Assembly (NCBI GenBank): GCA_013372925.1 | Contig: JABXIV010000148.1 | Span: 1 to 43,511, forward strand | DNA from: Alphaproteobacteria bacterium | GTDB taxonomy: Bacteria > Pseudomonadota > Alphaproteobacteria > Sphingomonadales > Kordiimonadaceae | DNA length: 43,511 nt | Direction of reading: 5' to 3' | Part shown: positions 1-43,511 of the stretch, one piece after another | Position numbering within the stretch: position 1 is the stretch's first letter | Layout: each line of letters begins with the position of its first letter | Notes under the pieces: generated by a model | Database searches by the model: none | The model's input: only the letters and a program-made list of their open reading frames with translations | What the model was told of the DNA's origin: nothing | Position numbers and translations under genes: made by a program

Positions 1-264
1 GTGATGCAGCAGCCGGAAATTGTTATCGGCAGCTTCTTTGATGATGAGGCCGTCCATGTGTCGCACTGGAGTAGTGGCCGCCACAGCGTGTTCAAGGGTC
101 TGGTAGAGGCCTTGCCCGCCATCATGGTGCCGAGCGCCCTGATGTCCTGCGGTGGTGCCTTCAGTGTTGAAGCCGCTGAATATATTCGTGCAGAGCTCGC
201 GCGCCTAGACCTGCTGCCTGTCTCTAACACGCCTTTTGTAGCCATGCGGAAAGGCGAACAATGA
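1..264 (+). CDS. C-terminal fragment of ABC transporter substrate-binding protein (BtuF/FepB-like), truncated at left edge
   Basis: ORF open from base 1. It sits directly upstream of and overlaps (ATGA) a FecCD permease. The tail 'LPAIMVPSALMSCGGAFSVEAAEYIRAEL' resembles cluster A SBP C-termini. Confidence 0.72.
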   Translation: MMQQPEIVIGSFFDDEAVHVSHWSSGRHSVFKGLVEALPAIMVPSALMSCGGAFSVEAAEYIRAELARLDLLPVSNTPFVAMRKGEQ

Positions 265-1268
265 TACGCGCCTTGCAGCAGAAATCCTGGTTTTTCAATG
301 CCTGCTTGATCGGCATTATTGTCGTTACAGCCTTGCTTTCTGGCATGTTCGGGCAAGTAGACCTAAGCGCCAGCCAGGTGGCGCGGGCGCTGTTTGTGGC
401 AGCGGATGATCCTGCCACAATCATCGTTCGGGATTTGCGCTTGCCGCGTGTTCTGCTTGCTGTTCTTGCGGGGGCATCGCTTGGATATGCGGGTGCCGCC
501 TTGCAGGGGTTGCTCAGGAACCCGCTCGCGGATCCGGGGGTGATCGGTGTTTCTGCGACGGCGAGCCTTGGGGCGGTGATTGCCATCTATATGGGCTTGG
601 CTGCTTTGTCCCCAATCGCCATTCCTGTTGCTGCTATGTCTGGGGCCTTTGGGGCAACGGCTATCCTTATGCTGCTGGCCTCACGGGACGCGAGCGTGCT
701 TACGCTGATACTTGCCGGGATTGGCATCTCAAGCCTGGCGACAGCTGCGATGTCGCTTGTGATGAATTTCACGCCTAACCCAGTGACCGTGCAGGAAATG
801 GTTATGTGGATGCTGGGGTCCCTTGAAAACCGCACCTTTGAGGACCTGATGCTTGCTGGTCCCTTCATCCTTCTGGGCTGGCTGGTGATGGTTGGCACTG
901 GGCAAGGGTTGAATGCGCTCAGCCTCGGGGAAGAGGCCGCCCAGACATTGGGGGTGGACCTGAAGCGCCTGCGTTGGCGTGTGGTGCTGGGCACGGCGCT
1001 ATCTGTCGGGGCAACCGTTTCGGTTTGCGGTGCTGTTGGGTTTGTCGGGCTGGTGGTGCCGCACATGGTGCGGGCGTTCCTTGGCTATGAACCGCGCCGC
1101 CTTTTGCTGCCCAGTGCCTTCCTTGGGGCGATCCTGATGATGCTTGCAGACATCCTGACACGCCTTCCCATCGGCCACGGCCAATTGCGGCTTGGGGTGG
1201 TGATGGCGATAATCGGTGCCCCGGTGTTCCTCTACATCGTTTTTAAAACGCGGGAGAGTATGCGATGA
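261..1268 (+). CDS. FecCD/BtuC-family ABC transporter permease (cobalamin/iron-siderophore type)
   Basis: 335 aa, multi-TM. Contains 'LRLPRVLLAVLAGASLGYAGAALQGLLRNPLADPGVIGVSATASLGA' and 'GFVGLVVPHMVRAFLG', typical of FecCD. Confidence 0.95.
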   Translation: MIRALQQKSWFFNACLIGIIVVTALLSGMFGQVDLSASQVARALFVAADDPATIIVRDLRLPRVLLAVLAGASLGYAGAALQGLLRNPLADPGVIGVSATASLGAVIAIYMGLAALSPIAIPVAAMSGAFGATAILMLLASRDASVLTLILAGIGISSLATAAMSLVMNFTPNPVTVQEMVMWMLGSLENRTFEDLMLAGPFILLGWLVMVGTGQGLNALSLGEEAAQTLGVDLKRLRWRVVLGTALSVGATVSVCGAVGFVGLVVPHMVRAFLGYEPRRLLLPSAFLGAILMMLADILTRLPIGHGQLRLGVVMAIIGAPVFLYIVFKTRESMR

Positions 1269-2038
1269 CCGGCTTGCATGTGGAAAATCTCTCCGTCACG
1301 TTGGGCGGGAACCGAATTCTGGAAAATGTCTCCTTCCTTGTAGAACCTGGGAAAGTTGTGGGCCTGATCGGCGCAAATGGTGCAGGGAAAAGCACGGCGC
1401 TGAAAGCTGCCCTGGGACTAGTGAAGCCAGACACAGGCAAGATCACAATCGAAGGTAAAGATATTTCTGCGCTCACCGGAAAAGAGCGCGCCAAGAAGGT
1501 CTCTTATGTGCCGCAGGGCGCGCCAATCCATTGGCCGTTGACGGTGGAGCGCCTCGTTAGCCTCGGTCGCACGCCGCACCTGACACCATGGCAGGATGTG
1601 CGTGCAGAAGACGAAGCGATCATCCGCAAAGTGATGGAGGTAACCGACTGTTGGAATTTGCGTGACCGGCTGGCGACGACTCTTTCGGGTGGCGAAAAGT
1701 CTCGCGTTATGCTTGCCCGCACGATGGCTGTGGGCGCCCCCTATATGTTGGCGGATGAGCCAACGGCAGCGCTTGATCCGCTGCACCAGCTTCAGGTGAT
1801 GGATATCATGCGCGGGCAGGCCGCCTGTGGCGCCGGTGTTCTATTGGTGATCCATGATCTCAGTTTTGCGCTCAGGTACTGCGATCAGTTGGTGCTGCTG
1901 CATGAAGGCAAGGTGCTGGCTCATGGCAGGCCCCAAGACGTGCTGACGGATGCGCATCTTGAAGCCGCTTTTCAGGTGAAAGTAGCCCGTTGGACCGATG
2001 GCGTTGAACAATTTATCACGCCGCATCATGTGAACTGA
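1265..2038 (+). CDS. ABC transporter ATP-binding protein (BtuD/FecE/HmuV type)
   Basis: Walker A 'GANGAGKST', signature 'LSGGEKSRV', Walker B 'YMLADEPTAALD'. Overlaps the permease by ATGA. Confidence 0.95.
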   Translation: MTGLHVENLSVTLGGNRILENVSFLVEPGKVVGLIGANGAGKSTALKAALGLVKPDTGKITIEGKDISALTGKERAKKVSYVPQGAPIHWPLTVERLVSLGRTPHLTPWQDVRAEDEAIIRKVMEVTDCWNLRDRLATTLSGGEKSRVMLARTMAVGAPYMLADEPTAALDPLHQLQVMDIMRGQAACGAGVLLVIHDLSFALRYCDQLVLLHEGKVLAHGRPQDVLTDAHLEAAFQVKVARWTDGVEQFITPHHVN

Positions 2039-2200
2039 TGCAATCACATGAATTCCGCACTTTGCCAATCCTTGAGTAAGGAGGGGTTACCCCTGATGGC
2101 GTGTCTAGGAATAACTAAGGTTGTACTTTCGCATGAAATACATCTTGATCTTGATGCGCTAAACGCGGCAACCATGTGACCTAGGGGTCTAAGCGAAGGA

Positions 2201-2818
2201 TTGGTTTTGGATAATCTTCTTACCATCTTTGATTTTGTCGGGATTTTTGTGTTTGCCATATCGGGGGCGCTTGCAGCAGTGCGGAACGGTATGGACCTTT
2301 TCGGCATCATCGTTCTCGCCCTGATGCCCGCTGTTGGTGGCGGAACACTGCGTGATCTTATTCTGGATCAGCCGGTGTTCTGGGTTGAGGGTACCCAGAC
2401 CATCTGGATTGCGCTTTCAGCCGCATTTTTGACTTTCCTTGGCGCCCGTTACCTTGAAGGCCAGCGGCTTGTATGGCTTGCGTGGGCAGATGCTGTTGGG
2501 CTGGCGCTTTTTTGTGTTGTGGGTGCGGAAAAGGCACTTGATGTATCAGGCAGCATGCTGGTTGCAACCATGATGGGGGTCGTGACGGGTGTTGCGGGCG
2601 GTATTGTGCGCGACGTTATTTGCAATGAAATCCCCTTCGTGATGAAGAAGGGTGAGATATATGCCACGGCTGCCTTTTTCGGGGCAGGGGCATTTTGCCT
2701 TCTTATCTATTGGGGTGTGCCAGGGCCTATTGCTTTGTGGCTTGCGATGCTGGGTGCATTCCTGATGCGCGCCGGTGGCATCATCCGAGGTTGGACGCTG
2801 CCACAGGCACTGCACTAG
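2201..2818 (+). CDS. Trimeric intracellular cation (TRIC)/UPF0126 family membrane protein (YicG-like)
   Basis: 205 aa, two repeats: 'FDFVGIFVFAISGALAAVRNGMDLFG...GGGTLRDLIL' and 'ADAVGLALFCVVGAEKAL...GVVTGVAGGIVRDVICNEIP'. TTG start, either 2201 or 2207. Confidence 0.93.
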   Translation: MVLDNLLTIFDFVGIFVFAISGALAAVRNGMDLFGIIVLALMPAVGGGTLRDLILDQPVFWVEGTQTIWIALSAAFLTFLGARYLEGQRLVWLAWADAVGLALFCVVGAEKALDVSGSMLVATMMGVVTGVAGGIVRDVICNEIPFVMKKGEIYATAAFFGAGAFCLLIYWGVPGPIALWLAMLGAFLMRAGGIIRGWTLPQALH

Positions 2819-2826
2819 GTAGGGCT

Positions 2827-3903
2827 CTAGAAGCTCAGGATATGGCCGTCCCTTGGGTGGGCGCGGCCATCTACCATGTTGCAGTAAATTTCCAGCATGC
2901 TTTCCTGCCCTGAATGGCGCTTCACATCTATCCAGCTTGCTGCCGGTTTGATGAAATCCATCCATGCTTCTGCGGTTTTGGCCTGAAAGCCTTGTGCGCC
3001 CCATTCCTGAACCCTTTTCTGGCCTTGCGCAGGCGCAAAGAACAGGGTGGGTTTGGCGCCGGGCAGGTCTTCGTTTGATCCCATTTCATCCCAGTGGGAA
3101 GCACCAACGGCACAGCTATAAACAAGCCTGTCTGCAAAATGGGTGTGGATGTCGTGACGAACCTTGCCGCTGCCCGCCATGTCCACATAGGCTGTTTTTG
3201 TTTCTGCGTTCAGGCTTTGGATATCGTCGTAGGCAATCACTTCATCATAGCAGCCCAGGCTTTTCACAAAATCCATATTGCCTTTCGATGTCAGGCCAAC
3301 AACTTTGATGCCGTTGCGTTTCGCAAGCTGGAATGCGGCCCCGAACGCTGTTTTGCTGGAGGCGCTTGAAAGCACCACCTGGGTCGCGCCGAAGAAATCA
3401 TTGTCTGCCAGGAAATCATCAATCAGGAAACTGGTCATGAACAAGGGACGGAAGATCATCTGCAGGTCTTCCATATCTGGCGTATATGCCGGGTCGCCTT
3501 TGGTGTTGTTATAATAATTATACACAACGGCCAGTTCAGCCCGGTGTGCGGCGCTGTCTGAAAAACCGGCGGGTGTTACCTTGTCAGGCGATACAATCAG
3601 GTGCGTTGACATAGGATAGTACCCATAGAAGCGTTCGCCTTCCGTAACGCCAGGGTGACGGCTCTCCGCCACATCTGCAAAGCCCCAAACGGGGATGCGG
3701 CCAAAGCCTTCAGGGGCTGGGAAAAATTGCCAATATTTCATGGCATCGCCAAAGGCGGCATAGGTGACATTATTGGCTGTGAATGCGAAGCGATCCACCC
3801 TCAGCAGCACTTCACCATCCTCAAGTGCGGGGGTTTCCTCTTTGGTGAATTCTGTTTTGTGCAGGTCTTTTTTGCTCACCAGAAAGTGGGTGGTCGCTGT
3901 CAT
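2827..3903 (-). CDS. DUF2855 family protein
   Basis: 358 aa, MDR-like: 'EDGEVLLRVDRFAFTANNVTYAAFGDAMKYWQFFP...WGFADV' and 'VVLSSASSKTAFGAAFQL', characteristic of DUF2855. Confidence 0.88.
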   Translation of the reverse strand: MTATTHFLVSKKDLHKTEFTKEETPALEDGEVLLRVDRFAFTANNVTYAAFGDAMKYWQFFPAPEGFGRIPVWGFADVAESRHPGVTEGERFYGYYPMSTHLIVSPDKVTPAGFSDSAAHRAELAVVYNYYNNTKGDPAYTPDMEDLQMIFRPLFMTSFLIDDFLADNDFFGATQVVLSSASSKTAFGAAFQLAKRNGIKVVGLTSKGNMDFVKSLGCYDEVIAYDDIQSLNAETKTAYVDMAGSGKVRHDIHTHFADRLVYSCAVGASHWDEMGSNEDLPGAKPTLFFAPAQGQKRVQEWGAQGFQAKTAEAWMDFIKPAASWIDVKRHSGQESMLEIYCNMVDGRAHPRDGHILSF

Positions 3904-4037
3904 CGTTTTCTCCTGTGCCTGATGTTCTTTCCATCTGACCTAGCGTAAATGATTTTGCATTCAACGTCTCTTGTGATGGTGGAAGCAAAAGGTCATACTG
4001 GGGGCCATTTCATTTTGGGGGCTCATGGAGGCTGAGT

Positions 4038-4862
4038 ATGGACTTCTTTAAAACAGATGATTTCGATATCGATAAATTCGTGGCCTATGCCACCGAATTT
4101 GGCATTACTATTCTTGCGGCACTTGCTGTTCTTATCATCGGGCTTTGGCTCGCAGGCGTTGTTGAGCGCCGCCTGAATGCTTTTTTCAAAAAAAGCGACA
4201 AGATCGATGTAACCGTTTCAAGCTTTTTGGCGAGTCTTGCCAAATATGTGGTCGTTGCCTTCACGGGCATCGCGCTTCTTGATCAGTTCGGGGTGGAAAC
4301 CACAAGCCTTGTGGCTGTCCTTGGTGCGGCAGGCCTGGCGATTGGCCTCGCGCTTCAGGGTACGCTGTCAAACCTCGCGGCAGGTGTGATGCTGCTGATT
4401 TTCCGGCCATTCAAGGTTGGTCAATTTGTGGAAGTGGCGGGTCATGCGGGTACAGTGAAAGGCATCAGCTTGTTTATGACCAAGTTGGATACCGGCGACA
4501 ATGTGCGCATCACCATTCCGAACAACTCTGTGTGGGGCAGCTCGATCCGCAATTTCAACCATCATGATACGCGCCGCCTTCAGATTGTTTACGGCATCGG
4601 GTATGGCGATGATATCGACAAAGCCATGGAAGTGATCAAAGGCTGCATTGAGGCCGACGAGCGCTGCATGAAAGACCCAGCACCAGTGATTGCTGTGACA
4701 TCCCTTGGCGAAAGCTCGGTGGATATTATGGTGCGTGTGTGGTGCGCGTCAGGCGACTATTGGGCGCTGAACTGGCACTTGCTGAAAACTGTGAAAGAAC
4801 GATTCGATGCAGAGGGGATTTCCATTCCGTTCCCCTGCCGGACTGTTTATCAATCTGCCTAA
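4038..4862 (+). CDS. MscS-family small-conductance mechanosensitive channel
   Basis: TM3-like 'VLGAAGLAIGLALQGTLSNLAAGVMLLIFRPFKVGQFVEVAGHAGTV', then the beta domain 'ITIPNNSVWGSSIRNFNHHDTRR'. Confidence 0.96.
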   Translation: MDFFKTDDFDIDKFVAYATEFGITILAALAVLIIGLWLAGVVERRLNAFFKKSDKIDVTVSSFLASLAKYVVVAFTGIALLDQFGVETTSLVAVLGAAGLAIGLALQGTLSNLAAGVMLLIFRPFKVGQFVEVAGHAGTVKGISLFMTKLDTGDNVRITIPNNSVWGSSIRNFNHHDTRRLQIVYGIGYGDDIDKAMEVIKGCIEADERCMKDPAPVIAVTSLGESSVDIMVRVWCASGDYWALNWHLLKTVKERFDAEGISIPFPCRTVYQSA

Positions 4863-4902
4863 ACTTCGGATTTTATATCTTAAGTTTATGATTCTTCTCA
4901 CG

Positions 4903-4966
4903 GGGCTATCGCAATATCGGGAAATCGGCTTTCACCGGTTGACCGCAAGGCGGTAGCCCTGTTTTA
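4903..4966 (+). promoter_or_regulatory. Inverted repeat between mscS and the M13 peptidase; mscS terminator or structured 5' leader
   Basis: GGGCTATCGC (4903-4912) pairs with GCGGTAGCCC (4950-4959) with one G-U wobble, followed by TGTTTTAT. The local alternative ACCGC-AAG-GCGGT (4942-4954) shares the 3' arm. Confidence 0.45.
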
Positions 4967-5048
4967 TATCGCGCAAGGATTCTGCGTAGGGTGGCGCCTG
5001 AATTCTAAAAAAACCAAAAATAAATCGTTACAGCTCCTGGAGGGGATC

Positions 5049-7142
5049 ATGATTAAAACTGTATTGAAGTCGTCCGTTGCGGCGACAGCCTTGTTGCTTG
5101 CTGCGTGCGGCAACACTGAGCAGGCCGCTGAAACGCCTGCCGCTGAACAGGCGATGGTGCAAACTGCGGCGCCGGAACTGGGCGAGTTCGGCGTTGACCT
5201 GACGGCACAGAAAACCAGTGTAAAGCCGGGTGATAATTTCTTCGAATATATGAACGGTACATGGCTTGATACTTTCGAATTGCCTGCCGACCGCACCAAC
5301 TATGGTGCCTTTACCGTGCTGGCTGAGCGTTCACGCGACCGTACCAAAGCCATTATTGACGAAGTGACGTCTGAAGAGTTCCCGATGGGCTCCATGGAGC
5401 AGAAGATCGGCGACTATTATAACAGCTACATGGACACTGAAGCCGTGAACGCAAAAGGCATTGAGCCCCTGCGTCCGCTGCTGGATGAGATCGCGGCTGT
5501 TGAAGATGTGGCTGACCTGACCAAAATGTTTGGCCGTGATGGTAAAGACAGCATGGTTTCGCCAATCTCTGGCGGGCTTGGTATCGACCGTGAAAACCCG
5601 GATTACTATATCCTCAATCTGGGCCTCGGCGGAATGGGTCTGCCTGACCGCGATTATTACCTTGAGGACACAGAGCGCTTCCAGGGCATTCGTGAAGCCT
5701 ACAAGGCACACATTGCAGAGATGCTTGGTTTTGCGGGTGTAGGCGCGGAAGATGCTGCCGCACAAGCCGAAGCCATTCTGGCGCTTGAAACCAAGCTGGC
5801 TGAAAAACAGTGGGCCCGTTCTGACCGCCGCGACCGCACGAAGAACTTCAACCCAACCACAATGGACGAGTTGAAAGCAAACTACACCGGCTTTGATTGG
5901 GATGCCTTCTTCGCGGCCGGCGACATTGAAGGCCTGAAGAAGGTGAATGTAACCGGCCCGCAGCCCCTTAAAGATGCGATTGCCATCGTGAATGAAGTGC
6001 CGGTTGCAGACTGGAAAGCGTACCTTGCGTACCACACCATTTCCAATCATGCGGCGATCCTGTCGGCAGATATTGATGCAGCCAATTTTAATTTCTATGG
6101 CAAGACGCTCCGTGGTCAGCCAGAACAGCAAGCCCGCTGGAAGCGTGCGACTGCGCGCGTTGGTGCGCTTGATGCGCTGGGTGAGGCCATTGGTCAGGTT
6201 TATGTGAAACGCCACTTCCCGCCAGAGGCGAAAGCCGAGATGGAGAAGCTGGTTGAAAACCTGCGTACAGCCATGGGCGAGCGTATTGATGGCCTTGCGT
6301 GGATGGGTGAAGAAACCAAGAAGGAGGCGCACAAGAAACTGGCGTCCTTCAATCCAAAAATCGGTTACCCGAAAAAATGGAAAGACCTGTCCAAGATCAA
6401 CATCGTGAAGGGTGACCTGTTCGCGAATGCAAAAGCGATTGATGCCTTCAACTATGATGATCTTCTCGGTCGCTTCAAGCGCACGACCGACAAAGACGAA
6501 TGGTTCATGACACCGCAAACTGTGAACGCCTACTATAACCCGCAGTTCAACGAGATCGTGTTCCCGGCTGCAATCCTGCAGCCTCCGTTCTTTGACCTGG
6601 CGGCTGATGCTGCAGTGAACTATGGCGGTATCGGTGCTGTGATTGGCCACGAAATGGGCCATGGTTTTGATGACCAAGGTTCCAAGTCGGATGCCAATGG
6701 CGTTCAGCGCAACTGGTGGACTGACGAAGATCGCGCCGCTTTTGAAAAGCTGACCAGCAAGCTGGGTGAGCAATACGGCAAATACGAAGCCGTACCAGGC
6801 CACTTTGTGGATGGCACGTTCACCATGGGTGAAAATATTGGTGACCTTGGTGGCCTGCGCATGGCCTACCATGCCTACAAGCTTTCACTGAACGGCAAGG
6901 AAGCGCCTGTGATCGGCGGCCTGACTGGCGACCAACGTTTCTTCATGGCTTGGGCGCAAGTTTGGAAGCGCAAATACCGTGATGAAGAGCTGATCAACCG
7001 CCTGAAGTCTGATCCGCACAGCCCATCCAAGTTCCGCACCAACGGTATCGTGCGTAATATGGACGAATGGTACACGGCCTTTGATGTGAAGGAAGGCGAT
7101 GCGCTGTATCTTGCACCGGAAGAGCGCGTGCAAATCTGGTAA
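5049..7142 (+). CDS. M13 family zinc metallopeptidase (PepO/neprilysin-like), predicted lipoprotein
   Basis: Lipobox-like N-terminus 'ALLLAACG'. 'AVIGHEMGHGFDDQGSKSDANG' gives HExxH. 'ENIGDLGGLRMAYHAYK' (ExxxD) and 'NPQFNEIVFPAAILQPPFF' are M13 hallmarks. Confidence 0.97.
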   Translation: MIKTVLKSSVAATALLLAACGNTEQAAETPAAEQAMVQTAAPELGEFGVDLTAQKTSVKPGDNFFEYMNGTWLDTFELPADRTNYGAFTVLAERSRDRTKAIIDEVTSEEFPMGSMEQKIGDYYNSYMDTEAVNAKGIEPLRPLLDEIAAVEDVADLTKMFGRDGKDSMVSPISGGLGIDRENPDYYILNLGLGGMGLPDRDYYLEDTERFQGIREAYKAHIAEMLGFAGVGAEDAAAQAEAILALETKLAEKQWARSDRRDRTKNFNPTTMDELKANYTGFDWDAFFAAGDIEGLKKVNVTGPQPLKDAIAIVNEVPVADWKAYLAYHTISNHAAILSADIDAANFNFYGKTLRGQPEQQARWKRATARVGALDALGEAIGQVYVKRHFPPEAKAEMEKLVENLRTAMGERIDGLAWMGEETKKEAHKKLASFNPKIGYPKKWKDLSKINIVKGDLFANAKAIDAFNYDDLLGRFKRTTDKDEWFMTPQTVNAYYNPQFNEIVFPAAILQPPFFDLAADAAVNYGGIGAVIGHEMGHGFDDQGSKSDANGVQRNWWTDEDRAAFEKLTSKLGEQYGKYEAVPGHFVDGTFTMGENIGDLGGLRMAYHAYKLSLNGKEAPVIGGLTGDQRFFMAWAQVWKRKYRDEELINRLKSDPHSPSKFRTNGIVRNMDEWYTAFDVKEGDALYLAPEERVQIW

Positions 7143-7169
7143 GCTATATTGCCATTTATGACAAACAAG

Positions 7170-7204
7170 AATGGGTCGGCAAATGCCGGCCCATTTTTCT
7201 TTTA
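7170..7204 (+). terminator. Intrinsic terminator after the M13 peptidase gene
   Basis: AATGGGTCGGC-AAAT-GCCGGCCCATT followed by TTTCTTTTA. 11-bp stem with one G-U. Confidence 0.8.
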
Positions 7205-7302
7205 TCCGCTCGCCGCTCGGTATACACCTTTTGCCTCAAGTCGCTGGTTTGCCTAGCGCCATTAGTATTCATTGGCGCGTCAAATTTTGAATGGGGGAAA
7301 TT

Positions 7303-8451
7303 ATGTTCAAGCTGGTATCCGGGGCAGTTGCTGCCTTGATGATTTCTACTGTTGCCTTTGGGGCTGCGGAAGACGCAGAGCCACGCATTGTGACGTACAA
7401 AGTGAATGGCGCTGTAAACATCCTGTATGGCGGGAATGGCCTTGGGGCATCCGTGGGGGTCGTGGACACCTCAGAGGGCTTGGTGCTGATTGATGCCATG
7501 CGCGATAAAACAGCCGACCAGTTGGCCGAGGCATTGGGCGGTGTCTCAGATAAACCGGTAAGCTATCTTTTCAACACGCACCGACATGAAGACCACACAA
7601 GCGGGAATGGCGCTTTTCTTGATAATGGTGCGGTGCTCATTCGGCAGGCGAACGCGCCAGATGGCGGCGAAGTCAACCAGATCCGCTTCGCCGATCACCT
7701 TGCCATGACCATCGGGGGTGTGAAGTTTGAAGCCTATTCCACTCCTTCCCATACCTGGGATGATGTGCTGGTTTACCTGCCGAAAGAAAACATCCTTTTC
7801 ATGGGGGACACATTCACCACCAACTGGCATGCGACCTTCTTTGCGGCAGGTGAGAAGGGCCAGATTGCTGTGATTGAAAAAGCGCTGGTGCTAGCCGATG
7901 ATGCCACACTGATCGTGCCGGGCCACGGGGCAGTGACAGACCGCAAAGGTATCCTTGTGTATCGGGATGCTGTCAAAAACTGGATGGCACGGGCGCGGGC
8001 GCTGTCGGCAAAGGGGATGGGTCTTGACGAGATGGCAGCGGATGCTGAGCTGCAGGCTATCGCAAATTCATTCCTGCAGGATGGCAGCAAAGAAGAAATC
8101 CCGGCGGTCAGATATCGCCGCTTTGTTGAGCGCGTAATCTCAACCGAACTGATGCCTATGGATGCGAGCGTGCTGCCACATTTGGGGGACTATGTCGGGG
8201 AGTATCTGTTTGAAGATGGCAGGCAGTTGCGGCTGGAGCTCGCAAAAGACAGGCTGAAAGCTTTCAGGAACGGCCTGCTTTTCGGCACCCTTGTTCCATT
8301 GTCAAAAACCGAATTCCACTTTCCCGGCTGGCTGGAAAGTGATGGCAAAATGATTTTCAGTTTCAATGACGCCGGAGAGGTGACAGGTGTGGCATTAACC
8401 AATAGTGATGCCAGCTTCCCCGCGGAAAAGGTGGCTAAGCCTCAGCGCTAA
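7303..8451 (+). CDS. MBL-fold metallo-hydrolase with N-terminal signal peptide
   Basis: 'NTHRHEDHTSGNGAF' matches HxHxDH, with 'MGDTF' and 'IVPGHGAVTD'. N-terminus 'MFKLVSGAVAALMISTVAFGAA' looks like a signal peptide. The ORF track starts at 7291; 7303 is better placed after GGGGGAAA. Confidence 0.93.
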   Translation: MFKLVSGAVAALMISTVAFGAAEDAEPRIVTYKVNGAVNILYGGNGLGASVGVVDTSEGLVLIDAMRDKTADQLAEALGGVSDKPVSYLFNTHRHEDHTSGNGAFLDNGAVLIRQANAPDGGEVNQIRFADHLAMTIGGVKFEAYSTPSHTWDDVLVYLPKENILFMGDTFTTNWHATFFAAGEKGQIAVIEKALVLADDATLIVPGHGAVTDRKGILVYRDAVKNWMARARALSAKGMGLDEMAADAELQAIANSFLQDGSKEEIPAVRYRRFVERVISTELMPMDASVLPHLGDYVGEYLFEDGRQLRLELAKDRLKAFRNGLLFGTLVPLSKTEFHFPGWLESDGKMIFSFNDAGEVTGVALTNSDASFPAEKVAKPQR

Positions 8452-9310
8452 GTAGCCAATCCTTGAACGCCTGCACTTTTTTCATGTGGGCGCGGTTGGT
8501 GGCATAGGCCAGATAATAGGCGTTCCGGCTTTTTACCGGGCCGCCAAAGGGCGCGATCAGGCGGCCTGTGGCCAGATCATCCGCAACATACATCAGTGGC
8601 AGTACGGCAACGCCAAGGCCTGATCGTGCTGCTTCAATCATCATGGTGAAGTTCTCGAACTGCGCGCCCCCTTTGGTGCCGACATCCTCCAGCTCACTTC
8701 CAGCCAGCCATTCGGTCCAGGCGGTGGGTCGGGTCGTCATCAATAGCCGGTCATAATCATCGATGATTGCGTCTTTCCTACCCTTCATCAGGGCAGGGGC
8801 GACAACGGCGATAATCTCTTCTTCCACTACTTTGTGGGCTGTCATGTCAGGCCAGACGCCGTCACCATACTGGATGGCCACATCCGCATCAGCTGCCTTG
8901 AAATCATCAGGTGTAAGCCCTGTCACGATATTCAGTTGGATATCGCCATGCGCGCTTGTGAAACCGCCGAGCTTGGGGATTAGCCAGCGCGAACCGAAGG
9001 TGGGCAGAAGGCCGAGCGTGAGCACGCGGTCTTCCGCGCCCCATGTGATCAGCCGCAGGGTTTCGCTTTCAAGGTTTGCCAGAAGCGGTGCGACGCTGGC
9101 GGCATATTGCAGCCCTGCATCGGTGGGGATCAGGCGTTTGCGCTGCCGTGTGAACAAAGGCTGGCGCACAAAGTCCTCCAGGTTGCCGATCTGCCTGCTG
9201 ACCGCGCTTTGGGTCAGGTTCAGGGCCTCGGCCGCGCGGGTTACCTGGCCGGTTTTCATGACCTGCTCGAAACATTCAAGGGCGATTAGGCTTGGAATTC
9301 TACGTTTCAT
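8435..9310 (-). CDS. LysR-family transcriptional regulator (possible regulator of the divergent gcdH operon)
   Basis: N-terminal HTH 'RIPSLIALECFEQVMKTGQVTRAAEALNLTQSAVSRQIGNLEDFVRQPLFTRQRKRLIPTDAG' is classic LTTR. Divergent from gcdH. Confidence 0.95.
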   Translation of the reverse strand: MKRRIPSLIALECFEQVMKTGQVTRAAEALNLTQSAVSRQIGNLEDFVRQPLFTRQRKRLIPTDAGLQYAASVAPLLANLESETLRLITWGAEDRVLTLGLLPTFGSRWLIPKLGGFTSAHGDIQLNIVTGLTPDDFKAADADVAIQYGDGVWPDMTAHKVVEEEIIAVVAPALMKGRKDAIIDDYDRLLMTTRPTAWTEWLAGSELEDVGTKGGAQFENFTMMIEAARSGLGVAVLPLMYVADDLATGRLIAPFGGPVKSRNAYYLAYATNRAHMKKVQAFKDWLLSAEA

Positions 9311-9440
9311 GCTTCTAATTCATGATTATTTGTAATGTTTATAGCAGGAAATGTTACTTTATGGCGGCTCAAATTGCTATATACATTCACTAAATTCATC
9401 AAATGTCTGCGCCGCAAGGCGAAACCTGAGGGAAGAGATT

Positions 9441-10616
9441 ATGTCCAAGCCGCAATTTAACTGGGAAGACCCATTGTTCCTGGATGATCAGCTTACGGAA
9501 GAAGAGCGCATGATGCGGGATGCCGCGCGCGACTACTGCCAGGACAAGCTGATGTCCCGTATTCTGGAAGCCAACCGGCATGAGCGGTTTGACCGCGAAA
9601 TCATGAATGAGCTGGGTGAAATGGGCCTTTTGGGCGCGACCTTGCCTGAAGAATTTGGCGGTTCTGACGCTTCCCACGTAGCCTATGGTTTGATTGCCCG
9701 CGAAGTTGAGCGTGTGGACAGCGGCTATCGTTCTGCCATGTCTGTGCAGTCATCCCTGGTGATGTACCCGATTTATGCCTACGGCTCTGACGAGCAGCGC
9801 CGCAAATACTTGCCGAAGCTGGCGTCAGGTGAATTTGTTGGCTGTTTCGGCCTGACTGAGCCTGACCATGGCTCCGATCCGGGCGGCATGAAAACCCGCG
9901 CAGACAAAGTTGATGGCGGCTACAAGCTGACAGGCAACAAAATGTGGATCACCAACAGCCCGATCGCTGATGTGGCCGTTGTGTGGGCGAAGCTGGACGG
10001 CAAGATCCGTGGCTTCATCGTTGAACGTGGCATGGAAGGTTTTTCCACGCCGAAGATCGAAGGCAAGATGAGCCTGCGTGCGTCCATCACCGGCGAAATC
10101 GTTCTTGATGGTGTGTTTGTACCGGAGGAAAACTTGCTCCCGAACGCATCCGGCCTTGGCGGCCCGTTCGGTTGCCTTAACAAAGCCCGCTTCGGCATCG
10201 CGTGGGGCGCACTGGGTGCTGCTGAATTCTGCTGGCATGCTGCCCGCCAATATACGCTTGACCGCACACAGTTTGGCCGCCCGCTGGCACAAAACCAGCT
10301 TGTGCAGCAGAAGCTTGCAAACATGCTGACAGAAATCACGCTCGGTCTGCAGGCTTGCCTGCGTGTTGGCCGCTTGCTGGACGAAGGCAAATCCGCGCCA
10401 GAGAATATCTCGCTGATCAAGCGCAATAGCTGCGGCAAGGCTCTGGATATCGCCCGCATGGCGCGCGACATGCACGGCGGCAACGGTATTTCTGACGAAT
10501 TCCATGTGATCCGCCACATGGTGAATCTTGAAACAGTGAATACATACGAAGGTACGTATGACATTCACACGCTGATCCTGGGCCGTGCGCAAACCGGCCT
10601 GCAGGCCTTCATGTAA
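9441..10616 (+). CDS. gcdH: Acyl-CoA dehydrogenase, probably glutaryl-CoA dehydrogenase
   Basis: '[36 protein letters not shown]', '[20 protein letters not shown]', '[16 protein letters not shown]', '[43 protein letters not shown]'. Start revised to ATG 9441, preceded by GGAAGAG. Confidence 0.93.
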
Positions 10617-10643
10617 GGCTGGCACAGGTTCGGAGTAACAATT

Positions 10644-11849
10644 ATGGCAGGCCCTTTAACCGGCATCCGCGTACTTGACCTCAGTCGCATTCTGGCAGGC
10701 CCTTGGGCAACCCAGTGTCTGGCCGATTTGGGCGCTGAGGTGATCAAGGTTGAGCGCCCCGATGTGGGCGACGATACGCGCACCTGGGGCCCGCCATTTT
10801 TTGAGGAGGGCGACAAGCCCGTATCCGCCTATTTCATGTGCGCCAACCGCGGCAAGAAATCGGTGGCGATCGATTTCACCAAACCCGAAGGGCAGGAAAT
10901 CATCAGGCAACTGGCCGCAAAGTCAGACATTCTGGTGGAGAACTTCAAGGTTGGTGGGCTTGCGAAATACGGCCTGGATTACGATAGCCTGAAAGCCGTA
11001 AACCCGGCGCTGATCTATTGTTCGATCACCGGCTTTGGTCAAACGGGGCCCTATAAGGATCGCCCGGGCTATGACGCGCTCATCCAAGCGCTGGGCGGAC
11101 TGATGAGTATCACAGGCGAGCCTGACGGCATGCCCGGTGGCGGGCCGCAAAAAGTGGGCGTGGCAGTGACAGACATTTTCACTGGCCTATACAGCACCAT
11201 TGGCATTTTGGGTGCGTTGCACCACCGTGAAAAAACTGGCGAAGGCCAGCATATCGACATGGCGTTGATGGACACGCAGGTGGCTGTGCTCGCGAACCAG
11301 AGCATGAACTATCTGGTTTCAGGGCAGGAGCCCAAGCGCCTTGGCACCGCGCATCCATCGATTGTGCCGTATCAGGCCTTCGCAACAGCAGACGGCCATT
11401 TGGTGTTAGCTGTGGGCAATGATGGCCAGTTCGCGCGTTTCTGCGATGCTGCGGGCATGCCTGAAGTGGCGGCAGATGAACGCTTTCAAACCAACCCTGC
11501 GCGTGTGAAACACCGCACGGATCTGATCCCGCTTGTGGCGGCCGCAGTTGCGGGCAAAACAACTGATGAATGGGTTACGCTTCTGGAAGCACACAATGTG
11601 CCGGGCGGTCCGATCAACACGATGGCACGGGTGTTTGATGACCCGCAGGTTCAGGCACGAGGCATCGCACTGTCCCTGAAGGCGGAAGATGGCGCGGTGA
11701 TGCCTTCCGTCAGGAACCCGATACATTATTCCGGTACCGAAATTACCTATGATAAGGCACCGCCTGCGCTGGGGGCGGATACGGCCTCTGTGCTCGAAGA
11801 TATTCTTGGCATCTCGGTTGATCAGGCGGAAGCGAACAAGGATGGCTAG
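10644..11849 (+). CDS. CaiB/BaiF-family (class III) CoA-transferase, probably glutarate CoA-transferase
   Basis: 'GPLTGIRVLDLSRILAGPWATQCLADLGAEVIKVERPDVGDDTRTWGPPF' and 'FTKPEGQEIIRQLAAKSDILVENFKVGGLAKYGLDY'. Adjacent to gcdH. Confidence 0.93.
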   Translation: MAGPLTGIRVLDLSRILAGPWATQCLADLGAEVIKVERPDVGDDTRTWGPPFFEEGDKPVSAYFMCANRGKKSVAIDFTKPEGQEIIRQLAAKSDILVENFKVGGLAKYGLDYDSLKAVNPALIYCSITGFGQTGPYKDRPGYDALIQALGGLMSITGEPDGMPGGGPQKVGVAVTDIFTGLYSTIGILGALHHREKTGEGQHIDMALMDTQVAVLANQSMNYLVSGQEPKRLGTAHPSIVPYQAFATADGHLVLAVGNDGQFARFCDAAGMPEVAADERFQTNPARVKHRTDLIPLVAAAVAGKTTDEWVTLLEAHNVPGGPINTMARVFDDPQVQARGIALSLKAEDGAVMPSVRNPIHYSGTEITYDKAPPALGADTASVLEDILGISVDQAEANKDG

Positions 11850-12847
11850 GCGCCAGCCTCCTCATCTTCAAAGCTCACGCCCGGCATTGCGCGTGTGTTG
11901 ACCTTCAATTCAAACACATCCGGGCGGGCATAGTGGCCTGCTGTATCAAGCGCCTGGCTTTCTTCAAGAAGTTGCTTCATGTCGGCCTCCGCCATCAGGA
12001 TGCCGGGCTTGTCATACAGCGGTTCGGTGAGATAACGACCGTCTGGCGCGATAATGGCACTGCCACCATTATGGATCAGGGTTTCTGGCGTGCCGGGCAT
12101 GGATTCAAGCAGTGCCTCAGCTTCGGCCACATCTTCGCCAAGTGAATGCAGTCCTGCCAACACGTCGGCCTTGCTCATGATCGATCCGGCGGCTGCCACA
12201 ACACAGCGCCCCTCGAAAGCGTAGTGACGACTGGACACCTGGTTCATTTCCTTTACAACCGGCCACTGTGCGATATGGATGGCTTCATCTTTCGCATGCA
12301 TTGCCGCGCGTGCGAGCGGCATCCAATGCTCCCAACAGATCAGGCCGCCAAGCGCGCCCCATGGGGTGTCGATCGTGGCAAGCGTTGAACCGTCGCCACG
12401 GCCCCAAACCAGCCTTTCAGTATAGGTGGGGATAAGCTTGCGGTGCGGTGCTGGGGTCTCAGCGCCAGGGCTGAAATAGAAACTGGTGTTATACAGGGTT
12501 TTGCCTGCGCGCTCATGCGTGCCCATCACGATATAGCAGCCGCTTTCTGTGCTCACCTCCTGCAGGCGCGCAAGATGCTTGTCGCCCTGTTGCACGCTGT
12601 TTTCAGCCAGTAGCCGATACAGGGTTTTAGAACCAGGGTGATCCCACAACCCTGCGCCAGGCGCAAAATCCAGCCACAGCGGATATCCGGGCAACCAGCA
12701 TTCAGCAAAGGCAATGACGTTGGCACCCTGGTTCGCCGCCTCTTCGATGTGGCGGATGGCCTTTTCCATGCTGGCCTCAAGATTTAGGAAAACCGGTGCT
12801 TCCTGCACGATTGCGATTTTCGGATTGCTTGTCATTGGCGTTCCCAT
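11846..12847 (-). CDS. Nitrilase family carbon-nitrogen hydrolase
   Basis: Glu in 'VIAFAECWLPGYPLW', Lys in 'PHRKLIPTYTERLVWGRGDGS', Cys in 'LGGLICWEHWMPLARAAM'. Start may be ATG 12835 instead. Confidence 0.93.
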   Translation of the reverse strand: MGTPMTSNPKIAIVQEAPVFLNLEASMEKAIRHIEEAANQGANVIAFAECWLPGYPLWLDFAPGAGLWDHPGSKTLYRLLAENSVQQGDKHLARLQEVSTESGCYIVMGTHERAGKTLYNTSFYFSPGAETPAPHRKLIPTYTERLVWGRGDGSTLATIDTPWGALGGLICWEHWMPLARAAMHAKDEAIHIAQWPVVKEMNQVSSRHYAFEGRCVVAAAGSIMSKADVLAGLHSLGEDVAEAEALLESMPGTPETLIHNGGSAIIAPDGRYLTEPLYDKPGILMAEADMKQLLEESQALDTAGHYARPDVFELKVNTRAMPGVSFEDEEAGA

Positions 12848-12859
12848 AGTTGGCTGCTT

Positions 12860-15253
12860 TTAAAATGGCCTGCTGAGGCCGATCATCATCAGGGTGTCTT
12901 GCTGGCCCGATGTGTGGTTTGCATTCATCCGGTGCCCGGCATTGGCTTCAAGGAACCAGTTGCTGACCTTCAGGCTGTAGGCCAGTTCAACAGCAATTTC
13001 ACGCGCGGAGGGCGTGAGCGATACATGTTCGTTTGAGAAAATGACATTGCCTTCGCTATCGAGCGATTGCCCAAGCGCGAGTTCAGCTATCGCCCTTTCA
13101 ATCCGGAGGGGTTGATGCAGGCTTAGGGTCAGTTGGTCATTCTCTTGCAGCAGGGAGTGACCCTTTAGTTTGGCGGTAAAGCTGCTGCCCCACAGCGTGC
13201 CCACATTGTCAAACAAGGTGCCGGTGCCCTGATCGGGTAGGGTTGCCGTACCAGTACCGGAGAGGTGTGCCGAGAAGCGGTCAGAGAAATACCAGTCTGC
13301 TTCAAGGTTTAACCATGCGGTTTGCGCACCGCCTGCAAGGGCAAGGCCGCCGGCCGAGCGGCTACCTAGAACAGCGTCTTCTTCGCGAAGTATGCCCAGT
13401 TCCACGCTCCAGTCATGGCGGTCATGATACTGCTGCAATCGGGCTGCAATACTGTATGTGGGCCTGTCAGCTTGCAGTGCTGCTACAGGATGGTTGGATG
13501 AGCCATCAGTTTCGCCGAAGGCAGCACCGATCAAAAGCGTGCTTGTGTTACCAAGGGCGTGAGCAATGGCCATGTAATTGCTTTGGCTTTGCGGTAATAC
13601 ACTGTCATTCGCCCCCGTTAGGGAAAGCGTATTGGCCTGCCGGTAATTTACCGGGGACCGCTTCAGGGCCTCTGTCAGGTTTCGGCCTGTGCCCAATATC
13701 CACTCCGTGTTGCCGAGGGTTCCAGTGAATTCAAAGGTGGCGTTGATCTGTGCCGTGAAATCATTTTCTGCCTGGCCTGCTAGCGCGAACGCAGGCGTGG
13801 CTTGGTCATCAAGGCCAAGTGAATATTGCAGCGTTTGGCCCGCAAGGCTGAGGTTGCTGGCTGTCCAGGCGCGGCGCTGGTTCAACCTGTTCTCAAGGTT
13901 AGCCGATTTTCCCCGGTGGCTGATAAGGCCAGAGGCATCAATTTGGAAATCCCGGTTATAGCCATCAAGCAGCATCACGCTGGAAAGCGAGCCTTTCAGG
14001 GATGCTGCATCACCAAACGCCGGGCCCAAGGACAAGGCTGACCCCCGAATGGGGGCTTTGCCAACAGGCGTCGCCAGCGAACTGGTCCCTACAGGCTGCA
14101 GCGCGAGGTCAAGATTTACAAGGCCGCGTCCATAGATGCTGTCGGTGCCGGGCGCGCCGAGGTCTGTTGCCGTTTCAAAAAGGATCTCAGCCACTTCCTT
14201 TGCTGTCAGGCTTGGCCAGCGATCTAGGATCAAGGCGGCGGCGCCAGATATATAGGGGGCAGCGAAGCTGGTGCCGTTGAGGAAATAAAGCCCGGGGCCA
14301 TCGGCTTCGGTTACCCAAGGGGCGATAATATCCACGCCGGGGGCTACCAGATAATAATTGCGGGCATAACTATCCCCGGCCTGATCGGAGAAAGAGGCGA
14401 TTTCCAGATTCTCATCGACCGCCCCGGCAATGATATAGGCACCGGGGCCATTTTCGAGCGTGCCAGAGCGGAAAAGCCTGTCGAGGGCTTCAAGATTGGA
14501 AAGGGAGGGTTCAGGGTCGCTGTTGTTGCCTGCGGATACGACGAGCAAGGCCCCCGCGTTGACCGCAATGGTCTCATAATCCAGTGTGTATCTTTCATCA
14601 ACGTCCGGCAGGTTCGAGACAATATCGTCTTCATCGTAGCCCAGCGATTTATTGATAACCCGCGCCCCGTTTTCAAGCGCATAAAGATACGGGTTTGAGA
14701 TGGTATACAGAATGCCGTTGGTTGTTGTCTGGTAGCTATTGACACCTGAGAAGAAATCTACCGCCAGCACCTGGGCGTCATAGGCCACCCCGTGCACACC
14801 TTCGTCGTTCTTGACACCTGCTGCTGTGACTGCCACGGCCTGGCCATGCGGGCTGTCGGAAGCCGGTTCGCCAAATTGTGCTTCATAGATTGCCTGAAGA
14901 GCAGGGTCCACACCACGGCTGGCAGGATGGAAATTCAATTCGTCTGAATCAAAGTCGAAATTGTAATCGACAAAACCAATGATGATGTCCTTGCCTGTGT
15001 ACCCAAGAGCATAGGCATTGGCGGCATTGATGGCATCCAAGCCCCATGACGTGTTGTATTCATCGGTTTTGAAATCGTCAGGATTGCCGTCTTCCGGCGG
15101 CTGGTCAGGCAAGGAAGGTGGGGCGACAATATCGGGAATGGATGGCTGTACCGGATTGGCCCCGCCGCCGCTGCAGGCAGCCATAAAGGTGGAAGCAAGG
15201 AGCATCCCTGCAATGTTCGGTGCGTAGTTTCTAAACTTACTCCTCAAGCCCAT
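12860..15253 (-). CDS. S8-family subtilase, predicted lipoprotein, probable autotransporter (C-terminal beta-barrel)
   Basis: 'GTSFAAPYISGAAALIL' (Ser region), 'DSPHGQAVAVTAAG' (His region), lipobox-like 'STFMAACSGGG', C-terminus rich in amphipathic strands ending in Phe. Start revised to ATG 15253 behind GGGAGGG; the ORF track starts at 15370. Confidence 0.85.
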   Translation of the reverse strand: MGLRSKFRNYAPNIAGMLLASTFMAACSGGGANPVQPSIPDIVAPPSLPDQPPEDGNPDDFKTDEYNTSWGLDAINAANAYALGYTGKDIIIGFVDYNFDFDSDELNFHPASRGVDPALQAIYEAQFGEPASDSPHGQAVAVTAAGVKNDEGVHGVAYDAQVLAVDFFSGVNSYQTTTNGILYTISNPYLYALENGARVINKSLGYDEDDIVSNLPDVDERYTLDYETIAVNAGALLVVSAGNNSDPEPSLSNLEALDRLFRSGTLENGPGAYIIAGAVDENLEIASFSDQAGDSYARNYYLVAPGVDIIAPWVTEADGPGLYFLNGTSFAAPYISGAAALILDRWPSLTAKEVAEILFETATDLGAPGTDSIYGRGLVNLDLALQPVGTSSLATPVGKAPIRGSALSLGPAFGDAASLKGSLSSVMLLDGYNRDFQIDASGLISHRGKSANLENRLNQRRAWTASNLSLAGQTLQYSLGLDDQATPAFALAGQAENDFTAQINATFEFTGTLGNTEWILGTGRNLTEALKRSPVNYRQANTLSLTGANDSVLPQSQSNYMAIAHALGNTSTLLIGAAFGETDGSSNHPVAALQADRPTYSIAARLQQYHDRHDWSVELGILREEDAVLGSRSAGGLALAGGAQTAWLNLEADWYFSDRFSAHLSGTGTATLPDQGTGTLFDNVGTLWGSSFTAKLKGHSLLQENDQLTLSLHQPLRIERAIAELALGQSLDSEGNVIFSNEHVSLTPSAREIAVELAYSLKVSNWFLEANAGHRMNANHTSGQQDTLMMIGLSRPF

Positions 15254-15356
15254 ATCCCTCCCGCTCGAAGACATTCGCTCAATGTGGAAATCAGAATAGC
15301 CTGTTCTGTTTCTTCCACAAGCGCCTGAGAGCATTTTGAAGATGAAACGAGGGTTT

Positions 15357-15413
15357 GTCACGAACCACACAAAGAGTTGAAGGGTCGTGACACGTCACGG
15401 CCGGTTAAACCGG
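15357..15413. promoter_or_regulatory. Cluster of inverted repeats in the divergent promoter region between the S8 protease and YHS genes
   Basis: GTCACGA (15357-15363), TCGTGAC (15385-15391), GTCACG (15394-15399), then the palindrome CCGGTT-A-AACCGG (15401-15413). Confidence 0.45.
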
Positions 15414-15447
15414 TTACGGTCGCGTAAAAATCAATCAAAGGACTATT

Positions 15448-15903
15448 ATGAAACCGGGAATTTTTGCCAGCCTGCTTATCTTGATTTTCAGTCTTCCGTC
15501 AGTCGCTGAAGAAGACCCCATATACACCGGCCTGTTTAATAACAGGGGCGCCGGTGGATATGACGTTGTCTCCTATTTCACAGATGGTGCGGCGGTTAAG
15601 GGCAGCAAAGAGTATCAGGTGCAATATCAGGGCGCCGAGTGGCGCTTTTCGTCGGAGGAGCACCTCTCTATGTTTCAGGAAAATCCTGAAAAATATGCCC
15701 CGCAATATGGTGGCTATTGTGCCTGGGCCATGGCACGGGGGTATACTGCCAAAGGCGACCCTGAGCATTGGCGCATCGTTGATGGCAAGCTTTATCTGAA
15801 CTATGACGCCAGGGTAAAAGCAACGTGGGAAAAAGATATTCCGGGCTTTATCAAAAGCGCTGACGTTAACTATCCCAAGCTGACCGGCGCAGGGGAAAAC
15901 TGA
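15448..15903 (+). CDS. Secreted YHS-domain protein
   Basis: Signal peptide 'KPGIFASLLILIFSLPSVAEE'. 'YDVVSYFTDGAAVKGSKEYQVQYQGAEWRFSSEEHLSMFQENPEKYAPQYGGYCAWAMARG' is the YHS-family pattern. Confidence 0.9.
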   Translation: MKPGIFASLLILIFSLPSVAEEDPIYTGLFNNRGAGGYDVVSYFTDGAAVKGSKEYQVQYQGAEWRFSSEEHLSMFQENPEKYAPQYGGYCAWAMARGYTAKGDPEHWRIVDGKLYLNYDARVKATWEKDIPGFIKSADVNYPKLTGAGEN

Positions 15904-16391
15904 TGCGCTTCGCTGTTGCAGGATTGATATTTCTAGCCACTTCAATGGGGCTGGCTTCCGAGCCAGCCCGAAGTGAGACGCCAACCCTTGGCGTTAATCA
16001 TATTGGGCTTGCGGTATCAAACCTAGATGCCTCTACTATGTTTTTCACCGAAACGCTTGGTTGGCGACGAGCAGGCGGTGATCCAGACTATCCCGCTATT
16101 TTTGTTACAGACGGTAAGGCGTTTGTAACGCTGTGGCAGGTGGAAGATCCAGCAAGGGCAACACCGTTTGATCGCCGCCAGAATGTGGGCCTGCATCACC
16201 TTGCTATGACAGTCGAAAGCCTGGAAAAACTGCACGCTCTTCATGAAAAACTGAAGGCCACAGAGGGTGTGCGGATAGAATTCGCGCCAGAGTTTTTAGG
16301 GCAGGGGCCAACCACCCATATGATGGTCCGCGACCCTTCCGGCTTGCGGCTGGAATTTATCGTGCCGGCAAGCCAGATGCCCAAGCCTTAG
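15903..16391 (+). CDS. Secreted VOC-family (glyoxalase/bleomycin-resistance fold) protein
   Basis: Signal peptide-like N-terminus. 'LGVNHIGLAVSNLDASTMFFTETLGW', 'VGLHHLAMTVESLE' and 'MMVRDPSGLRLEFIVPA' give putative H/H/E metal ligands. Start overlaps the YHS stop (TGATG). Confidence 0.9.
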   Translation: MRFAVAGLIFLATSMGLASEPARSETPTLGVNHIGLAVSNLDASTMFFTETLGWRRAGGDPDYPAIFVTDGKAFVTLWQVEDPARATPFDRRQNVGLHHLAMTVESLEKLHALHEKLKATEGVRIEFAPEFLGQGPTTHMMVRDPSGLRLEFIVPASQMPKP

Positions 16392-16397
16392 CATTCG

Positions 16398-17162
16398 CTA
16401 GGTCCATTCGCCTTCAGTCGGGATCTTGATCGTTGCGCCGCAGTGTTTGCAGTGCACGGCATCCGGGTCGTGCCTGTTCAGGCCACAGGTCTCGCATGTG
16501 TACGAAACCTTGGGAGGGCGGAAGATCGTTTGAACGAGACGCAGGAACAAGGCCACGCCAAACACCATTATAACAACGGCGACCATACGGCCCAAGGTGT
16601 CATCCATTGTGATATCGCCGAAGCCGGTGGTCGTCAGCGTGGCAACGGTGAAATAGAGGGCATCCAGGTAGTTGTTGATCGACTCGTTCTGCCCGGCCTC
16701 CAGCACATACACCACGGCTGTGATAACAAAGATAAAGATGGCAAGGTTGACGCTTGATTGAATGATCTGTTCGTTCTTGCGGAACCAGGCCGACTCCTGC
16801 CGGATTGTTTTGAGCATATGGTAGGACCGCATCAGCCTGAGCATGCGTACAACCCTCAGGAAGCCGAGATTATCGAGGAACAGCGGCGCCAGCAGTGACA
16901 GGATCACCACAACATCCGCGATGGAACTGAATGAAAACAGGAACCTCAGTTTCCTGCCTGCAATCATCAGGCGTGCGGCAAATTCTGTTAGCAACAACAG
17001 CGCGATGCCATAGTCGATCATGTGAATCAGAAGGCCAGGTTCAAGCAGGGAAGACAGGATGAAGAAGGCAATTGTTGCCAGGTCAACGGCCAGAAGCGCT
17101 AATCGGAAACGGTGCGCAGCCCTGTCTGTGCCGAAATAGAAATTTCTGATCTTTTCCTTCAC
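16398..17162 (-). CDS. Voltage-gated-type potassium/ion channel with C-terminal zinc ribbon
   Basis: Pore 'ALYFTVATLTTTGFGDITMDDTLGRM', S4-like 'LGFLRVVRMLRLMRSYHMLKTIRQ', and a C-terminal CxxC...CxxC. Start revised to GTG 17162 behind GAGGAAG; the ORF track starts at 17327. Confidence 0.9.
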   Translation of the reverse strand: MKEKIRNFYFGTDRAAHRFRLALLAVDLATIAFFILSSLLEPGLLIHMIDYGIALLLLTEFAARLMIAGRKLRFLFSFSSIADVVVILSLLAPLFLDNLGFLRVVRMLRLMRSYHMLKTIRQESAWFRKNEQIIQSSVNLAIFIFVITAVVYVLEAGQNESINNYLDALYFTVATLTTTGFGDITMDDTLGRMVAVVIMVFGVALFLRLVQTIFRPPKVSYTCETCGLNRHDPDAVHCKHCGATIKIPTEGEWT

Positions 17163-17347
17163 AGGTCTTCCTCTTCTCGCCTGATTTCCCAAAATGCCCA
17201 GTGCGAACAATCGCTTGGCTGAAGCCTGCCTGATTGCAGACGCTGGGGCAAGCGCCTTATGTCTCGCTGCGGCATAGTGGCCGCTGGATTGACCTTTGGT
17301 CAAATTGAAAGATACACTCCCATCCACATTAAGGAATTCGTCTAATT

Positions 17348-17364
17348 ATGCGGGATGTCCGCAT
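17348..17364 (+). promoter_or_regulatory. Short hairpin in the ggt leader
   Basis: ATGCGG-GATGT-CCGCAT, a perfect 6-bp stem with 5-nt loop ending 15 nt before the ATG at 17380. Confidence 0.35.
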
Positions 17365-17379
17365 CATAGGGAGTTGAGC

Positions 17380-19128
17380 ATGCAAATGCTGCGTATTGTT
17401 GCCACCTTGTTTGTGGCTATCGGTTTTATGACCAGTTCTGGCAGTGTTCAGGCGTCTGATCCGATCATTGTCTATAACACACAGTTCCACCCAACGATTG
17501 CCCGGAGCGGCATGGTGGTGAGCCAAGAAACCTATGCCTCCAAGGCGGGTCGCGAAATCCTTCAGATGGGTGGCAACGCGGTTGATGCTGCCGTTGCAAC
17601 GGGGTTTGCCCTCGCGGTAACGCACCCTCAGGCTGGCAACCTTGGCGGTGGCGGCTTCATGATGATCTACCTTAGGGAAGAAGACCGTGTGATCGCGCTG
17701 GATTACCGGGAAATGGCACCGGCTGCAGCACACCGGGACATGTTTCTTGATGAAGAAGGCAATGTAGACAACCAGCGCGTACGCTTCACGCTCAAAGCCA
17801 GCGGCGTGCCAGGCACTGTGATGGGATTGACCAAGGCGCTTGAGAAATACGGCACCTTGCCGCTTGATGTGGTGATGGCCCCAGCTATCCGCCTTGCTGA
17901 AGAAGGCTTCGAGATGACCTGGGAGCTGAACGAATCCCTCGGCCGGTATGCCAAGCGCCTGAAGGCCGACCCGGAAAGCGCGAAAAATTACTTCAAGCCG
18001 GATGGGTCGCTTTACGAAGCTGGTGAGGTTTTCCGCCAGCCAGACCTTGCCCATACGCTGAAAATAATCGCCGCAAAAGGCGCCAAAGGATTTTATGAAG
18101 GCCCGGTGGCAGACAAACTTGTGGCAGCCATGAAGGCGAACGGCGGCATTATCACGCACGATGATCTTAAAAAATATCATTCGGTAGAACGAAGCCCGAT
18201 TGAAGGTTCGTACCGCGGTTTCAAGGTTGTGACCATGCCGCCGCCATCGTCAGGTGGGGTGCATGTGGTTCAGATGCTGAATGTGCTTGAAGGCTGGGAT
18301 ATGAAGTCACTGGGCCACAACAGTGCGGGCTATATCCACCGGCTGACGGAATCCATGAAGTATGCGTATGCCGACCGGTCGAAATATTTGGGTGATCCAG
18401 ACTATTTCGATGTGCCTGTGTCTGCACTGACCAGCAAGGACTATGCGGCGACAATCCGAGCGAAAATCAATGTGAACAAGGCAACGCCTTCCTCGGAAAT
18501 TGCACCGGCCCCAAGCCTGCCGCATGAAAGCAATGACACGACCCATTTTTCGGTGATGGACAAGGCGGGCAACATGGTTGCCAATACCTATACGCTGAAT
18601 TTCACATACGGAAACGGCAAATCAGTGCCAGGTGCGGGGTTCCTGCTGAACAACGAAATGGATGATTTTTCAGCCAAAGCTGGTGTGCCCAATGCGTTTG
18701 GCCTGCTGGGTGGTGAGGCGAATGCGATTGAGCCGGGCAAGCGGCCGCTCAGTTCCATGACGCCAACTTTTCTTTTCAAGGACGGCAAGCCATTGATGGC
18801 AACCGGTAGTCCCGGTGGGTCCACAATTATCACTGTGGTTTTCCAAGCGATCTTGAATGTGATGGAGTTTGATATGAACGTGCAGGCGGCTGTGAACGCG
18901 CCGCGTATCCACCATCAATGGTATCCTGATCGCTTGTTCATGGAGCCTGGGCATTCGATCGATACGCGCCGCCTTTTGGGCGAGATGGGGCACAATGTGA
19001 AAATGGGCCCGACTGAGGCATGGGATAGCGTGCTTGGTTCTGCACAGTCACTGATGTTGACTCCAAGCGGCTATATCATGGGGGCTGCAGACCCACGAAG
19101 GCCAGGATCATACGCTGCAGGTTTCTAA
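17380..19128 (+). CDS. ggt: Gamma-glutamyltransferase
   Basis: 'GGNAVDAAVATGFALAVTHPQAGNLGGGGFMMIYL', catalytic region 'NDTTHFSVMDKAGNMVANTYTLNFTYG', 'KRPLSSMTPTFLFKDGKPLMATGSPGGSTIITVV'. Start revised to ATG 17380. Confidence 0.96.
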   Translation: MQMLRIVATLFVAIGFMTSSGSVQASDPIIVYNTQFHPTIARSGMVVSQETYASKAGREILQMGGNAVDAAVATGFALAVTHPQAGNLGGGGFMMIYLREEDRVIALDYREMAPAAAHRDMFLDEEGNVDNQRVRFTLKASGVPGTVMGLTKALEKYGTLPLDVVMAPAIRLAEEGFEMTWELNESLGRYAKRLKADPESAKNYFKPDGSLYEAGEVFRQPDLAHTLKIIAAKGAKGFYEGPVADKLVAAMKANGGIITHDDLKKYHSVERSPIEGSYRGFKVVTMPPPSSGGVHVVQMLNVLEGWDMKSLGHNSAGYIHRLTESMKYAYADRSKYLGDPDYFDVPVSALTSKDYAATIRAKINVNKATPSSEIAPAPSLPHESNDTTHFSVMDKAGNMVANTYTLNFTYGNGKSVPGAGFLLNNEMDDFSAKAGVPNAFGLLGGEANAIEPGKRPLSSMTPTFLFKDGKPLMATGSPGGSTIITVVFQAILNVMEFDMNVQAAVNAPRIHHQWYPDRLFMEPGHSIDTRRLLGEMGHNVKMGPTEAWDSVLGSAQSLMLTPSGYIMGAADPRRPGSYAAGF

Positions 19129-19155
19129 GACTGCGTAAGCATCAGATAAAAAGAA

Positions 19156-19190
19156 AGGCCACCGGGATTTCCGGTGGCCTTTTTGTCTTT
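19156..19190. terminator. Intrinsic terminator between the convergent ggt and RND genes
   Basis: Perfect 10-bp stem AGGCCACCGG-GATTT-CCGGTGGCCT followed by TTTTGTCTTT. The A-rich 5' flank would give a U-rich tail on the minus strand. Confidence 0.88.
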
Positions 19191-19204
19191 GTATGGTTGG
19201 TTGC

Positions 19205-22200
19205 TTATTCAGCCTGAGCTGGCACTTCAACCTTCCGGCCAGAGAAGCGGCGCTTCACGCCAGCCCACAGGCGGGAGAAGAAGCCACCAATGTCAAAGCC
19301 GATGGTGTAAATCGCAGGCACCATGAACAGGGTCACGAAGAAGGCGATCAATACGCCGCCTGCCAGCGCCACCACAATCGGCTTCAGGAAGGCTGCCTGA
19401 ATGGAACGTTCCAGCATCATTGGTACAAGGCCAACGAAGGTGGTTACCGATGTCAGAAGGATCGGACGGAAACGGGATACACCAGCCTCCACGATTGCTT
19501 CATAAGGGTTCATGCCCCGTTCGCGCAGCTTGTTACAGTAATCAACCAGCACGAGGTTATCGTTCACCACAACGCCCATGGCGGCTGCTATACCGAAGTA
19601 GCTGAAGATCGCCATGGTCATATCCACCATGATGTGACCGAAGATGGCACCAGCAAGCGCATATGGCATCGCAATCAGGATAGCGATCGGCTGCCAGTAG
19701 CTTCGGAAAGCAATTGCCAGTAACGCATACATCACGAAGATTGCTGTAGCGTACAGCTTCAGAACCTGTGCGATGAAGCGTGCTTCACCTTCGGCCTGGC
19801 CGATGGCGCCGCGAATGATCCCTGGGTATTGCTTCTCCCATTCTGGGAAGAAGTTTTCATTCAGGTCTTTCATGATTTCTTCGCGGATGTTTTCTTTCAT
19901 GTCTGCGCTGACACGAGCCGCACGGTTCATATTCCAGCGTGCAATCCGATTAATGCCTGGGGCATATTCCAGATTAGCAATCGACAGCAAAGGCACCTCG
20001 TTGCCGGAAGCCGTGCGAACGCGGAAGTCCTTGAGGCTTTCGATGTTGCGGCGGCTTTCACGTGGATAGCGCACCATCACCTTCACGTCCTGGCCATCAC
20101 GTGGCAGGCGCTGAACTTCCTCACCATAATAGGCCTGACGTACCTGGCGCGTAACATCTGCCAGTGTAAGGCCGAGCTTTTCGGCGCCGGGCTTCAATTC
20201 AATGCGAATTTCCTCAGAAGCACCTTCAAGGTTGTTCCGCACGTCATAGAGTGCACCGTAGGTGCGAAGCTGATCTTCAAGGTCGTTTACCGCTTCACGC
20301 AGGATATCCAGATCAGAGTGACGAACAGAAAGCTCGAACCCAGGATCGTTATCGTTGCTTGAATAGTGAACGGTTACTTCTTTGGCATCTGGAATGTCGC
20401 CGATCAGATCCCGAAGGCGCAGGGCCGTTTCCTTGGCAGTCATGCTTTGAACCGCTTCAGGGCGTTCTTCTGGCGGGGTCAGTTTCACGATTGCGATTAC
20501 ACTATCGCGGCGGGAACGCGTGTACCAGTTTTCGATCAAGGCCCCTTCAGTTTGGGTCTTGGTGTCAACTTCGCGCACCAGTTCCTCTTCTGCTGCCTGT
20601 ACCTGGGCAAGAATTTCAAGTGCCCGGTTATAGGATGCACCTTCCGGCAGAACCACGTTTACGTTGATTTCATCAGATTCAATGTCTGGCATGAAGGCTT
20701 TCTTCACATAGCCAATATTGAACATGCCCATTGCAACGATGAAAATGCCGACAAAGATCGATAGCGTAAGATACCGGCGACGTACAGCCCACTGACCCAT
20801 GCCGCGGTAGCGACGATGAGCAAAGTTTGTGATGCTGGACGCGATCCGCTTCTGGAAACGACCAAAGCGGCTAAGGTGCTCACGCGGTTTCAAGTGTGAA
20901 AGGTGTGCCGGCAGGATCAAAAGGGATTCCACAAGCGAGAATGCCAGCGCACAAATCACAACCCAAGTGATATGGCGTGTAAACTCTGAAGTGGAGCCTT
21001 CAATGAAGACCCAAGGCAGGAAGGCGATAATGGTTGTCAATACGGCGAAGATCACCGGCTTGGCAACGAGCTGTGTACCGAAAACTGCGGCCGTAATACC
21101 GCCACCCGTTTTCTGGCTTTCCGTGTGAATACTTTCTCCCACAACAATCGCGTCATCCACCACGATACCCAGCACCAGCAGGAATGCGAAGGTGGACAGG
21201 AAGTTGATGGAAATATCCAGTGGCGGTAGGAATATGAAGGCACCTGCATAGGCAGTGGCGATGCCGAATGCCACCCAGAAGGCCACTTTCGGCCGTAGTG
21301 TCAGCATCAACACGATAACAACCAGGATGAGGCCCTGAATTGCCGAGCTGCCGATCGTTTCCATGCGGCCTTTAAACAGCTCGCTGTTATCTGTCCACAG
21401 CGTAAGCTTCACGCCGGTTGGCAGGCTTTCACTGCGCTCCTTCACCCACTTGTTGATGGATTCAGAGGCAGTAACGATATCCATTGTTTCTGTGGTCATT
21501 ACCTGCAAAAGAACTGCAGGCTCACCATTCAGCGTTGCCAGGATTTCATTGTCTTCAAAGCCGTCGATTACTGTCGCGACATCGCCAACGCGGATAGTGC
21601 CGCCATCGGCAGTTTGGCGCACGATAATGTTTTCAAAGTCGTGCTTGTTGTCAGCCATGTTGCGGGCCGTGAGCTTGTATTCGCCAGCATCCGTGCGAAC
21701 GGTACCACCTGAAGAGTTCAGGCTGTTGGCACGGATAATCGTTGCAACTTCAGCAAAGCTGATATTGTAGCGGCGCAGCGACTCTTCACTGACCTCAATG
21801 GATACTTCCTCGCGGCGTACACCAAACAGTTCAACGATATTCACGGCAGGCAGTTGGGCTGCCTCACGACGAAGCTTTTCAGCCAACCGTTTCAGGGGGC
21901 GTTCACCAATGTCACCATGCACGGCAACACGGATCATCTCGTTCCGGTTAACCCATTGTTGCACCCGGGGCGGTTCAATGTCGCGCGGGAAGCTGGAAAT
22001 TGAATCGACGCGAATTTTCACGTCATTCATGAACTGGGTGAAATCCACGCTTTGCTCAGCAAGGATATAGACCTCACCAGCGCTTTCACCAGCGAAGGAA
22101 CGCACCCATTCGATGTTATCCAGATCGCGGACAGATTCCTCAATCCGGGCGACAATCTGTTCTTCCACTTCTACCGGGCTTGCGCCAGGCCAAGCTACAA

Positions 22201-22351
22201 CAATCTGCAGGCCAGGGAAACGAACTTGCGGATCAAGCTCTTTTTCCATGGAAGTGAAGGCGAAGATGCCCGTCATAAAGATGCCGAACATCAGGAGGTT
22301 GGCTGCAACCTTGTTGCGAGCCCACCATTCGATCAAGCCATTCATGGTCAA
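19205..22351 (-). CDS. RND-family efflux transporter permease (AcrB/MexB-like)
   Basis: 1048 aa. 'LLMFGIFMTGIFAFTSMEKELDPQVRFPGLQIVVAWPGASPVEVEEQIVARIEE', 'LVLGIVVDDAIVVGESI', 'GVVVNDNLVLVDYCNKLR'. Confidence 0.97.
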   Translation of the reverse strand: MTMNGLIEWWARNKVAANLLMFGIFMTGIFAFTSMEKELDPQVRFPGLQIVVAWPGASPVEVEEQIVARIEESVRDLDNIEWVRSFAGESAGEVYILAEQSVDFTQFMNDVKIRVDSISSFPRDIEPPRVQQWVNRNEMIRVAVHGDIGERPLKRLAEKLRREAAQLPAVNIVELFGVRREEVSIEVSEESLRRYNISFAEVATIIRANSLNSSGGTVRTDAGEYKLTARNMADNKHDFENIIVRQTADGGTIRVGDVATVIDGFEDNEILATLNGEPAVLLQVMTTETMDIVTASESINKWVKERSESLPTGVKLTLWTDNSELFKGRMETIGSSAIQGLILVVIVLMLTLRPKVAFWVAFGIATAYAGAFIFLPPLDISINFLSTFAFLLVLGIVVDDAIVVGESIHTESQKTGGGITAAVFGTQLVAKPVIFAVLTTIIAFLPWVFIEGSTSEFTRHITWVVICALAFSLVESLLILPAHLSHLKPREHLSRFGRFQKRIASSITNFAHRRYRGMGQWAVRRRYLTLSIFVGIFIVAMGMFNIGYVKKAFMPDIESDEINVNVVLPEGASYNRALEILAQVQAAEEELVREVDTKTQTEGALIENWYTRSRRDSVIAIVKLTPPEERPEAVQSMTAKETALRLRDLIGDIPDAKEVTVHYSSNDNDPGFELSVRHSDLDILREAVNDLEDQLRTYGALYDVRNNLEGASEEIRIELKPGAEKLGLTLADVTRQVRQAYYGEEVQRLPRDGQDVKVMVRYPRESRRNIESLKDFRVRTASGNEVPLLSIANLEYAPGINRIARWNMNRAARVSADMKENIREEIMKDLNENFFPEWEKQYPGIIRGAIGQAEGEARFIAQVLKLYATAIFVMYALLAIAFRSYWQPIAILIAMPYALAGAIFGHIMVDMTMAIFSYFGIAAAMGVVVNDNLVLVDYCNKLRERGMNPYEAIVEAGVSRFRPILLTSVTTFVGLVPMMLERSIQAAFLKPIVVALAGGVLIAFFVTLFMVPAIYTIGFDIGGFFSRLWAGVKRRFSGRKVEVPAQAE

Positions 22352-22357
22352 TTCCCC

Positions 22358-23545
22358 TTAGCGTGATGCTGGGTCAGCTTGGGCGTTGCGGGTAATTGCA
22401 ACTGCGCCCATGCCGTCGTATGCGCCGCGAACTGGCGATGTAACAACTTGCTCGCCAGGCTCAACGCCAGAGGTCACGATAACCTGATCTTCACTCGTAG
22501 ACAAAACGTCTACTGTGCGAATTTCAAGTTTTTCGTCCTTGATCACATAAACCTTGTCTTCGCTTCTAAGGGCAAGGCGAGGCATCACAAGGGCATTTTG
22601 GGGCTTAACGCCTTCAATTTCAGCGCTTACGAACAGGCCAACGGCAAGCGGCATGCCGGTCGCGTCAACAGCAAGGCCGTATGGGTCTTCAACTTGTGCA
22701 ACGGCATACATCAGGCGGGTTTGTTGGTCTACTGACGCGTGGGTCCGTACAACACGGCCTACCCATTCATGGTCTTCGCCGCCAAGGTTGGCGCTGAAGG
22801 TCACTTTAGGGGCCTGATGCTGTGCGCTGGCGACAAAGCCGATTGGCAGGTTCAATTCAGCCAGTTGGCTGTCTGTCAACGGCAGGCGAACTTCAACTTT
22901 ATCCGTTGCGAAAACGCGGCCCAGCTTTGCACCTACATTCACGAATTGGCCAACGCCAGCTGTGCGCTCAAGAACGCGGCCCTGGAAAGGCAATTTGATT
23001 TGTGTGCGATCAAGGTCAAGCTTGGCATTTTCAAGATCAGCCTCTGCAGCGCGCAGCTTGGCTTGCGCTTCAGCAACCTGTGGCTGGTTCAGGGCAAGCG
23101 GAGTTGGTGCACCATCTTTCACCCAGTCTTGCCACTGCTTTTTCTTGATACGGGCGTCGGCCAGTTCTTGTTCAAGGCGCACGCGGGCTTCTGCAACGCG
23201 GGCCTCTGCACTGGTAACAGCCAGTTTATAATCTGAATCTTCGATCTGGATCAGGGCTTCGCCAGGAACAAAACCGGCGCCTTCTGAAAACGAATCGGAA
23301 ATGGATACGATGCGCCCGGAAACCTGCGGCACAATGTCGATTTCGGTTTTTGCCCGTACTTCACCTTGGGTCCTTACGGAAATAGTTACGTTTTCCGCAC
23401 GAACTTCATCCACATACAGGGAAACCTGCCGTGGTGCTTCTTCTTTCTTTTCCGGGGCTTCTTTGGCTGCAGCCAGGGCCATAACTGAACCGATGGCAGC
23501 CACCAGCACCAATGCAGGTGCGGTAAACTTCAAGATCTTCCTCAC
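22358..23545 (-). CDS. RND efflux periplasmic adaptor subunit
   Basis: 'VRTQGEVRAKTEIDIVPQVSGRIVSISDSFSEGAGFVPGEALIQIEDSDYKLAVTSAEARVAEA'. 6 nt upstream of the RND permease. Start revised to GTG 23545. Confidence 0.95.
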   Translation of the reverse strand: MRKILKFTAPALVLVAAIGSVMALAAAKEAPEKKEEAPRQVSLYVDEVRAENVTISVRTQGEVRAKTEIDIVPQVSGRIVSISDSFSEGAGFVPGEALIQIEDSDYKLAVTSAEARVAEARVRLEQELADARIKKKQWQDWVKDGAPTPLALNQPQVAEAQAKLRAAEADLENAKLDLDRTQIKLPFQGRVLERTAGVGQFVNVGAKLGRVFATDKVEVRLPLTDSQLAELNLPIGFVASAQHQAPKVTFSANLGGEDHEWVGRVVRTHASVDQQTRLMYAVAQVEDPYGLAVDATGMPLAVGLFVSAEIEGVKPQNALVMPRLALRSEDKVYVIKDEKLEIRTVDVLSTSEDQVIVTSGVEPGEQVVTSPVRGAYDGMGAVAITRNAQADPASR

Positions 23546-23566
23546 GTCATCCTCGCGTTTTGCTTT

Positions 23567-23694
23567 GTGGCTTGTGCCACTTGTCGTTATTTGTGTGGTC
23601 AATTGCCACTTATTATACGGGGCAAATGCCACCTTGGTTTATGGTTCTCCATATATACCATGTAAATATAGTTGTCACTTCAATAATTTTGAAG
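23567..23694. promoter_or_regulatory. Divergent regulatory region with repeated GCCAC motifs and an AT-rich palindrome
   Basis: GTGGC-TTGT-GCCAC (23567-23580). GCCAC recurs near 23605 and 23628, giving TGCCAC at 23575, 23604 and 23627. CTTCAA-TAATT-TTGAAG at 23678-23694. Confidence 0.4.
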
Positions 23695-23810
23695 GGTGCA
23701 GGCGAAAAAACGAACCCGATGCGACATTTTACCGATTTTGTAGTGTGGAAGAATTCATGTAGGTTGTGTTTACAAGAAGGTGGTAGTCAAAGCCATGTGG
23801 GGGATTTCTT

Positions 23811-24524
23811 TTGCAGCAAGAACATATTTGCTTTGAGGTGAAGGGCTTAACCAAGGTTTATGGCCATGGTTCAGCGGAGGTCCGTGCGCTCCGCGGTGTG
23901 GATGCCAGGATATATGATGGCGAGATCATCGTGCTGCTTGGTCCGTCGGGCAGCGGCAAATCAACACTCCTGAACATTCTGGGGGGGCTGGATAGCGCCA
24001 CCGATGGCCATGTTTTGTATCATGGCCAGGACCTGACAACCATGTCGGAGAAGGAACTGACAAGCTATCGCCGAAACAATATCGGCTTTGTTTTCCAGAA
24101 TTATAATTTGATGCCGGGGTTAACGGCTGAAGAAAATGTCGCGCTTGTCACCGAAATTGCTGCGAATCCCCTTTCGGCACCTGAAGCCCTGGATATGGTT
24201 GGCCTTGGGGACCGCATTCGGCATTTTCCTTCAGAGCTTTCAGGTGGTGAACAACAGCGAGTGGCCATTGCGCGCGCCATTGCCAAGCGCCCAAGCGTAC
24301 TGTTTTGTGATGAGCCAACCGGCGCCCTTGATTCCAAAACCAGCCTGAAGGTTCTCAACGCGTTGAATACGGTTGTTGAAGAACTGGGCACGACGATGCT
24401 GATGGTTACCCACCATCGCGGTATTGCCCCGATGGCCGACCGTGTCCTGAATTTCAGGGATGGAACGATTGAGAAAGAAGTGGTGAACGAAGCTCGGGTA
24501 CAGCCGGAGGACATTCACCTGTGA
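23811..24524 (+). CDS. ABC transporter ATP-binding protein (MacB/LolD/DevA type)
   Basis: 'LLGPSGSGKSTLLNILGGLD', 'GFVFQNYNLMPGLTAEENV', 'LSGGEQQRVAIARAIAKRPSVLFCDEPTGALD'. TTG start. Confidence 0.95.
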   Translation: MQQEHICFEVKGLTKVYGHGSAEVRALRGVDARIYDGEIIVLLGPSGSGKSTLLNILGGLDSATDGHVLYHGQDLTTMSEKELTSYRRNNIGFVFQNYNLMPGLTAEENVALVTEIAANPLSAPEALDMVGLGDRIRHFPSELSGGEQQRVAIARAIAKRPSVLFCDEPTGALDSKTSLKVLNALNTVVEELGTTMLMVTHHRGIAPMADRVLNFRDGTIEKEVVNEARVQPEDIHL

Positions 24525-26905
24525 GAGTATCGCGCCTCATAACATTGTTAACGCCACTGGACCGAAAACTGGTTCGCGACCTGGGCCGGATGTGGGGGCA
24601 GGTTTTGGCTGTCAGCCTCGTTATCGGCTGCGGCGTGGCGATATATGTAATGATGCACGGGACACTGGCTTCGCTTCAGGACACGCTTACAGCCTACTAT
24701 AACCGCTATGCCATGGCGGACGCATGGGCACCAGCGAGGCGCGCGCCGCTTCAGGTTGTTGACCATTTGGGGGAAATCCAGGGCGTGCGGCTTGTTGAAG
24801 GGCGTATATCCGTTGCCGGTATTCTGGATATGCCAGATGAAGCGGAACCGGTTCGGGCCAAGGTCATCTCAATCCCCGATATCCGTTCAATGCGGATCAA
24901 CCGCCTTTATCTTAAAAAGGGCAGGTTGCCTGAACGCGGTACGGAAGAAGTCGTAATCGCTGACGATTTCGCAGAAGCTTATGACCTTCAGATCGGGGAC
25001 CGCATCAGCGCAACCCTTTATGGTGTGAAGCGGTCGCTCAAGGTTTCCGGTGTGGCCCTTGCGCCAGAGTTTATTTACGCAATTGCGCCGGGCGAGATGA
25101 TCCCGGACGCACGCCGTTATGCCATCATGTGGATGGGGTATAGTGCGCTGGCCCATGCGTACGACATGGACGGCGCCTTCAATGAAGCTGTTTTCCTGCT
25201 GGAGCGAGGGGCATCTGTCCCTGATGTGCTTGACCAGATTGACCTGCAACTGGACCGCTACGGCGGCGTGGGGGCCTATCACCGGGAAGACCAGCTTTCG
25301 GATGAATTTCTCCAGAGTGAATTGACCCAGTTGCGCACGCTGGGCGGATTGCTGCCGCCGATTTTCCTTGGTGTGGCTGCATTCTTGCTGAACATGGTGG
25401 TCACCCGTATCGTGGAGCAGGAGCGAGAGCAAATCGGTCTGATCAAGGCATTCGGCTATCGCCCCAGCACCATCGTATGGCACTATTTGCGCTTCGCGGG
25501 CATGATTGTGCTGATCGGTGTTTTGGGTGGCTGGTATGTAGGATACCGCATGGGCGGTGGCTTGGCCGCCATCTACCAGGATTTCTACAAATTCCCGATC
25601 CTGCTGTTCGATCCCGGGCAATCGATTTATATCCGCGCCGGTCTTTTCGCTTTGATTGCCGGTGTGTTGGGCGTTGTGCTGGCCGTGAGGAAAACCATAT
25701 CACTCAGGCCAGCTGTAGCGATGGCACCGCCAGCGCCAACAGACTATAGCAAGATTGGTCATTTTGCGTCACATGCCAGATGGATGGATCAAGGATTGCG
25801 CCTGATCGTACGTCATATTGCCCGCTGGCCAGGCCGGTCGGCGCTCACATGCCTTGGTGTCTCCATGGGGATGGCCATCATGATCGGGGCACAAAGCGGC
25901 AAGGATGCGATCGACCGCATGATCGATATGCAGTTCGAGCTTGTGTCGCGGGAAGACATCACGGTTGCTTTTACTGAAAAGCAAGACCCGGTGATCCTGA
26001 ATGAGCTTATGGCCATGGATGGTGTGGTGCGGGTTGAACCGTTTCTGGCGTCATCCGCCACAATCAGATTGGGATACAGGGAGCGTCATCAGGGTATTAC
26101 CGGTGTTGTGCAGGAGGCAGACCTGAATGTGTTGATCGACCAGTTCGATCATGCGGTCAATCCAGCCCCCAGGGGGTTAACGCTTTCAGAAAGCCTTGCT
26201 GGTGCGCTTCAGGCCAACCTTGGTGACTATGTTACGGTTGATTTCCGCGATGGGCTTAGAAGAACCATTGATATGCCGGTTCTGAAGATTGTTCCCACCT
26301 ATCTGGGGACGCCCGCCTATATGGACCTGGGCGCGATGATGGATGTGTTGCAGGAAGGAAAGCGCGTTTCCGGTGCCTATCTGATGGTGGACGCGAACAA
26401 GCAGGATCAGCTTTATAGCAAGTTGAAGGAAATGCCCACGGTTGCGGCTGTTTCCACAAAGGCATCCGCCCGCAGGTCCATGACCAAATCCATGGATGAG
26501 ACAATGGGTACCATGACCTTTTTTAACACGCTGTTCGCCAGCCTGATCGCCGTTGGCGTGGTGTTCTCCGGTGCGCGGATTTCTTTTTATGAGCGCAGGC
26601 GTGAAATCGCCAGCCTGAGGGTGCTGGGCTTCACGGTGGCTGAAGTAAATGTGGTTCTTTTGGGCGAGCTGGCGCTCCTGACCTTCCTGGCTTTGCCGCT
26701 GGGGGCATTTCTCGGATACCAGCTTGCGCTTTATATCCACGCCAATCTGAGCAGTGAACTGTTCAGGGTGCCGACAATGGTGGAACATGACACATTTGCT
26801 TTTGCCGCGACCGTGATCGTGATCGCTTCGGTGCTGTCCGCCGCAGTGATTGCGCGGCAAGTGGCGAAACTGAATTTGGTGGAAGCTTTGAAAACGCGCG
26901 AATGA
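24521..26905 (+). CDS. FtsX-like ABC transporter permease
   Basis: 794 aa, two FtsX-like TM blocks: 'FLGVAAFLLNMVVTRIVEQEREQIGLIKAFGYRPSTIVWHYLRFAGMIVL' and 'GARISFYERRREIASLRVLGFTVAEVNVVLLGELALLT'. ATGA-type overlap with the ATPase. Confidence 0.94.
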   Translation: MRVSRLITLLTPLDRKLVRDLGRMWGQVLAVSLVIGCGVAIYVMMHGTLASLQDTLTAYYNRYAMADAWAPARRAPLQVVDHLGEIQGVRLVEGRISVAGILDMPDEAEPVRAKVISIPDIRSMRINRLYLKKGRLPERGTEEVVIADDFAEAYDLQIGDRISATLYGVKRSLKVSGVALAPEFIYAIAPGEMIPDARRYAIMWMGYSALAHAYDMDGAFNEAVFLLERGASVPDVLDQIDLQLDRYGGVGAYHREDQLSDEFLQSELTQLRTLGGLLPPIFLGVAAFLLNMVVTRIVEQEREQIGLIKAFGYRPSTIVWHYLRFAGMIVLIGVLGGWYVGYRMGGGLAAIYQDFYKFPILLFDPGQSIYIRAGLFALIAGVLGVVLAVRKTISLRPAVAMAPPAPTDYSKIGHFASHARWMDQGLRLIVRHIARWPGRSALTCLGVSMGMAIMIGAQSGKDAIDRMIDMQFELVSREDITVAFTEKQDPVILNELMAMDGVVRVEPFLASSATIRLGYRERHQGITGVVQEADLNVLIDQFDHAVNPAPRGLTLSESLAGALQANLGDYVTVDFRDGLRRTIDMPVLKIVPTYLGTPAYMDLGAMMDVLQEGKRVSGAYLMVDANKQDQLYSKLKEMPTVAAVSTKASARRSMTKSMDETMGTMTFFNTLFASLIAVGVVFSGARISFYERRREIASLRVLGFTVAEVNVVLLGELALLTFLALPLGAFLGYQLALYIHANLSSELFRVPTMVEHDTFAFAATVIVIASVLSAAVIARQVAKLNLVEALKTRE

Positions 26906-26939
26906 TACAGTGCGCGAAAGAATGAAGAGGGAAAGACTT

Positions 26940-28145
26940 ATGGCTGCACCCCGTGCACGCACAATCATGTTCGGAACAATGGGTATCGTGCTGATTGCCT
27001 TTTTGGTGCTTGCCTTTAGGCCGGAACCAATAGCTATTGATGCGGGTACGGTCACGCGGGGCCCCATGCAAATGACCATTGCCGACGACGGGCGTACACG
27101 GGTGAAGGAACTTTATGTCGTGTCTGCGCCTAACGCAGGGCGTGTTCTGCGGCTGGAGCCCGAGGTGGGTGACAAGGTTGTAGCGGGTGAGACGTTGCTT
27201 GCAACTATGCTCCCTTCCGGACCCGCGTTTCTGGATGAAAGACGACAAAAGGAAGCCGAGGCTGCCGTTGAGGCTGCAAAGGCAGCACTTGAACTTGCCA
27301 AATCGGATGTTGCCCGGGTGGAGGCTGAGGTGGATTATGCCAAATCTGAAATCAAACGCACCGAGGCGCTGGTTGCCAGTGATACTGCAAGCCCTGCGGC
27401 TTTGGACAAAGCCAGATTGGCGTTCAGGACAGCAAGTGCACAACTTGAAACCGCGCGTTCCAGTGTGCGGGTGCGTCAGGCAGACCTTGCTGTGGCCGAG
27501 GCAGCCCTGATCGGCCCTGATCAGGTGAATGAAAATGGCAGCGGCGTTGTCGAGATCAGGGCGCCAATCACAGGGTCTGTTCTCACCCTTGTTCATGAAA
27601 GTGAAGGGGTAGTAAGTATCGGGACACCGCTTCTCGAACTTGGGAACCCTGAAGAGATTGAAATTGTTGCTGATTTCCTCTCACATCAGGCGGTGCAAGT
27701 GAAACCCGGTGCGCGGGTTATGATTGAGGGCTGGGGTGGAGAAACCCTGGAAGGTCATGTGCGCCTTGTTGAACCAAAAGGTTTTACCAAATATTCCGCT
27801 CTGGGGATTGAAGAGCAGCGCGTGAACATCATCATCGATTTTGATGGTTTGAACGGTACTGATCTGGGTCAGTTGGGGCATGGCTTCCGTGTTGAGCCGC
27901 GGATTGTGCTATGGGAGGAAGATAATATCCTTCAGGTGCCAACAAGTGCCTTGTTCCGTAAGGGTGATGGCTGGGCAGTTTTCAAGATTGAGGACGAAAC
28001 GGCAATCTTGGTCCCCCTGAATGTAGGCAAAATGAATGATACTTCAGCGCAGATTCTTGGCGGGCTTGCTGAGGGTGACGTTGTTGTTCTGCACCCCTCT
28101 GATAACCTGGAAGACGATATCGCTGTCAGGGTTCGTTCACAGTAA
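26940..28145 (+). CDS. HlyD/MacA-family efflux adaptor
   Basis: 'VVSAPNAGRVLRLEPEVGDKVVAGETLLATMLPS', long coiled coil, 'EIRAPITGSVLTLVHESEGVVSIGTPLLELGNPEEIEIVADF'. Start revised to ATG 26940 behind AGAGGG. Confidence 0.93.
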   Translation: MAAPRARTIMFGTMGIVLIAFLVLAFRPEPIAIDAGTVTRGPMQMTIADDGRTRVKELYVVSAPNAGRVLRLEPEVGDKVVAGETLLATMLPSGPAFLDERRQKEAEAAVEAAKAALELAKSDVARVEAEVDYAKSEIKRTEALVASDTASPAALDKARLAFRTASAQLETARSSVRVRQADLAVAEAALIGPDQVNENGSGVVEIRAPITGSVLTLVHESEGVVSIGTPLLELGNPEEIEIVADFLSHQAVQVKPGARVMIEGWGGETLEGHVRLVEPKGFTKYSALGIEEQRVNIIIDFDGLNGTDLGQLGHGFRVEPRIVLWEEDNILQVPTSALFRKGDGWAVFKIEDETAILVPLNVGKMNDTSAQILGGLAEGDVVVLHPSDNLEDDIAVRVRSQ

Positions 28146-28304
28146 TTTAGACTTTGCATGGCAAAATATGCGTCATCTGTTCTGGCGGTTGCGGCCAAGG
28201 CTTTATTGTCGTTGCTTTTTTCCGCTTGGAACCTATGATTTCCTTCTGTCAGGAAGCAGGGGCAAGTACTGGATCACAGTATTCGGCGTAAAAGGGGCCG
28301 TGGT

Positions 28305-29828
28305 TTGAGTAAAGGGTTCGCTAGTTCTATAGGTCGTGACTTAACGGCCGTGATGGATTCTATTGCGGAAGGTGTTGTTGTCAGGCGCGGCGATAAGGTC
28401 TTGTTTGTCAACGATGCCATGCGGCAATTGCTGGCGTTTGACGGCCCGAAAGAACAGCTTCTAACGGAATCCCTATCTGATTGGGTCCATGCAGATGACT
28501 GGGACCTGGTTGAAGAATATTATCGTCGCCGGATGGCAGAAGAGACTGTGCCAGACCATTACGAAGTTCGTATACTTCAGGTGAACGGCGGTGTACGCAA
28601 CTGTTTGATACGCGCCACACAGGTTATGTGGGAGGGCGAGCCTGCGGTTTCTGCCTCGGTCGTGGATATCACCAACCAGCGCGAGGCTGAGCAGGCCTAC
28701 GCACAATCTGAACAGAAATTCCGGAATATCTTCAATCTCACCCCTGAGGTGATGATTATCTCCAGTCTGAAGGACAGCCGGATCCTTGATGTGAACCCGG
28801 CTTTTCTTAATTTGTTCGGCCGCCGCCGGGACGACGTTATCGGCAAAACATCAGAAGAACTGGATATCTGGGCCGATTCGACTTTCCTTGGTCGTTTTGT
28901 AGAAGAATTGAAGATGACAGCGTCTATGACGGATGTGCCAACCACGGTAAAAACCCGTGGCAACCTGATCAGGCACTTCCGTCTTTTTGCCCAGAAGATC
29001 GAACGGGACGAGGAGCCTGTTCTACTGATGATAGGGCGGGACGTAACCGAAGACCTGCTGCAGGCGCAGGAATTGCAGCGTAGTAAAGATTCGGCCGAGC
29101 TTGCAAATCGCGCGAAATCGGAATTTTTGGCGAATATGAGCCACGAACTCAGAACACCCCTGAATGCCATCCTGGGATTTGCTGAAATCATCAAGGAAGA
29201 GATGATCGGGCCACTGGGTACGCCACGCTATGCGGAATATGCGAAAGATATTCACGAAAGCGGTACGCACCTGTTGTCGATCATCAATGATATTCTGGAC
29301 CTGTCGAAGGTGGAAGCGGGGCGGCTTGAGGCCTATCTTACCTGGATCGACCCAATCGAAAATCTGGAAATGTGCGTCAATCTGGTGCAGCAGCGGGCCC
29401 GCGAGGCCGATCTGGCACTGGATTATGCTTTTGACGAAGACATTCTGCTTGAAGCCGATGACCGGCTGATCAAGCAGATTGCGCTGAACCTGCTTTCCAA
29501 CTCCGTGAAGTTTACCGAGCCTGGCGGCAAGGTGCGGATCATGCTTGAGAAGACCGCAAATGGTGGCGTGTGTCTCAGTGTTGAAGATACAGGCATCGGC
29601 ATGACTGCGGAAGAAATCAAGATCGCCAAACGGCCCTTCGGTCAAGTTGATAGCAGCCTCAGTCGGCGCCATGAAGGGTCCGGGCTTGGCTTGCCTTTGA
29701 TTTCTGCTTTCGCTGAAAAACTGAATGCGACAATGACTATCGATAGCCAGCCCGGGGTTGGTACGCGCGTCAGTATTGTCTTCCCGCCGTTTAAAGTGCG
29801 GTCCAAGGAAAATCAGACTGAAGAATAG
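28305..29828 (+). CDS. PAS-domain sensor histidine kinase
   Basis: Two PAS-like regions, H-box '[27 protein letters not shown]', N-box 'LNLLSNSVKFTEPGG', G-boxes '[13 protein letters not shown]' and 'HEGSGLGLPLI'. TTG start uncertain; ATG 28353 possible. Confidence 0.95.
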   Translation: MSKGFASSIGRDLTAVMDSIAEGVVVRRGDKVLFVNDAMRQLLAFDGPKEQLLTESLSDWVHADDWDLVEEYYRRRMAEETVPDHYEVRILQVNGGVRNCLIRATQVMWEGEPAVSASVVDITNQREAEQAYAQSEQKFRNIFNLTPEVMIISSLKDSRILDVNPAFLNLFGRRRDDVIGKTSEELDIWADSTFLGRFVEELKMTASMTDVPTTVKTRGNLIRHFRLFAQKIERDEEPVLLMIGRDVTEDLLQAQELQRSKDSAELANRAKSEFLANMSHELRTPLNAILGFAEIIKEEMIGPLGTPRYAEYAKDIHESGTHLLSIINDILDLSKVEAGRLEAYLTWIDPIENLEMCVNLVQQRAREADLALDYAFDEDILLEADDRLIKQIALNLLSNSVKFTEPGGKVRIMLEKTANGGVCLSVEDTGIGMTAEEIKIAKRPFGQVDSSLSRRHEGSGLGLPLISAFAEKLNATMTIDSQPGVGTRVSIVFPPFKVRSKENQTEE

Positions 29829-29847
29829 CCGTTGGGCGTGAACAATA

Positions 29848-29885
29848 GGCCAGCGTGGTCGCTGGCCCATGGTGTTTATTTTTTG
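29848..29885. terminator. Candidate terminator between the convergent histidine kinase and purD genes
   Basis: GGCCAGCG-TGGT-CGCTGGCC, a perfect 8-bp stem. The T tract TTTATTTTTT begins about 7 nt after the stem, so termination is uncertain. Confidence 0.5.
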
Positions 29886-29887
29886 GC

Positions 29888-31168
29888 TTATTTGCCCTGT
29901 TCGCGGGCCACGGCACGCCAGCCGATATCGCGGCGACAGAAACCACCCGGCCAGTTCACTGTATCAACAGCTTCATAGGCGGTTTTCTGTGCTTCTGTGA
30001 CGGTGGAACCCATTGCTGTGACATTCAAAACACGGCCACCGTTCGCTACAAGAATGCCATCGTCCAGCTTGGTACCCGCATGGAAAATGGTGGCGCCGGT
30101 TTTGCGTTCAGCCGCTTTGATGCCGCTGATTTCATCCCCTTTGGCATAGCTGCCCGGGTAGCCTTTGGTTGCCATCACAACGGTGAGGGCCACTTCATCG
30201 CGCCATTCAACGTCACAACCATCCAGTTCGCCTTTAGCGCTTGCCACCAATAGCGGTACGAAATCTGATGTCATGCGCGACATCAACACCTGGCACTCCG
30301 GATCGCCGAAGCGTACATTATATTCAATCAGTTTTGGGCCTTCCGCAGTGATCATCAGCCCGGCAAAGAAAACGCCTTTGAAGGGATGACCCATATCAGC
30401 CATGGCTTTCACGGTTGGTTTGATGATCTCTTCCATCACGCGGGCGCACATGGCATCTGTCATCACGGGCGCGGGGCTATAGGCCCCCATGCCGCCAGTA
30501 TTTGGGCCTGTATCACCTTCGCCAACTGCCTTGTGGTCTTGTGCGGTGGCCAGCGGCAGGGTGTTTTCGCCGTCACACAGAACGAAGAAGCTGGCTTCCT
30601 CTCCAGTGAGGAACTCTTCAACCACAACTTCTGCGCCAGCTTCACCAAACGCACCGTCGAACATGTCGTCAATCGCGGCCAGCGCTTCCTCAACGGTCTG
30701 TGCAAGGATAACGCCCTTGCCTGCCGCCAAGCCATCGGCCTTGATCACGATCGGTGCGCCCTGTTTTTCAACATAGGCTTTGGCGTCTGCGGCGTTGTCG
30801 AATCTGCCGTAGGCAGCGGTAGGGATGTTATACTTGGCGCAAACGTCCTTCGTGAATCCTTTGGAGCCTTCAAGCTGCGCAGCGCCAGCTGTTGGGCCAA
30901 AGGCAAGAATGTCTGCGTCTGTCAGCGCGTCAACAAGGCCAATCACAAGTGGGTCCTCAGGGCCAACCACGACAAAATCGATCGCCATTTCTGTGCAGAA
31001 TTCGATAACCGCAGCATGATCACTGGCATCAAGCGAAACACAGGCTGCCACATCTGCAATGCCACCATTGCCCGGTGCACAGTAAAGCGTGTCAACGAGA
31101 GGGCTTTGGGCAATTTTCCAGCAGAGGGCATGTTCACGGCCGCCTGAGCCGATGACGAGAATATTCAT
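29888..31168 (-). CDS. purD: Phosphoribosylamine--glycine ligase
   Basis: '[39 protein letters not shown]', '[20 protein letters not shown]', '[17 protein letters not shown]'. Start revised to ATG 31168; the ORF track extends to 31765. Confidence 0.98.
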
Positions 31169-31289
31169 TTTCTCTCCAGTCATATGATGGTTGCTTGAAG
31201 GCTGCCCCCTTGTATCATAGGTTCCGATGCACTCAAGCCTGAACTGGGGTAAAAGAGTCTTCAAAGACCATATAGGGAGCATTTCGACG

Positions 31290-32762
31290 ATGTCGAATGG
31301 TGACGAAACCGGCGAAAGCGCCTCTGGCGCACGCAATCTGTTTGAATATACCGTCTCGGAACTGTCGGGCGCGCTCAAGCGTTCGGTCGAGGACCAGTTC
31401 GGGTATGTGCGTGTGCGGGCTGAGCTTTCGGGCGTAAAGCGGGCGGCGTCCGGGCATGTGTATTTCGCTCTCAAGGATGATAAATCGGTGTTGGACGGCG
31501 TGTGTTGGCGGGGTAGCGCGCAGCGCCTTGCTTTTGTGCCCGAAGATGGCCTTGAAGTGATCTGTTCCGGCAAGTTGACCACATACCCTGCGCGATCGAA
31601 ATACCAGATGGTGGTGGACCATATGGAGCCGGCCGGTGCGGGCGCCCTGATGGCACTGCTGGAGGAGCGCAAGAAAAAGCTGGCCGCAGAAGGGTTGTTT
31701 GACCCGGCACGCAAAAAGCCAATCCCGTTTTTGCCGCAGGTGATCGGTGTCGTCACATCCCCCACCGGGGCTGTGATCAGGGATATTCTGCATCGCCTGA
31801 ACGACCGTTTCCCCCGGCATGTAATTGTTTGGCCTGTTCAAGTGCAGGGTGAAAGGGCTGCGGGGCAGGTTGCAGAAGCGATCAACGGGTTCAATGCCAT
31901 TGACGGAACCACAGGCGTGCCGCGGCCGGCCCTGTTGATTGTCGCACGTGGCGGTGGATCAATCGAAGACCTGTGGGCTTTCAATGAAGAAGTTGTTGTG
32001 CGCGCTGCTGCGGCAAGTGACATACCGCTGATTTCCGCAGTGGGACACGAAACTGATACCACGCTTATCGATTATGTGTCCGACTTACGTGCGCCCACCC
32101 CAACTGGCGCAGCTGAAAAAGCCGTGCCCGTGCGGGAAGACCTGCGTTTTACTGTCGCTGATCTTGGCAGGCGTTTGGCCGGCCTCAAGGTCTCCATGTT
32201 GCGAGACAGGGAAGAACGGTTGCGCGGGCTTGCGCGCGGTCTGCCAAGCCCGAAAGATATTCTTGGGTTGGCGCAGCAGCGGTTCGATGACCTGTCTGAT
32301 CGTTTGCCACGCGGCTTGGTGGCAGCAGTGCAGCAGAAATCTATCCAGCTAAACCGCCTGATGGGCGGCTTGAGTGCAGGGCGGCTGAGGCAGCTTGTCT
32401 CTTTCCGAGCCAAGGAGCTGGATGGCGCATCCCGCAGGCTTAATCCCGCTTACCAGCGTAAGCTTGAAGACTTGGGGTCACGCCTTGCAGCAAGCGGCAG
32501 GATGCTTGAAAGCCTCTCGTATGAGCGGGTTCTGGACCGGGGGTATGCCCTGGTGGAGGGCAAGGACGGTAAGCCGATTTCCAAGGCGGCAAGCCTTGCT
32601 GCGGGGGATCAGGTTTCTGTGCGATTTGCTGACGGTACCAGCGACATGAAAGTGTTAGGTGAAGGGACATCTGAGCCCAAAGTTCAGCCGAAGCCCTTGC
32701 CCAAAAAGACAGCGAAGAAAGCCACCAAACCAGCAGACGATAGGCAGGGATCGCTTTTATAG
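31290..32762 (+). CDS. xseA: Exodeoxyribonuclease VII large subunit
   Basis: '[58 protein letters not shown]', '[22 protein letters not shown]', '[33 protein letters not shown]'. Start revised to ATG 31290. Confidence 0.98.
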
Positions 32763-32817
32763 GGAAATGGCAGGGGTCGCCCCAATTTTGCCCCCTTCCG
32801 AGAGGAAACAGATACAT

Positions 32818-33642
32818 ATGATCAAGATGTTACAAATTCTGTTCGCGTTTGGGCTGTCCTGCCTGATGATTGCCTCTGGCTCGCAGGCTGTTGACCTTGG
32901 GGGAAGTCTTACCCAGGGCGGTATGGTTTGGGGGCAGGTTGCACCCGGCAGTGAAATCAGCTTGAATGGCCAGCCTGTAAAGGTAGGGCCTGAAGGGCAT
33001 TTCGTTTTTGGGTTTGGGCGCGATGAAGGGCCAACAGCATCCCTGGTTATCTTGCACCGGGACGGTAAGCGCGAAGAGCGAACGCTTAATATCTCAGCGC
33101 GGGAATTCGATATCGAGCGGGTGAACGGCCTGCCACCAAAAACGGTTACGCCGCCACCAGAATGGCGCGACCGTAGGAAGGTGGAAACCGGTAAGGTGCG
33201 TGAAGCACGGAGCCATCTGGCAGATAACCTGCATTGGTCGCGCGGGTTTGTAAAACCTGCCGAAGGGCGATTTTCTGGTTTTTACGGCAGCCAGCGGATA
33301 TTGAACGGCAAGCCCAGAAGCCCGCACTATGGGCTGGATATAGCGGGCCCAACGGGCACGCCAATTTACGCACCGGCTGGCGGTGTTGTGCGGTTGGCCG
33401 TGCCGGATTTCTTGCTTGAAGGCGGGATCGTTATTATTGATCACGGTTTCGGTGTGACCTCAACATTGTTTCATATGAACAGTGTTGACGTTGAAGAGGG
33501 TAGCTGGATTCATCAGGGTGACAAGATTGGCACAATAGGCGCGACAGGCCGGGCAAGCGGCCCACATGTGGACTGGCGTGTGAATTGGCAGAATGTCCGA
33601 CTGGATCCAAAGCTACTGATAGGCGACAGCAATAAAGGATAA
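32818..33642 (+). CDS. M23-family metallopeptidase (LytM/peptidoglycan endopeptidase), secreted
   Basis: 'PHYGLDIAGPTGTPIYAPAGGVVRLA', 'IVIIDHGFGVTSTLFHMNS' and 'GPHVDWRVNWQ' give H/D/HxD. Signal peptide present. Start revised to ATG 32818. Confidence 0.95.
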   Translation: MIKMLQILFAFGLSCLMIASGSQAVDLGGSLTQGGMVWGQVAPGSEISLNGQPVKVGPEGHFVFGFGRDEGPTASLVILHRDGKREERTLNISAREFDIERVNGLPPKTVTPPPEWRDRRKVETGKVREARSHLADNLHWSRGFVKPAEGRFSGFYGSQRILNGKPRSPHYGLDIAGPTGTPIYAPAGGVVRLAVPDFLLEGGIVIIDHGFGVTSTLFHMNSVDVEEGSWIHQGDKIGTIGATGRASGPHVDWRVNWQNVRLDPKLLIGDSNKG

Positions 33643-33646
33643 AAAA

Positions 33647-34324
33647 ATGAAGAAATTAATTGGTGCCTTTGCACTGACACTTGCGTTAGCGCCGGCCTCA
33701 TTAGCGCAGGAAAGCGCCCTTGAATTTGACGGCTATGTGGGACTGGCGAGTGATTTTCGTGACCGTGGGTTAAGCCTTTCGGCAAAAGACCCGGTGTTTG
33801 TGGCATCTGTCGGCGCGTTTCACGAGAACGGCCTTTATGGCGGGATCGTTGGCGCTTATCTGGGCGAGGACGGCATTGGTGACGCCAAGGCCGAATTCTA
33901 TGCCGGATACCAGATGGACCGTGGTGATTATATCTACGATTTCTCAGTGGAGCTGGATAGCTATCATGGCGACACAAGCAAGTATTTCCCTGAGTTCAAG
34001 GCGACTGTAGCGCGTGATTTCGGGCTGGCGTTCATTCGTGGCGGCGCCGCATATTCGCCCGATGGCCGCTGGAGCGATCCTGACAGGGACAGCTTCTATC
34101 TATATACCGATCTTGAGGTGCCTGTGCCGAACATGCCTGAGCTGACCATCATCAGCCGTCTTGGGTATGACATGCGCCAGGACCGTACCAACGTGTGGGA
34201 CTGGGGTATTGGCGTAAGCGTATTTATTAATCAGATTGAACTTAGCGTTATGTATGAAGATAGCGGCCGTGACAGCGATATGGGTACGGGCGCAATCGTC
34301 GCCGGGGCGCGGTTTTACTTCTAG
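33647..34324 (+). CDS. TorF-family putative porin / outer-membrane protein
   Basis: Signal peptide '[21 protein letters not shown]'. '[48 protein letters not shown]...EFYAGYQ'. C-terminal Phe. Confidence 0.85.
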
Positions 34325-36462
34325 TCAGCAGCCTTGGGTGTGATGTGCGGCAGGGTGCGTGCGGCAGGGAACAGCATTGTTACTGTCGTGCCCACGCCCT
34401 TCTCGGATGCAAGTTCAAGCATACCGCCATGCAATTCCATAAGGCTTTTTACGAGGGGAAGGCCAAGGCCCGTACCTTCGTGGCTGCGTGTCATTGTGGA
34501 GCCTGCCTGACCGAAGGGCGTGAGGGCAACTTCCAGCTCTTCCGCAGTCATGCCTATGCCGTTATCCCTAACCTTCACAACAATGCTGCCTGCCTGGTTT
34601 ACTTCAGCGTCCAACTGAATGGTGCCATCGCGGTTGGTGAACTTGACGGCATTGCCGACAACATTCAGCAGGATTTGTTTAAACAGGCGTCTGTCGCCAT
34701 GCAGGATTGGGAGATCTGCAGGACACTGAAGGGTGATTTTGACATTTTTTGCGCTGGCTCTTGGGGTCATCAGCGTTGAAATATCATCAAACAAGTCGGC
34801 AATATTGATGGGTTGCTCTTTAAGGATCAACCGACCCGATTCCACTTTCGACAGGTCCAGAATATCGTTGATGATGTCGAGAAGCAGTTTGCCGCTTTCA
34901 TTGATATGGCCGACATATTCGTCGTATTGTGGGGCACCCAGCTTTCCGAAAACCTGATGCTCCATCATTTCCGAGAACCCCAGAATGGCGTTCAGCGGAG
35001 TCCTCAGTTCGTGGCTCATGTTTGCCAGGAATTCCGATTTTGCCTGATTAGCCATTTCTGCTTGCTGCATGCTGCGTTTGAGCGCGCGATTGTGCCGCTG
35101 CTGCATCATCAAGAGCACGATTGCGCCAACTGCGATAAGGGCGGCAAGGGCAATCGCCAGTCGGGTATAGGCTTGTTGGGCCTCTTCAAGGGCGGCCTCA
35201 GCCCGCTGTTTGGCAAGCATGGTTTCCAGGCTTGAACGCAGGTCCGTGATACTGCTTTGAAACTGTTCGAATTGGCTGTTTAACAGTTCCCTGCGTGCTT
35301 CATTTAGCAGTTCAAACGCCTCTGCATATTTGCCTTCTGCTTGTAGGATATAGGCAGAAGCCAGCATGTTGCTGCCGTGGTTTTCATCGAGTTGATAGTC
35401 AGGATGTTCCTTATAGAAGCTTTGCACCTTGTCCTGATAGAAACGGGCTTTTTCGGCGTCACCCAAGCGGGCATAGCTAACTGTCAGCAAGTCATAGAAG
35501 GCGATGTTGAAGCCAGGCTCACTGGAGAAAGAGGCTAGGGCTTCATTCGCTAGGTCAATGCTTTCCTGATAGTTTTCTTCATCATATGCAATCCAGGCTA
35601 GCCCGAATAATACATAATATCGGCCCGTATCACGTCCGGTTTGCTCAATAACTTCACCAAGACCCCGATAGAATTTCTTGGCAAGGTCATTTTCTTTCAG
35701 GTTGTTCAATGTAGATGCAATATTGAAAAGGGCGGACTCGCGGTCAAAGGCAATGCCTTCTTGTTCTGCTATTTCAAGGGCTTTGCTATAATTTTCAATT
35801 GTTGCATCGATTTCATCGACGCCAGAATAGGTATAGGCCAACGTCAGGTAGGCCAGCATGCGCATGCGGTTGCCGCGCCGTGTATCTGGCAATGTCAGAA
35901 CGGCTTGCGACATGGTGGACAAGCCTTCAAGGAAGTTGCCTAGTTCAGGACCAAGGATCGCCATTGAGGCTTCTGTAAAGAAGACGCCGAGCGGGTCACG
36001 AATGTCTTCAGCAAATTTTCGGGTAGCTTCAATTTTGTCCCGGGCTGCAAACAGCTCTCCCGACAAGGACAGGAACGTCGCCTCTGCTAGATCGCCATAA
36101 ATTTTAAGCTCGTTATCGCCCAGTTTTTTGGCCAGAGCTATGGCCTCCTGCGAAGCCCATTCAAGATCGGCAGGGTCTGCAACGTCCACATAGTGGAAAA
36201 TCAATTCCTTGAGAATTTCAGCTTTGTCACCAGGAGGCAGGTCTTTTTCTAACCTGCTTTTCAGAAGGGCGATATGAAGATGAGCGTCTGCCGATTTAGC
36301 TGCAACGATTTCGGGCAGGATTTCCAAGGCTTTGGTTCGCGCTTCCGTGCTAAGTTTGCTCGTGGCAAAACCCGCAGCCGAGAAGGCAAACGCGCCAAAA
36401 ATGACAACCAGCAAAGCTCTAAAGGCTCGCCCCAGCCAAGATTTCAGGATCAGATTGCTCAT
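34321..36462 (-). CDS. TPR-repeat sensor histidine kinase
   Basis: N-terminal hydrophobic segment, TPR-like repeats, TM '[21 protein letters not shown]', H-box '[27 protein letters not shown]', G-boxes '[13 protein letters not shown]' and '[11 protein letters not shown]'. Confidence 0.94.
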
Positions 36463-36566
36463 CCAGAACCAGCTTCCTCACACACCCCACGTGTCTTTTA
36501 CAAAATTACGCAGAAAAAGGAAATCTATGGTTAACACTTAAGTTAAAAAATAAATTTTATGATGAT

Positions 36567-37445
36567 CTAGGCGGCGACATGACGCCAGTGCGTTAACGCC
36601 GGTTCAACCCTGTCCATGATAGCGCTGCGAAGCGCCGGATTACTGGCGACGATATGGTCATGTAGTGGCTGTTTTCTATTGAACAAAAGGCCACGGCCTG
36701 TGCCTGTTGTCAAAATCCCTCCGGCTTCTGACAGAATAAGATCTGCCGCCGCAACATCCCAGTCATTCTTGGGGCGTAGCGTGACACAGCAATCGAACTG
36801 GGCATCTGCAATTTGGCATATCCTCAGGGCAATAGAGTTCGCCTGTTCCGTATACATGCTTTTGGGCCAAGGTTCTGGCCACAATTTCTCTGACTTGAAT
36901 GCGCATGGGTCACCCATCATGCGGGCGGCGGCTATGTCGGCCTGTTCACTCACCCCGATGGGCTCGCCATTTTTGGTTGCGCCTTTGCCTTCCTCAGCAA
37001 AATAGAAGGCGTTTTTGGCAGGTGCATAAAATGCGGCAACGATCGGCTTCTGGTCTTGAACCAGCGCAACGGAAATACCCCAGTCATCACCGTTCCTGAG
37101 GAAAGCGCGGGTGCCGTCAATCGGATCAACAACCCACAAGCGGCCACAGCGCAGGCGTTCGGGGTGATCTTCTGTTTCCTCTGACAGCCAGCCGTAACCG
37201 GTGCGATTTTGCATCAAGGTCGTGCGCAGGAATTCATCAACGGCAAGGTCGGCTTCAGATACCGGATTGTTTGGGGATTTGTCCCAAGCTTCCACGTCGC
37301 GCGAAAAATAGGAAAGGGCGATCCGCCCGGCCTCTTTGGTTACAGAGCGGATCAGGCGGGCATCTTCCGAGCGGTCCCACGGGCAAGTGTCTTCGTCAAA
37401 AGCTTCTTCAGAATTGCTCACGCTATATTCCTGTTTGGCCCCCAA
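36567..37445 (-). CDS. cysQ: Inositol monophosphatase family, 3'(2'),5'-bisphosphate nucleotidase-like
   Basis: 'GYGWLSEETEDHPERL', 'LWVVDPIDGTRAFLRNGDDWGISVALVQ' and 'DWDVAAADLILSEAGG' are IMPase motifs. Confidence 0.9.
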   Translation of the reverse strand: MGAKQEYSVSNSEEAFDEDTCPWDRSEDARLIRSVTKEAGRIALSYFSRDVEAWDKSPNNPVSEADLAVDEFLRTTLMQNRTGYGWLSEETEDHPERLRCGRLWVVDPIDGTRAFLRNGDDWGISVALVQDQKPIVAAFYAPAKNAFYFAEEGKGATKNGEPIGVSEQADIAAARMMGDPCAFKSEKLWPEPWPKSMYTEQANSIALRICQIADAQFDCCVTLRPKNDWDVAAADLILSEAGGILTTGTGRGLLFNRKQPLHDHIVASNPALRSAIMDRVEPALTHWRHVAA

Positions 37446-37451
37446 GAAGCA

Positions 37452-38795
37452 TTATCCTGCTCCGGCGACGGTCAATCCTTCCACCCTCAGGGTCGGCGCA
37501 TTGGTGCCGTATCGGAATGACAAGTCTGATGCTGGCACAAGATGCCTGAACATTTCCTTAAGGTTGCTTGCGATTGTGAACTCGCTGATGGCTTCAGCCA
37601 ACTGGCCATCACGGATGCGGAAGCCTGCGGCGCCACGGCTGTAGTCACCCGTTACACCGTTCACGCCCATGCCGATCAGCTCGGTTACATAGATGCCGTC
37701 CTTGATGTCGGCCATCAGTTCGGCCGGGCTCAGGGTTCCTGCCGCCATATAAAGGTTGCTTGGCGAAATTCCCGGCGCGGACGACGTGCCGCGGCTGGCG
37801 TGGCCTGTTACTTCAAGGCCAAGCTGGCGGGCAGCGGATGCGTTTAGCATCCAGCTTTTCAAAACACCATCTTCAACGATATTGCATTTGCTGACGCGCA
37901 CACCTTCCCCATCGAACATGCGGGAACTGAGGCCACGCACCATAAGGGGATCATCGGTAATAGTGATGCCGGGTGCGAAGATTGCCTCCCCCATTTTTTC
38001 CTGCAGGAAGCTGCTTTTGCGTGCAACACTTGCGCCATTCACGGCGCCAGAAAAGTGGCCAACAAGGGATTTGGACACGCGCGGGTCATACACGATTGTG
38101 TATTTGCCGCTGGCCATGCTTTTTGCGTTCAGGCGCTTTACAGCCCGTTCGCCTGCTTCCCTGCCAACCCATTCGGCAGTGTCCAGGTCTTCGAAATGGC
38201 GGGCGCTGGTAAATTCATAATCCCGTTCCATGCCTGTGCCTGTACCAGCAACCGCAGAAGAGGAGATGGAAAAGCTGCTGCCGCGATAATGGCCGGAAAA
38301 GCCATGGCTCGTGACAAGGGAAATCGCCCAAGTGCTGCTGCCGGCACCGGCACCGGATGAATTGGTTACCCCTTCAACAGCGCGTGTTGCATCCTCTGCT
38401 TGTTGTGCAAGCTCGGTCAGCTTTTCGGCGGAAACTTCTGTGTCGTCATAGAGGTCAAGCTCGGCAACTGGGCCCGTGTGCAGTTTTTCTTCAGGTGCCA
38501 GTCCACAAAAGGCGTCTTCCGGCACGGCCTTGGCCATATCGATGGTGCGGGCCACCAGTGCTTTCAGGGCTGCGGGCCGCCGGTCGCTCGTGGAAACCAT
38601 GGCTTGCTGTTTGCCGATCATTACCCTAAGGCCGATGTCTTCGCCTTCCGATCCGTCCACGTCCTCAAGTTTTCCTTCGCGCCAGGAAACGCTTTTTGAC
38701 GAGGCGTCAACAGCAACTGCATCTGCTGCATCCGCACCGGATTTCATCGCATTTGAAACCAGATCCTGCAGCAGGTTGAGCGTATTATCGGTCAT
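37452..38795 (-). CDS. pmbA: TldD/PmbA-family metallopeptidase component
   Basis: 'SVSWREGKLEDVDGSEGEDIGLRVMIGKQQAMVSTSD', 'RMFDGEGVRVSKCNIVEDGVLKSWMLNASAARQLGLEVTGHASRG', 'VTGDYSRGAAGFRIRDG'. 6 nt upstream of cysQ. Start revised to ATG 38795. Confidence 0.94.
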   Translation of the reverse strand: MTDNTLNLLQDLVSNAMKSGADAADAVAVDASSKSVSWREGKLEDVDGSEGEDIGLRVMIGKQQAMVSTSDRRPAALKALVARTIDMAKAVPEDAFCGLAPEEKLHTGPVAELDLYDDTEVSAEKLTELAQQAEDATRAVEGVTNSSGAGAGSSTWAISLVTSHGFSGHYRGSSFSISSSAVAGTGTGMERDYEFTSARHFEDLDTAEWVGREAGERAVKRLNAKSMASGKYTIVYDPRVSKSLVGHFSGAVNGASVARKSSFLQEKMGEAIFAPGITITDDPLMVRGLSSRMFDGEGVRVSKCNIVEDGVLKSWMLNASAARQLGLEVTGHASRGTSSAPGISPSNLYMAAGTLSPAELMADIKDGIYVTELIGMGVNGVTGDYSRGAAGFRIRDGQLAEAISEFTIASNLKEMFRHLVPASDLSFRYGTNAPTLRVEGLTVAGAG

Positions 38796-38895
38796 GGAAA
38801 GTCCTTGGGAAAACAACGGAAATCTTGCTGGCCAATAAGCCACATAACGGCGAGCCGTTCAATGGTGTTCTGCAAGGATTGTCAGCTATTGGCGG

Positions 38896-39786
38896 CTACT
38901 GCAGATGCTTTGCGAAAAAGGCAAGTGTGCGGGCCCACGCAAGTTCAGCGGCTTCAGCGTCATAGCGGGGGGTAGTGTCGTTATGGAAGCCGTGGTTGGC
39001 ACCTTCATACATATGCATGGTGTAGGCTTTTTTATTGGCGTCCAACGCTTCCTTGTAGGCGGGCCAGCCAGCATTCACGCGTTTGTCCAGTTCACCCAAA
39101 TGGATCAGAAGTGGTGCGTTGATGTTGGGCACGGCTTCTGCGGGAACGCCGCCGCCGTAAAAGGGCACGGATGCCTTCAGGCTGGGCACTTCTGCTGCCA
39201 GTCGGTTCGAAACACTGCCGCCGAAGCAAAAGCCCACGCAGCCTACATTGCCGGTGCAGTTGGGATGTTTTTCAAGGAAGGCGACAGCGGCCTTGAAGTC
39301 CTCCACCATTTCATTCCTGTCCCGCTGGCGCTGCATTGTGCGGCCTTCGTCGTCACTGCCCGGATAGCCGCCTAGGGGATAGAGTGCATCGGGCGCAAGT
39401 GCCACATAGCCCGCCACCGCCAGCCGCCGCGCTACATCGCGGATATAGGGGTTCAGGCCCCTGTTTTCATGGATCACCACAACGCCAGGTCGCGGGTTCA
39501 CATCACACGCAAGAGCAGGGCGCACCAGATAGCCCATCATCTCTCCCGCCCCGCTGGGGGATGGGTAAAGGATATCCTCGCCCATGATGCGCAGGTCATC
39601 TTTGGCCACCTGCTCGGCACGGGCATAATCGGGGAGCAAACTGTTCGCCAGCGCGGCAACGGTGATGCCACCCACAGCAAAGCGACCAAGCCTGTTCATG
39701 AAAGTGCGCCGGTCGATAAATCCGTGTGCGTATCGGTCGTACAGGTCCAGCATTTCTTGCGATGGCTTGGTGGTCGTGTCCGTCAT
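38896..39786 (-). CDS. Dienelactone hydrolase family protein with Tat-like N-terminus
   Basis: Nucleophile elbow '[11 protein letters not shown]', Asp in '[12 protein letters not shown]', His in '[10 protein letters not shown]'. N-terminal '[33 protein letters not shown]' is Tat-like. Confidence 0.93.
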
Positions 39787-39965
39787 AAATTTCCCCTATC
39801 CCTGATCTGACGGCAGCATATCATAGCGCGGCGGTTGGTGCCTAGCTGCGTTAGGGTGTCGCGATCGCCTCTGTTTCAGTCATAAAACTGGAAAAAACAC
39901 CGCAAATAGCGTATGACGCGCCGCAAATACCCATTGGTTGTGGGCAAGGTGTGCGAGTGAAAGCG

Positions 39966-41696
39966 ATGACTGAAAAAGAAATGACCGTTAAAACAGCAAC
40001 CGGGCGGCGCTCTGAACTGTTGATGCCTGCGGGCAATCTGGAAAAGCTGAAAGCGGCCGTGCTTTATGGCGCGGATGCGGTGTATCTGGGCACGCCGGAT
40101 ATGAGCCTGCGCACCAAGTCAGCCTTCTCGCTTGAAGAGGTTGTTGAAGGGGTTCAGTTTGCACACGCGCACGGCAAACGGGTTTACCTTACGCTCAACC
40201 TGTTTTCTCACAACAAGGACATCACCAAGCTGCCGCAGTATCTGGAAACAGTGCGCAAGGTGAAGCCGGATGGCCTGATTGTTGCCGATCCCGGCGTTTT
40301 CATGTTTGTGAAGGAACAGGCACCAGAGCTTGAGCTTCATATTTCCACGCAGGCGAACGTATGTTCATGGCAGTCGGTCAAATTCTGGGAGAATTTGGGC
40401 GCGGGGCTTGTGGTGCTTGGCCGCGAAGTATCCTTCGAAGAACTGAAGGAAATTCGCGAGAAATGCCCAGGCATCAAGCTTGAAGCCTTTGTTCATGGCA
40501 GCATGTGTATGACCTATTCTGGTCGCTGCATGCTTTCAAATTTCATGGCCGAACGCGGTGCTAACCAGGGGGCGTGCGCCAACAGTTGCCGCTGGAAATA
40601 CAAGGTGCATATGCGACTGAAGGACGGCACCGTGAAAGAGCTTCCGCTTACTGAAGAGAACCTTGAGCTGTTCGAATTCCTGATCGAGGAAGAATACCGC
40701 CCCGGTGATCTGCTGCCGATCGAGGAAGACCAGCGCGGCACCTATATCCTGAACAGTAAAGACCTGTGCATCATGCCAAAGCTGAATGACCTGTTGTCGA
40801 TTGGTGTGGATAGCCTGAAGGTCGAAGGCCGTGGCAAAAGCCCATACTATGTTGCCATGGTGGCCCGGGCCTACCGCATGGCGATCGATGCCTGGTATGA
40901 AGACCCTGAAGGCTGGTCGGCTGATGCCTACATGAAAGAACTGAACACAGTGCCCTCACGGGGCTACACGCTGGCGTTCCATGATGGCCGGTTGACGAAC
41001 TATGCCCATGGCTTTGAAGACACATACACGCTGGCCGATCATGAATATGCCGGGCTTGTGGAAGAGGTTACCGACGATGCCTTCATCGTGCGGGTGAAGA
41101 ACAAGCTGGTTGCTGGTGATGTGGTTGAATTTGTGCCGCCAAGTGCGCGTGAACCGATGCTGCTGCGCGTTTATGAATTTGAGAATGCCGCAAACGGCAA
41201 GGTCACAGCAGAAGTGCATGCGGGCAACACACCGCTTATTCGCTTGCCGTTCAGCCTGTTTGATCAGGAAACCACTGAAAGCCTGAAGGCTGATTTCCCG
41301 GCTATGACGGTGTTGCGCAAGGAGAAGGCTCTGACGGAAGACCAGTGGGCGCGGCTGAAGCTGGATGCGGAAGCAAATGCACTTGAACAGGGGCGCGGCA
41401 ACGCGGCTGTGTATGAGCAGAAGCGTGAAAAGCTGCAAGGTGCGCTTGATGAACGCCGGTCAGAGCTGCGCTTGCGCACACCTCGCCGTGGTACGGAAGG
41501 CTGTTGCGGCAAGGGCTGTAACGGCTGCTTGGTGTTCTGGCACGACGACAAATACGCAAAAGCGCGGGAAATTCTGGCGAAAAAGAAACAGGGCGAGATG
41601 CTTGCCCGTAAGCTGACCGACGAAGACATCGCTGCCCTGGAGGCCGAGGCTGCATCTGATGAACACGCAGCCGACGTACAGCAGGTCACGGCCTAA
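39966..41696 (+). CDS. U32-family peptidase (TrhP/YegQ-like) with Cys-rich C-terminal extension
   Basis: 'LLMPAGNLEKLKAAVLYGADAVYLGTPDMSLRTKSAFS', 'EAFVHGSMCMTYSGRCMLSNFMAERGANQGACANSCRWKY'. C-terminal 'EGCCGKGCNGCLVFWHDD'. Start revised to ATG 39966. Confidence 0.95.
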   Translation: MTEKEMTVKTATGRRSELLMPAGNLEKLKAAVLYGADAVYLGTPDMSLRTKSAFSLEEVVEGVQFAHAHGKRVYLTLNLFSHNKDITKLPQYLETVRKVKPDGLIVADPGVFMFVKEQAPELELHISTQANVCSWQSVKFWENLGAGLVVLGREVSFEELKEIREKCPGIKLEAFVHGSMCMTYSGRCMLSNFMAERGANQGACANSCRWKYKVHMRLKDGTVKELPLTEENLELFEFLIEEEYRPGDLLPIEEDQRGTYILNSKDLCIMPKLNDLLSIGVDSLKVEGRGKSPYYVAMVARAYRMAIDAWYEDPEGWSADAYMKELNTVPSRGYTLAFHDGRLTNYAHGFEDTYTLADHEYAGLVEEVTDDAFIVRVKNKLVAGDVVEFVPPSAREPMLLRVYEFENAANGKVTAEVHAGNTPLIRLPFSLFDQETTESLKADFPAMTVLRKEKALTEDQWARLKLDAEANALEQGRGNAAVYEQKREKLQGALDERRSELRLRTPRRGTEGCCGKGCNGCLVFWHDDKYAKAREILAKKKQGEMLARKLTDEDIAALEAEAASDEHAADVQQVTA

Positions 41697-43511
41697 CGTT
41701 GGCTGACCTTATTGTGGCTCAATAGGTTGGAGCGCTGGTACCCGTATCTGTCCAGCTCCTGCGCCAGAGCCAAGGCGCGGTCTTGCTCGCCAAGAAGGTT
41801 GTAAGCCACAGACAGTGTTTCCTTGCCCACAAGGTCGATGCTTGAACTGGAGTTCTCCAGCAGATCAACCAGTTTTTGCCACTGCGTTTTTGCTGCCTGT
41901 TCCTTGCCGTTATCAGCCAGCAACTGGCCATAAAAAAGTCGCGTATCTGCCAGATGTTCTTTGGTACCGGCCATTGTCAGGTAGGCAGTATCTTTTTGTT
42001 CTAATTCGGCAAGCAGGGCCACCAGCTTTTGCTGGGAAGCACTCGTGTCACCCTTTGCATGGTCAATTTCGGCTTCCAGGGATTGCGTGCGGTGGTATGT
42101 CAGCCACCTTTGGGGGCGAGTATTGTCGCGTTCCAGTGCTTCTGTGATTTGAAGCTTGGCCTTTCTCTGATAGGTAGCTGCTGTCTCCAGGTCCTGCAAT
42201 AGAAACGCGCTCTGGGCGAGATTAATTTGGCCCTTGGCAGAATCGCCAAGCCACAGCGTATTGCTTGGGTCTTTCTGGGTCAGGATATCAAATCCATCTG
42301 CTATTTCTCGCCTCAGATTATAGGCTTTGGCTTGCTCTCCGCGTAATTGGGCAATCTTGGCCAGCGCCTCTTTCGAGGTAAGAATTCTACGGAAAGCTCG
42401 TGAATTTTTGGGGTTTTGGGCCACAAGTGCTTCGAAAACTGCTTGTCGTCTCGCGAATAGTTTCTCAGCTTTGTCAAGCTGCCCAAGCAATAGATATGTA
42501 TCGGCTGCGTAATAATAGGAACTGCCCAGATTATATGGGTACCCATTGGGGTTCCGATCTTTCGGTGGCATTTTCTCAAGGATTTCGATGCTCGATAAGG
42601 CCAGTGGTAACGCTTCTTTTGGCTTGTTTTTGGGGCCTGCCAACACATTTGCAAGGCTTCGCAGTGAATCCGACATGGCAACTGCCCAGACTGATGCCTG
42701 CCCAACATGCGTTGTTTCCATGAAAGTGAGATTGTCGCGTTGTTTGTAAGCCTCTGAGTTCAGTGCCAGCCTCTCTCTGTAGTTTTGTTCTGCATCATCA
42801 AAACGCCCCTGCCTTCGGGCCAAGTAACCAGTAAAAAAGAGGTTGTTTTGAAGGCGAAAGGTTGCTTCAAAGCTGTTGGGATATTGCTCGTAAAAATCGC
42901 GAGACAAAACAAGCACCTGATCGAAGATTTCTCGAGCTTTTATACTGTTGCCTTGGCGGTCAAGGTTTTGCCCGTATCTAAGCATGGCTCCGGTGTAGTG
43001 ATAAATTTGTTCAACAGTTAACGTTTCCAGGTCTCTTTTGTTAAAAGTTTCAAGAACTCTGGTTGTAACGTTCTCTAGTGTCTTGAGGTCTCCGTACTCC
43101 AGCATTTTGTTGTACATCTCGGTCATGATGTAATGAAGCAGGTCATCGTTCATCACCAGCTGCTTCTGCATTTCGGATCGCTGGTTTTCGGCAATTGTCC
43201 GGGCTCTCGCGGCCTCTTCTTTGGCAACTTCCGCACGGTAAGTGAGCGTGCCCATGACTGCCATGCCCAAGGTTGAAGCTGCGATGAAGGCGGTCAGTTT
43301 TTTGTGCCTGCGCTGATCTTCCCTGCGGACAATGTCGTTCAACCCTACACCGATGAGGCCAGCAATGACCTTGATCAAGGCCATGCGCTTGCCATCGCCT
43401 TCTGGGCGCAGGTCAGCCGCAAGGCCTTCTGCTGACAGGCCTGCTTTCTTGCCATCTGCCATGAAGCTGTGGCGCAATGCTTCGGGGAAACACTCCTCTT
43501 CCGGGTTGTCA
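41693..43511 (-). CDS. TPR-repeat membrane protein, truncated at right edge; probable C-terminal part of a TIR-domain (TIR-TM-TPR) protein
   Basis: The frame stays open from TTG 43477 to the window end, adding 'DNPEEECFPEA' upstream of 'LRHSFMADGKK...EGLAADLRPEGDGKRMALIKVIAGLIGVGLNDIVRREDQRRHK'. A TM 'LTAFIAASTLGMAVMGTLTY' and helical repeats follow. No TIR fold is visible in this window. Confidence 0.75.
   Translation of the reverse strand, partial: DNPEEECFPEALRHSFMADGKKAGLSAEGLAADLRPEGDGKRMALIKVIAGLIGVGLNDIVRREDQRRHKKLTAFIAASTLGMAVMGTLTYRAEVAKEEAARARTIAENQRSEMQKQLVMNDDLLHYIMTEMYNKMLEYGDLKTLENVTTRVLETFNKRDLETLTVEQIYHYTGAMLRYGQNLDRQGNSIKAREIFDQVLVLSRDFYEQYPNSFEATFRLQNNLFFTGYLARRQGRFDDAEQNYRERLALNSEAYKQRDNLTFMETTHVGQASVWAVAMSDSLRSLANVLAGPKNKPKEALPLALSSIEILEKMPPKDRNPNGYPYNLGSSYYYAADTYLLLGQLDKAEKLFARRQAVFEALVAQNPKNSRAFRRILTSKEALAKIAQLRGEQAKAYNLRREIADGFDILTQKDPSNTLWLGDSAKGQINLAQSAFLLQDLETAATYQRKAKLQITEALERDNTRPQRWLTYHRTQSLEAEIDHAKGDTSASQQKLVALLAELEQKDTAYLTMAGTKEHLADTRLFYGQLLADNGKEQAAKTQWQKLVDLLENSSSSIDLVGKETLSVAYNLLGEQDRALALAQELDRYGYQRSNLLSHNKVSQR

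Follow-up and report, generated by a model that had tools for sequence, protein, structure and literature searches.

The stretch of DNA analysed here (the window) is 43,511 bp long and is the entire contig C192 of a draft Kordiimonas genome, G000, that has 309 contigs and is 81% complete. Its right-hand end cuts through a minus-strand gene, raising the question of what the whole gene encodes and whether its product belongs to signalling or to defence. The frame is open from 41693 to about 43510/43511, the window edge, a total of 605 codons encoding the protein DNPEEECFPEALRHSF... The listed TTG start at 43477 is internal to this longer frame, and an earlier note on this DNA was right to reject it as the true boundary. 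Pfam identified only TPRs (TPR_12 and TPR_2) in the part encoded by the window. The note had also predicted that a TIR domain would be encoded beyond the edge.

When the 5' end of the gene was searched against the G000 genome, one other place matched: contig C292 (L005), whose final 140 bases are identical to the right end of the window and continue it in frame. An overlap of 140 is what an assembly k of 141 would leave (k-1), and C192 and C292 would thus appear to be neighbours in the assembly graph. The joined frame has no stop just past 43511 and stays open to an ATG at L005:7367, ahead of which is GGGGGAG, giving a protein of 728 aa and supplying the missing upstream part (Table 1). An artefact of contig joining can be ruled out, since six relatives of the same genus have the orthologue on single contigs, with the same gene order and architecture, and the join is therefore neither chance nor chimeric. 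On those contigs the gene is flanked by ubiD and, on stretches long enough to show it, by pmbA, a gene of the inositol-phosphatase family and a TPR-histidine kinase on the opposite side, in agreement with the arrangement given by the window joined to C292. The neighbours encode UbiD, U32, DLH-like and PmbA proteins, and the U32 peptidase gene has its counterpart at the corresponding position in the related genome G005. Kordiimonas gwangyangensis DSM 19435 carries an orthologue (L073); the species is represented by a marine environmental strain.

Table 1. Features of the locus, with window coordinates unless a contig is named
Feature	Position	Strand	Basis
TIR-TM-TPR gene, 3' 83% (residues 124-728 of 728)	41693..43511	-	open frame, contig overlap, single-contig orthologues
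TIR-TM-TPR gene, residues 1-123	L005:7367-7735 (G000:C292)		140-base contig overlap
Conserved TIR-to-membrane linker, residues about 124-192, ECFPEALR...LAADLRPEGDGKRMALIKVIAGLIGVGLNDIVRRE	43305..43510	-	at least 98% conservation of named residues
Single transmembrane helix, residues about 194-213, N-side strongly basic	43242..43301	-	hydropathy, charge bias
Membrane-proximal helical stalk, continuous with transmembrane helix	43092..43241	-	one predicted helix, window-protein residues 57-139
TPR solenoid, predicted periplasmic sensor	41696..43091	-	TPR_12 + TPR_2, helical-repeat model, Foldseek
U32 peptidase family, convergent neighbour, 93% identical in G005 locus	39951..41696	+	Pfam, synteny
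PmbA/TldE-type metallopeptidase, far border of variable site	37452..38843	-	Pfam, synteny, empty sites
ubiD, near border of variable site	on C292		synteny

Residues 11-120 of the completed protein match TIR_2 with 46 bits (cut-off 28; E 8.7e-12), and in the same protein ThsB_TIR PF08937 scores 38.4 bits against a cut-off of 21.2. The AlphaFold (AF2) model of an orthologue that is 75% identical (L072; pLDDT 88) has PDB matches in Foldseek to the TIRs of TLRs, plant NLRs, SPARTA, AbTir and SARM1, with a probability of 1.00. Both by fold and by Pfam cut-off the upstream domain is thus a TIR, as predicted, and a Ser/Thr kinase or winged-helix N-terminus, either of which had been named as contrary to the prediction, is ruled out by the Pfam match. 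This is the only TIR_2 protein in the G000 genome.

Box 1 is intact in the window protein (YKAFISYS). In an alignment of 109 relatives, AF.SYSH of box 1, FRD, S93 and E99 show little or no variation, the conservation of box 1 and FRDR being partly selected because both served as search patterns; E99 was not a pattern. The TIR catalytic Glu, for which the earlier note suggested looking, is present as E99, which is at the helix C catalytic position, is found in 109/109 relatives, and aligns by profile with the helix-C Glu of the flax L6 TIR, the position of the NADase Glu. The WxxxE motif is used by bacterial TIR NADases. Its Trp, at position 95, is present in 87 of the 109 relatives, is Arg in another Kordiimonas clade, and is Leu in every one of the 12 records (7 genomes) that make up the window clade, which thus lacks the Trp of a cADPR-producing TIR NADase. 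The suggestion that the protein is of NADase type is upheld as regards the Glu and is only partly supported overall, because of this Leu; from its sequence, an NADase output is plausible.

In AbTir, W204 is required for the cyclic product, and TIRs that produce cADPR show strong conservation of this Trp (PMC11374754; PMC10937652). It is conceivable that Trp loss might abolish catalysis altogether, given that W204A lowers AbTir NADase activity (PMC11374754; PMC10937652) and that the equivalent Trp of SARM1, W638, is important (PMC8266388), in contrast to W240 of TcpC, which is dispensable (PMC11374754). The TIR would then be a catalytically inactive assembly scaffold, as in TLR/MyD88, its clustering recruiting another protein with no use of NAD+. 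Replacement of the Trp in two Kordiimonas clades, the AbTir mutant, and the presence of non-enzymatic TLR TIRs among the top Foldseek matches are all in keeping with a scaffold; however, E99 is retained in every Leu- and Arg-bearing sequence and TcpC manages without its homologous Trp, and a scaffold is considered rather unlikely.

Between the TIR and the membrane, linker residues A154, D156, D162, G163, K170, G174 and R186 are at least 98% conserved in the 109 relatives and, with R158 included, the linker matches the TIR core in conservation. This agrees with the note's association of the linker with proteobacterial TIR-TM-TPR proteins. The single transmembrane helix and long TPR region that had been described are evident by hydropathy, Pfam and predicted structure. 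The structure prediction for the window part has one long helix through the membrane and then a TPR solenoid (pLDDT 85), which in Foldseek resembles generic TPR solenoids. The 12 residues before the helix contain on average 4.8 K+R versus 1.9 in those after it, the N-side being higher in 98 of 105 relatives, and net charge is +3.7 on the N-side versus -0.1 on the C-side. With this charge bias as the sole basis, the positive-inside rule predicts a cytoplasmic TIR and periplasmic TPRs. Most well-studied TPR solenoids are cytoplasmic, and a TIR-TPR protein, PDB 9m0n, is annotated without a membrane part; a cytoplasmic TPR part here, reading an internal signal while the helix merely anchors the protein, is nevertheless very unlikely in view of the charge bias and of a single helix that has the TIR on its N side.

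Three relatives (L066, 3868-7080; L068, 121-4974; L050, 1629-4412) have the same TIR-linker-TM arrangement, with a long repeat domain replacing the TPRs. From its sequence repeats this domain looks like a WD40-like beta-propeller, the Pfam scan of L066 having covered the N-terminal part only. An interchangeable ectodomain on a common TIR-linker-TM is as expected for a modular receptor. In L050 the N-terminus occurs a second time, as a truncated copy at 4326-4584.

The architecture, the topology bias, the invariant Glu, the loss of the Trp and the absence of a partner gene are observed features of this locus. The explanation that we favour, at somewhat better than even confidence, is an orphan single-pass inner-membrane TIR receptor in which a periplasmic TPR part would sense and clustered TIRs would signal, most likely by NAD+ cleavage. 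The predicted order from the cytoplasm outward would be N-terminal TIR, linker, one transmembrane helix, helical stalk and periplasmic TPR solenoid. The TPR part may bind a periplasmic or envelope-derived ligand, and binding would shift the oligomeric state via the stalk. The clustered TIRs would then signal, most likely through cleavage of NAD+ by Glu99, as its invariance suggests. Since Leu replaces the WxxxE Trp in this clade, the TIR would be expected to hydrolyse NAD+ mostly to ADP-ribose, or to be only weakly active, and not to make a cyclic ADPR messenger; such a non-cyclic output fits the absence of a SLOG-like or cyclase partner beside the window gene.

A profile search of genome contigs, with the alignment as query, confirmed family members in at least 480 genomic stretches, from Alpha- and Gammaproteobacteria, Verrucomicrobiota and Planctomycetes. 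Few plasmid relatives were found. The database label of the relatives is 'toll/interleukin-1 receptor domain-containing protein'. Like the TIR-TM-TPR proteins of K. gwangyangensis, Phenylobacterium, Sphingomonadales, Rhodanobacter and Verrucomicrobiota, the window protein has the TIR, the AAD.R..DG linker (AAD.R..DG..K..AG in its longer form), one transmembrane helix at about residue 195 and a repeat ectodomain that define the family. The window clade differs from the family at large in having Leu for the WxxxE Trp and no SLOG-like or cyclase neighbour. A gene for a TPR-S and middle domain protein, mostly with a class III nucleotide cyclase domain, adjoins the TIR gene at 11 loci of the Kordiimonas-order set and at 16 of 80 of the wider set; at the Kordiimonas loci a Crp-type regulator is usually next. 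Seven further loci have a neighbour with a SLOG-like domain and membrane helices. Profile comparison pairs this SLOG-like domain with the middle domain found in the cyclase protein (96% probability), but the SLOG-type hint from Pfam is weak (DNA_processg_A, E 0.0045).

The Trp is kept in 34 of 34 TIR proteins with a SLOG-like or cyclase neighbour, and none of the 12 Leu-bearing records of the window clade has such a neighbour. In 58 further proteins, many on short contigs, there is a Trp without a detected neighbour. With few clades involved, the association of Trp and partner is a correlation over no more than a handful of events. A search of the G000 genome gave no homologue of the cyclase protein, and none adjoins the window gene; at 81% completeness an unlinked partner may be missing from the assembly, and a TPR-S match on contig C99 was below cut-off. 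This is a natural experiment, the Trp being kept with a SLOG-like or cyclase partner and lost without one in the window clade, by which the connection of WxxxE with cyclic ADPR and with downstream signalling can be tested directly. A wider reading would be an envelope-sensing, immune-type family with swappable ectodomains (TPRs or propeller-like repeats) and two outputs, in which Trp-bearing members make cyclic ADPR that acts through the SLOG-like-cyclase protein on the Crp-type regulator, and the Leu- or Arg-bearing clades, that of the window among them, have gone over to an output without a partner. This we regard as doubtful.

Cassettes of TIR-TM-TPR, TPR-S/SLOG-like/nucleotide-cyclase and Crp-type regulator genes are seen in L062 (5412-7854), L063 (9168-11417), L065 (9114-11339), L036, L058, L060, L061, L064 and L067. 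Several have a small gene after the TIR-TM-TPR gene, which in L065 is pNTSase1. The TPR-S and pNTSase1 families reportedly stem, in all likelihood, from Burroughs and Aravind 2020 (J Bacteriol). The TIR-TM-TPR/TPR-S-cyclase cassettes of the relatives have no PADLOC match, and they look like a predicted cascade from TIR to cyclic-nucleotide signalling. In L106, L148, L091, L101 and L125 the neighbouring gene encodes a SLOG-like domain and, after it, several membrane helices that look SLATT-like by eye, possibly a messenger-gated membrane effector. The Arg-bearing Kordiimonas clade (L041-L044 and L046-L049) is a separate TIR-TM-TPR clade at another conserved site, which contains genes for a winged-helix regulator, a response-regulator-like protein and a sensor-like protein.

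Among known systems, Thoeris is similar in that the window TIR matches ThsB_TIR and relatives adjoin SLOG-like genes, SLOG being the fold with which ThsA senses cADPR (PMC11204291). The window protein differs in being a membrane receptor with a TPR ectodomain; ThsA (SIR2-SLOG) is not among the adjacent genes, and a STALD search of G000 was uninformative, its controls matching nothing either. With AbTir, TcpC and SARM1 it shares the TIR fold and the catalytic-position Glu, but it has Leu for the WxxxE Trp and another architecture. Animal TLR/IL-1R proteins are likewise single-span receptors with a repeat or modular ectodomain and a cytoplasmic TIR, and TLR TIRs are the top fold and profile matches. 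In the window protein the order is reversed, with the TIR N-terminal, and the ectodomain is TPR rather than LRR/Ig; nothing indicates that the two descend from a common receptor. Bacterial TIR-TPR and TIR-NLR proteins (Group 6 TIRs, PMC7075850; PDB 9m0n) also have an N-terminal TIR and C-terminal TPRs. The Group 6 TIRs are mainly actinobacterial and without conserved boxes 1-3 (PMC7075850), whereas the window protein retains box 1 and has a membrane helix between the domains. The searchable open-access literature, as distinct from subscription papers, in which an earlier bioinformatic mention is possible, contained no bacterial TIR-TM-TPR receptor or single-span cytoplasmic-TIR receptor with an outward sensor. 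Hundreds of such receptors are present in genomes under a bare domain name, apparently as a large, unstudied receptor family, for which a completed gene, a conserved linker and a predicted topology are now provided.

In the ubiD-pmbA interval the gene is present in 7 Kordiimonas genomes and absent beside ubiD in 8, close relatives among them. About five presence/absence changes are required on the flanking-gene tree, with clustering no greater than for shuffled labels, and the TIR tree conflicts with the flanking-gene tree in grouping G006 with G014. Between the window and G005, identity is 95% for UbiD, 93% for U32 and 83% for PmbA, and within the protein it is 75% for the TIR, 72% for the linker, 47% for the stalk and 43% for the TPRs. 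Judged by these comparisons, this is a variable site with a putative fast-evolving sensor. Fast divergence of the ectodomain fits a receptor for changing ligands and could also be relaxed constraint; dN/dS for TIR versus TPR is not estimable, as synonymous sites (dS) are saturated between the window and G005.

Such patchiness at a fixed site, the diverging ectodomain, the partly conflicting TIR relationships and the domain type are what might be expected of an anti-phage abortive-infection receptor, in which a phage-triggered envelope event would activate NAD+ depletion by the TIR and the cell would die. Against this, the window gene has only weak, TIR-level similarity in PADLOC and no full-length defence model, its 10 neighbours have no convincing PADLOC match, searches of 50,697 phage records and of viral contigs gave no relatives, and the gene occupies one chromosomal site genus-wide, which is atypical of a mobile defence island. 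Abortive infection is considered quite improbable. The earlier note had seen here a candidate defence or signalling system: the TIR, transmembrane and TPR architecture supports a signalling receptor well, and the defence part is unsupported by neighbours, phage records or viral contigs.

Adjoining the variable site is a TPR-histidine kinase hybrid (window 34324-36462) that is 69% identical to that of G005, compared with about 83% for IMPase and PmbA. PADLOC matches of this kinase to PDC-M43B and CARF were weak and partial and have been disregarded. In G007 the 3' end of ubiD recurs as a partial copy (L178:2321-2437) downstream of the intact ubiD, which is consistent with a scar of gene exchange at the ubiD-pmbA site.
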